Made by a program: the position numbers and the translations under genes. The notes under the pieces were generated by a model. That model did not search any database. It was given only the letters and a program-made list of their open reading frames with translations, and was not told where the DNA came from. This document shows positions 1 through 64,000 of a DNA stretch of 64,000 nt, one piece after another. The number at the start of each line of letters is the position of its first letter. Positions within the stretch are counted from its first letter, which is position 1. Source of the DNA: Amycolatopsis benzoatilytica AK 16/65 (lineage in GTDB: Bacteria > Actinomycetota > Actinomycetes > Mycobacteriales > Pseudonocardiaceae); contig NZ_KB912942.1 in the NCBI RefSeq assembly GCF_000383915.1, forward strand, positions 4,089,795 through 4,153,794. Direction: 5' to 3'.

Positions 1-1554
1 GTGCGGTGGGCGCACGCGGCCGAGGTCGCCGACATCGCCCAGCTGCTGCGCGGCGGAGAGCTGGTGCTCACCACCGGTGTCGCGCTGCCCGACGACAGCA
101 CGCGGCTCGCCCAGTACGTGCGCGATCTCGCCGAAGTCGGCGTCGCGGGTCTGGTCGTCGAGCTGGTGCGGCATTGGAACGACCAGCTCCCCCAGGCCCT
201 CGTCACGGCCGCCGAGCAGTGCGGGTTGCCGCTGGTCACGCTGTCCCGGGAGACGCGCTATGTCGCGGTGACCGAAGCCGTCAACGGCATGATCGTGGAC
301 GCGCAACTGGCCGAACTGCGCGCGGCCGAACGGGTGCACGAGACCTTCACCGCACTGACCGTCGCCGGTGCCGAGCCGAGCGTTGTGCTCGGCGAAGTGG
401 CACGGCTGACCGAACAGCCGGTCGTGCTGGAGACGCTGGAGCACGAAGTCCTCGCTTACGACACCGCTGGCACCGATCCGGGCGACCTGCTGACCGGCTG
501 GCCCGCGCGTTCGCGGGTGATCCAAGTCGGCGAGCGCACCGGCTACCACGCGGCAGCGGGGTGGCTGGTCACCGTGGTCGGCGCGCGCGGGCACGACTGG
601 GGACGGCTGGTGCTGGTGTGCGCGGATACGCCGCCGCATCGGTATCAAGTGGTCGCTGAGCGGGCTGCCTCCGCGCTAGCAGTGCATCGGCTCGTCGCGC
701 GCGACAGCGACACGCTTGAGCGGCAGGCACACCGCGCGGTGCTGACCGAGTTGCTGAGTTCGCCGGCGCCGTCCGCGGAGATCCTCGCGCGGTCGTCTGC
801 GCTGGCTGTCCCACTGACCGGTCGACAGTTGGTGGGGCTCGCGGTACGACCTCGCATCACGGCGACTGCACGGCTATCGCTGTCTACGCCGCCACTGTTG
901 CGCGAGCTGGCCGAAGCCACCGCGCTCGCGGCGCGAAGAGCCAAGGTGTCGGCGTTGGTGTCGACGGACGACATTGCGGTGCGCGCGTTGCTCGCGCTCT
1001 CCCCCGAAGCCAACGCAGACGCCGTACTGCAACGCCTCGCCGCCGACATTCACGAGGCGCGTGCTTCGGCACCGGCTGTCCTCGGCGTCGGTACGACTGT
1101 GACCGGGCCTTCCGAAGCACAACGCACTCTGGTCGAAGCAGCCCATGTCGCGGCCGCCGCGCTCGAAGAAGACGACAAGCAACCCCTGCACCGGCTCAAG
1201 GACGTCCGGCTGCGCGGCTTGCTCCACCTTCTGGCCGACGACGAGCGCGTACGCGCCTTCGCGGCTCGAGAGCTGGGTCCGCTGCTCGAGCGAGACGCGG
1301 CGTCCGGCAGCCGGCTCCTGCCCGCGCTGCGGCACTACTGCGCGCACGGCGGCAACAAGTCCGCGGCGGCCGTCGCCGCACACACTTCGCGGACCGCGTA
1401 TTACCAGCAGCTCGCGCGCATCGAGCAGGTGCTGGGCGTGCGGCTGGAAGATCCGGAGTCGATGTTGTCGCTGTACGTGGCGCTGCTGGCGCACGACCTC
1501 CGGCCCGCCACCCGTCCGGGCGAGGAAAACCCACCCGGACGTGGAGCACAGTGA
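1..1554 (+). CDS. PucR-family transcriptional regulator (5' end outside window)
   Basis: A DNA-binding regulator of the PucR/CdaR type, a family known for controlling purine, allantoin and other nitrogen-source catabolism. Residues 1-105 match the PucR N-terminal ligand domain (RWAHAAEVADIAQLLRGGE, then LVLTTGVALP). The middle is a degenerate GGDEF-like region, and residues about 445-505 form the C-terminal helix-turn-helix (LRHYCAHGGNKSAAAVAAHTS). The family usually has some 30-40 residues before the RW motif, so the GTG at base 1 is probably internal and the true start lies to the left. It could regulate the hydantoin/pyrimidine operon that starts at 5074, but two other genes and a two-component system lie between, so that link is inference. 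Confidence 0.9.
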   Translation: MRWAHAAEVADIAQLLRGGELVLTTGVALPDDSTRLAQYVRDLAEVGVAGLVVELVRHWNDQLPQALVTAAEQCGLPLVTLSRETRYVAVTEAVNGMIVDAQLAELRAAERVHETFTALTVAGAEPSVVLGEVARLTEQPVVLETLEHEVLAYDTAGTDPGDLLTGWPARSRVIQVGERTGYHAAAGWLVTVVGARGHDWGRLVLVCADTPPHRYQVVAERAASALAVHRLVARDSDTLERQAHRAVLTELLSSPAPSAEILARSSALAVPLTGRQLVGLAVRPRITATARLSLSTPPLLRELAEATALAARRAKVSALVSTDDIAVRALLALSPEANADAVLQRLAADIHEARASAPAVLGVGTTVTGPSEAQRTLVEAAHVAAAALEEDDKQPLHRLKDVRLRGLLHLLADDERVRAFAARELGPLLERDAASGSRLLPALRHYCAHGGNKSAAAVAAHTSRTAYYQQLARIEQVLGVRLEDPESMLSLYVALLAHDLRPATRPGEENPPGRGAQ

Positions 1555-1582
1555 TCGGGTCCGGGCTGCCGATAGCCCTGAT

Positions 1583-1954
1583 ATGGCGTTCTCTTCTTTC
1601 GCTCCGGTCGCGGCCTGCCTGCTCGGTTTCGGCGGGCTGGCCGTGCCGCACCCGCCGGAGTCCACGATGCAGCTGACCATGCACGAGACCTCCGGGCGGG
1701 TCACCAGCGCGTCGCTCACTTGCGACCCCACCGGCGGCACGCACCGCCACCGCGACGCCGCCTGCGCGACGCTCACCGCGGTCGACGGCGACTTCGCCCG
1801 CATCACGCCGCGGCGGCAGAAGTGCACGATGATCTACTCGCCGGTGGACGTCACCGCGCTGGGCAGCTGGCGGGGCAAGCCGGTGCTGTTCCGCGCCACC
1901 TATCCGAACAAGTGCGCGGCGGACAGCCAGTCCAGCGGCGTGTTCGGGCTTTAA
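1583..1954 (+). CDS. Subtilisin inhibitor-like (SSI family) secreted protein
   Basis: A predicted secreted serine-protease inhibitor of 123 residues. The N-terminus (MAFSSFAPVAACLLGFGGLA) is a short signal peptide. The mature part has the SSI hallmark LTCDPTGGTHRHRDAACATL and a second cysteine pair around KCTMIYSP and YPNKC, so the four family cysteines for two disulfides are present. By alignment with Streptomyces subtilisin inhibitor the reactive bond falls after the Met of KCTM-IYSP, so P1 is Met as in classical SSI. The ATG at 1583 is 28 bases after the regulator's stop. SSI proteins inhibit extracellular subtilisin-like or transglutaminase-activating proteases in actinomycetes; the target here is unknown. 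Confidence 0.88.
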   Translation: MAFSSFAPVAACLLGFGGLAVPHPPESTMQLTMHETSGRVTSASLTCDPTGGTHRHRDAACATLTAVDGDFARITPRRQKCTMIYSPVDVTALGSWRGKPVLFRATYPNKCAADSQSSGVFGL

Positions 1955-2040
1955 CCACCGGGCTGCCGGGCACCGGTTTTCCGGGCCCGGCCAGGAAATT
2001 AGCTCGAATCCGGGCTTCGCTGCCGATAGGCTGCGCCGTC

Positions 2041-2898
2041 GTGACGACCCCGACGACCGTGCGCGCGCTTTACAGTGCGGTGCACGCCTATTCCGGCTCG
2101 GCCATGTTCTCCGACGTGCTTTCTCCGTGGCTCGACCAGCATGCCACCGCGGTGCGCGACCTGATCGCGCCGCTTGCCGCCTTCGGGCAGTGGCGTCGGA
2201 CGGAATACGTCTGGGGCGACTTGCTTGAGCAGATGTACGCGCTTAGCCGCGTCAACGATGTCCTGCTTCTGGGGTTCCAGTCGGCCCTCCCGGCCGGGGC
2301 CACGACGCCGTGGGCGCACGAAATGCATTTGCCCGATCGCGAGGTGCGGATTTCCGCGGAAGAATACGTCCGCTTTTTCACCGCGTTGGGCATGCGGCAG
2401 GTCGACGCTGCGCGTTTCGATCCCTTCTTTCACGAGGTCGTCGCCGTCGAACAGAGTGCCGACCCCGCCGCGCTGATCGAGACCACCGGCGAACGGTGGC
2501 CGTGCCTGATGCTCGGCGAAATGCTGTTCAGCCGCGCCGGAGTCGGCGTCCGGGCCGGGGAACAGCACGCCGTCGCCGGGATCGCGGACCAGTCGGAGCT
2601 GAGCGAGGTCTTCCTCCGGCGCTACCGGCCCACCCGGGACGGTTCGTTCGGGTGGGGCAGCAATTCCCAGTGGAAGACCGACTTCCGCCGCGATTACCTG
2701 ACCGACGGCGCGTACCGGTTCAACGTGGACGAGGACAACGACATCGACGCCGATCCCGAACTCGCCGCCTCGCCGCTGACCCGGGCGGAGCTGCACGATG
2801 TGCTGCGCCACCGGTGCGCCGTGCGGCGTTATCCGGGCGTCCCGGAGGAGAAGCTGCCCTGGCTCGGCGGATCGAGCCTGGTTCTGCCGCGAGGCTGA
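2041..2898 (+). CDS. Hypothetical protein, family not recognised
   Basis: A soluble-looking protein of 285 residues with no signal peptide or membrane segment and no motif I recognise. It is rich in Trp, Phe and acidic residues, with phrases such as EYVWGDLLEQMYALSRVND in the N-terminal half and GWGSNSQWKTDFRRDYLTDG in the C-terminal half. It looks like a single globular domain. The GTG at 2041 is chosen because codon usage is good from there; an ATG at 2104 is a shorter alternative. It stands alone, 86 bases after the SSI gene and ahead of a palindromic repeat. No function is proposed. Confidence 0.7.
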   Translation: MTTPTTVRALYSAVHAYSGSAMFSDVLSPWLDQHATAVRDLIAPLAAFGQWRRTEYVWGDLLEQMYALSRVNDVLLLGFQSALPAGATTPWAHEMHLPDREVRISAEEYVRFFTALGMRQVDAARFDPFFHEVVAVEQSADPAALIETTGERWPCLMLGEMLFSRAGVGVRAGEQHAVAGIADQSELSEVFLRRYRPTRDGSFGWGSNSQWKTDFRRDYLTDGAYRFNVDEDNDIDADPELAASPLTRAELHDVLRHRCAVRRYPGVPEEKLPWLGGSSLVLPRG

Positions 2899-2998
2899 CC
2901 GTCGCTCACGCGCACCGCTCCGCCGCCCGGACGATCTGCCGGGCCTGCATCCGGCTCGAGTTCCGCCCCGGCCGAGCCGCGCAGAGCGTGTGTGCGTT

Positions 2999-3049
2999 CC
3001 GTGAAGGGGTCCTTCCGGGAACCTGATTCCCGGAAGGGGCCCTTCACGG
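2999..3049. repeat. Intergenic palindromic element, copy 1
   Basis: Two 23-base arms beginning CCGTGAAGGGG and ending CCCTTCACGG, with two mismatches and a 5-base loop. It lies between the 3' ends of the unrecognised gene and the sensor kinase. It is one of five copies of a family in this window sharing GTGAAGGGCCCCTT; its position between convergent genes would let it act as a bidirectional terminator. Confidence 0.85.
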
Positions 3050-3075
3050 ACCCGTGCCGCGGCGCAGGCGTCCGG

Positions 3076-4164
3076 TCAGGCGGGCAACGTCACCCGAATC
3101 CGGCACCCCGGCCCGCTCCCCGCCACCGCGGCGCGCCCGCCCGCTGTTCCCGTGCCCGCGGCCATCGCCGCGACCGGTTCCGGATCCACCACCGCCACCG
3201 TGCCGCCGTGCAGTTCGACAACCCACCGCGCGATCGCCAGCCCCAGGCCGGTGCCTCCGCCGCCGGACCTCTCGCCGCGGGTGAAGCGTTCGAAAACCCG
3301 CTCCCGGTCGGCTTCCGGAATGCCCGGTCCCTGGTCGCGGACCTCGATCCACGCCTCGTCGTCCAGGACGCTGGCCAGCACCGCGACCTCTCCCCCGGCC
3401 GGGCCGTGCCGAGCCGCGTTCTCCAGCAGGTTCACCACCACCTGATAGAGCCGTTCACGGTCCGCGTTCACCGTCGCTCCGGGCGGGGTCACCGACACCG
3501 CGAAGCGGACCCCGCGACCGGCCGCCGCGGCCATCGCCTCCGCTTCGGCCGCCACCTCGGCCAGCAAGCCCTCCAGGTCGACCGCGCTGCGGTCCAGCGT
3601 CATCGTCCCGGCGTCGAGCTGCGACAGGTCCAGCAGCTCGGTGACCAACCGGCCCAGGCGTTCGGTCTGGTGCAGCGCCGTGCGCAGCGTCGCGGGGTCC
3701 GGTTTCGCGACCCCGTCGACCAAGTTCTCCAGGACCGCGTTCAGTGCGGTGATCGGCGTCCGCAGTTCGTGCGAGACATTCGCGATCAGTTCCCGGCGCT
3801 GCTGGTCCGCAGTGGACAGATCCGCGGCCATCTGGTTGAACGCTTCGGCCAGCGAGCCGACCTCGTCGCGGGCGGTCGCGCGGATCCGGCGGGTGTAGTC
3901 GCCTTTCGCCATCGCCCGCGCGGCAGCGGTCATCTCGCGCAGCGGCCGCGTCATGCCGTGCGCCAGGATCTGCGACGTCAGCAGCGCGATCGCCACCGCG
4001 GTCACCGTCGTCCCCGGCGGCAGCCAGCCGATCTGGTAGCGGAAGAACCCGAACGCGATCGCGCCGGAGGCGACCATCAGGATGGCCAGCTTCAGTTTGA
4101 TCGACCGGATCCGGTCCAGCGGCCTCGGCAGGAAGTCGACGGCTTTCGCGAGGAACGGCTTCAC
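3076..4164 (-). CDS. Sensor histidine kinase with minimal extracellular loop
   Basis: The membrane kinase of an OmpR-type two-component system, 362 residues. Two membrane segments (about residues 24-42 and 50-68) are separated by only a few residues. A HAMP domain (about 69-122) follows, then the HisKA domain with phospho-acceptor His132 in NVSHELRTP. The HATPase domain carries N-box NLLENAARHG, G1 DQGPGIP, F-box FERFTRG and G2 GTGLGLAI. There is no periplasmic sensor domain, so any signal must be sensed in the membrane, the HAMP region or through a partner. The GTG start overlaps the response regulator stop by 4 bases, so the pair is translationally coupled with the regulator first. Confidence 0.93.
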   Translation of the reverse strand: MKPFLAKAVDFLPRPLDRIRSIKLKLAILMVASGAIAFGFFRYQIGWLPPGTTVTAVAIALLTSQILAHGMTRPLREMTAAARAMAKGDYTRRIRATARDEVGSLAEAFNQMAADLSTADQQRRELIANVSHELRTPITALNAVLENLVDGVAKPDPATLRTALHQTERLGRLVTELLDLSQLDAGTMTLDRSAVDLEGLLAEVAAEAEAMAAAAGRGVRFAVSVTPPGATVNADRERLYQVVVNLLENAARHGPAGGEVAVLASVLDDEAWIEVRDQGPGIPEADRERVFERFTRGERSGGGGTGLGLAIARWVVELHGGTVAVVDPEPVAAMAAGTGTAGGRAAVAGSGPGCRIRVTLPA

Positions 4165-4853
4165 GCCGGCACCTCCAGCGCGTACCCGACCCCGTGCACC
4201 GTCCGGATCAGGTCCGCACCGAGCTTGCGCCGCAACGCTTTGATGTGGCTGTCCACCGCCCGGGTGCCGGACCCGGCGCCCTGCACGTTCCAGTCCCACA
4301 CCTCGCTCAGCAGCCGTTCCCGCGGCTGCACCGCCCGCGGCCGGCGCGCGAAATGCACCAGGAGGTCGAACTCGATCGGCGTCAGCTGCGCGGGTTCGCC
4401 CCCTCGGCGCACCCGCCGCTCCGCGATGTCGATCTCCAGATCCCCCAGCACGATCCGCTCGGCCGCAGCCGCCGACGAGCGCTCCACCCTGCGCAGCAGC
4501 GCCTGGATCCGCGCCGAGAGCACCCGCATCGAAAACGGCTTGGTGAGGTAGTCGTCCGCACCTACGCCGAGGCCGACCAGCAGGTCCGTCTCGTCGGCCC
4601 GGGCGGTGAGCATGAGCACCGGTACCGGCCGCCGGGCCTGGATCCGCCGGCACACCTCCAGCCCGTCGAAGCCGGGCAGCATCACGTCGAGAACCACCAG
4701 GTCCGGGCTGGTCGCCGCCTCCGCCGCCACCGCCGCCGGGCCGTCGTGCGCCACCTCGACCGCGAACCCCTCCGCGTGCAGCCGGGCCTCGATCGAGGCC
4801 GCGATGGTGAGGTCGTCCTCGACGACCAGCACTCGTCTTCCCCCGTTGTCCAT
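4161..4853 (-). CDS. OmpR/PhoB-family response regulator
   Basis: DNA-binding response regulator of 230 residues. The receiver domain (about 6-120) has the acidic pair at 13-14, phospho-acceptor Asp56 in VVLDVMLPGFDG and Lys105 in DYLTKPFS. The C-terminal winged helix (about 135-230) ends with the family pattern VDSHIKALRRKLGADLIRTV then HGVGYAL. The ATG at 4853 is preferred over a TTG 18 bases upstream because it places the receiver at the usual distance from the N-terminus. It is the first gene of a two-gene operon with the histidine kinase and is divergent from the permease operon at 5074. Confidence 0.93.
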   Translation of the reverse strand: MDNGGRRVLVVEDDLTIAASIEARLHAEGFAVEVAHDGPAAVAAEAATSPDLVVLDVMLPGFDGLEVCRRIQARRPVPVLMLTARADETDLLVGLGVGADDYLTKPFSMRVLSARIQALLRRVERSSAAAAERIVLGDLEIDIAERRVRRGGEPAQLTPIEFDLLVHFARRPRAVQPRERLLSEVWDWNVQGAGSGTRAVDSHIKALRRKLGADLIRTVHGVGYALEVPA

Positions 4854-5073
4854 GGCTCCGACTGTAAGCAACCGGCGTGGACGCGGTCCGGGCGAGCTGT
4901 GGAGATCCGGTGGAGATGTTTCCGCCGCTTTGCCGCACGGTCACGAACAGAATGTGACACAGGTCATGCACCAGCGCACCGTCTGGCGCAATCGACAGAC
5001 TGCGCCAAGGGCACCCGAACAGTGAACAGTCTGTCTCTGCCCCCGGCCCCCGCCGGGCGCGCACCATTCCGCA
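4854..5073. promoter_or_regulatory. Divergent promoter region with interlocking inverted repeats
   Basis: The region between the response regulator and the permease operon. It holds GACAGACTG (4994-5002) inverted against CAGTCTGTC (5027-5035), a perfect 9-base pair of half-sites 24 bases apart. TGGCGCA (4984-4990) is also inverted against TGCGCCA (5001-5007), and a further GTCTG lies at 4981-4985. The cluster ends 38 bases before the permease ATG, where an operator would sit. A PucR-type or other regulator could bind here. No clear -10/-35 pair was identified by eye. Confidence 0.4.
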
Positions 5074-6579
5074 ATGGAGCCGACGACACGTGAGCACAGC
5101 CGGGTAGAGCTCGGCGACGTGCAGGCGCTGCGACGCAGCCGGTTCTTCAACGAAGAACTGGCCCCGGTCCCGGTCGAGAAGCGGACCTGGACGACTTACA
5201 ACTATTTCGCGCTGTGGATGGGCATGGCGCACAACATCCCGTCGTACGCGCTGGCCGCGTCCCTCATCGCGCTCGGCATGAACTGGCTGCAAGCGCTGAT
5301 CACGATCACGATCGGCAACCTGATCGTGCTCGCGCCGATGCTGCTCAACAGCCACGCCGGCACGAAGTACGGCATTCCGTTCCCGGTGTTCGCCCGCGCG
5401 TTCTACGGCCTGCGCGGCGCGAATCTGGCGGCGCTGCTGCGCGCGTTCATCGCGTGCGGCTGGTTCGGCATCCAGACCTGGGTGGGCGGCGAAGCGATCT
5501 ACGTGATCGTCGGCAGGCTGGCCGGGTCCGGCTGGCGGGACGCGCCGGTGATCGCCGGGCAGCACTGGACGATGTGGCTGTCGTTCGCGGTTTTCTGGCT
5601 GGTCCAGATGCTGATCATCTGGCGCGGCATGGAGGCCGTCCGCCGGTTCGAGAACTGGACCGCGCCGCTGGTGTCGGTCGGGTTCCTGATTCTGCTCGGC
5701 TACGTGCTGGTGAAGGCGGGCGGACTCGGCCCGATCCTGCACGACAGCGGAAAACTCGGCTGGGGGCCAGGATTCTGGAAGGTGTTCGCGCCGTCGCTGA
5801 TGGCGATGATCGCGTTCTGGTCGACGCTTTCGCTGAACATGCCGGACTTCACCCGTTTCGGCGGCAGCCAGCGCAAGCAGATGCGCGGCCAGATCCTCGG
5901 CCTGCCGACCACGATGACGTTCATCGCGATCGTGGCGATCCTGACCACGTCCGGCGGGCACGTGCTCTACGGCCAGGACATCTGGGACCCGGCGCAGCTC
6001 GCCGACAAGTTCTCCAGCCCGGTCGTGGTGGTGGTCGCGCTGATCGCACTGGTGCTGGCCACCATCTCGGCGAACCTCGCGGCGAACGTGGTGAGCCCGT
6101 CCTACGACTTCTCCAACGCGTTCCCCAAGCGGATCACCTTCGCTCTCGGCGGCCTGATCACCGGCGTGATCGGCATCCTGATCCAGCCCTGGCGGCTGTA
6201 CTCCGACCCGAACATCTACATCTTCGCCTGGCTCGGGTTCTACGGCGGCCTGCTCGGCGCGGTCGCCGGCGTGCTGGTCGCCGGCTACTGGGTGGTCAAG
6301 CGAACCCGGCTCGATCTCAAGGACCTGTACCTGCCCGGCGGCCGGTACTGGTTCACCGCGGGCTGGCACTGGCGCGCGCTGGTCGCGACGCTCGTCGGCG
6401 CGGTTCTCGCGGTCGGCGGCGCGTACGGCGGGCCGTTCCCCGCCGACGGGCTGATCCCGTTCCTCAAGCCCCTGTACGACTACAACTGGGTGGTGGGCCT
6501 CGCCGGCGCGTTCGGCGCCTACCTGCTGCTCAGCCTTCCCTTGAGCGCACACCGAACCGAGGAGGAAACCAGTGCCTGA
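5074..6579 (+). CDS. NCS1-family nucleobase/hydantoin:cation symporter
   Basis: A 501-residue inner-membrane permease of the nucleobase:cation symporter-1 family (Mhp1, uracil, allantoin and cytosine carriers), with about 12 membrane segments. The N-terminal signature WTTYNYFALWMGMAHNIPSY is typical of hydantoin/allantoin-type members, and IACGWFGIQTWVGG and NMPDFTRFGG are further conserved family stretches. It is the first gene of an operon. The next gene (ureidopropionase) starts 8 bases before this one ends, and the hydantoinase follows, so hydantoins, dihydropyrimidines or a related cyclic ureide are the likely substrates. The exact substrate cannot be read from the sequence. Confidence 0.93.
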   Translation: MEPTTREHSRVELGDVQALRRSRFFNEELAPVPVEKRTWTTYNYFALWMGMAHNIPSYALAASLIALGMNWLQALITITIGNLIVLAPMLLNSHAGTKYGIPFPVFARAFYGLRGANLAALLRAFIACGWFGIQTWVGGEAIYVIVGRLAGSGWRDAPVIAGQHWTMWLSFAVFWLVQMLIIWRGMEAVRRFENWTAPLVSVGFLILLGYVLVKAGGLGPILHDSGKLGWGPGFWKVFAPSLMAMIAFWSTLSLNMPDFTRFGGSQRKQMRGQILGLPTTMTFIAIVAILTTSGGHVLYGQDIWDPAQLADKFSSPVVVVVALIALVLATISANLAANVVSPSYDFSNAFPKRITFALGGLITGVIGILIQPWRLYSDPNIYIFAWLGFYGGLLGAVAGVLVAGYWVVKRTRLDLKDLYLPGGRYWFTAGWHWRALVATLVGAVLAVGGAYGGPFPADGLIPFLKPLYDYNWVVGLAGAFGAYLLLSLPLSAHRTEEETSA

Positions 6580-7414
6580 CACGGTCCGAGCCGGATTGAT
6601 CCAGCAGCGGTGGACAGGTGACAAGGAGTCGATGATCGCGAACGCGGTCGACGCCATCGGCAAAGCCGCTTCGCAGGGCGCACAGGTGGTCTGCCTGCAG
6701 GAGCTGTTCTACGGCCCGTACTTCTGCCAGGTGCAGGACGCGGACTTCTACTCCTACACCGAGGCGATCCCGGACGGCCCCACCACGAAGCTCATGCAGG
6801 AGGTCGCCGAGCGGCACGGCGTGGTGCTCGTGGTGCCGATGTACGAGCAGGAACAGCCAGGTGTCTACTACAACACCGCGGCGGTGATCGACGCCGACGG
6901 CAAGTACCTCGGGATGCACCGGAAGAACCACATCCCGCAGGTCAAGGGGTTCTGGGAGAAGTTCTACTTCAAGCCGGGCAACCTCGGCTACCCGGTGTTC
7001 GACACCGCGGTCGGCCGGATCGGCGTGTACATCTGCTACGAGCGGCACTTCCCGGAGGGCTGGCGCGCGCTCGGCCTGGCCGGGGCGCAGATCGTGTTCA
7101 ACCCGTCGGCGACGAGCCGCGGGCTGTCGGAGTACCTGTGGCGGCTGGAGCAGCCCGCGGCCGCGGTGGCGAACGAGTACTACGTCGGCACCATCAACCG
7201 GGTCGGGGTGGAACCACTGGGCGACAACGACTTCTACGGCCAGTCGTACTTCGTGGACCCGCGCGGCCAGCTGGTCGGCGAGGCGGCCTCGGACACCGAG
7301 GAGGAGATCGTCGTCCGCGATCTCGACATGGGCAAGCTCGCCGAGGTCCGCGATCTGTGGCAGTTCTACCGCGACCGCCGCCCGGACAGCTACGGCCCGC
7401 TCGCGGAGGCCTGA
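6572..7414 (+). CDS. Beta-ureidopropionase (N-carbamoyl amidohydrolase, nitrilase superfamily)
   Basis: A cytoplasmic carbon-nitrogen hydrolase of 280 residues that would remove the carbamoyl group from N-carbamoyl-beta-alanine or an N-carbamoyl amino acid, releasing ammonia and CO2. The nitrilase catalytic triad is visible: Glu44 (CLQELFYGPYFC), Lys118 (HRKNHIPQ) and Cys155 (VYICYERHFPEGWR). Length is normal for the bacterial beta-ureidopropionase group. The GTG start at 6572 has a good ribosome site (GAGGAGGAAA) inside the end of the permease gene. It acts on the product of the hydantoinase encoded immediately downstream. N-carbamoyl-D-amino acid hydrolase is the main alternative assignment. 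Confidence 0.92.
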   Translation: MPDTVRAGLIQQRWTGDKESMIANAVDAIGKAASQGAQVVCLQELFYGPYFCQVQDADFYSYTEAIPDGPTTKLMQEVAERHGVVLVVPMYEQEQPGVYYNTAAVIDADGKYLGMHRKNHIPQVKGFWEKFYFKPGNLGYPVFDTAVGRIGVYICYERHFPEGWRALGLAGAQIVFNPSATSRGLSEYLWRLEQPAAAVANEYYVGTINRVGVEPLGDNDFYGQSYFVDPRGQLVGEAASDTEEEIVVRDLDMGKLAEVRDLWQFYRDRRPDSYGPLAEA

Positions 7415-8799
7415 TGACTACCCTCTGCATCCAAGGCGGCCAAGTAGTTTCCCCGTCCGGCGCGATCGCCGCCGACGTGCTGGTGGACGGTGAAACCATC
7501 GCCGCGGTCGGCGCGCCCGGCAGTCTCGTCGGCGACGAGACGATCGACGCGACCGGGAAGTATGTGCTGCCCGGCGGAATCGACGCGCACACGCATATGG
7601 AAATGCCGTTCGGCGGCACGCATTCGGTCGACTCGTTCGAAACCGGCACCGTCGCCGCCGCCTGGGGCGGAACGACGACGATCATCGACTTCGCCGTACA
7701 GGCCAAGGGCACGTCCCTGCTGTCCACTCTGGACAAGTGGCATGGCAAAGCGGACGGCAACTGCGCGATCGACTACGGCTTCCACATGATCGTGTCGGAC
7801 GTCAACGACTCCACGCTCAAGGAAATGCGAGCGTGCGTCGACGGCGGCGTCGGCAGCTTCAAGATGTTCATGGCCTACCCCGGCGTCTTCTACTCCACCG
7901 ACGGGGAAATCCTGCGCGCCATGCAGCAGGCGCGCGAGATCGGCGCGACCATCATGATGCACGCCGAGAACGGCATCGCCATCGACGAACTGGCCGCGCA
8001 GGCCGTCGCCGCCGGGCACACCGACCCAGTCCAGCATGGCCTGACCCGGCCGCCGGAACTGGAAGGCGAGGCGACGTCGCGGGCGATCCGGCTGGCGCAA
8101 GTGACCGGATCGCCGCTGTACATCGTGCATCTGTCCGCGTCGCAAGCGCTTGCCGCGGTCGCCGAGGCACGGGACAACGGCCAGAACGTCTTCGCCGAGA
8201 CCTGCCCGCAGTATCTCTACCTGTCCATTGAGGACTTGGCAAAGCCGGACTTCGAGGGTGCCAAGTTCGTCGCGTCGCCGCCGCTGCGGGAGAAGTCGCA
8301 TCAAGCGGACCTGTGGCGCGGCCTGCGGACGAATGACCTGTCCGTGGTCTCGACGGACCATTGCCCGTTCTGCTTCAAGGACCAGAAGGAACTGGGCCGC
8401 GGCGATTTCCGGGCCATTCCGAATGGGATGCCCGGCGTCGAGCACCGGATGGACCTGCTGCACCAGGGTGTCGTGGCGGGCGAGATCTCGCTGGGCCGCT
8501 GGGTCGAGACGTGCTCGGCGACCCCGGCGCGCATGTTCGGCTTGTACCCGCGCAAGGGCGTGATCGCGGCGGGCTCGGACGCGGACATCGTGGTGTACGA
8601 CCCGGCGGCGACGCAGACCTTGTCGGCGGCCACGCACCACATGAACGTGGATTACTCGGCGTACGAAGGATTTTCGCTCACCGGGAAAGTCCACACTGTC
8701 CTGTCGCGGGGTCGCGTGGTCGTGTCGCCGGACGGTTTCCACGGCAGCGCCGGACACGGGAAGTTCCTGTCCCGCGAACTCAATCAGTACCTGAATTGA
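7414..8799 (+). CDS. hydA: D-hydantoinase / dihydropyrimidinase
   Basis: A cyclic-amide hydrolase of 461 residues that opens dihydropyrimidines or 5-substituted hydantoins to N-carbamoyl acids. The binuclear zinc site is complete: His59 and His61 (GIDAHTHME), the Lys that is carboxylated, Lys150 (GGVGSFKMFMAYPG), His183 (MMHAENG), His239 (YIVHLSAS) and Asp315 (STDHCPF). The ATG overlaps the ureidopropionase stop by one base, so translation is coupled. With the permease, amidohydrolase and LLM oxidoreductase it makes a reductive-pyrimidine or hydantoin utilisation operon. No dihydropyrimidine dehydrogenase is present in the window. Confidence 0.95.
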   Translation: MTTLCIQGGQVVSPSGAIAADVLVDGETIAAVGAPGSLVGDETIDATGKYVLPGGIDAHTHMEMPFGGTHSVDSFETGTVAAAWGGTTTIIDFAVQAKGTSLLSTLDKWHGKADGNCAIDYGFHMIVSDVNDSTLKEMRACVDGGVGSFKMFMAYPGVFYSTDGEILRAMQQAREIGATIMMHAENGIAIDELAAQAVAAGHTDPVQHGLTRPPELEGEATSRAIRLAQVTGSPLYIVHLSASQALAAVAEARDNGQNVFAETCPQYLYLSIEDLAKPDFEGAKFVASPPLREKSHQADLWRGLRTNDLSVVSTDHCPFCFKDQKELGRGDFRAIPNGMPGVEHRMDLLHQGVVAGEISLGRWVETCSATPARMFGLYPRKGVIAAGSDADIVVYDPAATQTLSAATHHMNVDYSAYEGFSLTGKVHTVLSRGRVVVSPDGFHGSAGHGKFLSRELNQYLN

Positions 8800-8866
8800 G
8801 GACCCGGAAGAAACACAGCGTGGCGAAGCCGCTGGCGTTGAGGGCGGCGGAGGGAGAGAAGGTCGG

Positions 8867-9865
8867 ATGGAGTTTGGGATCGTGCTGCAGACCGACCCGC
8901 CCGCGGCGGAGGTCGTGCGGATGATGAAGGCCGCCGAGGACGCCGGGTTCCGGTACGGCTGGACGTTCGACTCGTGCGTGCTGTGGCAGGAACCGTTCGT
9001 GATCTACTCGCGGATCCTGGCGGCGACCTCCACCCTGGTCGTGGGCCCGATGGTGACCAGCCCGGGCACCCGGGACTGGTCGGTGATGGCCTCGACCTTC
9101 GCCACCCTCAACGACATGTACGGCAACCGGACAGTGTGCGGCATCGGCCGCGGCGATTCCGCACACCGGGTCGTCGGCCGTCCGCCGTCCACTTTGGCCA
9201 CCGTGCGGGACTGCATGCACACGGTCAAGGACCTGGCCGAAGGCCGCGAAGTCCTGCTGAACGACACCGCGGTGCGGATACCGTGGATCCGGGGCGGGCG
9301 GCTGGAAATGTGGATGGCCGGGTACGGCCCGAAGGCGCTGCAGACCGTCGGCGAACACGCGGACGGCTTCATCCTGCAATGCGCCGACCCGGCCATCGCC
9401 CGCTGGACGATCGGCGCGGTCCGCGACGCGGCGCGGTCCGCCGGACGCGACCCGGGCGGGATCACGATCTGCCTCGCGGCGCCGGCGTATGTCGGAGACG
9501 ACCTGGCGCATCAGCGCGAGCAGCTGCGCTGGTTCGGCGGGATGGTGGGCAACCACGTCGCGGATCTGGTGCAGCGCTACGGCTCGTCCGGGCCGGTGCC
9601 GCGGGAGCTGACGGACTACATCCGGGAACGCGAGGGATACGACTACTCGCACCACGGCCGCGCCGGCAACCCGTCGACGGCGTTCGTGCCGGACGAGATC
9701 GTCGACCGGTTCTGCCTGACCGGCCCGGTTGCGGCGCACATCGCACGGCTGGAGGAGATGAAGGAACTCGGAGTCGACCAGTTCGCGCTGTACCTGATGC
9801 ACGATCAGCGGGAGGAGACGATGGCGGCATACGGGACGCAGGTGATTCCCAAGCTGACCGCCTAG
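8867..9865 (+). CDS. LLM-class flavin-dependent oxidoreductase (TIGR03842-like)
   Basis: A 332-residue TIM-barrel oxidoreductase of the luciferase-like superfamily, probably F420- or FMN-dependent. It starts MEFGIVLQTDPPAAEVVRMM, has the conserved NRTVCGIGRGDSAHR stretch, and keeps the family pattern throughout (MWMAGYGPKALQTVGEHADG). From memory this matches a subfamily (TIGR03842) that travels with hydantoinase genes. It lies 67 bases after the hydantoinase in the same direction, so it probably belongs to the operon. Its reaction is not known; oxidation or reduction of the pyrimidine/hydantoin ring or of a side chain is possible. Confidence 0.88.
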   Translation: MEFGIVLQTDPPAAEVVRMMKAAEDAGFRYGWTFDSCVLWQEPFVIYSRILAATSTLVVGPMVTSPGTRDWSVMASTFATLNDMYGNRTVCGIGRGDSAHRVVGRPPSTLATVRDCMHTVKDLAEGREVLLNDTAVRIPWIRGGRLEMWMAGYGPKALQTVGEHADGFILQCADPAIARWTIGAVRDAARSAGRDPGGITICLAAPAYVGDDLAHQREQLRWFGGMVGNHVADLVQRYGSSGPVPRELTDYIREREGYDYSHHGRAGNPSTAFVPDEIVDRFCLTGPVAAHIARLEEMKELGVDQFALYLMHDQREETMAAYGTQVIPKLTA

Positions 9866-9887
9866 CGGCCAGCTCGGGAACCCCGGC

Positions 9888-11117
9888 TCAGTCCACCATC
9901 GCCTGATAGACCAGCTGCCGCAGCTGCTGCCGGATCGGGTGTGTGCTCGACGGCAGCAGCTGTGTGTAGAACGCGACCGTCAGGTCCTCGTCCGGGTCGA
10001 CCCAGAACGCCGTCGACGCCGCGCCGCCCCAGGCGTACTCCCCTGGCGTCGACAGCGTCTTCGCCTTCACCGAATCGATCAGCACCGAGAATCCCAGTCC
10101 GAACCCGAACCCGTCGAACGGCATTTCCGCGAACAGCGGCCGTCCGTACGCCTCCAGGTCGACGTGCCCGGGCAGGTGGTTCGCGGTCATCAGGTCCACC
10201 GTGCGAGGGCTCAGCACCCGCACGCCGTCCAGTTCTCCGCGGCGCAGCAGCATCTGCGTGAACCGGTGGTAGTCGGCCGCGGTCGAGACCAAGCCGCCGC
10301 CGCCGGACTGGCAAGCAGGCGGCTTGGTGCCCAGCGCGCCGAAAGTGTCGTTGCGCACCAGTTGTTTCGTTTTCGGCGCGGGCAGGTACAGCGCCGCCAG
10401 CCGGTCGGTCTCCGACGTCCAGAAGCCAGTGTCCGACATGCCCAGCGGCTGGAAGATCCGCTCCGCGAGGGCCTCGCCGAGCGGTTTGCCCGCCAGCACC
10501 TCGACCAGCCGGCCCAGCACATCGGTGGCGACCGAGTAGTTCCACTCCGCCCCGGGCTGGAACACGAGCGGGAACCGCGCCCACGCTTCGGTGCAGGCGG
10601 CGAGGTCCAGGCCGGGCGGCGAGCCCCACTCGTATCCGCCGGCGCGGTACATCGCGTCGACCGGGTGCGCGTGGTGGAAGCCGTAGGTGAGGCCGGCGGT
10701 GTGCGACAGCAGGTGCCACAACCGGATCGGCTCGGTCGCCGGCTCGGTGAGCGGAGCCAGCGCCGAGCCCTTCACATACACCCGCGGCTCGGCGAATTCC
10801 GGCAGCCACCGCGAGATCGGGTCGGTGAGGTCGATCAGGCCCTCTTCGACGAACGTCATCGCGGCCGCCGAGGTGACCGGCTTCGACATCGAGAAGATCC
10901 GCCAGATCGTGTCCGTCTCGACCGGTGCGCCGGCCTCGACGTCCCGCGCGCCGTGCGAGGCCACGTGCACGATCCGGCCGTGCCTGCTCACCACCGCGAG
11001 GAAACCGGGCAGCAGGCCGTCCTCGACGTACCGGGCGAAATGCCGGTCGATCCGCTGCAGCCGTGCCTTGTCGAAACCCGCGTCGGCCGGATCGGCCTCC
11101 ACCTTCACCTCGGTCAT
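9888..11117 (-). CDS. Serine hydrolase, class C beta-lactamase-like
   Basis: A 409-residue penicillin-binding-protein-like serine hydrolase (EstB or class C beta-lactamase fold). The nucleophile Ser and general base Lys are in FSMSKPVTS (SxxK), and the Tyr of the YxN-like motif is in EWNYSVATD. The third motif region is YAWGGAASTAFW, where a KTG would stand in a true beta-lactamase. No signal peptide is seen, which favours a cytoplasmic esterase or amidase rather than an antibiotic hydrolase. The ATG at 11117 is 10 bases after the siderophore-interacting protein gene, so the two probably share a transcript. A role in siderophore ester hydrolysis is possible but only guilt by association. Confidence 0.85.
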   Translation of the reverse strand: MTEVKVEADPADAGFDKARLQRIDRHFARYVEDGLLPGFLAVVSRHGRIVHVASHGARDVEAGAPVETDTIWRIFSMSKPVTSAAAMTFVEEGLIDLTDPISRWLPEFAEPRVYVKGSALAPLTEPATEPIRLWHLLSHTAGLTYGFHHAHPVDAMYRAGGYEWGSPPGLDLAACTEAWARFPLVFQPGAEWNYSVATDVLGRLVEVLAGKPLGEALAERIFQPLGMSDTGFWTSETDRLAALYLPAPKTKQLVRNDTFGALGTKPPACQSGGGGLVSTAADYHRFTQMLLRRGELDGVRVLSPRTVDLMTANHLPGHVDLEAYGRPLFAEMPFDGFGFGLGFSVLIDSVKAKTLSTPGEYAWGGAASTAFWVDPDEDLTVAFYTQLLPSSTHPIRQQLRQLVYQAMVD

Positions 11118-11127
11118 GCCGGGGACA

Positions 11128-11946
11128 TTACGCCGAGTCGGCCGCTTTCCGCTCCGCCGCTTTTTCCTCGCGCCAGGCTTCGTCGTTCTTGCCCTCGCGC
11201 CAGTACCCGGACAGCGACACCGCGTCCCGGGCGACGCCGCGTTCGGCGAACAAGTATTTCCGCAGCTCCCGCACGAACCCGGCCTCGCCGTGGACGAACG
11301 CGTGCACGTCCTCACCCCGCCACGGCAGCGCCTTGACCGCGGCGGCCAGGTCCGCCGACTCCGCCCGGTGCAGCCAGGTGACCTGCGCGTCCGCCTTCGT
11401 CGCCAGCGGCTGGTGCTCAGCCCGGTCGGCGACCAGCAGGAACACCTGCGCGGGCGCGCCCGCGGGCAGCGCTTCCAGCGTGGCGGCGATGGCCGGCAGC
11501 GCCGACTCGTCGCCCACGAGCAGGTGCCAGCCGGCGTCGGCGCGCGGCGCGTACGCCCCGCCCGGACCGACCAGCAGCAGCTCGTCGCCGGGTTCGGCGC
11601 GCAGCGCCCAAGGACCGGCGAGGCCCTCGTCGCCGTGCACCACGAAGTCGAGCGTCAGCTCCCCGGCCGTTTCGTCGTACGAGCGGACGGTGTAAGTGCG
11701 AGTCCGCGGCAGCTGCTCGCGCGGCATCTCCGCGCGGATCCGGCCCAGGTCGAACGGCTCCGGGTACTCGACGCCGGGCACCTTGAAGACCACCTTCACG
11801 TACATGTCGGTGAACTCGTTCGGCTGGAAATCGCGCAGGCCCTCGCCGCCGGCCACGATCCGGATCATGTGCGGGGTCAGCTGCTCCTTGCGCAGCACAG
11901 CCAGCCGCACCGCAGGCCTCCCCTTGCGCGCCGAACCTTCGGCCAT
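11128..11946 (-). CDS. Siderophore-interacting protein (ferric-siderophore reductase)
   Basis: A 272-residue FAD-dependent reductase of the SIP/ViuB family that releases iron from ferric siderophores in the cytoplasm. The FAD-binding motif RTYTVRSYDE and the following DFVVHGDEGLAGPWA are diagnostic. The C-terminal SIP domain holds the NAD(P)H site (LLVGDESALPAIAATLEALP). The C-terminal tail is charged (EEKAAERKAADSA). An iron-box-like palindrome sits just upstream of the ATG, suggesting repression by an IdeR/DmdR regulator when iron is sufficient. The serine hydrolase gene downstream is likely co-transcribed. Confidence 0.93.
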   Translation of the reverse strand: MAEGSARKGRPAVRLAVLRKEQLTPHMIRIVAGGEGLRDFQPNEFTDMYVKVVFKVPGVEYPEPFDLGRIRAEMPREQLPRTRTYTVRSYDETAGELTLDFVVHGDEGLAGPWALRAEPGDELLLVGPGGAYAPRADAGWHLLVGDESALPAIAATLEALPAGAPAQVFLLVADRAEHQPLATKADAQVTWLHRAESADLAAAVKALPWRGEDVHAFVHGEAGFVRELRKYLFAERGVARDAVSLSGYWREGKNDEAWREEKAAERKAADSA

Positions 11947-11961
11947 CGAACACCCCTGTTC

Positions 11962-11980
11962 CAGTAAGGTTTACCTAAGT
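11962..11980 (-). promoter_or_regulatory. Candidate IdeR/DmdR iron box upstream of SIP gene
   Basis: On the minus strand the sequence reads TTAGGTAAACCTTAC, matching 12 of 19 positions of the DtxR/IdeR consensus TTAGGTTAGGCTAACCTAA. It lies about 16 bases before the SIP start codon, overlapping where transcription should begin. The function of the downstream gene supports iron regulation. Confidence 0.6.
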
Positions 11981-12062
11981 CGGTCCCTCTACCGTACGCG
12001 CGCGTCACCCGTTCTGCCCAGCCCGCCTGGGCAACGCGGCGACCGGCACCGAGGGAAACGGT

Positions 12063-12114
12063 CCGTGAAGGGCCCCTTGAGGGACGTGGATTCCCTGAAG
12101 GGGCCCTTCCCGGA
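12063..12114. repeat. Intergenic palindromic element, copy 2
   Basis: Arms CCGTGAAGGGCCCCTTGAGGGA and TTCCCTGAAGGGGCCCTTCCC around a short loop. It lies between the SIP promoter and the 3' end of the next minus-strand gene pair. The outer arm ends differ from the perfect copy 3, as if the element had decayed. Confidence 0.85.
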
Positions 12115-12127
12115 ATGCAGACGCGGA

Positions 12128-12493
12128 CTACCGCGGCGCCGGAGATTTCCCTGGCCGGTGCGGGCCGGCCAACTCGGCGAGCAATTCCCGGAAACCGGCC
12201 TCGGTCCGGGCGCGGAACCCGGCAAAGAAGCGGTTCGCGAGCACAACCGCCCACCACTGCCCGGTCGCGGCGTTGCGCACCCGGTGCACGACCCGGGCCC
12301 CCGCCGGGTCGTCCGTCACCTCGTACTCGCCGCGGTACCACCATCCGCCCTGCGCGGCGCACAACCGGCGTTCGCGGTCGATTTCGAGCTTCATCGAGTA
12401 CTGCGCGGGCCGGGTCAGCCGCCCTGCCAGCTCGGCGAAGACCTCGTCCGGCTCGGCCGCGACCGTCCCGGACACCTCGACGATCGTCCTCAT
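12128..12493 (-). CDS. SRPBCC-family protein (START-like, unknown ligand)
   Basis: A 121-residue protein with the layout of a polyketide cyclase/START-like domain: an initial strand MRTIVEVSGTVAAEPDEVFA, then WWYRGEYEVTDDPAGARVVH, and a long C-terminal helix (FFAGFRARTEAGFRELLAELA). No catalytic residues are evident; many relatives bind hydrophobic ligands. Its ATG overlaps the stop of the upstream SnoaL-like gene by 4 bases, so the two are coupled. Together they are divergent from a TetR regulator whose probable operators lie at 12913-12959. Confidence 0.8.
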   Translation of the reverse strand: MRTIVEVSGTVAAEPDEVFAELAGRLTRPAQYSMKLEIDRERRLCAAQGGWWYRGEYEVTDDPAGARVVHRVRNAATGQWWAVVLANRFFAGFRARTEAGFRELLAELAGPHRPGKSPAPR

Positions 12494-12897
12494 GCTTCCC
12501 ACGGCTTCGAGACCCGGGTGTTCTGGAACGCGGTGATCTGCCAGCCTTCGTCGCCCCGGACCAGCACGTAGGTCAGCGTGCTCGCCCGGCCTTCCGCCGC
12601 CGGATCGGCGCCGCCGGTGAGCGACGAGCCGCCGCCTGCCACGAGCACCGCGACGTCGTCGTGCAGGAACCGGACGCGCGGTTCGCCGAAGCCGCTCAGC
12701 TTCGAGCCGCGCAGCGGTCCCTCGAACAGTTCCCGGTGCGAATCCACGATCGCCTGGCGTCCTTCGGACCGGAGCCCGAAGAACGTCACGTAGTCGGCGT
12801 CTTCGGTGAACAACGAGCCGTAGGCCTCGGCGTCGCCGCTGTTCCAGGCGTCGCCGAGGCGGCCGAGGACAGCAAGGACTTCTTCCCGCTGAGACAT
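12490..12897 (-). CDS. SnoaL/NTF2-like protein (SgcJ/EcaC family)
   Basis: A 135-residue alpha+beta barrel protein of the NTF2-like superfamily. The conserved start EVLAVLGRLGDAWNSGDAEAY, followed by LFTEDADYVTFFGLRSEGR, is typical of the SgcJ/EcaC group, and the C-terminal strand ends WQITAFQNTRV. Members are small oxidoreductase-like or ligand-binding proteins of uncertain role. It is the first gene of a two-gene operon with the SRPBCC protein, and its start is 15 bases from a 13-base palindrome probably bound by the divergent TetR regulator. Confidence 0.85.
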   Translation of the reverse strand: MSQREEVLAVLGRLGDAWNSGDAEAYGSLFTEDADYVTFFGLRSEGRQAIVDSHRELFEGPLRGSKLSGFGEPRVRFLHDDVAVLVAGGGSSLTGGADPAAEGRASTLTYVLVRGDEGWQITAFQNTRVSKPWEA

Positions 12898-12912
12898 GAC
12901 GCTCCCCCTTAA

Positions 12913-12925
12913 CGAACGATGTTCG
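12913..12925. promoter_or_regulatory. Candidate TetR operator, copy A (CGAACGATGTTCG)
   Basis: A perfect 5+3+5 palindrome of the form CGAAC-NNN-GTTCG in the 86-base gap between the SnoaL-like gene and the divergent TetR gene. It lies 15 bases upstream of the SnoaL-like ATG. A second copy is centred 34 bases away. Confidence 0.65.
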
Positions 12926-12946
12926 ACATGGCCTCAGTTCTACTCA

Positions 12947-12959
12947 CGAACACCGTTCG
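12947..12959. promoter_or_regulatory. Candidate TetR operator, copy B (CGAACACCGTTCG)
   Basis: The second perfect CGAAC-NNN-GTTCG palindrome, 24 bases upstream of the TetR ATG. Two identical-format sites in one short divergent promoter fit an autoregulated repressor controlling both directions. Confidence 0.65.
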
Positions 12960-12983
12960 CGTCAACGACGGTAGGCTCCGGAG

Positions 12984-13691
12984 ATGACCGCCCCGCCCCC
13001 GCCGTGGCGGCGCAACCCGAGCCCGCGCCGGCGCGCCGCGAAGCAGATCCTGTCGCAGGAACTGATCGTCAAGACGGCACTCGAGATCCTGGCCGCCGAA
13101 GGCATCGACGCCGTTTCGATGCGCCGGGTCGCGCAGCAGCTGGAGACCGGGCCGGCCTCGCTCTACGCGTACGTGGCGAACAAAGACGAGCTCGACGAGC
13201 TGATGCTGGACGCCGCGCTCAGCGAAGCGCCTTGCCCGGAACCGGATCCGGCGCGGTGGACAGAGCAGGTCAAGGAGCAGGTACAGCACCAGATCCGCGC
13301 GATGATGGCCTATCCGGGCATCGCCAGGGTCGCGTGGCGGACCCCGATCCCGGTCACGCCGCATTCCCTGAGGCAGGGCGAAGTCATGCTGCAGCTGCTG
13401 CGCGCGGGCGGCCTGGACTTGCGGCAGGCGGTCTTCGCCGGGGACGCGTTGGCCATGTACGCCAAGGCATTCGCCTACGAAGCGAGCGGCTGGACGTTCG
13501 GCGAGTACGACCCGGCGGAAATGTCCGAACGCGGCAAGCAGATGGAGGACTACCTGCGGTCGCTGCCGCCGAGCGCGTTCCCGAACCTGTTGCAGGCCGG
13601 GCAGTTCTTCAACGGAGAGACCAGCCAGGCCCGGCTCGAGTTCGCGCTGGACGCGTTCGTCGCCGGGCTGGCCGGGATGGTCAGGGAATAA
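12984..13691 (+). CDS. TetR/AcrR-family regulator with TetR-type C-terminal domain
   Basis: A 235-residue one-component regulator. The helix-turn-helix (about residues 25-70) includes TALEILAAEGIDAVSMRRVA and the family pattern SLYAYVANKDELDELML. The ligand domain resembles that of the tetracycline repressor group, with an alpha-helical core to the C-terminus. It is divergent from the SnoaL-like/SRPBCC gene pair, with two CGAAC-NNN-GTTCG palindromes between them, so it probably represses that pair and itself. Its last 11 bases overlap the end of the convergent reductase gene. The inducer is unknown. Confidence 0.9.
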   Translation: MTAPPPPWRRNPSPRRRAAKQILSQELIVKTALEILAAEGIDAVSMRRVAQQLETGPASLYAYVANKDELDELMLDAALSEAPCPEPDPARWTEQVKEQVQHQIRAMMAYPGIARVAWRTPIPVTPHSLRQGEVMLQLLRAGGLDLRQAVFAGDALAMYAKAFAYEASGWTFGEYDPAEMSERGKQMEDYLRSLPPSAFPNLLQAGQFFNGETSQARLEFALDAFVAGLAGMVRE

Positions 13692-14595
13692 GGACGATCT
13701 TGCCGCGGGTGTGGCCCCGCTCCAGCTCGCGGTAGGCCGCCCGGACCTCGGCCAGCGGATACGTCGCGGCCACCGGGACGTCGAGCAATCCCTTGTCCGC
13801 CAACGCAACCAGATCGCGCAGCACTTCGGCCTTGGCACCGGCCATATTGCCGTCGATCTTCACGCCGTACTTCTCGGCGGCACCGAAGTCGACCACCGTG
13901 TCGATCCGGCCCGGGTAGACGCCGAGCCGCAGCGCGAGCTCCACGTAATCGTCGCCATAGGTGTCGATGAACGCGTCCACCGGACCGAGTTCGCGGAGCC
14001 GGTCTTCCAGCCCTTCGCCGTAGGCGACCGGGACGATGTCGTGCTCGCGCAGCCAGTCGTGGTTGGCTTCGCTCGCGATGCCGACGACAGTTGCGCCGGT
14101 GAGCCTCGCCAACTGCACAGCCAGCGATCCGACGCCGCCGGCCGCGCCGGAGACCACCACCGTGTCGCCTTCGCGAGGGCAGACCGCGGCGACCGCGGCG
14201 TACGCGGTGGTGCCCGCCACGAACAGGCCGCCCGCGACCTCCCAGGAGAGCCCGTCCGGCTTCGGGGTCAGGTGCTCCGCCGGAACCAGCACGTACTCGG
14301 CGTGGCTGGACCGGGTGTGCACGAAGCCGACGACCTCGTCGCCGGCCTGGATCTCTTCGACGTCCGCGCCCAGTTCGACCACTACGCCGGCCAGGTCGCT
14401 GCCCTGCCCGGACGGGAAGGTGGACGGCCAGCGCTCAGCGAGCGCGCCGGTACGGATCTTCGCTTCGCCGGGATTGATGCCCGCGGCCCGGACCCGCACG
14501 AGCACCTGTCCGGATCCGGGAGCCAGCCGGGGTACGTCGGCCACCTGCAGCACATCGATCCCGCCGTGTTCGCCGTATCTGACCGCCTGCGGCAT
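13681..14595 (-). CDS. NADP-dependent MDR-family oxidoreductase (quinone reductase-like)
   Basis: A 304-residue zinc-independent medium-chain dehydrogenase/reductase. The N-terminal GroES-like domain (MPQAVRYGEHGGIDVLQVAD then NPGEAKIRTGAL) lacks catalytic zinc cysteines. The Rossmann motif is VVVSGAAGGVGSLAVQLARL around residues 145-165. It probably reduces quinones or activated double bonds with NADPH. It follows hemW in the same direction after 71 bases and overlaps the convergent TetR gene by 11 bases. No pathway link is evident. Confidence 0.88.
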   Translation of the reverse strand: MPQAVRYGEHGGIDVLQVADVPRLAPGSGQVLVRVRAAGINPGEAKIRTGALAERWPSTFPSGQGSDLAGVVVELGADVEEIQAGDEVVGFVHTRSSHAEYVLVPAEHLTPKPDGLSWEVAGGLFVAGTTAYAAVAAVCPREGDTVVVSGAAGGVGSLAVQLARLTGATVVGIASEANHDWLREHDIVPVAYGEGLEDRLRELGPVDAFIDTYGDDYVELALRLGVYPGRIDTVVDFGAAEKYGVKIDGNMAGAKAEVLRDLVALADKGLLDVPVAATYPLAEVRAAYRELERGHTRGKIVLIP

Positions 14596-14666
14596 ACGCG
14601 TACTCCCTCGCTCGTCTGCTTAGCCCAACAAACGATCGGCCGCGTTTATGCCCGGCGGGCGAAAAT

Positions 14667-15875
14667 TCAGCCGGCCAGCCGCCGGACCACCGCGTCCGCG
14701 AGCAACCGGCCGCGATCGGTGAGCACCGCCCGGCCGCGGGTGTCCACATCGGACTGGCGGAGCAGTCCTTCGGCGGCGGCCGCCCGGGCTTCCGCGACGC
14801 CGGCCTCGTCCAGCGCGTCCAGCGCGAGACCGTCGGAGATCCGCAGCTCCAGCATGATCCGTTCGAGGTGCCGGTCTTCGGCGGAGAGCAGCTCGCGGTC
14901 CGCTTCCGGGCTCCGTCCCTCGGCGAGCAGGCTCGAGTACTTGGCCGGGTGCTTGACGTTCCACCAGCGCACGCCGCCGACGTGGCTGTGCGCGCCCGGG
15001 CCCGCACCCCACCAGTCCCCGCCCTGCCAGTAGCCGAGGTTGTGCCGGCAGCGGGCCGCCTCGCCGGAAGCCCAGTTCGACACCTCGTACCAGGCGAGGC
15101 CCGCCTCGGCGAGTGCCGAGTCGATCAGTTCGTAGTAGCTGGCCAGCGTGTCGTCGTCCGGCGCGGGCAGCTCGCCGCGGCGCACCCGGCGGGCCAGCGC
15201 GGTGCCGTCCTCGACGATCAGCGCGTAGGCCGACACATGGTCGACCCCGGCGGAGAGGACCGCGTCGAGCGAAGCGCGCAGGTCCTCCACGCGCTCCCCC
15301 GGCGTGCCGTAGATCAGGTCGAGGTTGACGTGCTCGAAACCGGCCGCGCGCGCTTCGCGGGCAGCGTCGACCGGACGGCCCGGCGTGTGCACCCGGTCGA
15401 GCACCTTGAGCACGTGCCGGGCCGCGGACTGCATCCCCAGTGACACCCGCGTGTAGCCGGCCTCGCGGATCCCGGCGAAGAACTCCGGCGACGTGGACTC
15501 CGGATTCGATTCGGTGGTCACCTCGGCGCCCGGCGCGAGCCCGAACACCGACCGGACGCCGTCGAGCACCTCTGCGAGCCCTTGCGCACCGAGCAGCGAA
15601 GGCGTCCCGCCGCCGACGAACACAGTCTCCGCGGCAGGTGCCTGGCCGAGGATCTCCGCGCCCAGCTCCAGCTCGCGGCGCAGCGCGTCCAGCCAGGACC
15701 GCGGCGAGGCCGCCGAACCGAGTTCGCCGGCGGTGTAGGTGTTGAAGTCGCAGTACCCGCAGCGGGTGGCGCAGAACGGCACATGTACGTACACGCCGAA
15801 GGGGCGCGTGCCGAGGCCGGCGAGGGCGGTCTCGGGGAGAGCGGCGGAGGCGGGGCGGGCGTCGGGAACAGGCAC
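14667..15875 (-). CDS. hemW: Radical SAM HemW (coproporphyrinogen III oxidase-like, heme chaperone)
   Basis: A 402-residue radical SAM protein. The [4Fe-4S] cysteines are Cys35, Cys39 and Cys42 in VPFCATRCGYCDFNTY, the CX3CX2C pattern with the extra aromatic residues of HemN/HemW. It also has VFVGGGTPSLL and NLDLIYGTPGE, and the HemW C-terminal domain. The HemW group is now regarded as heme-binding chaperones rather than true coproporphyrinogen dehydrogenases. The GTG at 15875 is chosen because the radical SAM domain begins about 25 residues later, as usual. In M. tuberculosis the orthologous gene (Rv2388c) lies near nirA-cysH, as here. Confidence 0.93.
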   Translation of the reverse strand: MPVPDARPASAALPETALAGLGTRPFGVYVHVPFCATRCGYCDFNTYTAGELGSAASPRSWLDALRRELELGAEILGQAPAAETVFVGGGTPSLLGAQGLAEVLDGVRSVFGLAPGAEVTTESNPESTSPEFFAGIREAGYTRVSLGMQSAARHVLKVLDRVHTPGRPVDAAREARAAGFEHVNLDLIYGTPGERVEDLRASLDAVLSAGVDHVSAYALIVEDGTALARRVRRGELPAPDDDTLASYYELIDSALAEAGLAWYEVSNWASGEAARCRHNLGYWQGGDWWGAGPGAHSHVGGVRWWNVKHPAKYSSLLAEGRSPEADRELLSAEDRHLERIMLELRISDGLALDALDEAGVAEARAAAAEGLLRQSDVDTRGRAVLTDRGRLLADAVVRRLAG

Positions 15876-16256
15876 GACACCTATTGTCCCCCCGCCTTGC
15901 CGGCACCGGCCGGCACGGGGGCCCGGCACGTCCGCGAGCCGGCAAATCCGCCTGTGAAGGGCCCCTTGCCGGACTTGGATTCCGGCAAGGGGCCCTTCAC
16001 AGAACACTCGCCGCGGCCCTGCGCCACCCGGCCGAAAGGTCGCCGGAAAGCTCGGCCGCCGAACGATGCGACCCACGGCGAAACGCCGCCGAAATCGCGG
16101 CGAAAAGCGTCCGATCAAATGTCCGCACAATTGGGAAACCGCAGGCAGATTCGCCGCCCATGCACATTCGAACCCATTCCGCACCCCCCTTGTGCGCCTT
16201 CTCCCACCATCCGGACGCGCTTGGTCGACCTTCTGCACGCGTGGCAATCTGAGCCG
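15876..16256. other. Divergent intergenic region between hemW and the sulfate operon
   Basis: About 380 bases without a gene. It contains palindromic element copy 3 and must carry the hemW promoter and the promoter of the sulfate assimilation operon. A weak hexamer pair TTGGTC (16221) and CAATCT (16245), 18 bases apart, lies just ahead of the leader peptide. No regulator site was recognised. Confidence 0.5.
15953..16001. repeat. Intergenic palindromic element, copy 3 (perfect)
   Basis: Two perfectly complementary 21-base arms, TGTGAAGGGCCCCTTGCCGGA and its reverse complement, around a 7-base loop (CTTGGAT). It is the best-preserved copy in the window and lies 77 bases upstream of hemW, in a divergent promoter region. 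That placement does not fit a simple terminator. Confidence 0.9.
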
Positions 16257-16343
16257 GTGAGTCCTGCTGGTGTCCTTCTCGTGGCGCGCCGCCACGTCGA
16301 CCTGCTCCGGGTCGCGAGCGCGCTCTGCCGCGCCGTCCGCTGA
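16257..16343 (+). CDS. Leader peptide of the sulfate assimilation operon
   Basis: A 28-residue open frame with GTG start and TGA stop whose product contains RRHVDLLRVASALC, the hallmark of the short actinobacterial leader peptides found ahead of cysteine and sulfur genes. Cys24 is the single cysteine, near the C-terminus (SALCRAVR). The frame ends 107 bases before the sulfite reductase ATG. Leaders of this kind are thought to let ribosome stalling at the cysteine codon control expression of the genes behind them. Here the genes behind make sulfide for cysteine, which fits feedback by cysteinyl-tRNA supply. The peptide itself probably has no other role. Confidence 0.8.
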   Translation: MSPAGVLLVARRHVDLLRVASALCRAVR

Positions 16344-16450
16344 CTCCGCCGAAGCCTGACGCCTGACCAGCCCACCGCACCCGGACCGCAGGACCCGCGC
16401 CGCACCGTCGCCGCGCCGGGGCCGCTCCCACACCCGCTCGGAGGATTTCC

Positions 16451-18151
16451 ATGTCCGCACCCCCGCGTGAAAAGCCCGCGAAGGGCGCCGCGCCCCGGTC
16501 GCGCCCGAAACGCGGCGAGGGTCAGTGGGCACTCGGCTACCGCGAGCCGCTGAACCCGAACGAGCAGTCCAAGAAGGACGACAATCCGCTGAACGTCCGC
16601 GCGCGGATCGAGAACATTTACGCGCACCGCGGTTTCGACGCGATCGACCCGGGAGACCTGCGCGGCCGGTTCCGCTGGTACGGCCTCTACACCCAGCGCA
16701 AGCCGGGCATCGACGGCGGCCGCACCGCGCAGCTGGAGCCCGGAGAGCTCGAAGACAAGTACCTGATGATGCGGGTGCGCACCGACGGCGGCTCGCTCAC
16801 CACCGAGCAGCTGCGGGTGATCGGCGAGATCTCGCAGGCGAACGCACGCGATACCGCGGACATCACCGACCGGCAGAACATCCAGTACCACTGGATCGGG
16901 ATCGAGGACGTGCCGTCCATCTGGTCCCGGCTCGAAGCGGTCGGCCTGTCCACCACCGAGGCGTGCGGCGACAGCCCGCGCGGGATGCTCGGCTCGCCGG
17001 TCGCCGGGATCGCCGCCGACGAGGTGCTCGACGCCTCGCCCGCGCTGGCCGAGATCCGCCGCCGTTACCTCGGCGACCCGCGATTTTCGAACCTGCCGCG
17101 CAAGTTCAAGACCGCGATCTCCGGCCTGCCGGACATCGTGCACGAGATCAACGACATCTCCTTCGTCGGCGTCGACCACCCCGAGCACGGCCCCGGCCTG
17201 GACCTGTGGGTCGGCGGCGGGCTGTCCACGAACCCGATGCTCGCGGTGCGGCTGGGCGTGTGGGTCCCGCTGGACGAGGCGGCGGACGTGTGGGAAGGCG
17301 TCATCTCGATCTTCCGCGACTACGGCTACCGCAGGCTCCGGTCCCGGGCCCGGCTGAAGTTCCTGGTCAAGGACTGGGGCCCGGAGAAGTTCCGGGAAGT
17401 CCTCGAAACGCAGTACCTGAAGCGGAAGCTGCTCGACGGCCCGGCGCCGAAGAACCCGGACACGCCGGTCGACCACGTCGGCGTGCACCTGCAGAAGGAC
17501 GGCAACTTCTACGTCGGCGCCGCGCCGATCGCCGGCCGGGTGTCCGGCAGCACGCTGGTCGCCCTCGCCGACGCGGCCGAACGGGCCGGATCGCGCCGGG
17601 TGCGGCTGACCCCGCTGCAGAAGCTGGTCGTGCTCGACGTGCCGCAGCGCAAGATCGCCGCGCTGCAAGCGGAAATGGCCGAGCTTGGCCTGCAGACCGA
17701 GCCGTCGCCGTGGCGGCGCAGCGTGATGGCCTGCACCGGGCTGGAATTCTGCAAGCTGGCCATCGTCGAAACGAAGGTCCGCGCCCAGCAGCTGGTCGCC
17801 GACCTGGAGAAGTCGCTGGCCGACATCAACGCGCAGCTGGAAACGCCGGTCACGGTGCATCTCAACGGCTGCCCGAACTCCTGCGCGCGGGTGCAGACCG
17901 CGGACATCGGGCTCAAGGGCCAGATCGTGACCGACGCCGACGGCAACCAGGTCGAAGGCTTCCAGGTGCACCTGGGCGGCGGCCTCGGCCTGGACGCGGG
18001 CTTCGGGCGCAAGCTGCGCGGCCACAAGGTCACCGCGGGCGAGCTGGCCGAGTACGTGGAACGCGTGGTCCGTGCGTACGTCGCGGACCGCGAACCAGGC
18101 GAACGATTCCCGCAATGGGTGGCGCGGGCCGACGAAAGCGTGCTGCAGTGA
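16451..18151 (+). CDS. sir: Ferredoxin-dependent assimilatory sulfite reductase
   Basis: A 566-residue siroheme/[4Fe-4S] enzyme reducing sulfite to sulfide with ferredoxin. The cluster cysteines are Cys428 and Cys434 (ACTGLEFC) and Cys474 and Cys478 (NGCPNSCARVQ). The N-terminal half has WYGLYTQRKPG and TTEACGDSPRG, the Tyr and Cys positions that are cross-linked beside the active site in M. tuberculosis NirA/SirA. The N-terminus is a basic extension (KPAKGAAPRSRPKRG). It heads an operon with cysH, cysD, cysN and a sirohydrochlorin chelatase. Its stop overlaps the cysH GTG by 4 bases. Neighbours make sulfite rather than nitrite the substrate. Confidence 0.96.
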   Translation: MSAPPREKPAKGAAPRSRPKRGEGQWALGYREPLNPNEQSKKDDNPLNVRARIENIYAHRGFDAIDPGDLRGRFRWYGLYTQRKPGIDGGRTAQLEPGELEDKYLMMRVRTDGGSLTTEQLRVIGEISQANARDTADITDRQNIQYHWIGIEDVPSIWSRLEAVGLSTTEACGDSPRGMLGSPVAGIAADEVLDASPALAEIRRRYLGDPRFSNLPRKFKTAISGLPDIVHEINDISFVGVDHPEHGPGLDLWVGGGLSTNPMLAVRLGVWVPLDEAADVWEGVISIFRDYGYRRLRSRARLKFLVKDWGPEKFREVLETQYLKRKLLDGPAPKNPDTPVDHVGVHLQKDGNFYVGAAPIAGRVSGSTLVALADAAERAGSRRVRLTPLQKLVVLDVPQRKIAALQAEMAELGLQTEPSPWRRSVMACTGLEFCKLAIVETKVRAQQLVADLEKSLADINAQLETPVTVHLNGCPNSCARVQTADIGLKGQIVTDADGNQVEGFQVHLGGGLGLDAGFGRKLRGHKVTAGELAEYVERVVRAYVADREPGERFPQWVARADESVLQ

Positions 18152-18843
18152 CCTCAGTGACGGACTACCGGGCGCTGGCCGAACGCGCCGAGAAGGACTT
18201 GGCCGAGGCGACCGCCGAGGAGGCGCTGCGCTGGACTGTCGAAACCTTCGGCGACGACTTCATCGTGGCGTCGAACATGCAGGACGCCGTGCTGATCGAC
18301 CTCGCGACGAAGGTCAAGCCCGCGGTCGACGTGCTGTTCCTGGAAACCGGCTACCACTTCGCCGAGACCCTCGGCGTCCGGGACGCGGTGCAGACGGTGT
18401 ACCCGGATGTCCGGATCGTCAACGCGCAGGCCGAGCAGAGCGTCGCCGAACAGGATGCCGAGTACGGGCCGAAGCTGCACGAGCGCGACCCGGGCCAGTG
18501 CTGTTTCCTGCGCAAGGTGGTGCCGCTGCGGAAGACGCTCGGCACCTACTCGGCGTGGGTCACCGGGGTGCGCCGGGTGGACGCGCCGACCCGCGCGAAC
18601 ACGCCGATCGTCACCTGGGACGAGCGCAACGGCCTGGTGAAGATCAACCCGATCGCGGCCTGGACCGACGACGAGTTCAACGGTTACCTGCACGCAAACG
18701 GGATACTGGAGAATCCGCTGGTCTCGATCGGCTACCTCTCGATCGGCTGCGCGCCGTGCACCGCGAGGGTCGAGGCGGGCGCGGATCCGCGCAGCGGCCG
18801 GTGGGCAGGGCAGGCGAAGACCGAGTGCGGACTGCACGGCTGA
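18148..18843 (+). CDS. cysH: Adenylyl-sulfate (APS) reductase
   Basis: A 231-residue thiol-dependent reductase forming sulfite from adenylyl sulfate. Cysteines Cys118-Cys119 (DPGQCCFLRKV) and Cys201 and Cys204 (SIGCAPCTARV) form the CC...CxxC motif that binds a [4Fe-4S] cluster. This motif marks the APS-using type rather than the PAPS-using type of enteric bacteria. The catalytic Cys227 is in the C-terminal TECGLHG. There is no cysC kinase in the operon, which agrees with direct use of APS. It overlaps sir by 4 bases. Confidence 0.95.
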   Translation: MTSVTDYRALAERAEKDLAEATAEEALRWTVETFGDDFIVASNMQDAVLIDLATKVKPAVDVLFLETGYHFAETLGVRDAVQTVYPDVRIVNAQAEQSVAEQDAEYGPKLHERDPGQCCFLRKVVPLRKTLGTYSAWVTGVRRVDAPTRANTPIVTWDERNGLVKINPIAAWTDDEFNGYLHANGILENPLVSIGYLSIGCAPCTARVEAGADPRSGRWAGQAKTECGLHG

Positions 18844-18854
18844 GGGAAGGACAC

Positions 18855-19775
18855 ATGACGACCTTGGAGCCCGCTGCCGCGGCAGCAGTAGACAATCTCG
18901 CCGCCCTCGAATCCGAGGCCATCCACATCTTCCGCGAGGTAGCCGGGGAGTTCGACCGCCCGGTGATCCTCTTCTCCGGCGGCAAAGACTCGACACTGAT
19001 GCTGCACCTGGCGATCAAGGCGTTCTGGCCGGCGCCGGTGCCGTTCCCGCTGCTGCACGTGGACACCGGGCACAACTTCGACGAGGTCCTCGAGTTCCGG
19101 GACCGGGTCGTCGAGAAGCACGGTCTGCGGCTGGTCGTCGCGAAGGTCCAGGACTGGATCGACGACGGCCGCCTCGAAGAACGCGCCGACGGCCTGCGCA
19201 ATCCGCTGCAGACCACTCCGCTGCTGGAGACGATCGCGGAAAACAAGTTCGACGCGGTGTTCGGCGGCGGCCGCCGCGACGAGGAACGCGCCCGGGCCAA
19301 GGAGCGGATCTTCAGCCTGCGCAACGCGTTCGGCCAGTGGGAGCCGCGCCGGCAGCGGCCCGAGCTGTGGAACCTCTACAACGGGCGGCACCGGCCGGGC
19401 GAGCAGGTCCGGGTGTTCCCGCTGTCCAATTGGACCGAAGCCGACGTGTGGAACTACATCGCCCGGGAAAACGTCGAGCTGCCCTCGATCTACTACGCTC
19501 ACCAGCGCGCGGTCTACCAGCGCGACGGCATGTGGCTGAGCGAGGGCCCGTGGGGCGGGCCGCGGCCGGGCGAGCGGGTCCGCGAGCTGAGCGTGCGCTA
19601 CCGGACCGTCGGCGACGGTTCCTGCACCGGCGCGATCGAGTCCGTCGCCTCCACTGTGGACGAAGTGATCGCCGAGGTGCAGGCGTCCCGGCTCACCGAA
19701 CGCGGGGCCACCCGCGCCGACGACCGGATGTCCGAGGCCGCCATGGAAGACCGCAAACGGGAGGGCTACTTCTGA
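18855..19775 (+). CDS. cysD: Sulfate adenylyltransferase subunit 2
   Basis: The ATP-pyrophosphatase-fold subunit (306 residues) that adenylylates sulfate to APS. The PP-loop is ILFSGGKDSTLMLHLA. Other conserved stretches are HVDTGHNFDEVLEFRD, FGGGRRDEERARAKERIFS and FPLSNWTEADVWNYI. The ATG is 11 bases after the cysH stop, with GGGAAGG as ribosome site. Its stop overlaps the cysN ATG by one base, matching the need for equal amounts of the two subunits. In M. tuberculosis cysDN lies elsewhere, so its insertion between cysH and the chelatase is a difference in operon layout. Confidence 0.96.
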   Translation: MTTLEPAAAAAVDNLAALESEAIHIFREVAGEFDRPVILFSGGKDSTLMLHLAIKAFWPAPVPFPLLHVDTGHNFDEVLEFRDRVVEKHGLRLVVAKVQDWIDDGRLEERADGLRNPLQTTPLLETIAENKFDAVFGGGRRDEERARAKERIFSLRNAFGQWEPRRQRPELWNLYNGRHRPGEQVRVFPLSNWTEADVWNYIARENVELPSIYYAHQRAVYQRDGMWLSEGPWGGPRPGERVRELSVRYRTVGDGSCTGAIESVASTVDEVIAEVQASRLTERGATRADDRMSEAAMEDRKREGYF

Positions 19776-21037
19776 TGTCGAGCCTGTTGAGGCTGGCCAC
19801 CGCGGGCAGCGTGGACGACGGGAAGTCCACTCTCGTCGGACGGCTGCTGTACGACACCAAGTCCGTCCTCGCCGACCAGCTGGACGCGGTCACCCGTGCC
19901 TCGGTCGACAAGGGACTGTCCACTCCGGACCTTTCGCTGCTGGTCGACGGCCTGCGCTCGGAACGCGAGCAGGGCATCACCATCGACGTCGCGTACCGGT
20001 ACTTCGCGACGCCGAAGCGGTCGTTCGTGCTCGCCGACACCCCGGGCCACGTGCAGTACACCCGCAACACGGTCACCGGCGCGTCCACCGCGCAGCTGGC
20101 GGTGCTGCTGGTCGACGCGCGCAACGGCGTGGTCGAGCAGACCCGGCGGCACGCGGCGGTCCTCGCGCTGCTCGGCGTGCCGCGGCTGGTGCTGGCGGTG
20201 AACAAGATCGACCTGGCCGGCTACGACGAGAACACCTTCAGCGTGATCGCCAAGGAGTTCACCGCGCACGCGGAATCACTGGGCTACGACTCGTCCGCGG
20301 TCGTCGCCATCCCGGTGTCCGCGCTGGTCGGCGACAACGTCGCCGACCGTTCCGCGCGGACCCCGTGGTACGACGGCCCGACGCTGCTGGAGCACCTGGA
20401 AAACGTCCCGGTGGCCCCGGATCCGCACGATTCCGCGCTGCGTTTCCCGGTGCAGTACGTGATCCGCCCGCGCACCGCCGAACACCCGGACTACCGCGGG
20501 TACGCCGGCCAGATCGCGGCCGGCACGGTGCGGCCGGGCGACGAGATCGTCGTGCTGCCGCAGGGCATCCGCAGCCGGGTCGAGCGCATCGACACCGCCG
20601 ACGGGCCGCTCGAAGAGGCCGGTGCCGGCACCTCGGTGACGCTGCTGCTGGCCGACGACATCGACATCAGCCGCGGCGACCTCATCGCGGCCGCCGACGC
20701 GCCGCCGGAGGTCACCGACGAGATCACCGGCACGCTGTGCTGGCTGTCCTCGAAGCCGCTCAAGACCGGCGCGCGCGTGCTGGTCAAGCACGGCACCCGG
20801 ACCGTCCAGGCGATGACCGGTCAGCTGCACGCCCGCTTCGACGAGCAGACTTTGTCCAGTGTGGACGCTCCGGACAGCCTGGGACTCAACGACATCGGCA
20901 GCGTGAGCCTGCAGCTGGCCGAGTCGCTGCCGGTGGACGACTACGGCGTCAGTCCGCGCACCGGCGCGTTCCTGGTGATCGACCCGAAGGACGGCGACAC
21001 CCTCGCCGCCGGACTCGTCGGCGAGCGCTTCGCATGA
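19775..21037 (+). CDS. cysN: Sulfate adenylyltransferase subunit 1 (GTPase)
   Basis: The regulatory GTPase subunit of ATP sulfurylase, 420 residues. GTP hydrolysis drives APS formation by CysD. EF-Tu-like motifs are present: G1 GSVDDGKST, G2 region EQGITIDVAYRYF, G3 DTPGHVQY and G4 NKIDLAG. Two beta-barrel domains follow. The length shows there is no fused CysC (APS kinase) domain, unlike mycobacterial CysNC, consistent with reduction at the APS level. Its stop overlaps the chelatase start by 4 bases. Confidence 0.96.
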   Translation: MSSLLRLATAGSVDDGKSTLVGRLLYDTKSVLADQLDAVTRASVDKGLSTPDLSLLVDGLRSEREQGITIDVAYRYFATPKRSFVLADTPGHVQYTRNTVTGASTAQLAVLLVDARNGVVEQTRRHAAVLALLGVPRLVLAVNKIDLAGYDENTFSVIAKEFTAHAESLGYDSSAVVAIPVSALVGDNVADRSARTPWYDGPTLLEHLENVPVAPDPHDSALRFPVQYVIRPRTAEHPDYRGYAGQIAAGTVRPGDEIVVLPQGIRSRVERIDTADGPLEEAGAGTSVTLLLADDIDISRGDLIAAADAPPEVTDEITGTLCWLSSKPLKTGARVLVKHGTRTVQAMTGQLHARFDEQTLSSVDAPDSLGLNDIGSVSLQLAESLPVDDYGVSPRTGAFLVIDPKDGDTLAAGLVGERFA

Positions 21038-21774
21038 CGCCTCCCCTGGTCGCCGTCGCGCACGGCAGTCGCGATCCCCGCTCCGCCGCCACGGTGCGGG
21101 CGCTGGTCGACGTCGTCCGCGCGCAGGCGCCGGGGCTGGCAGTGCACGAATCGTTCCTGGACCTGTCGCGACCGCTGGTCACCGACGTGCTGCGCGGCCT
21201 CTACGCCCGCGGGCACCGCTCGGCGGTTGTCGTGCCGTTGCTGCTGGGCAGCGCTTTTCACGCCCGCGTCGATCTGCCCGCGCTGATCGACGAGGTCACC
21301 GCGGAGTGCCCGGGGTTCCGGATCCAGGTGTCGGACGTGCTCGGCGCCGATCCGGCGCTCGAAGCGGTCGCCCTGGACCGGATCGCCGATGCCCGCCGCG
21401 ACGGCGCCGGAGTGCTGCTCAGCGCGGTCGGCTCGTCCAACCCGGAGGCCAACGCGGTGGTCGCCGGGGTGGCGGCGCGCTGGGAAGAGCGGCTGGGACT
21501 GCCGGTCTGTGCAGCGTTCGCAAGCGCCACGCAGCCGGACATCCCCGCGGCTGCGGCCCGGTTGGGGTCTCGCGGCGTGCGGCATCTGATCGTGGCGTCC
21601 TGGTTCCTGGCGCCCGGACTGCTGCCGGACCGGATCGCCGCGCTGGCGCGCGAGGCCGACCCGGGTGCGTTCGTCGCCGAGCCGCTGGCCGACGACCCGC
21701 GGGTAGCGGACGTCGTGATCGGCCGGTACGCGGCAGCGGTCGCCGGTTTGCTGCGGACCGCGCGGGCCGCCTGA
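21034..21774 (+). CDS. Sirohydrochlorin chelatase (CbiX/SirB family)
   Basis: A 246-residue chelatase that would insert iron into sirohydrochlorin to give siroheme, the cofactor of the sulfite reductase at the head of this operon. It is a duplicated CbiX fold. The first half has the metal/catalytic His in VAVAHGSRDPRSA and GSAFHARVDLP. In the second half the corresponding loop reads LLSAVGSSNPEANA, so the His is not conserved there. Overlap with cysN by 4 bases makes it part of the operon. The cobalt chelatase of B12 synthesis is the alternative, but context favours iron. Confidence 0.9.
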   Translation: MTPPLVAVAHGSRDPRSAATVRALVDVVRAQAPGLAVHESFLDLSRPLVTDVLRGLYARGHRSAVVVPLLLGSAFHARVDLPALIDEVTAECPGFRIQVSDVLGADPALEAVALDRIADARRDGAGVLLSAVGSSNPEANAVVAGVAARWEERLGLPVCAAFASATQPDIPAAAARLGSRGVRHLIVASWFLAPGLLPDRIAALAREADPGAFVAEPLADDPRVADVVIGRYAAAVAGLLRTARAA

Positions 21775-21943
21775 CCGGTTTTCGGGTGCGCCCTTTCCCG
21801 GCGCCTTCTCCGGGCCCGGCCGCGCCCGTCCCGCCCGGACCACCGTCAGTGCGCCCCCACGGCCGAACGCGCCGCCCTCACCGCCAAAAGGCGAGAGTCA
21901 TTCACATTTATCGTCACCGTGCGCGCATGGGAACGGTCAATCC

Positions 21944-21973
21944 TTGACGAGCTACTTAACTTGCCGGTAACTC
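21944..21973 (+). promoter_or_regulatory. Possible promoter of the secreted-protein gene
   Basis: TTGACG (21944-21949) and TAACTC (21968-21973) are separated by 18 bases, about 60 bases before the start codon, in an unusually AT-rich patch. The -35 hexamer is a good vegetative match and the -10 is weak. This was read by eye only. Confidence 0.35.
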
Positions 21974-22032
21974 TCTAATCGCTGCGCAGCTTTCTCCCTC
22001 CCCTCGTGAAACCCGCAGGTAGGAGCACACAG

Positions 22033-22662
22033 ATGAAAGCACTTCAGTTTTCTCGGCTCGCTGCGCTCGCCGCGGCCGCGGCTCTCCCGATCGCACTGGC
22101 CGTCCCGGCGTCGGCGGCCACCGCGATCAATTTCGACTGCCAGGCCGACGCGCCCGTCGTCGGTCCGCAGCAGGTGTCGCTGACCCAGAACGCCGACGTC
22201 ACCGCACCCGCGACGGTCGCCCCCGGCGGCGCGTTCGACGTGGTGATCGACCCGGCGCAGAACACCGTGCCGAGCGACGTCGGCGGGAACAAAGTCAAGA
22301 ACATCAACACCTTCGCGCTGAAGATCCCGATTCCGGCGAACTCCAGTTTCGTCAGCGCGGACCTGGCCGGCGGCTCCGGACTCGGCGACACCCCGCCGAA
22401 GATCGACTTCGCGAACAACGTCGCGACGCTGAGCTTCCCCGGCCCGATCGCCGGCGGTTCGACGTTCAAGCTGCCGACCGTGACCGCGCACCTGAAGGCG
22501 GGCACGTCCGGCACGATCGAGACGAAGCTGGCCGGCACCAGCTACTCCGACCCCGGGCTGACCTTCAACGCGGTCGCGAGCAGCATCATCGGCGACGTCA
22601 CCGCGCCGACCGCCTGCTTCCCGAACCCCAGCCCGGTTTTCACCACGACGACCATCGGCTGA
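22033..22662 (+). CDS. Secreted protein, family not recognised
   Basis: A 209-residue exported protein. The signal peptide is about residues 1-31 (LAALAAAAALPIALAVPASA then ATA). The mature part is beta-strand rich, poor in charged catalytic-looking residues, and has two cysteines, one near the start (INFDCQADAP) and one near the end (TACFPNPSP), likely to form a disulfide closing an immunoglobulin-like sandwich. The ATG at 22033 is chosen because GTAGGAG precedes it at normal spacing; the ATG-like reading 27 bases upstream lacks this. It is monocistronic and followed by a strong hairpin. An adhesive or cell-wall role is possible but not shown. Confidence 0.82.
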   Translation: MKALQFSRLAALAAAAALPIALAVPASAATAINFDCQADAPVVGPQQVSLTQNADVTAPATVAPGGAFDVVIDPAQNTVPSDVGGNKVKNINTFALKIPIPANSSFVSADLAGGSGLGDTPPKIDFANNVATLSFPGPIAGGSTFKLPTVTAHLKAGTSGTIETKLAGTSYSDPGLTFNAVASSIIGDVTAPTACFPNPSPVFTTTTIG

Positions 22663-22673
22663 CCCGCTGGACC

Positions 22674-22700
22674 GCGGCCACCCCGGACCGGGGTGGCCGC
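22674..22700 (+). terminator. Hairpin terminator after the secreted-protein gene
   Basis: A perfect 11-base stem GCGGCCACCCC / GGGGTGGCCGC with a 5-base loop, starting 11 bases after the stop codon. There is no T-run, as is common for actinobacterial hairpin terminators. Confidence 0.7.
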
Positions 22701-22936
22701 GTCCGCCTCACCGCGGCAGCACTCCGCCACGACCGTAGCTCGCCGAGCGCCGCCGCAGCCGGATCGTCCCACTCCCCCGGCCGACGACAATCGCAGGTCG
22801 CGGCGCACGGCTTGCCCCCAGCACGCGGAGGTTGCGGCTGATTCCGCCGCTGGCCGCACCCAGCCGTGCGTCGTGGACGTTTTCGTGCACGATCTCACAC
22901 CCGCTCCGGAACGACTGGTGTGCAAAGGTGTCAGGC

Positions 22937-23710
22937 ATGGCTGACGAACTGGTGCACTACGAGGTGGCGGCCGGGATCGCCACGATCACCCTGGACTCCC
23001 CTCACAACCGCAACGCCCTGTCCGCGCAGCTGCGCCGCGAGCTGAGCGAATCGCTGGACAAGGCTCGCGAGGACGACGCGGTGCGCGTGGTGCAGCTGAC
23101 TCACACCGGCTCGGTCTTCTGCGCCGGCATGGACCTGAAAGAAGCCCGTGGCGCCGGTTCCGCCGACCAGGGCGTGAACGAGTTTCCGAAGATCCTGAAC
23201 CAGCTGTGGACCAGCCCGAAGCCGGTCGTGGCCCGCCTGGCCGGCCCGGCCCGCGCCGGCGGCATTGGCATGATCGCCGCCTGCGACATCGCGGTCGCGG
23301 TGCCGGAGGCGACGTTCGCCTTCTCCGAGGTCCGCATCGGCGTGATCCCGGCTGTCATCAGCCTGACGGTGCTGCCGAGGCTCAACGCCCGAGCCGCCCA
23401 CGAACTCTTCCTGACCGGCGACGTGTTCGACGCGAAGCGAGCGGCCGAGATCGGCCTGCTGAACGCCTGCGTCCCCGCTGACGAGCTGGACGAGACCGTC
23501 CAGCGCTACCTGAAGTCGCTGACCCTGGGCGGCCCGAAGGCACTGGCCGCCACCAAGGAGCTCCTGGCCCGCCCTCGTCCCGCGACCCCCGCGGACGGCT
23601 TCGCCGACATGAACGCCCTGTCGGCGGGCTTCTTCGCCAGCGCGGAAGGACAGGAAGGCATCCAGGCGTTCGCCCAGAAGCGCAAGCCGAACTGGGTCCC
23701 GCACGACTGA
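22937..23710 (+). CDS. Enoyl-CoA hydratase/isomerase family protein
   Basis: A 257-residue crotonase-fold protein. The substrate-binding loop is SPHNRNALSAQLRRELSES, and the oxyanion-hole loops are CAGMDLKEARG and ARAGGIGMIAACDIAVA. In the second loop, APATFAFSEVRIGV-like sequence (PEATFAFSEVRIGVIPAVIS) has Glu at the usual catalytic position. It could hydrate an enoyl-CoA in fatty-acid or amino-acid breakdown. It stands alone between hairpins. It is a candidate for the hydratase step missing from the alicyclic acid operon at 50863-55191, though distance argues against a dedicated link. Confidence 0.9.
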   Translation: MADELVHYEVAAGIATITLDSPHNRNALSAQLRRELSESLDKAREDDAVRVVQLTHTGSVFCAGMDLKEARGAGSADQGVNEFPKILNQLWTSPKPVVARLAGPARAGGIGMIAACDIAVAVPEATFAFSEVRIGVIPAVISLTVLPRLNARAAHELFLTGDVFDAKRAAEIGLLNACVPADELDETVQRYLKSLTLGGPKALAATKELLARPRPATPADGFADMNALSAGFFASAEGQEGIQAFAQKRKPNWVPHD

Positions 23711-23723
23711 CCCGCGCCAACGT

Positions 23724-23804
23724 CCGTGAAGGGCCCTTCCCGGACCTAGATTCCCTCAAGCGGCCCTTCATGGACCTAGATTCCCGCGAGGGGCCTTTCC
23801 CGGA
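23724..23804. repeat. Intergenic palindromic element, copy 4 (compound, three half-units)
   Basis: The motif GTGAAGGGCCCTTCCCGGA is followed twice by the linker CCTAGATTCCC and further degenerate units (CGGCCCTTCATGGA and GGGGCCTTTCCCGGA). It looks like one palindrome with an extra half-unit inserted in tandem. It sits between the convergent ends of the enoyl-CoA hydratase and barstar genes. Confidence 0.8.
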
Positions 23805-23841
23805 CTCCTCGCGGGGCCGCGGCAGAAACTGGACCGGACCC

Positions 23842-24204
23842 TCAGGAATCCGCCAGCACCACCGTCAACCGCCACCCGTCCGCCGAAGCTCCGCCCATTG
23901 CCCGCTGCGCATCCGACAGCACACTCCGCACCGCCAGGTACGCCTTGGGCTCCGCGGCCTTCAACGCGTCCGACCCCACCCAGATCAGCACATGCTCCCC
24001 ACGCGGCAGCCAGGACAGATCCGTCAGCATGTCGTACAACGCGTCCAGATTCCGCCCGAAATGCGACGGAAACGACAGCGCCGCGGCAATTCCGTCCAGC
24101 GCGGACTCCTTGTCCGCCGTCCGCGCACCGTCCACCAGATGCGGAAACGCTCCCCGCGCGAAGGCTTCGTCCGCAGCCGCCCGCGCCGCCGATTCCACGC
24201 TCAC
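23842..24204 (-). CDS. Barstar-family ribonuclease inhibitor
   Basis: A 120-residue protein of the barstar fold. The helix-2 motif is FPSHFGRNLDALYDMLTDLS, where the Tyr/Asn/Asp residues of barstar contact the nuclease, and the final strand is GWRLTVVLADS. Its GTG overlaps the stop of the ribonuclease gene by 4 bases, so nuclease and inhibitor are made together. By analogy with barnase-barstar it would sit in the cytoplasm and neutralise any ribonuclease that fails to leave the cell. Whether it binds this RNase Sa-type enzyme is inferred from the coupling and from the known barstar-RNase Sa interaction. Confidence 0.9.
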   Translation of the reverse strand: MSVESAARAAADEAFARGAFPHLVDGARTADKESALDGIAAALSFPSHFGRNLDALYDMLTDLSWLPRGEHVLIWVGSDALKAAEPKAYLAVRSVLSDAQRAMGGASADGWRLTVVLADS

Positions 24205-24662
24205 CGTGCGGGATCCACAACGACGAACGTCGCGTAATGGTCGCCGGTGTAGTACAGCTCCTTCGCCGCTCCGGTCACCAACCGCCGAGCCCCGCGGTCC
24301 GGACTGCCCGGCGTCTTCACCGTGTACTCGTGGTAATAGCCGTTCTTCTGAGCCGGCAGCACGTTTTCGCGGTTCTGGAACACCACGTCGTCGTTGCGCG
24401 GATACGGGTAAGGCCCGCCCTTTTGAATGAGCTTCCACGTATCGGCGGCCTGCGACGGCAGCGACGACAACGGCTTGACCGCCAGCCCGGCGCCGGACCC
24501 CGGCACCTTCGCCGAGGCGCCCGAAGCGGCCGCGGCGGAAGACGAGTGCGCAGACGACGGCGAGGACGGGGATTTGTCCGTCGATTCCTTGACCAGCCAG
24601 CCGCCGAGCACCAGCACGAGCAGGCCAATGAGCGCAGCGGTGATCCGCTTACGGTTGAACAT
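24201..24662 (-). CDS. Membrane-anchored guanyl-specific ribonuclease (RNase Sa type)
   Basis: A 153-residue ribonuclease of the N1/T1/Sa family. The catalytic domain (about 61-153) matches Streptomyces RNase Sa closely: DDVVFQNRENVLP, then YYHEYTVKTPG with catalytic Glu112, RGARRL with Arg127, and YTGDHYATF with His142. Residues 7-27 form one membrane segment (ITAALIGLLVLVLGGWLV) followed by a Ser/Ala-rich linker of about 30 residues, so the enzyme is tethered or released rather than plainly secreted. The two cysteines that form the single disulfide of RNase Sa are absent. A barstar gene overlaps its end and a small membrane protein gene lies 11 bases upstream. Confidence 0.92.
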   Translation of the reverse strand: MFNRKRITAALIGLLVLVLGGWLVKESTDKSPSSPSSAHSSSAAAASGASAKVPGSGAGLAVKPLSSLPSQAADTWKLIQKGGPYPYPRNDDVVFQNRENVLPAQKNGYYHEYTVKTPGSPDRGARRLVTGAAKELYYTGDHYATFVVVDPAR

Positions 24663-24673
24663 GGTGTGCCAGC

Positions 24674-24874
24674 TTAAGAGCGGCCGGATCCGTCCTCGTC
24701 ACGGGCCGTGCCGAACCAGCGCCCGCACTGCTCCACCAGCTTGTCAATCGCCCACGCGGCGAGCAGGCACAACGGCACCAGCACAGCCATGACCAGCGCG
24801 AACTGCACGGGGAACCAGGCTTGGGCAAGCCACAGCTCGACCCCGTCCCACCAGTTGGCCAGCCCGTCGAACAC
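24674..24874 (-). CDS. Small single-span membrane protein, first gene of the RNase-barstar operon
   Basis: A 66-residue protein with one hydrophobic segment (FALVMAVLVPLCLLAAWAI) between an aromatic N-terminus (FDGLANWWDGVELWLAQAW) and a charged C-terminus (FGTARDEDGSGRS). No family is recognised by name. It starts at GTG 24874 and ends 11 bases before the ribonuclease ATG on the same strand, so the three genes form one transcript. It might help place or regulate the membrane-anchored ribonuclease, but that is only suggested by position. Confidence 0.65.
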   Translation of the reverse strand: MFDGLANWWDGVELWLAQAWFPVQFALVMAVLVPLCLLAAWAIDKLVEQCGRWFGTARDEDGSGRS

Positions 24875-24934
24875 GAGTGTGAGCCTACGCGCGCTGCCCT
24901 GCGTCGGAGCAGGCAGGGGAGGTAGGTTGCTGCC

Positions 24935-25900
24935 ATGTTCGCCGTATACGCGCAGGAACCCAATGCTGAGTCCCCGCTCGATTCGCTGATCGTCGGCGAG
25001 CGGCCGGAACCCGAGACGCCCGAGGGCTGGGTGCGGGTCAACGTCAAGGCCGCCAGCCTGAACATGCACGATCTGTGGACGTTGCGAGGTGTCGGCATCA
25101 AGGCCGAGCAGTTCCCGATGATCCTGGGCTGCGACGGAGCCGGCACCCTCGACGACGGCACCGAGGTCGTCCTGCACTCGGTGATCAACGCGCCGGGCTG
25201 GCAGGGCGACGACACGCTCGACCCGAAGCGGACCCTGCTGACCGAGAAGTACCAGGGCTCGTTCGCCGACCAGGTCGTGGTCCCGGCGCGCAATGCGGTG
25301 CCGAAGCCTGCCGGTCTGAGCTTCTCCGAGGCCGCGACGATGGGCACCGCCTGGCTCACCGCGTACCGGATGCTGTTCGTGAAGTCGGACCTGAGGCCCG
25401 GGCAGACGATGCTGGTCCAGGGCGCATCCGGCGGGGTGTCGACCGCGCTGATCGCGCTCGGCCGCGCCGCCGGCTTCCGGGTGTGGGTGACCGGGCGGAC
25501 CGAGGAGAAGCGCGCGCTGGCCGAGAGCGTCGGCGCGCACCAGGTGTTCGAGTCCGGCGCGCGGCTGCCCGAGCGGGTGGACGCGGTGTTCGAGACCGTC
25601 GGGAAGGCGACCTGGGGGCACACGCTCAAGTCGCTGAAGCCGGGCGGCATCGTGGTGGTCTCCGGGTCGACCAGCGGACCGGACCCGTCGGCCGACCTGC
25701 AGCGGGTGTTCTTCCTGCAGCTGCGGGTGGTCGGGTCGACGATGGGCACCCGCGACGAGCTGGCCGACCTGCTCGCCTACCTCGATCTGACCGGCATCAA
25801 GCCGCAGATCGGGCTCGAGCTCCCCCTCTCGGAGGCCCCCGCGGGATTCGCCGCGATGGCCAACGGCGACACCGCGGGCAAGATCGTCTTCACCCGCTGA
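24935..25900 (+). CDS. Zinc-independent MDR oxidoreductase (quinone reductase-like)
   Basis: A 321-residue medium-chain reductase. The GroES-like N-terminal domain contains NMHDLWTLRGVGIKAEQFPM and CDGAGTLDDG without zinc ligands. The nucleotide site is MLVQGASGGVSTALIALGRA (about residues 156-175). It probably reduces an enone or quinone with NADPH. It is divergent from the RNase operon with 60 bases between, and is monocistronic. The sequence differs enough from the reductase at 13681 that they are not recent duplicates. Confidence 0.88.
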   Translation: MFAVYAQEPNAESPLDSLIVGERPEPETPEGWVRVNVKAASLNMHDLWTLRGVGIKAEQFPMILGCDGAGTLDDGTEVVLHSVINAPGWQGDDTLDPKRTLLTEKYQGSFADQVVVPARNAVPKPAGLSFSEAATMGTAWLTAYRMLFVKSDLRPGQTMLVQGASGGVSTALIALGRAAGFRVWVTGRTEEKRALAESVGAHQVFESGARLPERVDAVFETVGKATWGHTLKSLKPGGIVVVSGSTSGPDPSADLQRVFFLQLRVVGSTMGTRDELADLLAYLDLTGIKPQIGLELPLSEAPAGFAAMANGDTAGKIVFTR

Positions 25901-26059
25901 CCCTCCGCACCGCGTTGGCCTGGGCTTTTTCTCTCGAAACGGCCCAGGGCAACGCTTTTACCCGCTGTCCGGTGAATCGTCAACGTCCGCTCTTTGCAAT
26001 CAGATAGTGACCACCCAAATTCCACCAGAAATCGACTTTGGTCGGCTAATCTGGAGAAC

Positions 26060-27085
26060 ATGACCGCGACGCAGCGGCCCGCACCCGCCGACCGGGTCGG
26101 CCGGCACCCCAGCGACCCGGACCCGGTCCGGGAGTCCTTCCGTCGTTTCGCCGGCGTGCGCACTCGAGTCCTTGAGGTCGGGCCGCCGGTCGCCGAAGCA
26201 CCCGCACCGAAGCGCACGCGCCGCAAGGGCGTGCAGCCGCGGGTGCCGCGGCTCGTGCTGCTGCACGGGTATTGCGACAGTGCCGACACGTGGCGTCCGG
26301 TACTCGACGAACTAGCCGCTGCCGGCGTCGCCGCGATCGCGGTGGACCTGCCCGGATTCGGCGATGCCCAGCCGCTGCGGCCCGGACCGATGCTGGAGCA
26401 GCTGGACGCCTTCGCCGCCGCGGTAGTGCGCGAACAGGCCGTGCTCGGCCCGGTCGTGCTGGCCGGCAACTCGCTCGGCGGCACGATGAGCCTGCGCGCG
26501 GCGCAGAACTCGCGGTTGCCGATCACCGGCGTGGTTTCGATCGCCGCGCCCGGCCTCGTCGACTCGTGGCTGGTCCGCACGGTCGGCCGCAACCCGTTGC
26601 CGTTACGGCTGTACGCGTCGCTGCCGTTGCCGGTGCCAGGGTTCCTGGTGCGCGCGGTGGCCGAGCAAGTCGTGCCGCGGATCCTGTACGCCGACTCGCG
26701 ATCCGCCGACGCCGGCCAGGTCAGCCGCTTCACCGGTCTCTTCCCGGACTACCGGGCCACCACGACCCGGCTCGACCAGGCCCGTCAGCTCGTCGCCGAA
26801 CTCGCCGACTGCTACCAGCTCGACCTGATCCAGGTCCCGCTGCTCGCCGTCGCGTGCGGGAAAGACAAGCTCGTCACGGCGGCGTCCGGGCGCAAACTGC
26901 ACACTTTGGTGCCGCACAGCAGGCTGGTCGTCCGCGAGGACTGGGGCCACTGCCCGCAGCTGGACGCTCCGCCCGAGGTCGCCGAACTCCTCACCTTCTT
27001 CACGGCGGGGGCCATTCGCTCGGGCAGCCGGCCGCAGCCGGCACCCACAGTCAGCTCCGCGGCGGAGGATTCCGCTACCGGGTGA
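26060..27085 (+). CDS. Alpha/beta hydrolase
   Basis: A 341-residue hydrolase of the alpha/beta fold. The oxyanion region is LVLLHGYCDSADTW, the nucleophile Ser is in the elbow AGNSLGGTMSLR, the acid Asp is in ACGKDKLVTAASG, and the base His is in REDWGHCPQLDAP. A disordered basic N-terminus (EAPAPKRTRRKGVQPRVPR) and a Ser/Pro-rich C-terminus flank the domain. The ATG at 26060 is preceded by a purine-rich GGAGAAC. Substrate is unknown; lipase/esterase or a hydrolase of a ring-cleavage product are equally possible. Confidence 0.88.
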   Translation: MTATQRPAPADRVGRHPSDPDPVRESFRRFAGVRTRVLEVGPPVAEAPAPKRTRRKGVQPRVPRLVLLHGYCDSADTWRPVLDELAAAGVAAIAVDLPGFGDAQPLRPGPMLEQLDAFAAAVVREQAVLGPVVLAGNSLGGTMSLRAAQNSRLPITGVVSIAAPGLVDSWLVRTVGRNPLPLRLYASLPLPVPGFLVRAVAEQVVPRILYADSRSADAGQVSRFTGLFPDYRATTTRLDQARQLVAELADCYQLDLIQVPLLAVACGKDKLVTAASGRKLHTLVPHSRLVVREDWGHCPQLDAPPEVAELLTFFTAGAIRSGSRPQPAPTVSSAAEDSATG

Positions 27086-27174
27086 CTTGTGCTGCCAATA
27101 TCGTCACATTCCGGAGTCGATGACAGACGGCGCTGAGCCCGGTACGGTGCGCTGCCAGGGCCCGGGACCCGGGT

Positions 27175-27196
27175 CCTCAGCACGAGCAGTCTGAGG
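27175..27196 (+). promoter_or_regulatory. Hairpin overlapping the ribosome-binding site of the APC permease gene
   Basis: CCTCAG (27175-27180) is complementary to CTGAGG (27191-27196), with a 10-base loop. The 3' arm includes the start of the GAGGAG ribosome site (27193-27198), 6 bases before the ATG. Pairing would hide the ribosome site. It could be chance in a GC-rich leader. Confidence 0.35.
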
Positions 27197-27204
27197 AGAC
27201 ATCG

Positions 27205-28713
27205 ATGTCAGCTCCGCGCAGCCCGAACCTGGGCTCCGGGTCCGGGATTTTCCGGCGGAAGCCGATCGAAACCATCGAACAGGCGAGCGGGACCGGCCTG
27301 GAGCGCACGCTCGGCCTGCGGCAGCTGACCGCGATCGGCGTCGGCGGCATCATCGGCGCCGGCATCTTCTCCCTCGCCGGCGCGGTCGCGAACAAGACCG
27401 CCGGACCGGCCGTGCTGATCTCGTTCCTGATCGCGGGTGTCGCCAGCGCCGCGGCCGCGTTCTCCTACGCCGAGTTCGCCGGACTGATCCCGCGCGCCGG
27501 CTCGGCCTACACCTACGGCTACGCGGTGCTCGGCGAGGTCGTCGGCTGGTTCATCGGCTGGGACCTGCTGCTGGAATACACCGCGATCGTGTCCGTGGTG
27601 GCCATCGGCATCTCCGGGTACTTCAACGACCTGCTGGGCTTCCTGCACGTCTCGCTGCCGGACTGGATGGCCGGCGCGCCCGGCACCGAACCGGCCGGCG
27701 TCGCGGCGGGGTCGTACAAGGTCAACCTGTTCGCGGTCCTGCTCTGCCTGCTGATCGCCTTCATCCTGAACCAGGGCATGAAAAACGCGGCGCGATTCGA
27801 GACGCTGCTGGTGTATCTGAAGGTCGGCCTGGTCCTGCTGGTCATCGTGGTCGGCGCGTTCCACATCCAGAGCGGCAACTACAGCAACTTCTTCCCGTTC
27901 GGCCTGAGCGGCGCGTTCACCGGGGCGGCGACGGTGTTCTTCGCGGTGTTCGGCTACGACGCGATGTCGACCGCGGCCGAGGAGTCGACGGACTCCCAGA
28001 AGCACATGCCGAAGGCGATCATCTACTCGCTGGCGATCTCGATGGTGCTGTACGTGCTGGCCTGTCTGGTGCTGACCGGCATGGTGAAGTACACCGACAT
28101 CAACCCGGAAGCCGCGTTCTCGAGCGCGTTCGCGAAGGTCGGTCTCGGCTGGCTCGGCGCGATCATCGCGGTGGGCGCGATCATCGGCATCCTGACGGTG
28201 CTGTTCACCTTCCTGATGGGGGCCACCCGGGTCGGCTACTCGATGAGCCGCGACGGCCTGCTCCCGAAGTGGTTCTCGAAGACCCACCCGGTCCGCAAGG
28301 TGCCCTCGCGGATCACCTGGATCCTGGGCGCGGCGTCCGCGCTGATCGCCGGCGTGCTGCCGATCGGGGAAGCCGCGGAGCTGACCAACATCGGCATCCT
28401 GCTGGCCTTCGTGGTGGTGTGCGTCGCGGTGATCGTGCTGCGCTACAAGCGCCCCGACCTGCCGCGCACGTTCCGCACGCCCGGCATGCCGGTGGTGCCG
28501 ATCATCGGGGTGATCTTCTCGGTCTGGCTGATCACGTTCCTGCAGCCGGAGACCTGGCTGCGCTTCGCGATCTGGTTCGTCATCGGGATGGCGATCTACT
28601 TCTCCTACAGCAAACGCCACTCCGCGATGGAACGCGGGTCGGCCGCGAACCTGGAGAAGGGCGGGGATCCGGCGGACGGGAACCAGGACGGTCTCAAGTC
28701 CACTTCGGACTGA
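27205..28713 (+). CDS. APC-family amino acid permease (cationic amino acid type)
   Basis: A 502-residue permease with about 12-13 membrane segments. The first segment has the APC signature GVGGIIGAGIFSLAG, followed by SYAEFAGLIPRAGSAYTYGY and GWDLLLEYTAI; all are typical of the CAT/YfnA group that imports basic or branched amino acids. The C-terminus is hydrophilic. It is monocistronic and is preceded by a hairpin that could mask its ribosome site. The amino acid carried cannot be read from the sequence. Confidence 0.92.
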   Translation: MSAPRSPNLGSGSGIFRRKPIETIEQASGTGLERTLGLRQLTAIGVGGIIGAGIFSLAGAVANKTAGPAVLISFLIAGVASAAAAFSYAEFAGLIPRAGSAYTYGYAVLGEVVGWFIGWDLLLEYTAIVSVVAIGISGYFNDLLGFLHVSLPDWMAGAPGTEPAGVAAGSYKVNLFAVLLCLLIAFILNQGMKNAARFETLLVYLKVGLVLLVIVVGAFHIQSGNYSNFFPFGLSGAFTGAATVFFAVFGYDAMSTAAEESTDSQKHMPKAIIYSLAISMVLYVLACLVLTGMVKYTDINPEAAFSSAFAKVGLGWLGAIIAVGAIIGILTVLFTFLMGATRVGYSMSRDGLLPKWFSKTHPVRKVPSRITWILGAASALIAGVLPIGEAAELTNIGILLAFVVVCVAVIVLRYKRPDLPRTFRTPGMPVVPIIGVIFSVWLITFLQPETWLRFAIWFVIGMAIYFSYSKRHSAMERGSAANLEKGGDPADGNQDGLKSTSD

Positions 28714-28873
28714 CCCGGCGCCGGCCGGGGCCGATTCGGCGAGGTTCTTCGGCGGGGGACGCACTGGCGCGTCCCCCGCTTCGGCCTCCTGCGTCTGCAC
28801 CGCGACCGGCACCCGGTTTCCCTCGCGCCGGCAACCGGAAATGCCGCGGGCCGCCTTGGCGTTGCACCCGGAC

Positions 28874-29320
28874 ATGACGGCAGATCTCGAGCAGCTCCGC
28901 GTGCTGACCGTGGAGGAAAACGGCCTCGCCACCGTGGCCACCACCCGCGCCGACGGCACCGTGCACGCCTCGGTGGTGAACGCGGGCGTCCTGGCCGACC
29001 CGGTGTCCGGCAAGCCGAGCGTAGGTTTCGTCGCCATCGGAGGGGCGCACAAGCTCGCCCTGCTGCGCCGCAACGGCCATGCGACAGTGACGTTTCGCCG
29101 CGGCTGGCGATGGCTGTCGGTGACCGGCCCGGTCCGCGTGATCGGCCCGGACGACGCCGATCCGGGATTCCCCGCCGACGGCCTGCCGCCGCTGCTGCGC
29201 GACGTCTTCCGCGCCGCCACCGGAACCCACGACGACTGGGCCGAGTACGACCGCGTGATGGCCGCCGAACGCCGCGCCGCGGTTTTCGTGGAGATCGGCC
29301 GGATCATCGGGAACGGCTGA
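28874..29320 (+). CDS. PPOX-class F420-dependent / pyridoxamine oxidase-fold protein
   Basis: A 148-residue split-barrel flavin or deazaflavin protein. The early pattern ENGLATVATTRADGTVHASVV, then FVAIGGAHKLALLRRNGHA and VTGPVRVIGPDDAD, is that of the actinobacterial F420-dependent family (TIGR03618-like) rather than true PdxH. It probably reduces a xenobiotic-like or secondary metabolite substrate, or binds F420. ATG 28874 is preferred to an upstream in-frame ATG at 28841 because the domain starts right after it. It is in the same direction as the permease but 160 bases away. Confidence 0.82.
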   Translation: MTADLEQLRVLTVEENGLATVATTRADGTVHASVVNAGVLADPVSGKPSVGFVAIGGAHKLALLRRNGHATVTFRRGWRWLSVTGPVRVIGPDDADPGFPADGLPPLLRDVFRAATGTHDDWAEYDRVMAAERRAAVFVEIGRIIGNG

Positions 29321-29341
29321 CCGGCGCCCGCCCCTGGCTGA

Positions 29342-29908
29342 TCAGCTCCGGCCGACGAGGGCCGCGGGCACCACTCGGACCGGGAACGGCCGCTGCGCCT
29401 CGAATGCCTGCGCACCCGCAGCCTTGGCGACCTGCTGGTAGCGGCCGTCGCCGTCCAGTTCGAACACCGTCAATTCCGGACCGTCCGGGTCGATCACCCA
29501 GTAGCTCGGGACGCCCAGCCGCTCGTAGGTCGCCTTCTTGGTGTTCAGGTCGTGAATGGTCGTGCTCGGCGACAACACCTCGACCGCGAGGACCGGTGGA
29601 GCCGGAAGGTCCTTCTCGGTGAAGTCCTCGCTCCACCCCACCAGCACGTCCGGCTGAAGTTCCAGCTTGTCGCCGATGTGCACCGCGAACGGGGCGCCGA
29701 GCACATCGAACTCTGGCGGGCATGCCGACTCGAGCACGTGATAAAGCCGGTACCCGATCTTCTGGTGGCGGTATCCCGGTGCCGGAGTCACGACCAGCAC
29801 CCCGTCGATGAGCTCGTGACGTCGGCCATCCTGCGGCATCCCATCGAGGTCGTGCACCGTCATAGGAGCCGACCCGGGCGGGTACTCGATGTCCGTCATG
29901 ACTGTCAT
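29342..29908 (-). CDS. Uma2-family endonuclease-fold protein
   Basis: A 188-residue protein of the Uma2 (DUF820) family, a PD-(D/E)XK nuclease fold common in actinobacteria and cyanobacteria. The conserved elements are RRHELIDGVLVVTPAPG, LQPDVLVGW, LAVEVLSPSTT and KKATYERLGVPSYWVIDPD, which supply the Glu, Asp, Glu and Lys of the nuclease site. The ATG at 29908 has AAAGGAG in front. These genes are often mobile and solitary; no partner toxin or transposase is seen here. The biological role of the family is poorly known. Confidence 0.9.
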   Translation of the reverse strand: MTVMTDIEYPPGSAPMTVHDLDGMPQDGRRHELIDGVLVVTPAPGYRHQKIGYRLYHVLESACPPEFDVLGAPFAVHIGDKLELQPDVLVGWSEDFTEKDLPAPPVLAVEVLSPSTTIHDLNTKKATYERLGVPSYWVIDPDGPELTVFELDGDGRYQQVAKAAGAQAFEAQRPFPVRVVPAALVGRS

Positions 29909-29963
29909 GGTGCTCTCCTTTCGCTGTTCGCACCAGAGAGTCCCCGTCCGCATTTGCCGACAC

Positions 29964-30004
29964 CAAAAGAAAACGGCGGCTCCGAGAACCCGGAACCGCC
30001 GTTC
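29964..30004 (-). terminator. Rho-independent terminator of lepA
   Basis: On the minus strand, AACGGCGGTTCC pairs with GGAGCCGCCGTT and is followed by TTCTTTT. The hairpin starts 18 bases past the lepA stop. It is a classic intrinsic terminator and separates lepA from the Uma2 gene. Confidence 0.85.
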
Positions 30005-30021
30005 ACCCCAATGGGCAACCG

Positions 30022-31872
<1,851 letters not shown>

Positions 31873-31988
31873 TCGGGCTGTCCTCAGGATGGTGGGGGAT
31901 GTCCGTACCCCATCGTCCCATGGACCTCCGGGTGCGAGTGGGGGTCATCCCCGATGCGCCCCCGCGCGTCTCGTGATGACCTCGAAGT

Positions 31989-32600
31989 ATGAGCACCGCA
32001 CCCTCCCCTTCGCCCGGCCCCGGCGTCCTCGATGCCGCGTTCGACCGGGTCTTCGGACACCCCAGCGGCCTGCTGGGCAGGCTCGGCGGCAAGCTGATGG
32101 CGGTCAGCAACGCCGGCACCGAACACCGCGTGGTCGACCTCGCCCGCCTCGAACCCGACGAGACCGTCCTGGTCGTCGGTCCCGGTCCCGGCATCGGCCT
32201 GGACGCGGCCGCCAGGCTCGCCGGCGAAGTGATCGGCGTCGAGCCTTCCCCCGAGATGCGCAGCCTGTGCACGGACCGCTGCGGCGACCGCGCTGAGGTG
32301 CGTGCGGGCAGCGCCGCGCGGACCGGCGCCGAGGACGCGTCTGTCGACGTCGTGCTGACCGTCAACAACGTCCAGCTGTGGGACGACCGGCCGGCCGGCT
32401 TCGCCGAGCTGTTCCGGGTGCTGCGGCCAGGCGGACGGCTGCTGCTGTCGGCGCACGAGAAATGGCTGCCGGTCACCCGGCACGAGCTTGCCGACGAAGC
32501 CGCCGCGGCCGGGTTCACGGACCTGCAGACCTGGACTTGGGACCCGCCCGGGTTCGCCCCGCTGGCCGCCCAGCTGCGCGCGGTGAAGCCGGCGGCTTAG
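31989..32600 (+). CDS. Class I SAM-dependent methyltransferase
   Basis: A 203-residue methyltransferase of the small UbiE-like type. The SAM-binding motif I is VLVVGPGPGIGLDAAARLAG, the acidic residue of motif II is in VIGVEPSPEM, and the later motif is LFRVLRPGGRLLLSAHEKW. It lacks an N-terminal targeting signal. Its final bases overlap the end of the convergent VOC gene by 4 bases. The methyl acceptor is not predictable. Confidence 0.87.
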   Translation: MSTAPSPSPGPGVLDAAFDRVFGHPSGLLGRLGGKLMAVSNAGTEHRVVDLARLEPDETVLVVGPGPGIGLDAAARLAGEVIGVEPSPEMRSLCTDRCGDRAEVRAGSAARTGAEDASVDVVLTVNNVQLWDDRPAGFAELFRVLRPGGRLLLSAHEKWLPVTRHELADEAAAAGFTDLQTWTWDPPGFAPLAAQLRAVKPAA

Positions 32601-32971
32601 CGCTGGTCGCGGCGCAACGGGTGGTCTTCCGGGACCTCGACGAGGACGATCCGCAGCCCGTCCGGGTCGGCGATCCACGCCTCGTCGGTGCCCCACGGCT
32701 CGCGCACCGGCTCTCGCACCGGTTCGACGCCGCGGCCGGCCAGTTCGGCCAGCGTCGCCCGCAGGTCGCGGACCTGCAGGAACAAGTTGACGTCCGGGCC
32801 CGGTCCCGCCTCGCCCGCTCCGACTACCTCGATCGATCCTCCGCCGGCGAAGAACCGCGTGCCGCCCGGGAACTCGCGCTCGATCGCGAGGCCGAGCTTG
32901 TCGCGGTAGAACGCGGTGGACACCTCGTGGTCGCGAGGGTGGATCAGCACCCGGCTGCTCAGTACGTCCAT
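32597..32971 (-). CDS. VOC (glyoxalase/bleomycin resistance) family protein
   Basis: A 124-residue vicinal-oxygen-chelate protein. The two babab half-folds are visible as SSRVLIHPRDHEVSTAFYRD and VNLFLQVRDLRATLAELAGR, ending WIADPDGLRIVLVE. Metal ligands would be His or Glu at the strand ends (LIHPRD and RIVLVE). ATG 32971 is preferred, with CAGGAG ahead, over an upstream in-frame ATG. It is likely co-transcribed with the DMT transporter gene 28 bases upstream. Function could be enzyme or drug-binding protein. Confidence 0.86.
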   Translation of the reverse strand: MDVLSSRVLIHPRDHEVSTAFYRDKLGLAIEREFPGGTRFFAGGGSIEVVGAGEAGPGPDVNLFLQVRDLRATLAELAGRGVEPVREPVREPWGTDEAWIADPDGLRIVLVEVPEDHPLRRDQR

Positions 32972-32999
32972 AGGCTCCTGCCTACCCGAGGCGCTCCGC

Positions 33000-33863
33000 T
33001 CAGGCGAGCGCAATCGCCGCGATCCCGGCCAGGACGACGACCGACCCGGCGAGCCGGCGGACCGCGTTGCGCTCGCGGAGCACGAGCCAGGCGGCCACCC
33101 CGCCGAACACGATCGACAGCTCCCGGGCCGGCGCCACCAGGCTGACCGGTGCGATCTGCAGCGCGTACAGGACCAGCAGATAGCCGGCCGGCGAGGCGAG
33201 CCCGACGATCAGCACCTCGCGCCGGTGATCGCGCCACAGCCGCTCGACCTCGAAGCGGCCGCGCACGGCGGCCGGTGCGAGCAGGATGCTCTGCCCCAGC
33301 GCACCGCCGCCGAAGTAGACCAGCGGCGGGACGCCCAGCGTGGTGACCGAGTGCGCGTCCCAGAGCGTGTAGCCCGCGATGGCCGCTCCGGTGAGGACGC
33401 CGTAGAACACCCCGGCCCGGCGCGCGCGGGAGTCGCCGGCGCCGCCGCCGAGACTGATCACCAGGACGCCCGACACGACGAGGAACGCGCCGGCCAACCC
33501 GAGAACCCCGGGCCGTTCGTGCAGCAGGAGGACGGCCACGAGCACCGACAGGAGCGGTCCGGTGCCGCGGGCGAGCGGATAGACCACTGAAAGGTCGCCG
33601 ACTTCGTAGCCGCGCTGCAGGACGATCCCGTACAGCACGTGCATGATCGCGGTGGCCGCCGCGGCGAACAGCCAGCTCCATTGCGGCCGCTCCGGTTCGA
33701 CAGCCAGCGCGACCCCGACTGCCGGGAGCATCGCCACGGCCGAGACGGTGTAATAGAGCCAGACGAACCGCGGACCGCCGCCGGAAACTCGTTTGGCGGC
33801 GAGGTTCCATCCGGCGTGGACGACCGCGGCGACGAGAACCATGGCCAGGGCACTGGAGTTCAC
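33000..33863 (-). CDS. EamA/DMT-superfamily transporter
   Basis: A 287-residue inner-membrane protein with about ten hydrophobic segments arranged as two EamA repeats. The first has HAGWNLAAKR and DLSVVYPLARGTGPLLSVL; the second has PVSLVAPARELSIVFGGVAA followed by WLVLRER. It probably exports a metabolite. It is the first gene of a two-gene unit with the VOC protein. The substrate is unknown. Confidence 0.9.
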   Translation of the reverse strand: MNSSALAMVLVAAVVHAGWNLAAKRVSGGGPRFVWLYYTVSAVAMLPAVGVALAVEPERPQWSWLFAAAATAIMHVLYGIVLQRGYEVGDLSVVYPLARGTGPLLSVLVAVLLLHERPGVLGLAGAFLVVSGVLVISLGGGAGDSRARRAGVFYGVLTGAAIAGYTLWDAHSVTTLGVPPLVYFGGGALGQSILLAPAAVRGRFEVERLWRDHRREVLIVGLASPAGYLLVLYALQIAPVSLVAPARELSIVFGGVAAWLVLRERNAVRRLAGSVVVLAGIAAIALA

Positions 33864-34359
33864 GGGACCCTTTCAGGACTTCGGCGCACGCTGAAGACCG
33901 GGTCCTCCAGGCTTTTGTCCCGTCAGATGAACGGCAGGACACGGTGCCCCGCCGACGGTGCCGCTCGGACCAGTCCCGCCGGCCCTGGTTGTGGGCGGAG
34001 GCCCGGCTTCGGGCCTGCGGGCCGGCGACGGAACCCTAGGCACTATCGCGGTCCACGGTAGCGGAGGCCGGCAGGTGCCGCCGAAGGCTTTCCGGCGGGA
34101 CGTTTCGGGAAGGCTCGGTTCGGGGCACCGGCGGGGCAGAGCGTCCCGGGGGTGCCGGCGGGGCAGAGCACGGCTTCCGGGCGGGCCCGCCTCGGCACCT
34201 GCGCGGGGCCCTCGCCGACGCTGCGAGCAGGACTGTTAAGATTTTCGACTGTTGCCGTGCGGCATTCCGTCAAGGAGGAAACCCGGCTGCCCGTCAGGGC
34301 CGGTCCGGTGCCAAACGAACGCGGCAGCGACCTTCACCGAGTGAAAGAGGAACGCCTCC
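33864..34359. other. Intergenic region upstream of rpsT
   Basis: Almost 500 bases with no supported gene. It contains a short direct repeat of CCGGCGGGGCAGAGC (around 34128 and 34158) and an AT-richer patch with TAAGAT at 34237-34242 that could be a -10 element for rpsT, giving a leader of about 110 bases. AAGGAGGAAAC at about 34273 is not followed by a start codon at normal spacing. Confidence 0.4.
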
Positions 34360-34620
34360 ATGGCTAACATCAAGTCGCAGGTCAAGCGCATCACCACGAA
34401 CGAGAAGGCGCGGCAGCGCAACCTGGCGATCCGGTCCTCGGTGAAGACCGCGATCCGCAAGTTCCGCGAGGCCGCCGAAGCCGGTGACAAGGACAAGGCC
34501 CTCGAGCTCCAGCGCGACGCCGCTCGCAAGCTGGACAAGGCCGTCACCAAGGGCGTCCTCCACGCCAACCAGGCCGCGAACAAGAAGTCGGCTCTCGCGA
34601 AGCGCGCGAACCAGCTCTGA
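34360..34620 (+). CDS. rpsT: 30S ribosomal protein S20
   Basis: An 86-residue primary 16S rRNA-binding protein, almost wholly helical and very basic. It opens [20 protein letters not shown] and ends [12 protein letters not shown], both highly conserved. Length is standard. It is a single gene between the DMT transporter and holA, as in mycobacteria, and is followed by an intrinsic terminator. Confidence 0.98.
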
Positions 34621-34635
34621 TCGCTGTCTCTTCGG

Positions 34636-34668
34636 AAGGCCCGGCGGCTTCGGCTGCCGGGCCTTTTC
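34636..34668 (+). terminator. Rho-independent terminator of rpsT
   Basis: GGCCCGGC-G-GC, loop TTCG, GC-T-GCCGGGCC, then TTTTCC. The hairpin begins 17 bases after the rpsT stop. The UUCG tetraloop and T-run make it a strong intrinsic terminator. Confidence 0.88.
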
Positions 34669-34935
34669 CGTGTCTTGGCCAACCGCGGCGGCCGGGGCGT
34701 CAGCGGGAATTCGGTGCCAGGCAGCGGATTCCGCCGCCTCTATTTCGGGCACGGCAGCCGGACCAGCCCGCGGGACGGCCAACCCGCTGTCAGGCCAACG
34801 GCTGTCCTCCCGGCGAACCTCGACAGCCACGCTGGGGACGTCAAGCCCCGCCGGGCAGGCGGCCCCACTCCCCTCCCCGGACGGCCGACCCTGGCAGTTC
34901 TGTACGCGGAGCGTGCAGCCCCGGCCGCGGCAGGA

Positions 34936-35907
34936 TCAGCGGTCGCCCTTGGCCGCGACCACGTCCAGCACCGCCCGCTGCAGTGCGTAGTTCGAGTCCG
35001 CCGCCGCGCCCTTCACGTCCGCGTTGAGCCGCGCCACGATGCGCATCGCCTCGGCAAGGCCGTCCGCGCCCCAGCCGCGCGACTGGCCCTGCGCCTTCCG
35101 GATCTTCCACGGCGGCATTCCCAGCTCGCCCGCCATCTGGTTCGGATTGCCGCGTCCGGCGGCGGAAACCCGGGCGATCGTGCGGACCGCGTCGGCGAGC
35201 GCGTCGGCCACCAGCACGTGCGGAACGCCTAGTTGCATCGCCCAGCGCAGTGATTCCAGCGCCGCCGCCCGGTCGCCCGCCACGGCCTTTTCGGCGACCG
35301 CGAAGCCGGTCACGTCGGCGCGGCCGGTGTGGTAGCGGCGGACCGCCTGCTCGTCGATCGCTCCCCCGGTGTCGGCCACCAGCTGGGTCGCCGCCGACGA
35401 GAGTTCGCGCAGGTCGGAGCCGACCGAATCGAGCAGGGCCAGCAGCCCCGCTCCGTCGATCTTGCCGCCCGCCCGGCGCACCTCGTTGCGGACGAACGCC
35501 TCGCGCTCGGCCGGCTTGGTGAGCTTCGGGCACTCGGTGATCTCCGCGCCGGACTTTTTCAGTGCGCCCGGCAAGGCTTTCGCCGCTTTGCTGCGCCCGC
35601 CGCCGCTGTGCACGACCACCAGGACGATGCCCTCGGCCGGCGCCTTGAGGTAGGCCAGCACCGCGTCGGACAGCTCCTGCGAGATGTCCTGCGCCGACTC
35701 GAGCACGATCACGCGCCCCTCGGCGAACAGCGACGGGCTCACCAGCTCGGCCAGCAGCGGCGGTGTGAGATCGGACACCCGCATCCGCGTGAGGTCGGCC
35801 GTCGGGTCCGCTGCCTTCGCCGCGTCGAGCGCGGCGCGCACGGCCCGTTCGATGAGCAGTTCTTCCTCGCCCGTGACGAGGTGCAGCGGCGCGGGTGCGG
35901 TGGTCAC
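34936..35907 (-). CDS. holA: DNA polymerase III delta subunit
   Basis: The clamp-loader subunit that opens the beta sliding clamp, 323 residues. The N-terminal AAA+-like domain starts LHLVTGEEELLIERAVRAAL and has FAEGRVIVLESAQDIS, the clamp-contact region typical of HolA. The C-terminal collar domain includes GNPNQMAGELGMPPWKIRKA, strongly conserved in actinobacteria. It starts with GTG. In mycobacteria the same gene lies next to rpsT and comEA/comEC, as here. It is convergent with rpsT. Confidence 0.94.
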   Translation of the reverse strand: MTTAPAPLHLVTGEEELLIERAVRAALDAAKAADPTADLTRMRVSDLTPPLLAELVSPSLFAEGRVIVLESAQDISQELSDAVLAYLKAPAEGIVLVVVHSGGGRSKAAKALPGALKKSGAEITECPKLTKPAEREAFVRNEVRRAGGKIDGAGLLALLDSVGSDLRELSSAATQLVADTGGAIDEQAVRRYHTGRADVTGFAVAEKAVAGDRAAALESLRWAMQLGVPHVLVADALADAVRTIARVSAAGRGNPNQMAGELGMPPWKIRKAQGQSRGWGADGLAEAMRIVARLNADVKGAAADSNYALQRAVLDVVAAKGDR

Positions 35908-36040
35908 CCGGCCATCCTCTCACCCGGCCGCCGGTCCGCCCGCCCCGGTGATGTGGGCCGCCTCCATGGCACGAGCCGATCACCATGTCGTACGGTGTAC
36001 CCGAGGACGCGCCCGGCGGGCGCTCCGACAATCGAATACC

Positions 36041-36177
36041 GCTCATCCAGAGGGGCAGAGGGAACGGCCCGACGAAGCCCCGGCAACCGGCGTACAGCCT
36101 GTCATTCCGCGATCGCGGAATAGCTGACGACCACGGTGCCAATTCCGGCCCGCTTCGGCGGGGCAGATGAGGAAGGA
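36041..36177 (+). ncRNA. SAM-I (S-box) type riboswitch upstream of thrC
   Basis: The leader contains the S-box core in order: CTCATCCAGAG, then GGGGCAGAGGGAACGGCCC with the kink-turn GA/AG layout, GACGAAGCCCC, GGCAACC, a P3 hairpin (ATTCCGCGATCGCGGAAT), GGTGCCAATTCC, and a P4 hairpin closed by CTTCGG. The closing helix P1 pairs CTCATC (36042-36047) with GATGAG (36166-36171). The 3' side of P1 abuts the ribosome site GAGGAAGGA, 10-15 bases before the thrC ATG, so control is probably at translation initiation. No terminator hairpin with a T-run is present. The core with kink-turn argues for SAM-I rather than SAM-IV. Confidence 0.85.
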
Positions 36178-36185
36178 ACCTCGCG

Positions 36186-37451
36186 ATGACTGCAACCCTC
36201 CGCACCACCTCCGCCAACAAGACGCTCGACCTCGGTCCGGCTGTCGAACTGGTGTCGAAGGAAGAGGGCCACCGGCAGCCGCTCGCCCCGGAGTTCGTCT
36301 CCGCCGAAGACTTCTCGCCGCTCGAGGTCGCCTACGACTTCGGCCGCGTCCGCCGCGAGGACATCGAGGCCGGACCGCGCAACATCTGGCGCTACAAGAA
36401 ACTCCTTCCCGTCCCCTCGACAGTCGAGGAGACCCCGAACACCGAGCCCGGCTGCACCCGGTTGGTGCGTGCCGACCGGCTGGCCAAGGCGCTCGGCCTG
36501 AAGAACCTGTGGGTCAAGGACGACACCGGCAACCCGACGCACTCGTTCAAGGACCGCGTGGTCGCCGTCGCCCTGGCGGCCGCCCGCGAGTTCGGCTTCG
36601 AGGTCCTCGCGTGTCCGTCGACCGGCAACCTGGCCAACGCGACGGCCGCCGCCGCGGCCCGCGCCGGCTGGCGGTCGGTCGTGCTGATCCCGAAGAGCCT
36701 CGAGCGCGCCAAGATCCTCACCACCGCGGTCTACGACGGCGACCTGATCGCCGTCGACGGCAATTACGACGACGTGAACCGGCTCGCCACCGAACTGGCG
36801 GCCGAGCACGAGACGTGGGCGTTCGTGAACGTCAACGTCCGCCCGTACTACTCCGAGGGCTCGAAGACGCTCGCCTACGAGGTCGCCGAGCAGCTCGGCT
36901 GGCGCATTCCGGAACAGATCGTCGTGCCGATCGCCTCCGGCTCCCAGCTCACCAAGGTGGACAAGGGCTTCCGCGAACTCGGCCAGCTCGGCCTGGTGGA
37001 CGCCAGCCCGTACAAGGTGTTCGGCGCGCAGGCCACCGGCTGCTCGCCGGTCTCCACCGCGTTCCGCAACGGCCACGACGTGGTCCAGCCGGTCAAGCCG
37101 GACACCATCGCCCGCTCTCTCGCGATCGGCAACCCGGCCGACGGCCCGTACGTGCTCGACGTGGTCAACCGCACCGGCGGCGCGATCGAGGACGTCACCG
37201 ACGAAGAGGTCGTCGAAGGCATCCGGCTGCTGGCCCGCACCGAAGGCATCTTCACCGAGACCGCCGGCGGCGTCACCGTCGCGACGGCGAAGAAGCTCAT
37301 CGAAGCCGGCAAGCTCGACCCGGAAGCCGACACCGTCCTGCTCATCACCGGCGACGGCCTGAAGACCCTCGACGCGGTCGAGAATCACGTCGGCCCGAAG
37401 GCCACCGTGCCGCCGTCCGCCGAAGCAGTCGCCAAGGCGCTCGGTTACTGA
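36186..37451 (+). CDS. thrC: Threonine synthase
   Basis: A 421-residue PLP enzyme converting O-phosphohomoserine to threonine. The PLP lysine is Lys122 in PTHSFKDRV, and the phosphate-binding and substrate loops include CPSTGNLANATAAAAARAG and IASGSQLTKVDKG. It is the long actinobacterial/plant-like type with an N-terminal extension (residues 1-80) before the catalytic core. It is monocistronic and lies directly behind an S-box leader, so its expression appears to respond to S-adenosylmethionine. Threonine and methionine share the homoserine branch point, which gives the link meaning. Confidence 0.96.
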   Translation: MTATLRTTSANKTLDLGPAVELVSKEEGHRQPLAPEFVSAEDFSPLEVAYDFGRVRREDIEAGPRNIWRYKKLLPVPSTVEETPNTEPGCTRLVRADRLAKALGLKNLWVKDDTGNPTHSFKDRVVAVALAAAREFGFEVLACPSTGNLANATAAAAARAGWRSVVLIPKSLERAKILTTAVYDGDLIAVDGNYDDVNRLATELAAEHETWAFVNVNVRPYYSEGSKTLAYEVAEQLGWRIPEQIVVPIASGSQLTKVDKGFRELGQLGLVDASPYKVFGAQATGCSPVSTAFRNGHDVVQPVKPDTIARSLAIGNPADGPYVLDVVNRTGGAIEDVTDEEVVEGIRLLARTEGIFTETAGGVTVATAKKLIEAGKLDPEADTVLLITGDGLKTLDAVENHVGPKATVPPSAEAVAKALGY

Positions 37452-37476
37452 CGCGCCGGCGCGGGGTCCGGCGCGC

Positions 37477-39849
37477 CTACCGCGGCGGACCTCGCGGCTC
37501 GCCTCGGCGCGCCACCGCCGGACCGCCGCCGCTCGGCAGCACCGCGGTGTCCCCGTCCAGATCCGTCCGGGTCACGAGGACGCCCATAACCCGCAGTACG
37601 TCCATTGTGGACTTGCTCGGGTGTCCGTATCCGTTGCCCGCGCCCACGCTGATCAACGCGGTCCGCGGCCGCACCGCGGCAAGGAACTGCGGCAGCGAGT
37701 ACCGCGACCCGTGGTGCGGCACCTTCAGCACGTCGGCTTGCACGTCGACGCCCTCGGCGAGCAGGTCCGCCTGCGCGGCCAGCTCGACGTCTCCGGTCAG
37801 CAAGATCCGGCCGGCCGACGTGTCCGCGCGCAGGACGACTGAGCTGTTGTTGATCATCGTCCCGTCCTGCAGAGCCGGTGCCCGCGAAGTGGCGTAGCGC
37901 GGGCCGAGCACGTCCAGCGACAGTCCCGGCCACGCCAACCGCTGACCGGCGCTCAACTGCACCAACGGCACCCCGCGGGTTTTCGCCGCACCGGAAACCT
38001 GCTGCCACGCCCAAGCAGGCGCCCGTCCGGGCCCGATCGCGATCGCGCCGATTGCCCGCCCGTCGAACACCGACTCCAGTCCGCCGATGTGGTCGGCGTG
38101 CAGATGGCTCAGCACCAGCAGCGGCACCCGCTCGACACCCAGCCGCCGCAAGCATTCGTCGACCGGTCCCGGCTCCGGCCCGGTGTCGATCACTACCGCC
38201 CGGCCGGGTTCGGATGTCGCGAGCACGACCGCGTCGCCCTGTCCGACGTCGCACTCCACCATCGCCCAGCCTTCGGGCGGCCACCCGGGCTTCAGCACCT
38301 TGACGGGCACGACGGTCAGCAGCACCACAACCAGGCCGAGCGCGATCAGCAGCCGGATCCGGCGGAACCGCAACGCCACCACGACGACCGCCAGCAAGCC
38401 GGCCGCGCACAGCCCGCCCCACCAGCCGCCGGGCCACGTCAGCACCGCGCCGGGCGCTCTCGCGCCGTGCCGGGCGACCAGGATCAGCCATTGCGCCTCC
38501 GGTTCCGCCAGCCGGACCAGGAGGTGCCCGGCGCCCGGCCACCACGGCCCGGCGGCGGTCGCCAGCACGCCCAGCACGGTCACCGGCGCAACCACCGGTG
38601 CGGCAAGGACATTGGTGACCACCGAGACCAGGCTGACGGTGCCCGCCATGCCGGCGATAACCGGTACGGTGACCACGAACGCGGCCAGCGGCACGGCAAG
38701 CCCCTCCGCGTATCCTGGCGGAACTCCCTTCCGCGTCAACGACTCCGCCCAGCGCGGCGCGAGCAGCACCAGCCCCGCGGTGGCGAGGACCGACAAGGCG
38801 AACCCGAAATTCGCCGCCATCGCCGGGTCCCAGGCCACCAGCACGCACACCGCGAACGCCAGAGCCGGCAAAGCGGAACCGCGACGGCCGAGCGCAAGCG
38901 CGAGCAAGCCGATGCCACCCATCACGCCGGCTCGCACTACGCTCGGTTCGGGACCGACCAAGATCAAGAAGCTTGCCAACGACAGCCCGGCCGCGACGGC
39001 GGAGAGCCTTGGTCCGGCACGCAACGCCCGGCACAGCAGCAGCACCGCGCCTCCGACGACCACCAGGTTTCCTCCGCTGACGGCCATCAGGTGAGTGAGC
39101 CCGGAGGCAACGAACTCGTTCTCGACCTGGTGCGGCAACGCGCTCGTGTCGCCCAGGACCAGCCCCGGCACCAGCCCGGCCGGTTCTTCGGGCAATACCG
39201 CGCACAACGAATGCAGGCTGTTCCGCAAGGTCGCCGCCGCACGCTGCCACCACGGTGCTGCGCCCACGTCGCGCGGCGCTGCGCGGACGGACAAGACTGC
39301 TGCAGTCAGCTCGCCGCCGCGCGCCGGCATCAGCCGGCCAGTCGCTGTCACCTCTTGACCTGGCAGCAACGTGCTCCAGCCCGTTACCGGGGCCAACAGC
39401 ACGACCCGGCCGGCCGAATCGACCTGCCGACTGTCCACTGTGGCCGCTCGGACGTGCGCAGGGATCGCCACCGAGCGAGCACCGGCTTGCTGGTCGGCGT
39501 AGCCGGATTGCCGAATCGGCCGTGGACGTTCGCTGATCTCGATCCGCAGCGCCGCGGTCGCGCCGTGCACCGCGGCGGCCGCGAGCGGATCGGCATCGGC
39601 CTGGTGAATACGCAGCGCGGTCGGCAGCGCGGCGGCGAGTCCGACGAGCAACAACGCTCCCCCGGCGCCGACGTACCGTCCCCGACCGCGAACCAGGAAC
39701 ACCAGCGAGACAACCACTGCCGCCGCCCCGATCGCCGTCGCTGCCCCCCAGCCGAGCCGGAGACCGGCCAGTGTGGCCGCCCAGCCGGCGATCGCCGCCG
39801 GGACCAGCCGGAGGTCGTGCCGGCGCGGTGCCGCCGCCTCCGCCGTCAT
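37477..39849 (-). CDS. comEC: ComEC/Rec2-family DNA uptake channel protein
   Basis: A 790-residue polytopic membrane protein. The N-terminal part (to about 250) holds an OB-like domain (PAHVRAATVDSRQVDSAGRV). The central competence domain has about eight membrane segments and the signature GLTHLMAVSGGNLVVVGGAV. The C-terminal metallo-beta-lactamase domain has LVLSHLHADHIGGLESV and LKVPHHGSRYSL. ComEC carries one DNA strand across the membrane in competent bacteria. Its ATG overlaps the comEA stop by 4 bases. No pilus or other competence genes are in the window, so natural transformation is not implied. Confidence 0.95.
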   Translation of the reverse strand: MTAEAAAPRRHDLRLVPAAIAGWAATLAGLRLGWGAATAIGAAAVVVSLVFLVRGRGRYVGAGGALLLVGLAAALPTALRIHQADADPLAAAAVHGATAALRIEISERPRPIRQSGYADQQAGARSVAIPAHVRAATVDSRQVDSAGRVVLLAPVTGWSTLLPGQEVTATGRLMPARGGELTAAVLSVRAAPRDVGAAPWWQRAAATLRNSLHSLCAVLPEEPAGLVPGLVLGDTSALPHQVENEFVASGLTHLMAVSGGNLVVVGGAVLLLCRALRAGPRLSAVAAGLSLASFLILVGPEPSVVRAGVMGGIGLLALALGRRGSALPALAFAVCVLVAWDPAMAANFGFALSVLATAGLVLLAPRWAESLTRKGVPPGYAEGLAVPLAAFVVTVPVIAGMAGTVSLVSVVTNVLAAPVVAPVTVLGVLATAAGPWWPGAGHLLVRLAEPEAQWLILVARHGARAPGAVLTWPGGWWGGLCAAGLLAVVVVALRFRRIRLLIALGLVVVLLTVVPVKVLKPGWPPEGWAMVECDVGQGDAVVLATSEPGRAVVIDTGPEPGPVDECLRRLGVERVPLLVLSHLHADHIGGLESVFDGRAIGAIAIGPGRAPAWAWQQVSGAAKTRGVPLVQLSAGQRLAWPGLSLDVLGPRYATSRAPALQDGTMINNSSVVLRADTSAGRILLTGDVELAAQADLLAEGVDVQADVLKVPHHGSRYSLPQFLAAVRPRTALISVGAGNGYGHPSKSTMDVLRVMGVLVTRTDLDGDTAVLPSGGGPAVARRGEPRGPPR

Positions 39850-40766
39850 CCGGCCGTCACCTGCTCGCGCAGTTTCTGGAACTTGCTTTCGCCGATGCCG
39901 TCGACGTCGCGGAGCTGCTCGACACTGGAGAAGCCGCCGTGCTGGGTGCGCCAGTCGACGATCCGCCGGGCGGTGACCTCGCCGACACCCGGAAGGGTGT
40001 CGAGTTGTTCGGCGGTCGCCGCGTTCAGATCGATCTTGCTGGCCGCGGCTCCGGCACCGGCCGGGGCCGCTTGCGCGGCCGGGATTCCCACCGCCAACTG
40101 TTCGCCGTCGGCCAGTTTGCGGGCGAGGTTCAGCGCGGTCAGGTCGACGCCGGGATTCGCGCCGCCGGCGGCGCGCAGCGCGTCGGCGACCCGCGAGCCG
40201 GAGGGCACGGTGACGAGTCCGGGCGAGCGCACCAGCCCGACGACGCTGATCACCAGCTTGTCGCCGGCCGCCGGTTTCGCGGCGGTCGGCACCTGCGCGC
40301 GAGCCGCTGGAAGAGAAGGCGCGACCTCTGCTGCTGGTGAGGGACCGAAGAAGGCAAGGCCGCCGACGACGACGGCAGCGGCGGCCAGCAACGCCAACGC
40401 GACCATGACGCCCCGGTGGGCCAGCAGGCTTGCTGCACCGCCGGGCAGCCAGCGTTGCGCGAGCCGACGCCGGCCGCCGTCGGGCATCCAGCTGCGTACT
40501 GCTTTGCCCCCGAGCAACCGGCTCTGCGCGGCAGCCGGTCGCGGTCGGTCCGCCATCCCCGGCAACGAGCTGTTCCCTTCGGTGGCGATCGGCTCTCCTC
40601 CGAGTTCTGCCGCGGGTCGCCGAGCGGACCAGGCACCGCCCAGCCGGCGACGCACCGACCGGCGACCGGGTCCGGCGAGACGCGGAACCACGGCCAGCTG
40701 GTCGGCCAGCCAGGAGAGCCTGGCGTTGACGGGAGTGCCCGGATCCCGGGCGGACTGCTCGAACAC
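39846..40766 (-). CDS. comEA: ComEA-family helix-hairpin-helix DNA-binding protein
   Basis: A 306-residue membrane-anchored DNA receptor. A cytoplasmic Arg/Pro-rich N-terminus of about 120 residues precedes one membrane segment (MVALALLAAAAVVVGGLAFF). A SLBB-like domain (ISVVGLVRSPGLVTVPSGSR) follows, then the C-terminal double HhH: LNAATAEQLDTLPGVGEVTA and FSSVEQLRDVDGIGESKFQK. The GTG at 40766 is the best start candidate, because codons further upstream have no good start; an ATG at MADRPRP would give a shorter N-terminus. It is coupled to comEC. Confidence 0.88.
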   Translation of the reverse strand: MFEQSARDPGTPVNARLSWLADQLAVVPRLAGPGRRSVRRRLGGAWSARRPAAELGGEPIATEGNSSLPGMADRPRPAAAQSRLLGGKAVRSWMPDGGRRRLAQRWLPGGAASLLAHRGVMVALALLAAAAVVVGGLAFFGPSPAAEVAPSLPAARAQVPTAAKPAAGDKLVISVVGLVRSPGLVTVPSGSRVADALRAAGGANPGVDLTALNLARKLADGEQLAVGIPAAQAAPAGAGAAASKIDLNAATAEQLDTLPGVGEVTARRIVDWRTQHGGFSSVEQLRDVDGIGESKFQKLREQVTAG

Positions 40767-41117
40767 ACGATCGAAACTAGGTGCCGATCGGACCCGCGGC
40801 GAGGGCCGCGGCGGAATCTGTGGACAGGCGGACGCCTTGGGGACAACTCGGCGGCGAGGCCGCCGTCCGCCCGGATTTCGTCGGGGTGCGCAGTCATACT
40901 GACCGGTTCCGCCGCGCCGGGCGGCAGCGGGCACGCCTCCGGACTGGCTCGCGAGCGAAACACCGATTCCGCACGACCGGCAGGGAACTGCCGGTCGCTG
41001 AACTGCGCACTGCGGTTCGACTCGACCCGGAACACGTTGTCCCACAGGCGTTCTGCTGCCCGGACCGCGTTGCGCGCCGACGTCGTCCGGCGGCGAAACG
41101 CGCGATCGGAAACCCGG
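40767..41117. other. Intergenic region between degV and comEA
   Basis: About 350 bases without a supported gene, carrying the perfect hairpin at 40974-40997 and presumably the comEA-comEC promoter. Long open frames crossing it on both strands look like GC-frame artefacts. It is possible that comEA starts further upstream than annotated, which would shorten this gap. Confidence 0.45.
40974..40997 (-). terminator. Perfect hairpin, possible terminator of the nadD-degV operon
   Basis: CGACCGGCAG and CTGCCGGTCG form a perfect 10-base stem with a 4-base loop (GGAA). It is 120 bases downstream of degV on the minus strand and has no T-run. Terminator is the simplest reading; a regulator site for comEA is the alternative. 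Confidence 0.45.
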
Positions 41118-41963
41118 CTAGGCGCGCTGCACGACGACGCCGAGCACCCCCGGCCCGGTATGCGCGCCGATGACCGCGCCGAGCTCCGACACCACGCACC
41201 CGCCGGCACATCCCGGAACGGCTTCCTCCAGCCGGTTGGCGAGTTCGACGGCTCGTTCCGGCGAAGCGAGATGGTGCACCGCCAGCTCGACCGGCCCAGT
41301 GCCCGCCGCCTTCACCGACAGCTCCACCAGTCGTCCGATCGCCCGGTTCATCGTGCGGACCTTCTCCAGCGGCAGGATGCGACCCTCGGACATGTGCAGC
41401 ACCGGTTTCACCGCCAGCGCGGTGCCGAGCAGCGCCGCCGCGGAGCCGATCCGGCCGCCGCGGCGCAGGTGTTCCAGCGTCTCGACCACGAACAGCGTCG
41501 AGGACCGTTCGGCCGCCGCCACCGCGGCAGCTTCCACCTCGGCCGGGCTGGCGCCGCTGGCGGCGGCGTCAGCCGCGTGCAGGGCAGCGAAGCCCAGGCC
41601 CATCGCCGTGGTTCGGGAATCGACGACCCGGACCCGGTCGGAGCCGACTTCTTCGGCCGCCAGCACCGCGGCTTCCCAGGTGCCGGACAGCTCGCGGGAC
41701 AGGTGCACGGACACGACCGCGTCGGCGCCGTCGTCGAGAGCCGCGCGAAAGGCGGTCGCGAACTCGGCCGGGGTCGGCCGGGAAGTGGTGACGTTCTTCC
41801 GTTCTCCCAGCGCTTCCGCGAGGGCGGCCGGGCCTATCTCGACCCCGTCGAGCGAGCAGACGCCTTCTACCAGGACATGCAGGGGCACCACCCGCACCGC
41901 GTGCCGCTCGGCGAAGCCTTCGGGCAGGTGCGCGGTGGAATCCGTGACCACGGCGACCGACAC
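41118..41963 (-). CDS. DegV-family fatty acid-binding protein
   Basis: A 281-residue DegV/FakB-fold protein that binds a fatty acid between two domains. The family opening AVVTDSTAHLPEGFAE and the SRPTPAEF motif, with the Ser/Thr that contacts the carboxylate, are present, as are VVDSRTTAMGLGF and ETLEHLRRGGRIG. In firmicutes such proteins present fatty acids to FakA kinase. Here the gene follows octT after 4 bases, at the end of the nadD-rsfS-gpgP-octT unit, as in M. tuberculosis (Rv2417c). A link to the acyl donor for OctT is possible but untested. Confidence 0.93.
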   Translation of the reverse strand: MSVAVVTDSTAHLPEGFAERHAVRVVPLHVLVEGVCSLDGVEIGPAALAEALGERKNVTTSRPTPAEFATAFRAALDDGADAVVSVHLSRELSGTWEAAVLAAEEVGSDRVRVVDSRTTAMGLGFAALHAADAAASGASPAEVEAAAVAAAERSSTLFVVETLEHLRRGGRIGSAAALLGTALAVKPVLHMSEGRILPLEKVRTMNRAIGRLVELSVKAAGTGPVELAVHHLASPERAVELANRLEEAVPGCAGGCVVSELGAVIGAHTGPGVLGVVVQRA

Positions 41964-41967
41964 GTAA

Positions 41968-42696
41968 TCAGCCTACGTCGCCAGCGCCCAGGCGCGGCGC
42001 AACCAGCTTGGCTATCGCCGTGCCGACTGCCTCGTGCCCGGCCCATCCCCAGTGCATTCCGTCGGGATTTCCCGCGCCGCTCAAGACATGTTCGCCAACC
42101 ACGCCGGGCGTGTCGAGCAACGGCACTTCGCGGCGCGCGGCCCACGAAGCGATCGCCGAAGCCGCTTCGGCGCGTCCAGTGTGTACCCTGCCGTACGCCT
42201 CCGCGCGGTGCACTGATGGCAGCATCCCGATCACTGGCAACTCAGGCCGCAGGGCGCGCAGCGCTTCGACGGACTGATCGAGGTAGCTCACACTCAGCCG
42301 CGCAGGCAGCACCCTGGGCCGCCCGCGCAGTGCTACGGACAACCGTGGCTGCGCGGCGAGATAGGCACCGCGTACGACGCGACGCACACCCTCGGGGCGA
42401 AGGTAGCGAAGGCCCTGTCGCAAGTACGTCGGCAACGGCGACGGCAGGGTGTCCATGCTGCCCACAGCGAACACGACAGCGTCTGCCCGCCGCAGGTCCG
42501 CCCAGACGCGCGGGTCTCCGGTGAGAGACCACCACAGATCGCGCGCGGTCCAGCCGATGCCAGCGACGAGGTCGGCCTGCCCGGAGAGCGCGTTCGCCGC
42601 GACGTTCGGCCAGAGCCGCGAGTCGTCGGCCGCGCACGGGCCTTCGGGACCGTGGAAGCAGAGCGAATCCCCGAAAACGAGCAGCTGAGGGCCCAT
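41968..42696 (-). CDS. octT: SGNH hydrolase-fold diglucosylglycerate octanoyltransferase (OctT)
   Basis: A 242-residue SGNH/GDSL-fold protein. Block I is LLVFGDSLCFHGPEG with the nucleophile Ser, later blocks include VVFAVGSMDTL, and the C-terminal Asp/His pair is in NPDGMHWGWAGHEA. In M. tuberculosis the gene at this exact position (Rv2418c, between gpgP and a degV gene) encodes the octanoyltransferase that acylates diglucosylglycerate in methylglucose lipopolysaccharide synthesis. Assignment rests on fold plus conserved gene order. It lies 5 bases after gpgP. Confidence 0.8.
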   Translation of the reverse strand: MGPQLLVFGDSLCFHGPEGPCAADDSRLWPNVAANALSGQADLVAGIGWTARDLWWSLTGDPRVWADLRRADAVVFAVGSMDTLPSPLPTYLRQGLRYLRPEGVRRVVRGAYLAAQPRLSVALRGRPRVLPARLSVSYLDQSVEALRALRPELPVIGMLPSVHRAEAYGRVHTGRAEAASAIASWAARREVPLLDTPGVVGEHVLSGAGNPDGMHWGWAGHEAVGTAIAKLVAPRLGAGDVG

Positions 42697-42701
42697 CGGG
42701 G

Positions 42702-43316
42702 TCAGCCGGTGATGCCCGCGTTGTACGCGTGCAGCCGCCACTTGCCGTCGCGGTGGACGAGGTCGACCCAGTGGCAGTTCATGATCCCGCCGAGCGAAGG
42801 CCAGACCTCGACCGGCAGCCCGAGCAGCTTCGCGGTGAGCGCGAGGATCAGCCCGCCGTGCGAGGCGAGCAGCACGGATTCGCCGGCGTCGGAGTTCGGC
42901 TGCATCAGGTCGTCGACCACCTCGGCGGCACGTTCGGCTACCTCGACCCGAGATTCGCCGCCGGGCGGCGCCCACGCGGCGTCCGAACGCCACAGCGTGC
43001 GGGCACCCGGGTAGTCCGCGTCGACCTCGGCACCGGTCATGCCCTGCCACTCGCCGAGATGCGTCTCGCGCAGCCGCTTGTCGATCCGCAACGGCACGCC
43101 GATCGCTTCGGTGAGCACAGTCGCGGTGTCGGTGGCGCGGTGCAGATCGGACGCGATCACCAGCTCCGGCGCGTACCGGGCGAGCGCCGGGACCGCGAAC
43201 CGCGCCTGATTCCAGCCGACCGAAGTCAGCGCGGAGTCGAGGTGTCCCTGCATGCGGCCGGCGGCGTTGTAGTCCGTCTCGCCGTGCCGCCAGAGCAGCA
43301 GCCGCCGCGGGCTCAC
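42702..43316 (-). CDS. gpgP: Glucosyl-3-phosphoglycerate phosphatase (histidine phosphatase)
   Basis: A 204-residue phosphoglycerate mutase-like phosphatase. The phospho-accepting His11 is in LLLWRHGETDYN, with LHRATDTATVL, the acid in ETHLGEWQG, and the second His in LLASHGGLILA. By position (between rsfS and octT) it corresponds to M. tuberculosis GpgP, which makes glucosylglycerate, the starter of polymethylated glucose polysaccharides. Sequence alone would only say broad histidine phosphatase. Its GTG overlaps the rsfS stop by 4 bases. Confidence 0.85.
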   Translation of the reverse strand: MSPRRLLLWRHGETDYNAAGRMQGHLDSALTSVGWNQARFAVPALARYAPELVIASDLHRATDTATVLTEAIGVPLRIDKRLRETHLGEWQGMTGAEVDADYPGARTLWRSDAAWAPPGGESRVEVAERAAEVVDDLMQPNSDAGESVLLASHGGLILALTAKLLGLPVEVWPSLGGIMNCHWVDLVHRDGKWRLHAYNAGITG

Positions 43317-43726
43317 GCCTCCAGACCGTCCGCGTCGTCGGCAGTGTCGTCGGCGGCGGGCACCGTCGCGAGCCCTTCGACCTCGATCCGCGGGCAGTCC
43401 TTCCACAGCCGCTCGAGTCCGTAGAACGAGCGCTCCTCGGCGTGCTGCACGTGGACGACGACGTCGACGTAGTCGAGCAGCACCCAGCGGCCCTCGCGGG
43501 CGCCTTCGCGCCGGACCGGCTTGTGACCGTCCAGGCGGAGCTTCTCCTCCACGTTGTCGACGATCGCGCCGACCTGCCGTTCGTTCGCCGCGGAGGCGAT
43601 GACGAAGGCGTCGGTGATCACCAGCTGCTCGGACACGTCCAGGACGACCACGTCGCTGGCCAGCTTGTCCGCTGCCGCGTGCGCGGCCGCCACCGCCAGA
43701 TTACGTGCCTCGGCCGTCGCTGCCAC
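43313..43726 (-). CDS. rsfS: Ribosomal silencing factor RsfS
   Basis: A 137-residue protein that binds L14 and blocks subunit joining when nutrients are short. The signature DVSEQLVITDAFVIASAANE is followed by GRWVLLDYVDVVVHVQHAEE and RSFYGLERLW, all highly conserved. The acidic C-terminus (PAADDTADDADGLEA) is typical of actinobacterial members. It lies downstream of nadD and overlaps gpgP. Confidence 0.96.
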   Translation of the reverse strand: MAATAEARNLAVAAAHAAADKLASDVVVLDVSEQLVITDAFVIASAANERQVGAIVDNVEEKLRLDGHKPVRREGAREGRWVLLDYVDVVVHVQHAEERSFYGLERLWKDCPRIEVEGLATVPAADDTADDADGLEA

Positions 43727-43771
43727 AGTGCTCCTTCAGATTCGGGGGGATGCCCGAACGAGGGTACCCGG

Positions 43772-44371
43772 TCAGCCTCCGGCGTCCTTGCGGTAGAGGT
43801 CCTTCTTGGCGATGTAGCGCACCACGCCGTCGGGAACGAGGTACCACACCGGCTCGCCGCGCTCGACGCGTTCGCGGCAGCCGGTGGACGAAATCGCCAT
43901 CGCGGTGACCTCGACCAGGCTGACCTTGCCGCTCGGCAGGTGGTGCGAGTTGAGCCGGTAGCCGGGGCGGGTGACGCCGATGAAATGCGCGAAGTCGAAC
44001 AGCTCGTCGGCCTTGTGCCAGGTCAGGATCTGTTCGAGGGCGTCCGCGCCGGTGATGAAGAACAGCTCGTCGTCCGGGTACTCCTCGTGCAGGTCCCGGA
44101 GCGTGTCGACGGTGTAGGTTTGCCCGCCGCGGTCGATGTCCACCCGGCTGACCGAGAAGACCGGGTTGGAGGCGGTCGCGATGACCGTCATCAGGTAGCG
44201 GTCCTCGGCGCGGGTGACCCGGCGGCTGGACTTCTGCCACGGCTGCCCGGTGGGCACGAAGATGACCTCGTCGAGCGCGAACCGCGACTGGACCTCGCTG
44301 GCCGCGACGAGGTGGCCGTGGTGCACGGGGTCGAAGGTCCCGCCCATGACCCCGATCCGGCGTGGTGACAT
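43772..44371 (-). CDS. nadD: Nicotinate-nucleotide adenylyltransferase
   Basis: A 199-residue enzyme adenylating nicotinate mononucleotide in NAD synthesis. The nucleotidyltransferase motif is [20 protein letters not shown], with the HxGH His pair, and the later motif is [13 protein letters not shown], corresponding to the ISSTxxR signature. PTGQPWQK and [10 protein letters not shown] are conserved in the family. It is the first gene of the nadD-rsfS-gpgP-octT-degV unit. A perfect CRP-type palindrome lies 67 bases upstream. Confidence 0.96.
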
Positions 44372-44437
44372 AGCCGGTGAGCCTATACGCGCGGGCGTGC
44401 GCGGGCCTCCCGCCGCGGCTGCGACCTAGGTCATTGA

Positions 44438-44453
44438 TGTGACTTGAGTCACA
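44438..44453. promoter_or_regulatory. Perfect CRP-type site between nadD and recQ
   Basis: TGTGA-CTTGAG-TCACA is an exact TGTGA-N6-TCACA palindrome, the consensus of cAMP receptor proteins including the actinobacterial Crp. It lies 67 bases upstream of nadD and 84 bases upstream of recQ, in a divergent promoter region. The surrounding 40 bases are AT-rich relative to the window. Confidence 0.65.
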
Positions 44454-44536
44454 TAACTCTCTGTTTCGGTCGGAAACTGTCCGTTCTGACCCGGGCCGGT
44501 CCGGAATTGTCGGGGGGATGGGGTAGACGTGGTTGC

Positions 44537-46648
44537 GTGGACAACGCCACCGAAGCTCTCCGGACCCGCGCCGAGGCCCTGCTGCGCGCGCTCGCCGGAG
44601 ACACCGCCACCCTCCGCGAGGACCAGTGGACCGCCATCGAGGCACTGGTCGCGCACCATCGGCGCGCCCTGGTCGTGCAGCGCACCGGCTGGGGCAAGTC
44701 GGCGGTGTACTTCCTGGCCACCGCGCTGCTCCGAGAACAAGGAGCGGGGCCGACGGTCATCGTGTCGCCGCTGCTGGCGCTGATGCGCAACCAGATCTCC
44801 GCTGCCGCCCGGGCGGGGATCCACGCGGCCACGATCAACTCGGCCAACGCGCAGGAGTGGGACCAGGTCCAGGCGGCGGTGGCGGCCGGCGAGGTGGACG
44901 TGCTGCTGGTCAGCCCGGAGCGGCTGAACAACCCCGATTTCCGGGACAGCGTGCTGCCGAAGCTCACCGCCGGAGCCGGCCTGCTGGTGGTGGACGAGGC
45001 GCACTGCATTTCCGACTGGGGCCACGACTTCCGGCCGGACTACCGGCGGCTGCGGACGCTGCTGGGCGACCTGCCGGACGGCGTGCCGGTGCTGGCCACC
45101 ACCGCGACCGCGAACGACCGGGTGGCCACGGACGTCGCCGAGCAGCTCGGCATCGGCGGCGAAACCGGCACCCTCGTCCTGCGCGGCCCGCTGGACCGGG
45201 AAAGCCTGCGGCTGGCGGTGGCCGAGCTGCCGTCCGACGAAGCGCGGCTGGCATGGCTCGCCGAGCATCTGGCCGAACTTCCCGGGTCGGGCATCATCTA
45301 CACGCTCACCGTCGCCGCCGCGCACGACGTCGCCGCGCTGCTGTCCGACCGCGGCTATCCGGTGGCCGCCTACACCGGGAAGACCGATCCGGCCGACCGG
45401 CAGGCCGCGGAGGACGATCTGCTGGAGAACCGGGTCAAGGCGCTGGTGGCGACCTCCGCGCTCGGGATGGGCTTCGACAAGCCGGACCTCGGGTTCGTGG
45501 TGCACCTGGGCGCGCCGTCCTCGCCGATCGCCTACTACCAGCAGGTCGGCCGGGCCGGGCGCGGCGTGGAGCGGGCCGAGGTGGTGCTGCTGCCCGGACG
45601 CGAGGACAAGGCGATCTGGGCGTACTTCGGGTCGCTGGCGTTCCCGGACGAGCTGCGGGTGACCCAGGTGCTGAACGCGCTGTCCTATGCGGACCGTCCG
45701 CTTTCGACGGCAGCGCTGGAGCCGTCGGTCGAGCTGTCCCGATCGCGGCTGGAGATGGTGCTGAAAGTGCTCGATGTGGACGGTGCGGTGCGCCGGGTGC
45801 GCGGCGGCTGGGAAAGCACCGGGCAGCCATGGGAGTACGACCGGGATCGGTACGAGCGGGTCGGCGTCGCGAGGAAGGCCGAGCAGGAGGCGATGCTGGG
45901 GTACCTCCGGACGACCGGGTGCCGGATGGAGTATCTGCGGCGGCAGCTCGACGATCCGGAAGCGGTGCCGTGCGGGCGGTGCGACAACTGCACCGGCAGG
46001 CATTGGGACACGACGGTGTCCGAGGAAGTCGCTGGCGCGACGAGGGAGCGGCTGGACCGGCCGGGCGTCGCAGTGGCACCGCGAAAACAGTGGCCGAGCG
46101 GGATGAGCGGTCTCGACGTGCCGCTGTCCGGGCGGATCGCCCCCGGCGATCAGGCCGAGCCGGGACAGGTGCTGGGCAGGCTGACCGACGTGGGCTGGGG
46201 CGGCCGGCTGCGCGAACTGCTCGGCCCGGGAGCGCCGGACGCCGAGGTGCCCGACTCGGTGTTCGACGCATGCGTGAAAGTGCTGGCGGGCTGGCAATGG
46301 GCGCAGCGTCCGGTCGCGGTGGTGGCGATCCCGTCCGCGACGCGGCCGCAGCTGGTGGACAGCCTGGCCCTGCGGCTGTCAGCGGTCGGACGACTGGACT
46401 ATCTCGGCGAACTGGCGTCGGCCGGTCCGCCGCCGCGCCAGGCGAACAGCGCGCAACGGCTGGCGGATCTGTGGCGACGGCTGAGCTTGCCGGCGGACGT
46501 GGCGGCGAACGTCGCGCAGACACGCGGGCCGGTGCTGCTGGTGGACGACCTGATCGACACCGGGTGGACGATGACGCTGGCGTCCCGGCTGCTGCGGCAG
46601 GCGGGGGCGGAGGGGGTGCTGCCGTTTGCGTTGGCCAGCACTTCTTGA
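44537..46648 (+). CDS. RecQ-family DNA helicase with C-terminal phosphoribosyltransferase-like domain
   Basis: A 703-residue protein. Residues about 20-360 form a RecQ helicase core: motif I QRTGWGKSAVYF, II VVDEAHCISDWGHDFRPDY, III ATTATAND, and VI QQVGRAGRG. A zinc-binding segment has cysteines in CRMEYLRRQ and VPCGRCDNC. After a linker, the C-terminal 150 residues resemble a type I phosphoribosyltransferase, with the PRPP loop GPVLLVDDLIDTGWTMTLAS at about 664-683. The HRDC domain of classical RecQ is absent. The PRTase part may bind a nucleotide or PRPP to control the helicase; that is inference. GTG 44537 is chosen since it starts just before the helicase domain. Confidence 0.9.
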   Translation: MDNATEALRTRAEALLRALAGDTATLREDQWTAIEALVAHHRRALVVQRTGWGKSAVYFLATALLREQGAGPTVIVSPLLALMRNQISAAARAGIHAATINSANAQEWDQVQAAVAAGEVDVLLVSPERLNNPDFRDSVLPKLTAGAGLLVVDEAHCISDWGHDFRPDYRRLRTLLGDLPDGVPVLATTATANDRVATDVAEQLGIGGETGTLVLRGPLDRESLRLAVAELPSDEARLAWLAEHLAELPGSGIIYTLTVAAAHDVAALLSDRGYPVAAYTGKTDPADRQAAEDDLLENRVKALVATSALGMGFDKPDLGFVVHLGAPSSPIAYYQQVGRAGRGVERAEVVLLPGREDKAIWAYFGSLAFPDELRVTQVLNALSYADRPLSTAALEPSVELSRSRLEMVLKVLDVDGAVRRVRGGWESTGQPWEYDRDRYERVGVARKAEQEAMLGYLRTTGCRMEYLRRQLDDPEAVPCGRCDNCTGRHWDTTVSEEVAGATRERLDRPGVAVAPRKQWPSGMSGLDVPLSGRIAPGDQAEPGQVLGRLTDVGWGGRLRELLGPGAPDAEVPDSVFDACVKVLAGWQWAQRPVAVVAIPSATRPQLVDSLALRLSAVGRLDYLGELASAGPPPRQANSAQRLADLWRRLSLPADVAANVAQTRGPVLLVDDLIDTGWTMTLASRLLRQAGAEGVLPFALASTS

Positions 46649-47045
46649 GGTGCGGCGAGCGAGGCGGCGATGTGCGCGGCGAAGCTGGACCGGGTAGTGC
46701 GACGGGGTTCTGCGCAGCGGTGATCGGGAAGCCGTCGGCTGCTGATACCGGCGGCGGCGAGGCCGGCGATGGTCGGTTCCGTGAAGGGCCCCTTGAGAGA
46801 ATCCAAGTCCCGCGAGGGGCCCCCTCACGGACTTCGGCAGCACGCGTGAAGGCTCGTCCAGGGCGGAGACAACCCGCTAGGCCGCATCGGCAGCCGGGAA
46901 CCGGCCGGCTTTCGCTCAGCCAAGCCAATCTCGTGCTACCCACCGCAGTGGGTCAAGCACCAACTGCCATCCTTCGACGGGATCTACCGATCCCCGGGCA
47001 TTTCTGGCAAAGTGCCGTTCCACCCTGCGGCGTGGAGGTTGTCCG
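46649..47045. other. Intergenic region between recQ and the MFS gene
   Basis: About 400 bases with palindromic element copy 5 and no supported gene. The stretch before the MFS start is less GC-rich and presumably carries its promoter. TTGTCCG directly precedes the ATG, so the MFS gene lacks an obvious ribosome-binding site apart from GGAGG at 47035-47039. Confidence 0.5.
46779..46831. repeat. Intergenic palindromic element, copy 5
   Basis: CCGTGAAGGGCCCCTTGAG pairs imperfectly with CGAGGGGCCCCCTCACGG around a 15-base middle that has lost its symmetry. It lies 130 bases after recQ, between genes in the same direction. Confidence 0.82.
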
Positions 47046-48338
47046 ATGGCCGGTCCTGCGACCGAACAAGGCGTCACCCGGCACCGGCTGCCGGTGCGGA
47101 AGTTGTTCGCCGCCAGTGCAGGCAATGCGCTCGAGTGGTTCGACTGGACCATTTACGCGACCTTCAGCATCTACTTCGCGCACGCCTTCTTCCCCGCCGG
47201 AAACGAAGCGCTCGCACTGATCAACACGTTCGCCACGTACGCGCTCGCGTTCTTCTTCCGTCCCCTCGGCGGCGTGCTGCTCGGCCGGTTCGCGGATGTG
47301 CGCGGGCGCAAGCCGGCCATGTTGCTGACCATCACGCTCATGGCGGGCGGCTCCGTCGCGATCGGGCTGCTGCCGACGTTCGAGCAGGTCGGCTGGCTCG
47401 CTCCGATTCTGCTGCTGCTCGCGCGGATCGCACAGGGCCTCTCGCTCGGCGGCGAAGTGTCCAATGCTTCCGCGTACCTCGGCGAGGTCTCGCCCAGGGA
47501 ACGGCGCGGCCGCTACTCCTCCTTCTTCTACATCTCGACCGGGTCCGCGGTGCTCATCGCGACCGTTCTCGGCTTCGTGCTCGCCCGCACTATGACCAAA
47601 GCGGACCTCGCCGGCTACGGCTGGCGCATTCCGTTCCTGCTCGGCGGGGTACTCGGCGTCGTCGGGCTCTGGTTGCGCCGCAGTCTTGAGGAAACCGAGC
47701 TGTACCACGAGAAAAAGGAAACCGCGCGACGGGTCGAGCGGCCGCTGCTCACCACGGTCACCCAACATCCCCGTGCGGTCGGGCAGCTCGTCGGGTTCTC
47801 GATGCTCTCCACCCTTTGCTACTACACGTTCTTCAGCGCCCTCACGTCCTTCGCGGTCAAGGGCCGCGGCGCGGACGACGTCGACACGTTCCTCGCGCTT
47901 TCCATCGCGACCGCGCTGTTCGTCGTCCTCCAGTACCCGATGGGCGCGCTCGCCGACCGGTACGGGCGGCGTCCTCAGCTGCTCGTCTGGTCCGGGGCGA
48001 CCGCGCTCGTGATCGTGCCGCTCTCCTACCTGGTGCGGCCCGGGTTCGGGAACCTGCTGGTGGTGTTCGGCGTCGGTCTCGTCCTCTACACCGCGATGAC
48101 CTCGATCGCCCCGGCGATCATGAGCGAACTGTTCCCCACCGAACTGCGCGGGCTGGGCATCGGCGCCTGGTACAACCTCACCGTCGCGGTCTTCGGCGGC
48201 ACCGCGCCGCTGGTGCTCAGCGCGCTGTCCGCGGCGGGTGCCTCTACCGCGTTCTTCTGGTATGTCGCGGTGGCGTCCGCGATCGCGTTCGTCGTGATCC
48301 TCCGGATGCCGGAAACCAAGGGCAGCGAACTGAAGTAA
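47046..48338 (+). CDS. MFS transporter, metabolite:H+ symporter family
   Basis: A 430-residue permease with 12 membrane segments. The start KLFAASAGNALEWFDWTIYA and the loop motif LLGRFADVRGRKPAML, then LSLGGEVSNASAYLGE, are characteristic of the MHS group that includes alpha-ketoglutarate, citrate, proline/betaine and shikimate carriers. The central loop holds RRSLEETELYHEKKE. It probably imports an organic acid with protons. It is followed by argS after 57 bases, but argS has its own strong ribosome site and could be separately transcribed. Confidence 0.92.
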   Translation: MAGPATEQGVTRHRLPVRKLFAASAGNALEWFDWTIYATFSIYFAHAFFPAGNEALALINTFATYALAFFFRPLGGVLLGRFADVRGRKPAMLLTITLMAGGSVAIGLLPTFEQVGWLAPILLLLARIAQGLSLGGEVSNASAYLGEVSPRERRGRYSSFFYISTGSAVLIATVLGFVLARTMTKADLAGYGWRIPFLLGGVLGVVGLWLRRSLEETELYHEKKETARRVERPLLTTVTQHPRAVGQLVGFSMLSTLCYYTFFSALTSFAVKGRGADDVDTFLALSIATALFVVLQYPMGALADRYGRRPQLLVWSGATALVIVPLSYLVRPGFGNLLVVFGVGLVLYTAMTSIAPAIMSELFPTELRGLGIGAWYNLTVAVFGGTAPLVLSALSAAGASTAFFWYVAVASAIAFVVILRMPETKGSELK

Positions 48339-48395
48339 AAGTCCTCGCGCGCGGTCGGTAGTCTGCAACGATCGACTACGCGAAGGAGGGACACC

Positions 48396-50114
48396 GTGCA
48401 GCAGCTCGAGGTTAGTGAGGAACTGGCGCGACGCGTGGTGGCCGCCCTCCGCCGTGCGTTCGACGTCGAGCTCAGTCCGGCTGAGGCGCTCATCGCGGTG
48501 TCCGCTCGCGACGGGGTCGATTACCAGTGCAACCTGGCGATGAGCCTCGGCAAGCGGCTGGGCAAGCCGCCGCGCGAGGTCGCGGCCGGGATTGTCGAGC
48601 AGCTGGAACTCGACGGGGTCGCCGACCGGCCGGAGATCGCCGGGCCGGGGTTCCTGAACTTCGTGCTGCGCCGCGAATGGCTTGAGCAGCGTGTCGCCGA
48701 GCAGGCAGGCGACGAGCGGCTCGGCGTCGCGCTGGTAGCGCAGCCGAAGCGGATCGCGCTCGACTACAGCAGCCCCAACGTCGCCAAGGAAATGCATGTC
48801 GGGCACCTGCGCACCAGCGTGATCGGCGACGCGATCGCGCGGCTGCTGCGGTTTGTCGGGCATGAGGTGCTGCCGCACAACCACCTCGGCGACTGGGGCA
48901 CCCCGTTCGGCATGCTCATCGAGTACCGGCTGGCCGAGCCGGACGCGGACCGTGGCGAGCTCAACGCGTTCTACCAAGCGGCACGCCAGAAATTCGACTC
49001 CGACGAGGACTTCGCGAACCGCTCCCGCGAACGCGTGGTGAAGCTGCAGAGCGGCGATCCGGAAACGCTCGCGTTCTGGCAGGAGCTGATCGACGAGTCG
49101 ACCCGGCATTTCAACGCGGTCTACCGCCAGCTCGGCATCACCCTGACCGACGCCGACGTCTACGGCGAAAGTTTCTACAACCCGTACCTCGGCAAAGTCG
49201 TCGAAGAGCTGGAAGCCGACGGTCTCACCGAGGTCAGCGACGGTGCGGTCTGCGTGTTCCCGGAAGGCTTCCACAACCGCGAGGGCGACCGGCTGCCACT
49301 GATCGTCCGCAAGCGCGACGGCGGCTACGGCTACGCGGCGACCGACCTCGCGACCGTGCGGTACTGGACCACCGAACGGGGCGCGACCGACCTGCTGTAC
49401 GTCGTCGGTTCCCCGCAGGCACAGCACTTCGCGATGGTGTTCGCGGTGTGCCGCGCCGCCGGCTGGCTCGACGGCGTGCATGCCGAGCACATCGGCTTCG
49501 GCTCGGTTCTCGGCGCGGACGGCAAGGTGATGCGCACCCGCGCCGGCGAGTCCGTCAAGCTCGCCGATCTGCTCGACGAGGCGGTGTCGCAGGCCGCGGA
49601 GATCGTCGCCGAGCGCAGCGAACTCAGCGCCGAAGAACAGCAGCAGGTCGCGCACGCCGTGGGTGTCGGAGCCGTGAAGTATGCCGACCTGTCCGGTGAC
49701 CGCGAGCGCGACTACGTCTTCGACTGGAACCGGATGCTCGCGAAGGAGGGCAACACTTCCGTGTACCTCCAGTACGCGCACGCGCGGATCGAGTCGATCC
49801 TCGCCAAGGCAGGCGAATCTGCTGGTGACGCACCGATCCTGCTCGCCAAGCCAGCTGAGCGCGCGCTTGCGCTCACGCTGCTGCGGTTCAGCGAAGCCGT
49901 ACACGCCGCGACGTCGGCGTACGCGCCGCACAAGCTCTGCACCTACCTGTACGACGCCGCGGTCTCGTTCTCGCGCTTCTACGAGCAGTGCCCGGTGCTG
50001 CTCGCCGAAACGCCGGAACTGCGCGCTTCGCGGGTACAGCTGGCCACACTGACCGCACGCACGCTCGTGCAGGGCTTGGCGCTCCTCGGGATCGAAGCGC
50101 CACGCCGTCTCTGA
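48396..50114 (+). CDS. argS: Arginyl-tRNA synthetase
   Basis: A 572-residue class I aminoacyl-tRNA synthetase. The N-terminal additional domain (about 1-110) precedes the active site SSPNVAKEMHVGHLRTSVIG, the HIGH-like motif. The KMSKS equivalent is degenerate (DGKVMRTRAGESVKL), as is usual for ArgRS. The DALR anticodon-binding domain ends the protein. The GTG start is preceded by GAAGGAGGG. Its TGA directly abuts the convergent TetR gene's stop, the two forming TGATCA. Confidence 0.96.
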   Translation: MQQLEVSEELARRVVAALRRAFDVELSPAEALIAVSARDGVDYQCNLAMSLGKRLGKPPREVAAGIVEQLELDGVADRPEIAGPGFLNFVLRREWLEQRVAEQAGDERLGVALVAQPKRIALDYSSPNVAKEMHVGHLRTSVIGDAIARLLRFVGHEVLPHNHLGDWGTPFGMLIEYRLAEPDADRGELNAFYQAARQKFDSDEDFANRSRERVVKLQSGDPETLAFWQELIDESTRHFNAVYRQLGITLTDADVYGESFYNPYLGKVVEELEADGLTEVSDGAVCVFPEGFHNREGDRLPLIVRKRDGGYGYAATDLATVRYWTTERGATDLLYVVGSPQAQHFAMVFAVCRAAGWLDGVHAEHIGFGSVLGADGKVMRTRAGESVKLADLLDEAVSQAAEIVAERSELSAEEQQQVAHAVGVGAVKYADLSGDRERDYVFDWNRMLAKEGNTSVYLQYAHARIESILAKAGESAGDAPILLAKPAERALALTLLRFSEAVHAATSAYAPHKLCTYLYDAAVSFSRFYEQCPVLLAETPELRASRVQLATLTARTLVQGLALLGIEAPRRL

Positions 50115-50747
50115 TCATCCGATGTGGACGAGCGCCATGAGCGTGTCGGCGACCTCGTCCACGGCCTTCCCCCGCGCGGCGGGCGGCAGTTCACCGCACC
50201 AGATGGGCGCTTGGCTCATGGCCGCGTGCATGCATTGCAGCACCGTGTCGACGCTGGTGACGGTGAACTCGCCGCTCGCCAGGCCGTCTTCGATCAGCGC
50301 GCGGAACAGCGAGTCGTGTCGCCGCCGTAGCTCCTTGATGCGTTCCCGCTGCGCGCTCGGCCATTCGCGCGGCATCAGGAACACCCGCAGCGCGGCCGGA
50401 TAGTCGTTGACCGCGATCGTCACGTGCTCGTGGATCAACGCGCGCAGCCGTGCGCCCGGCGTGCCTTCGGCTTGTTCCAGCAGCCGTTCCAGCCGGGCCG
50501 TCCACTCGTCGCCCAGCGTCTCGATCGCGGCCGTGCCCAGCTCGTCCTTGCTGGCGAAGTAGTAGTACAGCGAGCCCTTGGTGACGTCGAGCCGTTCGGC
50601 GACGTGCTCCAGGCTGACCGCGTCGTACCCGCGCTCGCCGAACAGCTCGGCCGCCGTCGTGAGGATCTCTTGGATCCGCTTGCCCCTTTTGCGCTGCACG
50701 CGCTCGGACGACGGCTTCAGCTCGTTCGCCGCCTGCTGCGCGCCCAT
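50115..50747 (-). CDS. TetR/AcrR-family regulator of the alicyclic acid operon
   Basis: A 210-residue repressor-type regulator. The N-terminus is basic (RVQRKRGKRIQEILTTAAEL), and the HTH is DAVSLEHVAERLDVTKGSLY then YYFASKDELG. The C-terminal domain resembles the TetR groups that sense acyl-CoA or fatty-acid-like ligands, though that is only an impression. ATG 50747 is preferred over a start 57 bases upstream because GGGGAGGAA precedes it. It is divergent from the four-gene operon at 50863 with an AT-rich palindrome between them, so it most likely controls that operon and itself. Confidence 0.9.
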   Translation of the reverse strand: MGAQQAANELKPSSERVQRKRGKRIQEILTTAAELFGERGYDAVSLEHVAERLDVTKGSLYYYFASKDELGTAAIETLGDEWTARLERLLEQAEGTPGARLRALIHEHVTIAVNDYPAALRVFLMPREWPSAQRERIKELRRRHDSLFRALIEDGLASGEFTVTSVDTVLQCMHAAMSQAPIWCGELPPAARGKAVDEVADTLMALVHIG

Positions 50748-50787
50748 CCCGTTCCTCCCCGTTCTCCGCTGTCCTGAAAGCCTACCG

Positions 50788-50805
50788 GTTGACCATAAAG
50801 TCAAC
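50788..50805. promoter_or_regulatory. Candidate operator GTTGAC-N6-GTCAAC
   Basis: A perfect palindrome with 6-base arms and a 6-base spacer (CATAAA) in the divergent promoter between the TetR gene and the operon. A second, imperfect palindrome TTGACTCTTAGTTCAA follows at 50808-50823. This is the most AT-rich spot in the neighbourhood. The shared TTGAC word could also serve as a -35 element, so repression by promoter occlusion is plausible. Confidence 0.6.
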
Positions 50806-50862
50806 TCTTGACTCTTAGTTCAAATTTTGTCACGGTGGTCAGACAGCAGACGGGAGCGAATG

Positions 50863-51657
50863 ATGGAGTTCGAGGACATCCGGTACGAGATCGACGGCCC
50901 GGCGGCAGTCGTCACGATCGACCGGCCGCACCGCTACAACGCCTTCCGCGGCCGCACCGTCGACGAGCTGATCAAGGCGTTCCGCCTGGCCTGGGCGGAC
51001 AAACAGGTACAGGCGGTGATCCTCACCGGTGCCGGCGACAAGGCGTTCTGCACCGGCGGCGACGTCAAGCAGCGTGCGGAGACCGGCGACTACGGCCCGA
51101 CCGAGAGCGGCATGTTCGAGATCGGCAATCTGCACAAGCTGATCCGCGACCTGCCGAAGCCGGTGATCGCCGCGGTCAACGGGGTCGCGGTCGGCGGCGG
51201 ACACGTGCTGCACGTCCTCTGCGACGTGACAATCGCCAGCGAAACCGCGCGATTCGGCCAGGCCGGGCCGCGCGTCGGATCGTTCGACGCCGGGTTTGGT
51301 TCCGCGTACCTCGCCCGGGTTGTCGGAGAAAAGAAGGCACGGGAGATCTGGTTCTTCTGCCGCCAGTACGACGCGGCCGAGGCGGAACGGATGGGCCTGG
51401 TCAACGCGGTCGTGCCGCCGGGCGAACTGCTCAAGACGGCCAAGGCGTGGGCCGGCGACGCCGCCGCGCTGAGCCCGACCGCGCTGCGGTTTCTCAAGCA
51501 GTCCTTCAACGCCGACACCGACCACCAGGCCGGACTGTCCAATTTGGCCATGTCCGCGCTCGACCTGTTCACCGCCTCGCCGGAGGGTTTGGAAGGCGCG
51601 CAAGCGTTTGCCGAGAAGCGCAAGCCGGACTTCGTCTCGCACGTGAACTGGCACTGA
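50863..51657 (+). CDS. badI: 2-ketocyclohexanecarboxyl-CoA hydrolase (BadI-like, ring-opening)
   Basis: A 264-residue crotonase-fold enzyme resembling Rhodopseudomonas palustris BadI, which opens 2-oxocyclohexane-1-carboxyl-CoA to pimeloyl-CoA. Shared BadI-specific stretches include FEDIRYEIDG, NAFRGRTVDELIKAF, CTGGDVKQRAETGDYG, VVGEKKAREIWFFCRQY and TALRFLKQSFNADTDHQAG. MenB, the other ring-forming or ring-opening crotonase, is the nearest alternative, but the next three genes are the other steps of the same pathway. ATG 50863 and the adjacent ATG 50860 are both possible; the former has better spacing from GGGAG. Confidence 0.88.
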   Translation: MEFEDIRYEIDGPAAVVTIDRPHRYNAFRGRTVDELIKAFRLAWADKQVQAVILTGAGDKAFCTGGDVKQRAETGDYGPTESGMFEIGNLHKLIRDLPKPVIAAVNGVAVGGGHVLHVLCDVTIASETARFGQAGPRVGSFDAGFGSAYLARVVGEKKAREIWFFCRQYDAAEAERMGLVNAVVPPGELLKTAKAWAGDAAALSPTALRFLKQSFNADTDHQAGLSNLAMSALDLFTASPEGLEGAQAFAEKRKPDFVSHVNWH

Positions 51658-51659
51658 CC

Positions 51660-52805
51660 ATGGACTTCCGGTTCTCCGACGACGAGGACGCCTACCGCGC
51701 CGAACTGCGCCGGTTTGCCACGAAAGTCCTCGCCCCGCATTACCAATCCGACGACCGGGCAGCGAAGCTGCGGCCCCAGCTCGTCGCCGACCTGGCCGCG
51801 ATGGGCCTCACCGGCCTGCGCATCCCGCAACGCCACGGCGGGCAGGAGGCCAGCGCGGTCGTCGCCGGGATGGCCGCCGAGGAGGTCGCGCGCGGCGACT
51901 TCAACGCCTCGTACCTGATCATCGTCAGCGCGCTGGTCAGCGACATCCTCACCCGCAACGCGACCGAGCAGCAGCAGGCCGCCTGGCTGCCGCCGATCGC
52001 CGCCGGAGAGGTCGTGCCCGCGTTCTGCATCACCGAACCGGGCCACGGAACCGACGCCGCGAAGCTGGAGATGAAGGCCGAACCGGACGGCGAAGGCTGG
52101 CGGCTCACCGGCGAGAAGACCTCGATCACGCTGGGCATGTCCGCGGACGTCGCGCTCGTCCTCGCCCGCACCGGCGGTCCGGGCGCTCGCGGGGTGAGCG
52201 CGTTCTGGGTCGAGCTGGACGACGCCCATGTGTCGCGAGCGGCGTTCGACGATCTCGGCAGCCGGGCGATCGGCCGGGCTTCCCTGCACTTCGACGGGCT
52301 GCCGGTGCCGAGAGCGGCGCTGGTCGGCGGCGAGGGCCAGGGCTTCGTATCGGTCATGCAGGGCTTCGACTACTCGCGCGCGATCATCGGCCTCGCCTGC
52401 CTTGGCGCGGCCCAGGTATCCCTCGACGAAGCGCTGCAGTGGTCCCGCGACCGCGAAGCGTTCGGCAGCCCGATCGGCACCTTCCAGGGCGTCGCGTTTC
52501 CGCTCGCCGAGCAGGCGACCTACCTGCGCGGAGCCCGCCATGTCTGCTACGAAGCGTTGTGGCGCAAGGACAACGACGTCGAGCACAGCACCGAGGCGGC
52601 GATGGCGAAATTCTGGGCGCCCAAGCTGGCCGCCGAGACCATCCACCAGTGCCTGCTGACGTTCGGGCATCTCGGGTATTCCAGCGAGAGCCCGGTCGGG
52701 CAGCGGCTGCGCGACGTGATCGGGCTGGAAATCGGCGACGGCACGGCACAGGTGTCCAAGCTCGTCATCGCGCGCAACCTGCTCGGCCGCGCCTACGCCC
52801 CCTAA
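51660..52805 (+). CDS. aliB: Acyl-CoA dehydrogenase, cyclohexanecarboxyl-CoA dehydrogenase-like
   Basis: A 381-residue FAD-dependent dehydrogenase that would introduce the first ring double bond. Family patterns are ITEPGHGTDAAKLEMKAE, the FAD loop EKTSITLGMSADVAL, SRDREAFGSPIGTFQGVAF and TIHQCLLTFGHLGYSSESP. At the position of the catalytic Glu in the IYEGT motif of medium-chain enzymes there is Asp (about residue 360, GDGTAQVSKL), so the base may be elsewhere, as reported for alicyclic acyl-CoA dehydrogenases. It starts 3 bases after the badI-like stop. The specific assignment to cyclohexanecarboxyl-CoA depends on its neighbours. Confidence 0.82.
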   Translation: MDFRFSDDEDAYRAELRRFATKVLAPHYQSDDRAAKLRPQLVADLAAMGLTGLRIPQRHGGQEASAVVAGMAAEEVARGDFNASYLIIVSALVSDILTRNATEQQQAAWLPPIAAGEVVPAFCITEPGHGTDAAKLEMKAEPDGEGWRLTGEKTSITLGMSADVALVLARTGGPGARGVSAFWVELDDAHVSRAAFDDLGSRAIGRASLHFDGLPVPRAALVGGEGQGFVSVMQGFDYSRAIIGLACLGAAQVSLDEALQWSRDREAFGSPIGTFQGVAFPLAEQATYLRGARHVCYEALWRKDNDVEHSTEAAMAKFWAPKLAAETIHQCLLTFGHLGYSSESPVGQRLRDVIGLEIGDGTAQVSKLVIARNLLGRAYAP

Positions 52806-52814
52806 GGAGACACC

Positions 52815-53549
52815 GTGCTCAAGGACAAAATCGTCATCGTCACCGGCGCCGGTCAGGGCATCGGCCGCGGCATCGCCGAAAAACTGGCCGCCGAGGGCGC
52901 GACCGTCGTGGTCAGCGACCTCAACGAAACCACCGCGAAGGAGACCGCGGACGCGATCGGCGGGGTCGGCCTGCCGCTGGACGTCACCTCCCCCGAGTCC
53001 GTGGCAGCCGCGGTCGAGCAGGTCCGCACCCAGTTCGGCCGCATCGATGTGCTGGTCAACAACGCCGGCTGGGACAAGGCGGGCCCGTTCGTACAGTCTG
53101 ACCGCGCCGACTGGGACCGGGTCGTCCAGATCAACCTCTACGGCGTGCTCAACACCTGCCGGGAGGTGCTGCCGGTGATGGCCGAACAAGGCTTCGGCTC
53201 GGTCGTCAACATCGCCTCCGACGCCGGTCGCGTCGGTTCGTCGGGCGAGGCGGTGTACTCCGCGGCGAAGGGCGGCGTCATCGCGTTCACCAAGTCGATC
53301 GCCCGGGAATTGGCGCGCAGCAACGTGAACGCGAACGCCGTCTGCCCCGGTCCGGCCGACACCGCGCTGTTCGCTTCGCTCGGCGGGGACAACCCGAAGC
53401 TGCGCGAGGCGCTGACCAAGGCCATCCCGTTCCGCCGGCTCGCACAGCCGTCGGACATCGCGAACGTGGTCGCTTTCCTTGCCTCCGACGAGGCCGCCTA
53501 CGTAACCGGCCAGACCGTCAGCGTCAGCGGCGGCCTCACCATGAGCTGA
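52815..53549 (+). CDS. badH: SDR dehydrogenase, 2-hydroxycyclohexanecarboxyl-CoA dehydrogenase-like (BadH)
   Basis: A 244-residue short-chain dehydrogenase. The NAD-binding motif is VTGAGQGIGRGIAEKLA, with NNAGWDKAGPF, catalytic Ser in VVNIASDAGRVGSSGEA and Tyr/Lys in VYSAAKGGVI. NNAGWDK and the C-terminal TGQTVSVSGGLTMS are, from memory, like BadH of R. palustris, which oxidises 2-hydroxycyclohexanecarboxyl-CoA to the 2-oxo form. The product is the substrate of the BadI-like hydrolase in this operon. It begins with GTG, 9 bases after aliB. Confidence 0.85.
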   Translation: MLKDKIVIVTGAGQGIGRGIAEKLAAEGATVVVSDLNETTAKETADAIGGVGLPLDVTSPESVAAAVEQVRTQFGRIDVLVNNAGWDKAGPFVQSDRADWDRVVQINLYGVLNTCREVLPVMAEQGFGSVVNIASDAGRVGSSGEAVYSAAKGGVIAFTKSIARELARSNVNANAVCPGPADTALFASLGGDNPKLREALTKAIPFRRLAQPSDIANVVAFLASDEAAYVTGQTVSVSGGLTMS

Positions 53550-53562
53550 CCCGGAGCCCGCC

Positions 53563-55191
<1,629 letters not shown>

Positions 55192-56453
55192 GCCCGGCTC
55201 CCATCGCGGTGATCATGCTCCGCGACAGTGCCCGGGCGAATCTGCTCTCGCTAACGAACTGGTCCGCGGCGCGGGCCGAATCGCGCACCGCCCGGTAGGC
55301 ATAGGTCCGCATCTCCCGTTCGTACGCGGCGACTGCCGCGCGCACGTCGCCACTTCGAGAGAGGTTGCGGCACAACACTTGTGCGTCGCGCAGAGCGATG
55401 TTCGCGCCGATTCCGCGGAACGGTGTCATGCTGTGCACCGCGTCGCCCAGCAAGGTGACCGGACCGGTCTGCCAACCGTCCATCGGCACCGACGTGCTGA
55501 TCGGCAGCATCGCCACGGTCGGCTCCAACGAGCCCTCGACCAGCGTGCCGAACGCCGGATGCCAGCCGCGGACGCGCTCCAGCATCAGCGCGCGCAGGCC
55601 CGGCACGTCCAGTTCGGACAGGTCGGCAGGGAACCGGTGCGCCCGCGCGCCGTAGGACCACATCACGTAGCTGCCGGTGTTGTCGAACAGCACCGGGTCC
55701 AGCGCCGCGGACTCGTCGTTCTCCGACGCCTCCGGGAACTCGTGCGGCGCGGTGAACATCCCGCACCCGGCCGGCGGCAGCACGTACGTCGGGGCGGTCG
55801 CCAGCCGCTCCGGGAGCAGCCCGCGCGTTTCGGCGGTCAGCGGGTACTTGCCGATGATCGTGCGGATGCCGGTGTCCACCCGCTTAGCCTCCGGCAGCAG
55901 CTGCGCGCGGACCCGGGAGTTCGCGCCGTCCGCGCCGATCACCAGGTCCGCTTCGGCGGTGGTCCCGTCCGCGAAGTGCAGCCCGACCTCCTTCGGCCCG
56001 GTCTCGTACCGGACGAATTCCTTGTCGTACCAAAGGATTCCGTTCAGCCCGGACGACAGCACCTGGTGCAGCGAGATCCGGCTCGCCGAGTGGTGCGCGG
56101 CGGCCGGGTCCGCGCTCGGCGGTTCGTCGAGCACCGCCAGTTCGCGCATCCGCTGGTCGACGAAGCCGAACACGCCCTTGCTTTCCCCCGTGGTGGCCAG
56201 GAAACGCGCCCATTCCTCGGGCGACAGGCACTCGCGCAGCGCGGCCGAGCCTATCGGCGCGATGTGCACCCGATAGCCCTGCAGCCGTTCCGCGCGGGTG
56301 CGGCTGCGCTCGTACACCGCCACCTGGAAACCAGCACGGGACAGGCCGTGCGCGAGGCACAGCCCGCCGGTGCCGCCGCCGACGATCGCCACTTTGGTCT
56401 TTCCGTTCATCGTCGATCCCCTCTCTCGGTCGCGTGCTCCCATAATTACCCAC

Positions 56454-56487
56454 GAGGATAATTGAGTCAACCTTGAGGATGATTAAG
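56454..56487. promoter_or_regulatory. Direct repeats GAGGATAATTGAG / GAGGATGATTAAG
   Basis: Two 13-base direct repeats (56454-56466 and 56475-56487) differing at two positions, with starts 21 bases apart, i.e. two helical turns. They lie in the 96-base gap between the monooxygenase and the TetR gene, 20 bases before the TetR start. Same-face spacing fits cooperative binding of a regulator. Confidence 0.55.
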
Positions 56488-56506
56488 CTTCGGATAGGCT
56501 GATCAC

Positions 56507-57121
56507 GTGTCCGGAACCAGCCCGCGTCGAGCGCCGCGCGAACGCCAGCGCGACCCCGAGCGCACCAAGGCGCGCATCCTGGCGGCGGCCAAGGCCGAGT
56601 TCGGCAGCAAGGGCTACGCCGCCGCGCGGGTCAGCGAGATCGCACGGGGCGCGGGCGTGAACAAGCAGCTGATCTCGTACTACTTCGGCGGCAAGGAAGG
56701 CTTGTACGCCGAAGTCACCAGCGAGCAGTTCTCCGGACTGGCCGCGATGACCGTGACCGACCGGCCGATGGCGGACGTGGTGGCGGACTTCGCCAGAGAC
56801 GGGCTCCGCGACCCGGACCAGGCGAGGCTTTTCCTGCGGGAGAACATGGCCGAGGAGGCCGGCGGCGAGACCGGGACTCCGCCGGAGCGCGCGTTTCTGC
56901 ACAGCCAGCTCGACTACCTGCGCGCCCGGCAGGAGGCCGGCGATTTCCCCGCCGACGTGGACCCGCAGGCATTGCTGCTGATGCTGATCGCCGCGGCCAG
57001 CGCGCCGGTCGCGTTCCGGCGGGTGGGCAGCGTGCTCACCGGCCAGGACCCGGCGTCAGCGGAGTTCGTCGAGTACTACGCCGAGCAGCTGTCGCGAATG
57101 GTGCGGCACCTCAAGGACTGA
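56507..57121 (+). CDS. TetR/AcrR-family regulator
   Basis: A 204-residue regulator. The HTH region (residues about 18-65) is TKARILAAAKAEFGSKGYAA then VNKQLISYYFGGKEGLYAEV, typical of TetR proteins. The C-terminal half is the TetR_C-type ligand domain with a tail YYAEQLSRMVRHLKD. It starts with GTG, is divergent from the flavin monooxygenase, and is convergent with the XRE-cupin regulator 6 bases away. It probably represses the monooxygenase; the inducer is likely the monooxygenase substrate. Confidence 0.9.
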   Translation: MSGTSPRRAPRERQRDPERTKARILAAAKAEFGSKGYAAARVSEIARGAGVNKQLISYYFGGKEGLYAEVTSEQFSGLAAMTVTDRPMADVVADFARDGLRDPDQARLFLRENMAEEAGGETGTPPERAFLHSQLDYLRARQEAGDFPADVDPQALLLMLIAAASAPVAFRRVGSVLTGQDPASAEFVEYYAEQLSRMVRHLKD

Positions 57122-57127
57122 CCCGGG

Positions 57128-57664
57128 TCACGGCACCGGCGGCGTCACCGAGACCAGGAACTCCACCTCGTCGGCCGAAGCGTTGCGGTACCGGTGCGGC
57201 GTGCGGGAATCGAAGGTGACCGCTTCGCCGGCGAGCAGGGCGTGCGCGATTCCGCCCAGTTCCACAGTCAGCGCACCAGACAGCACGAACGCACACTCCT
57301 GCGACGCGTGCCCGCGCGGCTCGTCGCTCGTCGCCTCCCCTGGCCGCAGTACGCCACGAAGGACCTCCAGCTTGCCGTCGCCGGGCGTCACGCGTTCGTA
57401 GCCGATGCTGCCGCGTGGACCGCGGAGAATCGCGCGCTCCCCTGGGCGGCTGATCACCACATCCGCCGCCGGTTCCTCCTCGAACAGCACCGCGACCGAT
57501 TCCCCGAACACCTCGGCGAGCCGCCGCAGTGTCGACAGGCTGGGGTCGGTCACGCCTCGTTCGACCTGACTGAGCAAGGTCGCGGACACGCCGGCTTCTT
57601 CCGCGAGCGCACGCAGGCTGAGCCCGCGGTTAGCGCGCAGCTTCCGCAACTGGTCGCCGATCAA
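57128..57664 (-). CDS. XRE-family regulator with cupin sensor domain
   Basis: A 178-residue regulator. Residues 1-60 form the HTH (LRKLRANRGLSLRALAEEAG, then VSATLLSQVERGVTDPSLST). Residues about 100-175 form a cupin-2 domain (RGHASQECAFVLSGALTVEL, then VTFDSRTPHRYRNAS). Regulators of this architecture (PuuR-like) bind a small molecule in the cupin and repress neighbouring catabolic genes. The TTG at 57664 is chosen because GGGGAGGG precedes it and the HTH starts at once; a GTG 36 bases upstream is possible. It is divergent from the DUF3311-symporter operon, with two related 15-base palindromes between. Confidence 0.88.
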   Translation of the reverse strand: MIGDQLRKLRANRGLSLRALAEEAGVSATLLSQVERGVTDPSLSTLRRLAEVFGESVAVLFEEEPAADVVISRPGERAILRGPRGSIGYERVTPGDGKLEVLRGVLRPGEATSDEPRGHASQECAFVLSGALTVELGGIAHALLAGEAVTFDSRTPHRYRNASADEVEFLVSVTPPVP

Positions 57665-57676
57665 CCCGCCCTCCCC

Positions 57677-57691
57677 TGCAGTAGAACTGCA
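57677..57691. promoter_or_regulatory. Candidate XRE-cupin operator, copy A
   Basis: TGCAGT-AGA-ACTGCA, a perfect 6+3+6 palindrome 12 bases upstream of the XRE-cupin start codon. It matches copy B at 57788 in format and nearly in sequence. Confidence 0.65.
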
Positions 57692-57787
57692 CAACACGGT
57701 CAGCCTACGGGCCGCCGCACCTCGGCACAATCCCAAGAAGACCTGATTGACCTGGACACGTTCGCGACGTACGGTCCCCTCCATTCG

Positions 57788-57802
57788 TGCACTGTCACTG
57801 CA
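57788..57802. promoter_or_regulatory. Candidate XRE-cupin operator, copy B
   Basis: TGCACT-GTC-ACTGCA, one base away from perfect symmetry, 16 bases before the DUF3311 ATG. With copy A, 111 bases away, it brackets the divergent promoter region. Confidence 0.6.
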
Positions 57803-57818
57803 CACTCCAGGAGTGCTC

Positions 57819-58073
57819 ATGGCCGGTCCCCGCCCCTCGCACCCGCATCGTTGGCTGCTGGTCCTGCCGTTCGTCTGGCAGGTCGCGCTCGTGCCGGTGG
57901 TCAACGACGTCCCGCTCACGCCACTGCACCTGCCTTTCCCGATGGTCTGGCAGCTGGCCGGAATCGTGCTGACCTCGGCGGTGATCGGCCTGGTGTTCCG
58001 CCTCGACCGGCGCGCCGGAGTCGAGCAGGAAGAAGCCGAGTTCCTCGCGCGGACGGCAGGTGAGCTGCAATGA
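57819..58073 (+). CDS. DUF3311 small membrane protein, partner of the SSS symporter
   Basis: An 84-residue protein with two membrane segments (WLLVLPFVWQVALVPVVND and WQLAGIVLTSAVIGLVFRLD), the DUF3311 pattern. Genes of this family typically sit directly before an SSS symporter and are thought to be accessory subunits. Its stop overlaps the symporter ATG by 4 bases. ATG 57819 has CCAGGAG ahead. It is the first gene of a four-gene operon under the divergent XRE-cupin regulator. Confidence 0.88.
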   Translation: MAGPRPSHPHRWLLVLPFVWQVALVPVVNDVPLTPLHLPFPMVWQLAGIVLTSAVIGLVFRLDRRAGVEQEEAEFLARTAGELQ

Positions 58074-59560
58074 CACTCGCTCTCGCCCTCATCGTCGTGC
58101 TGGCCACCGTCGCGGGCGCCGTCGGCTTCGGCCGCACCTCCCGGACGACGACGCTGGCCGGCTGGGCCGTCGGCGGCCGCCGCTTCGGCTCGGTGCTGTT
58201 CTGGTTCCTCAACGCGGGCGAGGTCTACACGACCTTCGCGGTGCTCGGGATCTCCGGCTACGCCTGGGCTCTCGGCGCCCCCGCCTACCTGGCGTTCACG
58301 TCGGTGTCGCTGAGCTACGCGATCGGCTACTGGCTGATGCCGAAAATCTGGCGGGCGGGCCGGCAACACGGGCTGCTCACCCAAGCGGACTTCGTGGCGG
58401 CGCGATTCGGAGCGAAGTGGCTGGGCGTGGTGACCGGCCTCGTCGGCATCGCCGCGCTGGTCGTCTACGTGCAGATCCAGCTGGTGAGCCTCAGTCTCGT
58501 CGTCCGGCTGACGCTCGGCTCGGCGGTGTCGCCGACCGCCGCGGTCGTGCTCGGCGCGCTGCTCATGCTCGCGTTCGTCGTCCTGGCCGGGCTGCGGTCG
58601 GCCGCGTTTTCGGCTGCGGTCAAGGACGTGCTGATGGTCGTGGTAGTCGTGCTGCTGTCGGTCACCGTGGCGTCGAAGGTCGGCGCGACCTCCCCGCTGG
58701 ACGTCTTCCGGCTCGTCGACCAGCAGCACCCGGGGATCGGCAAGTTCCCCGGCCTGGACCCGACCTCGCCGACCACCTCGACCTGGCTGATGACGTCCGC
58801 GCTCAATGTCGCGCTCGGCAACTGGGTGTTCCCGCACCTGTTCCAGGTTTCGTACGCGGCGAAGAGCGGAACTTCCATCCGCCGCAACGCGATCTGGCAG
58901 CCGCTGTACTCGCTCGCCTATTTCTTCATCATCCTGCTCGGCTTCGCCGCGCTGCTCGCCGGAACCAAGCCGGCGAACGGCAGCATGAACGGCGCGCTGC
59001 TGCAGTTCGTTTCGGACAAGTACCCGGCCTGGCTGGTGGGCATCGTGGCCGGCACGGCGTTCCTGCTCGCGCTCGCGCCCGGTTCGGTGCTGCTGCTCAC
59101 CGCCGGCTCCATCTTCGCCCGGAACGTGGTGGCGCCGGCCGCCCCGCGGCTCTCGGACCGTGGCCAGCTGCTCGTCTCTCGCGGGTCCACCGCGGTCTTC
59201 GCGGCGGTCGCGGTGTGGCTGACCATCGGCGATGGCAAGTCCTTAGTGGACATTCTGCTGTACGCCTACTCCGCGATCGGCATGCTCGCGCCCGCGGTCT
59301 TCCTCGGCTTCCTGTGGCGGCGGGCGACCGCGATCGGCGTGCTGGCCGGGATCGTCGCCGGGTTCGTGGCCTTGCTCGCGCCGTTCGCGAAGGACTTCTG
59401 GGCCGCGCAGCTGCCGGAGTGGGAACCGGGACTGATCGCGATGGCGATCAACCTGGCGGTGCTGGTCGGGGTAAGCCTGATAACGCCGAAACCGGCGGCG
59501 CGGGCGATCGAAGTGGGGCTCGGGGAACCCGGGCCGGCCGCGAAGGAGGTGGCGGTGTGA
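58070..59560 (+). CDS. Sodium:solute symporter (SSS) family permease
   Basis: A 496-residue permease with about 13 membrane segments. Family patterns include LAGWAVGGRRFGSVLFWFLN, LLTQADFVAARFGAKWLGVV, and LAPGSVLLLTAGSIFARNVV, where sodium-coordinating residues lie in SSS proteins. The relatives carry pantothenate, proline, short monocarboxylates and other small acids. With the preceding DUF3311 gene it forms a two-component carrier. The genes behind it should act on what it imports, but the substrate is unknown. Confidence 0.93.
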   Translation: MTLALALIVVLATVAGAVGFGRTSRTTTLAGWAVGGRRFGSVLFWFLNAGEVYTTFAVLGISGYAWALGAPAYLAFTSVSLSYAIGYWLMPKIWRAGRQHGLLTQADFVAARFGAKWLGVVTGLVGIAALVVYVQIQLVSLSLVVRLTLGSAVSPTAAVVLGALLMLAFVVLAGLRSAAFSAAVKDVLMVVVVVLLSVTVASKVGATSPLDVFRLVDQQHPGIGKFPGLDPTSPTTSTWLMTSALNVALGNWVFPHLFQVSYAAKSGTSIRRNAIWQPLYSLAYFFIILLGFAALLAGTKPANGSMNGALLQFVSDKYPAWLVGIVAGTAFLLALAPGSVLLLTAGSIFARNVVAPAAPRLSDRGQLLVSRGSTAVFAAVAVWLTIGDGKSLVDILLYAYSAIGMLAPAVFLGFLWRRATAIGVLAGIVAGFVALLAPFAKDFWAAQLPEWEPGLIAMAINLAVLVGVSLITPKPAARAIEVGLGEPGPAAKEVAV

Positions 59561-59877
59561 GCGAACCGGTGACCGAACTGTACGACCTTCGAGTGGTCGT
59601 GGACCGGATCGAAGGCCGGTCGGTGTGCGGCCTGCGGGTCGGCGATTCGTTCGAGCTCGTGCACAGCGCACAGCTGAAAATCCCGGCGGGCAAACACTTC
59701 TGCGTGTTCGCGCTGCAGTCCGTGCTGCCGCTGCTGCCGGCGAAACAGCGGCAGCTGCCCGAAGGCGACTGGCTCGAGCGCGACACGCTCGTGTGCTGTC
59801 CCGATCCCGAGGAACGCGTCGTGATGCGGATCGAACGCACCGGACGGACCGTCCTGCGCACGGAGGACCTCACGTGA
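59557..59877 (+). CDS. TIGR04076-family protein (unknown function)
   Basis: A 106-residue protein of the TIGR04076 family. The conserved layout is YDLRVVVDRIEGRSVCGLRV, GDSFEL, IPAGKHFCVFALQSVLPLLP, and W-x(5)-DTLVCCPDPEERVVMRIER. Several cysteines (SVCG, HFCVF, LVCCPDP) are conserved, which suggests metal or redox chemistry, but no function is known. The GTG overlaps the symporter stop by 4 bases, with AAGGAGG ahead. It overlaps the LLM gene by 4 bases as well, so it is tightly embedded in the operon. Confidence 0.82.
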   Translation: MSEPVTELYDLRVVVDRIEGRSVCGLRVGDSFELVHSAQLKIPAGKHFCVFALQSVLPLLPAKQRQLPEGDWLERDTLVCCPDPEERVVMRIERTGRTVLRTEDLT

Positions 59878-60833
59878 GCGAAATCGGGCTCGGCCTGCAA
59901 AGCGACAAACGCCCCGGCGATTACGCACGGCTCGCCCGGCTGGCCGAGGACTGCGGGTTCGACGTGCTGAGCGTCTTCGGCGACCTGCTGTACCAGCCAC
60001 CGATCGTGCCTCTGCTGGAAATGGCGGCGGCGACCAGCCGGGTGCGGCTCGGTGCCGCGTGCTGGAACCCCTACACCAACCATCCGTACGAGATCGCCGG
60101 CCAAGTCGCGGCACTGGACGCGGTTTCGGGCGGCCGCGCCTACCTCGGCCTGGCGCGCGGGTCGTGGCTGGGCGGAATCGGAGTGGAGCAGACCCGTCCG
60201 GTCACGACCGTGCTGGAGGCGGCCGCCGTCGTGCGCGCCCTGCTGGCCGGGGAGGACTTCGCGGGCTCGGTGTTCCGGCTCGCTCCGGGCACCCGGCTGC
60301 GCTATCCCGTACGGCGGAAGCAGATCCCGCTGCTGGTCGGTGCTTGGGGACCGCGGCTGGCGGCGGCCGCGGGCCGGGTCGCCGACGAGGTGAAGATCGG
60401 CGGCACCGCCAATCCGAAGATGGTCGGAGTGCTGCGGGAGCGCCTCGGCAACCCCGACGTCGGCATCGTCGCGGGCGCGGTCACCGTGGTCGCCGAGGAT
60501 TCCCGGGCGGCCCGCGCCCGGGCCCGGCGCGAAGTGGCGATGTATCTCGACGTCGTCGCCGGCCTCGACCCGACGGCGGCGGTGCCCGCCGATCTGCTGG
60601 CCCGGATCCGCGAGCACCTGGCTCGCGGGGACGAGGCGGCGGCGGGCGCGTTGATCCCGGACGACGTGCTGGACCTGTTCGCCTTCTCCGGCACCCCGGA
60701 AGAGATCGCGCAGCAGGCGCAGCAGCTCCTGGACGCCGGGGCGGCCCGGGTGGAGTTCGGCACCCCGCACGGGCTCGCCGACGACGAGGGCGTCGCCCTG
60801 CTCGGCCGCCGGGTGCTGCCGCTGCTGCGCTGA
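59874..60833 (+). CDS. LLM-class F420-dependent oxidoreductase
   Basis: A 319-residue TIM-barrel oxidoreductase of the luciferase/methylene-H4MPT reductase type. It starts SEIGLGLQSDKRPGDYARLA, with SVFGDLLYQPPIVPLLEMAA, LGLARGSWLGGIGVEQTRPV and PLLVGAWGPRLAAAAGRVAD, the last being the phosphate/F420-binding stretch. It is distinct from the LLM enzyme at 8867. Being the last gene of the XRE-cupin-controlled operon, it probably catalyses the oxidation or reduction step on the imported compound. Confidence 0.88.
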   Translation: MSEIGLGLQSDKRPGDYARLARLAEDCGFDVLSVFGDLLYQPPIVPLLEMAAATSRVRLGAACWNPYTNHPYEIAGQVAALDAVSGGRAYLGLARGSWLGGIGVEQTRPVTTVLEAAAVVRALLAGEDFAGSVFRLAPGTRLRYPVRRKQIPLLVGAWGPRLAAAAGRVADEVKIGGTANPKMVGVLRERLGNPDVGIVAGAVTVVAEDSRAARARARREVAMYLDVVAGLDPTAAVPADLLARIREHLARGDEAAAGALIPDDVLDLFAFSGTPEEIAQQAQQLLDAGAARVEFGTPHGLADDEGVALLGRRVLPLLR

Positions 60834-60949
60834 CCCGGGCACCCCGGGATCGTCCGCGTCCCGACCGTCCGACGCGGCGCGGCGAACTCCACGTCGGCCA
60901 GCGGTGTGGGAGGTGGTCGTCCGAGGTAGGCGTCGGTCGCGGTCCGGGT

Positions 60950-62056
60950 TCAGCGACGCAACGGCACCAGGTCGTCCGCGTGGACGACCTCGCGCCGGAA
61001 CTCCACCGGCACCTCGTGGCTGGATCGCCCGATCAACCCGGGCAGCTCCCCCGCGTCGAACCCGACCACCCCGCGCGCCACCGGCATGTCGGCGGTGTCC
61101 ACCAGGTCGACCACGTCGCCCGCCTCGAACTCGCCCTCCAGCCCGGTGATCCCCGCGGCGAGCAGGGAGCGGCGACGCAGGATCGCCCGCACCGCGCCGT
61201 CGTCGAGGCGGAGCTTGCCGGAGGTGTCTGCGGCGTAGCCGAGCCAGAACCGGCGGGCGGACAAGCGAGTGTCCGCCGGCGCGAAGGCGGTGCCGACGCT
61301 CGCCTCGCCCAGCGCGTGCGCGGCGTCCTCGGCGGCGGCCAGCAGCACCGGAATTCCCGCTCCGGCCGCGGTGCGCGCGGCAGCCAGCTTCGAGACCATG
61401 CCGCCGGTGCCGAGGCCGGACGAGGACATGCCGACCGCGATGCCCTCCACATCGGACTCGCTGAGCACCTCGGTGATCCTGCGCGTCGCGCCGTCGCGCG
61501 GGTCGCCGTCGTACAGACCGTCCACATCGGACAACAGCACCAGCGCGTCGGCACCGACCAGATGCGCCACCAGCGCGGCCAGCCGGTCGTTGTCGCCGAA
61601 GCGGATTTCCTGGGTGGCAACGGTGTCGTTCTCGTTCACGACCGGCACCGCACCGAGCGCGAGCAACCGGGAGAACGTGCGTTGCGCGTTGCGGTAGTGC
61701 GCACGGCGGACGACATCGTCGGAAGTCAGCAGCACCTGGCCGACGGTCAGCGAGTAGCGGCCGAACGACTCGGCATACGCGTGCGCCAGCGCGAGCTGCC
61801 CGACACTCGCCGCGGCCTGCTTGGTCTCCAGGTCGCGCGGACGCTTCCCCAGCTTCAGCGGCGCGAGGCCGGCGCCGATCGCTCCCGACGAAACGAGCAC
61901 GATCTGCGTGTCCCGCGACACCCGGTCGGCGATCGCGTCGACCAGCGCGTCCAGCCGGGACACGTCGAGCCCGCTGCCCGTGGTGGTCAGCGCGGACGAG
62001 CCGACCTTCACGACCAGCCGGCGAGCCTGTGCGATCTCGTGGCGGGTGCCGCTCAC
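60950..62056 (-). CDS. proB: Glutamate 5-kinase
   Basis: A 368-residue enzyme for the first step of proline synthesis. The amino-acid kinase domain has [31 protein letters not shown] and [23 protein letters not shown] and glutamate sites are intact. A C-terminal PUA domain ([20 protein letters not shown], then [13 protein letters not shown]) is present, as in most ProB. Its GTG overlaps the obg stop by 4 bases. The order rpmA-obg-proB is that of other actinobacteria. Confidence 0.96.
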
Positions 62057-63585
62057 CGGTCGCGCTCCGCCTGTTCCCCGCTCTCCCACACACCGTCCAG
62101 CTCGGCATCGACGGACGGGGTCTCGTCGCCGATCTCGTCGTCGGCCAAGTCCTCGTCCTCGCCGGTGCCGTCGCGGCGGATCCGGCGGGCTTCCTTGCGC
62201 TCGGCCGCGCCGATCCGGTCGGAACGCTCCAGCCGCACGTCGGTGCCGCGCCCGGACAGGTGCACGACGACGCCCGGCGTCGTCGGCTGCCATTCGAACT
62301 GGATGTCGCCGATGGTGACCGGGCTGCCCGGCCTCGCGCCCTTCTTCGCCAGCGCGTCTTCGACGCCGAGCCGGTTGAGCCGGTCCGCGAGGTAGCCGAC
62401 CGCTTCGTCGTTGGCGAAGTTCGTCTGCCGGATCCAGCGCTCCGGGCGCGGGCCGCGGACGATGAAGCCGCCCTCTTCCTCCGGGTCCGGCTCGACCGTG
62501 AAGCCACTGTCGTCGACCGCGAGCGGGTGCAGCACGATCTTCTCCGGCTCCAGCACCGGCTGCGCCTCGCGGTACGCCTCGACGACCTCCGCCAGCGCGA
62601 AGGTCAGCTCCCGCAAGCCCTTGCGCGACGCGGTGGACACCTCGAACACGCGCAGCCCGCGCGCCTCCAGTTCCGGCCGGACGAACTCGGCGAGCTCGGC
62701 CGCCTCCGGGACGTCGATCTTGTTCAGCACCACCACGCGCGGGCGCTCTTCGAACTTGCCGCCCAGCCCCGGCGTGTAGCGGGCCAGTTCCTCCTCCAGC
62801 GCGTCCACATCGGACAGCGGGTCGCGGCCCGGCTCCAGGGTGGCGCAGTCGACCACGTGCACCAGCACGGCGCAGCGCTCGATGTGGCGCAGGAAGTCCA
62901 GCCCGAGGCCGCGGCCCTCGGACGCGCCCGGGATCAGGCCGGGCACATCGGCCATGGTGAACACCGACGAACCGGCGGTGATCACGCCGAGGTTCGGCAC
63001 CAGCGTGGTGAACGGGTAGTCGGCGATCTTCGGCTTCGCCGCGGACAGCACGGAGATCAGCGACGACTTGCCCGCGGACGGGAAGCCGAGCAGGCCGACG
63101 TCGGCGACCGACCGCAGTTCCAGCACCAGGTTCCGGCTTTCGCCAGGCTCGCCGAGCAGCGCGAACCCGGGCGCCTTGCGGGCCTTCGACGCGAGCGCGG
63201 CGTTGCCGAGCCCGCCACGGCCGCCCTGGGCGGCGACGAACCGGGTGCCCGGGCTGGTGAGGTCGGCGACGAGCTCGCCGTCCTCGGTGAACACCACGGT
63301 GCCCGGCGGGACCTTCATCTCCAGCGCCTCGCCGGCGGCGCCGTTGCGGTTGTTGCCCATGCCCAGCTTGCCGTTGCCGGCGCGGGCGTGCGGGCGGAAG
63401 TGGAAGTCGAGCAGGGTGTGCACGTTGGCGTCGACCACCAGGGTCACGTCGCCGCCGTTGCCGCCGTTGCCGCCGTCCGGGCCGCCGAGCGGCTTGAACT
63501 TTTCGCGGTGGACGGAGGCACAGCCGTTTCCGCCGTCCCCTGCGGTCAGGTGGATCACCGCGCGGTCCACGAACCGGGACGCCAT
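62053..63585 (-). CDS. obg: Obg/CgtA GTPase
   Basis: A 510-residue ribosome-associated GTPase. The glycine-rich Obg fold (1-158) includes [20 protein letters not shown] and [11 protein letters not shown]. The G domain has [31 protein letters not shown] and NKIDVPEA. The C-terminal OCT domain ([20 protein letters not shown], then [10 protein letters not shown]) is followed by an acidic actinobacterial tail. Obg assists 50S assembly and stress control. A terminator separates it from rpmA, so it may have its own promoter within 63586-63630. Confidence 0.97.
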
Positions 63586-63630
63586 GGGCTTGCCTCACTT
63601 CACTCGCGAAAAAAGAATCAGACAAAACAA

Positions 63631-63670
63631 ACGAGGGGTGGGGCCGGATTGTTCCGGCTCCACCCCTCGT
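63631..63670 (-). terminator. Rho-independent terminator after rpmA
   Basis: An 18-base stem (ACGAGGGGTGGAGCCGGA on the minus strand, with one mismatch) and a 4-base loop, followed by TTTGTTTTG. It starts 36 bases after the rpmA stop. Being so strong, it should limit read-through into obg, or act as an attenuator between the ribosomal protein genes and obg. Confidence 0.88.
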
Positions 63671-63705
63671 CAGAAAACTCGTGCGCTAGCAGAAAACCCG
63701 GAAAC

Positions 63706-63969
63706 TCAGGCTTCGACCGGCGTCGGCACGATGTTGACGGTCTTGCGACCGCGCTTGGTGCCGAACGTAACCGCACCGGCGGCGAGCGCGAACAGCGTGT
63801 CGTCGCCGCCACGGCCGACGTTCACACCGGGGTGGAACTTGGTGCCACGCTGACGGATCAGGATCTCGCCGGCGTTCACCTCCTGGCCGCCGAAGCGCTT
63901 GACGCCCAGTCGCTGGGCGTTCGAATCGCGACCGTTGCGGGAGCTGGACGCACCCTTCTTGTGAGCCAT
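63706..63969 (-). CDS. rpmA: 50S ribosomal protein L27
   Basis: An 87-residue ribosomal protein near the peptidyl-transferase centre. It opens [20 protein letters not shown] and has [28 protein letters not shown] and [15 protein letters not shown], all canonical. It lacks the extra N-terminal residues cleaved in firmicutes. rplU normally lies just upstream and would be beyond the right edge of the window. Confidence 0.98.
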
Positions 63970-64000
63970 CGCTCAAGCCCCTTCTTGAAAAAGTTTCAGT

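Follow-up and report, generated by a model that had tools for sequence, protein, structure and literature searches.

We propose that expression of the sir operon of Amycolatopsis benzoatilytica AK 16/65 is set by a translated, probably leaderless, cysteine-sensing leader of the NF042934 family, a reading that we hold with moderate confidence. The leader frame, which occupies 28 codons at 16257..16343 on the forward strand of the window (i.e., the whole 64,000-nt stretch of DNA that was analysed), is by comparison with its relatives a real, conserved leader peptide of an already catalogued family. In the proposed mechanism, transcription would start at or beside the GTG at 16257, and ribosomes would load on the 5′ end of the message and translate the conserved peptide. 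A shortage of charged tRNA-Cys would make them pause at codon 24, and expression of the downstream genes would rise. A cysteine response is likely, given the gene context and the mycobacterial relatives of the leader, and its direction is inferred.

The leader, its probable promoter and the sir operon

The leader opens with GTG, closes with a TGA ending at 16343 and translates as VSPAGVLLVARRHVDLLRVASALCRAVR; its sole cysteine is codon 24 (TGC, 16326-16328) and 107 nt separate its stop from the ATG of sir (16451). These coordinates confirm the first-pass annotation, which had described a single-cysteine frame of this length at this distance from sir. Its identification as a leader peptide is likewise upheld by the spread of the family, by codon-level conservation and by NCBIfam NF042934 (cis_reg_atten, “putative leader peptide”), which matches residues 6-24 at 38.2 bits, above the cut-off of 27. 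The leader shows no difference from this model, which is a name without a tested function. In a six-frame search of the genome the same leader scored 36.6 bits, and it was the only match above the cut-off in its own genome (150 of 309 candidates scored); a second search of that genome gave one match at E 0.001 (117 of 117 candidates scored). The 14 control genomes contained no match above the cut-off, and ten of them had weaker ones (E up to 10). A DNA pattern guessed for the leader matched nothing.

The frame is open farther upstream, for 253 codons counted from a TTG. The start at 16257 is nevertheless supported because 46 of the 49 distinct sir leaders have an ATG or GTG 15-21 nt ahead of the family match, and because some relatives (L021, L031 and L037-L039) have in-frame stops just 5′ of the conserved start. 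A probable promoter, read from the sequence, lies at 16221..16250 on the forward strand and comprises TTGGTC (16221-16226), 18 nt and CAATCT within TGGCAATCT (16242-16250); a sigma-70 consensus scan found no site. Because TGGCANNCT ends 6-7 nt 5′ of the start codon in all 22 distinct sir leaders from the same genus (several of them near-identical), the leader message is probably leaderless. Such a message also fits the rarity of Shine–Dalgarno-like sequences 5′ of the start, seen in one of the 46 sir leaders that carry ATG or GTG where expected, and in 4 of 118 leaders across all groups when starts were assigned more crudely. Two further elements lie 5′ of the promoter: CTCCCACCATCCGG at 16201-16214, which by eye recurs slightly changed in same-genus loci and is a possible regulator site, and a perfect 22-nt inverted repeat with a 7-nt loop at 15952-16002.

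Downstream of the leader, a Shine–Dalgarno sequence read as GGAGG (16440..16444) precedes sir (16451..18151), which codes for a member of the sulfite/nitrite reductase family. All its NCBIfam matches fall below the equivalog cut-offs and, with the operon context, its product is probably a ferredoxin-dependent sulfite reductase. It is followed on the same strand by cysH, for phosphoadenylyl-sulfate reductase (18148..18843; NF002537, 260.7 bits, cut-off 154), cysD and cysN, for the small and large subunits of sulfate adenylyltransferase (18855..19775; TIGR02039, 462.8 bits, cut-off 396.6; and 19775..21037; TIGR02034, 545.7 bits, cut-off 336.1), and a sirohydrochlorin chelatase-like gene (21034..21774; best NCBIfam match CfbA, 80.5 bits, below the cut-off of 120). 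The five genes overlap or lie at most 11 nt apart, and their order and NCBIfam matches agree with the operon content proposed earlier. Elsewhere in the window, a SAM riboswitch (RF00162, 79 bits) is found at 36040-36173 on the forward strand.

The conserved peptide and its cysteine codon

Across the 49 distinct sir leaders the amino acids are kept while synonymous bases vary, and six columns (L, R, D, L, R, C) never change residue even though their codons differ. The median dN is 0.15 versus a dS of 1.06, taken over the 771 pairs with usable values among the 903 that 43 cores allow, figures that show a direction rather than provide a test, dS near 1 being close to saturation and the sequences being related. 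The HVDLxRVASAxC frame, put forward earlier as a leader motif, is thus found in the relatives with its amino acids held and its codons changing. This conservation also bears on a different mechanism, nascent-peptide arrest, wherein RRHVDLxRVASA in the exit tunnel would stall the ribosome at the cysteine, perhaps sensing cysteine itself, and one cysteine codon would then be enough. In keeping with it, the cysteine stands nine residues past the aspartate in 138 of 140 loci (all but L118 and L130; L088, which is not a leader, was excluded). Moreover, counting from that cysteine, Arg −13 and Asp −9 are fixed, Leu −8 is present in 116 and Arg −6 in 118 of 120 distinct leaders, but these leaders were chosen for a cysteine at that distance and the profile search itself favours the motif. 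Judging from the sequences, we regard arrest as unlikely.

A single cysteine is present in 63 of 125 distinct peptides and in 31 of the 39 in the sir group. The conserved cysteine is encoded by the rare UGU in 87 of the 120 distinct leaders, as against 20 of 347 cysteine codons in the downstream genes. With a stricter anchor, which drops 11 loci, TGT accounts for 78 of 111 (Fisher p 3e-42, a value that ignores relatedness, near-identical genes having been left in). At the other columns from −14 to +5 of the 120 leaders, at most 35% of the C/T-ending codons end in T. Of the 99 cysteine codons elsewhere in these leaders 20 are TGT, and of the 33 leaders with a further cysteine at −7, 28 use TGC for that residue and TGT for the conserved one. 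Sorting the loci into genus-by-downstream-group cells gives 72, of which 55 have TGT only, 16 TGC only and one both; at least one TGT occurs in 21 of 31 genera, the other ten having TGC only. The exceptions are the sir-group leaders (25 TGC versus 17 TGT), which include the window’s own UGC, and those of the TauE-type group (5 versus 1). The preference for T is partly general to the leaders, since their aspartate codons also use it beyond expectation (33 of 111 versus 138 of 3073 in the downstream genes). We also considered the serine three codons before the cysteine, which is AGC in 82 of 94 serine codons versus 496 of 2363 in the downstream genes, and rejected it as a codon-specific signal: the residue found most often in its place is glycine (GGN; 16 of 120), and descent via glycine is a simple explanation.

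As to how this codon is read, a pattern for tRNA-Cys with anticodon GCA gave one match in the window’s own genome and was present in each of 20 genomes, and its ACA form in none of the 20, this being a pattern rather than a full tRNA census. Because of this distribution UGU is probably read by G–U wobble, and a separate isoacceptor as its cause is not supported. ARAGORN names tRNA-Cys(gca) at four checked loci, all outside the window’s own genome. We tentatively suggest, while rating it as doubtful, that members of the family sense cysteine through a single codon, the conserved cysteine being kept as the rare UGU, and that the window’s UGC leader is a relaxed version. In this view, G–U wobble may delay the ribosome at a single defined codon following a conserved peptide that binds in the tunnel. 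A literature search for the codon among open-licence papers found, among the papers listed, no report of a UGU preference in such leaders, and at the level of the family it may be new.

The spacer and the possible relay of a pause

The spacer (16344..16450, forward strand; 107 nt) has more C than G, no terminator and no unusual structure. The first-pass annotation had taken it to be of the right size for a stalling-dependent RNA switch, and this part of its proposal is not supported by prediction. The length of the spacer varies from 36 to 233 nt in the 49 distinct sir leaders (34 of them at 80 nt or more). It diverges while the leader stays conserved: in five same-genus sequences the leader aligns ungapped through the cysteine codon and the spacer does not. 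A search of 16100-16500 found no intrinsic terminator, the element that a classical transcription attenuator calls for. The RNA of the window folds worse than its shuffles (z +1.43, with 188 of 200 being as stable or more so) and, of 32 local stretches, 24 fold worse than their own shuffles and one falls below z −1.5. Folding with a ribosome at codon 24, which had been suggested along with the switch, is not predicted to free the sir Shine–Dalgarno sequence. Its predicted opening cost is 6.2 kcal/mol in the free RNA, 6.0 with a ribosome at the cysteine codon and 6.2 with one at the stop codon, compared with shuffle means of 6.6, 6.4 and 6.5 (40 shuffles) or 8.8, 8.2 and 8.5 (8 shuffles), the ribosome footprint in this model being assumed rather than measured.

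A classical RNA switch, in which the position of the ribosome would decide between hairpins that terminate transcription or mask the ribosome-binding site of sir, is therefore not supported by the folding models in the window copy, and we consider it distinctly unlikely. Several observations do speak for it. The CTCCG directly after the leader stop might base-pair with the ribosome-binding site of sir, and a CTCC-type sequence is seen by eye right after the stop in many sir loci (L019, L040 and L044 are without it). In 32 long-spacer loci, where mean z ranges from −0.91 to +0.59 over stretches covering at least ten loci, the lowest mean belongs to a 50-nt stretch inside the leader frame that starts 70 nt before the end of the stop codon, with z below −1.5 in 9 of the 32. 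Canestrari et al. are said to have found in 2020 that stalled ribosomes in M. smegmatis free a hidden ribosome-binding site, and such a release is the model for that organism; unlike in the mycobacterial cysteine leaders, no structure sequestering the Shine–Dalgarno sequence is predicted at the window copy. Among the short-spacer leaders (15 distinct), placing a ribosome at the cysteine codon lowers the opening cost by a mean of 1.55 kcal/mol versus 0.12 for shuffles (relief above 1.5 in 7 of the 15), but a ribosome at the stop codon helps equally (1.74) and nine of these leaders have a 36-nt spacer in common. In the 34 long-spacer leaders, including that of the window, the mean relief is 0.16 versus 0.20 for shuffles and exceeds 1.5 in two. 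Relief of sequestration by a ribosome is thus predicted, on average, only for short-spacer leaders.

For the cysteine-sensing leader, we favour a relay of the pause through translation-dependent access of Rho or hand-over of the ribosome to sir, rather than through alternative hairpins, because the spacer is C-rich, poorly conserved, unstructured and devoid of a terminator. The (C−G)/(C+G) skew is 0.30 in the window’s spacer and 0.17 in the stretch upstream of it; over 118 loci with gaps of at least 50 nt, the mean spacer skew is 0.23 versus 0.03 upstream and 0.10 in the gene. The argument for Rho is one of base composition: such a C-rich spacer would suit it.

The leader family and its downstream genes

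Leader matches at E 0.001 are present in 37 of 40 relatives, all 37 above the NF042934 cut-off. In the taxonomic family of the window at least 193 of 200 genomes have a match and at least 184 one above the cut-off, with all 44 genera represented and the seven genomes without a match all from genus g42. Across the phylum the figures are at least 25 and at least 21 of 296; both surveys give possible lower bounds, with at most 42 and 29 candidates per genome scored, respectively. We examined the first downstream gene at 141 loci, a non-random set of 81 loci from genome searches and 60 hand-picked from the listed matches, with 12 weaker matches from the window’s own genome (L004-L015) dropped and the genes called by our own script. 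These include 53 genes of the sir group, 14 with DUF4395, 12 of the rhodanese group (the frames at L029, L050 and L051 are doubtful), seven cysteine dioxygenases and smaller groups, among them what we take from their sequences to be cysteine synthase, a TauE-type exporter and an ABC permease. Among 13 downstream genes scanned from outside the window, 12 have a Pfam or NCBIfam match (L035 has none in NCBIfam). Several belong plainly to sulfur metabolism (cysteine dioxygenase, rhodanese, sulfatase, APS kinase and sulfite/nitrite reductase) and others not obviously so (an MFS transporter, a 2OG-Fe(II) oxygenase, DUF4395 and the dicarboxylate-symporter family). In the window’s own genome two weaker matches, of 21.7 and 21.2 bits, precede a DUF4395 gene and a cysteine dioxygenase gene; the latter is a leader-like peptide below the cut-off, located outside the window (L003, 1501-1554), and similar leaders precede a cysteine dioxygenase gene in genus g65. 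In genomes G035 and G039 two leaders adjoin back to back (L139/L140 and L137/L042), one of each pair lying ahead of an APS-kinase-group gene and the other ahead of a sir-group gene.

Copies ahead of many different genes, and up to 16 matches in a single genome of the family survey, are what is expected of a cis element. They make it very improbable that the peptide is instead a small protein working in trans, strong as its amino-acid conservation is. That it is a chance frame inside a conserved promoter region is barely credible, for although promoter-like conserved sequence lies directly 5′ of it, the dN well below dS, the retained start and the family match contradict this. The cysteine-sensing reading, in turn, is favoured by the share of sir-group genes and by the several others of plain sulfur metabolism. 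Against it count the downstream genes not obviously related to sulfur and the presence of the same kind of leader before the gene for cysteine dioxygenase: this enzyme degrades cysteine, and a simple response to starvation fails to account for its leader.

Cysteine-rich mycobacterial leaders are described as proposed attenuators in PMC4633059, and PMC13236596 cites attenuation by such leaders in M. smegmatis as shown, referring to the work of Canestrari et al. as translation attenuation. Mycobacterial Ms4527A (NF042936) and Ms5788A (NF042933) resemble the window’s leader in being short, probably leaderless ORFs with R-R-x-V-D-L before cysteine genes, but it scores 29 and 22.9 bits against these models, below their cut-offs of 45. 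The mycobacterial polycysteine attenuators have a cluster of cysteines, whereas the window’s leader has one in 28 codons; this counts against a cysteine sensor, yet one cysteine is usual in leaders of the NF042934 type. In PMC8632094, uORFC-8-2 before cysS in Rhodobacterales is likewise a short ORF with conserved cysteine codons read as cysteine attenuation, but it differs in its two tandem cysteine codons, dominance of UGC, intrinsic terminator, phylum and gene. The leu, trp, ilv and other leaders of Streptomyces lividans (PMC8079986) are also short, mostly leaderless ORFs before amino-acid genes; they differ in sensing other amino acids and, in several cases, in having terminators, and no cysteine leader is among the eight tabulated there.

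Thus, the window’s leader adds to a kind of leader that is already catalogued, and it stands where one would be expected: a cysteine-type leader is located at a sir operon, within a named family that, as far as we have seen, is without a tested mechanism outside mycobacteria. The preference for UGU, together with the occurrence of one kind of leader before both sulfite reductase and cysteine dioxygenase, raises the question of how a single cysteine codon can sense cysteine.
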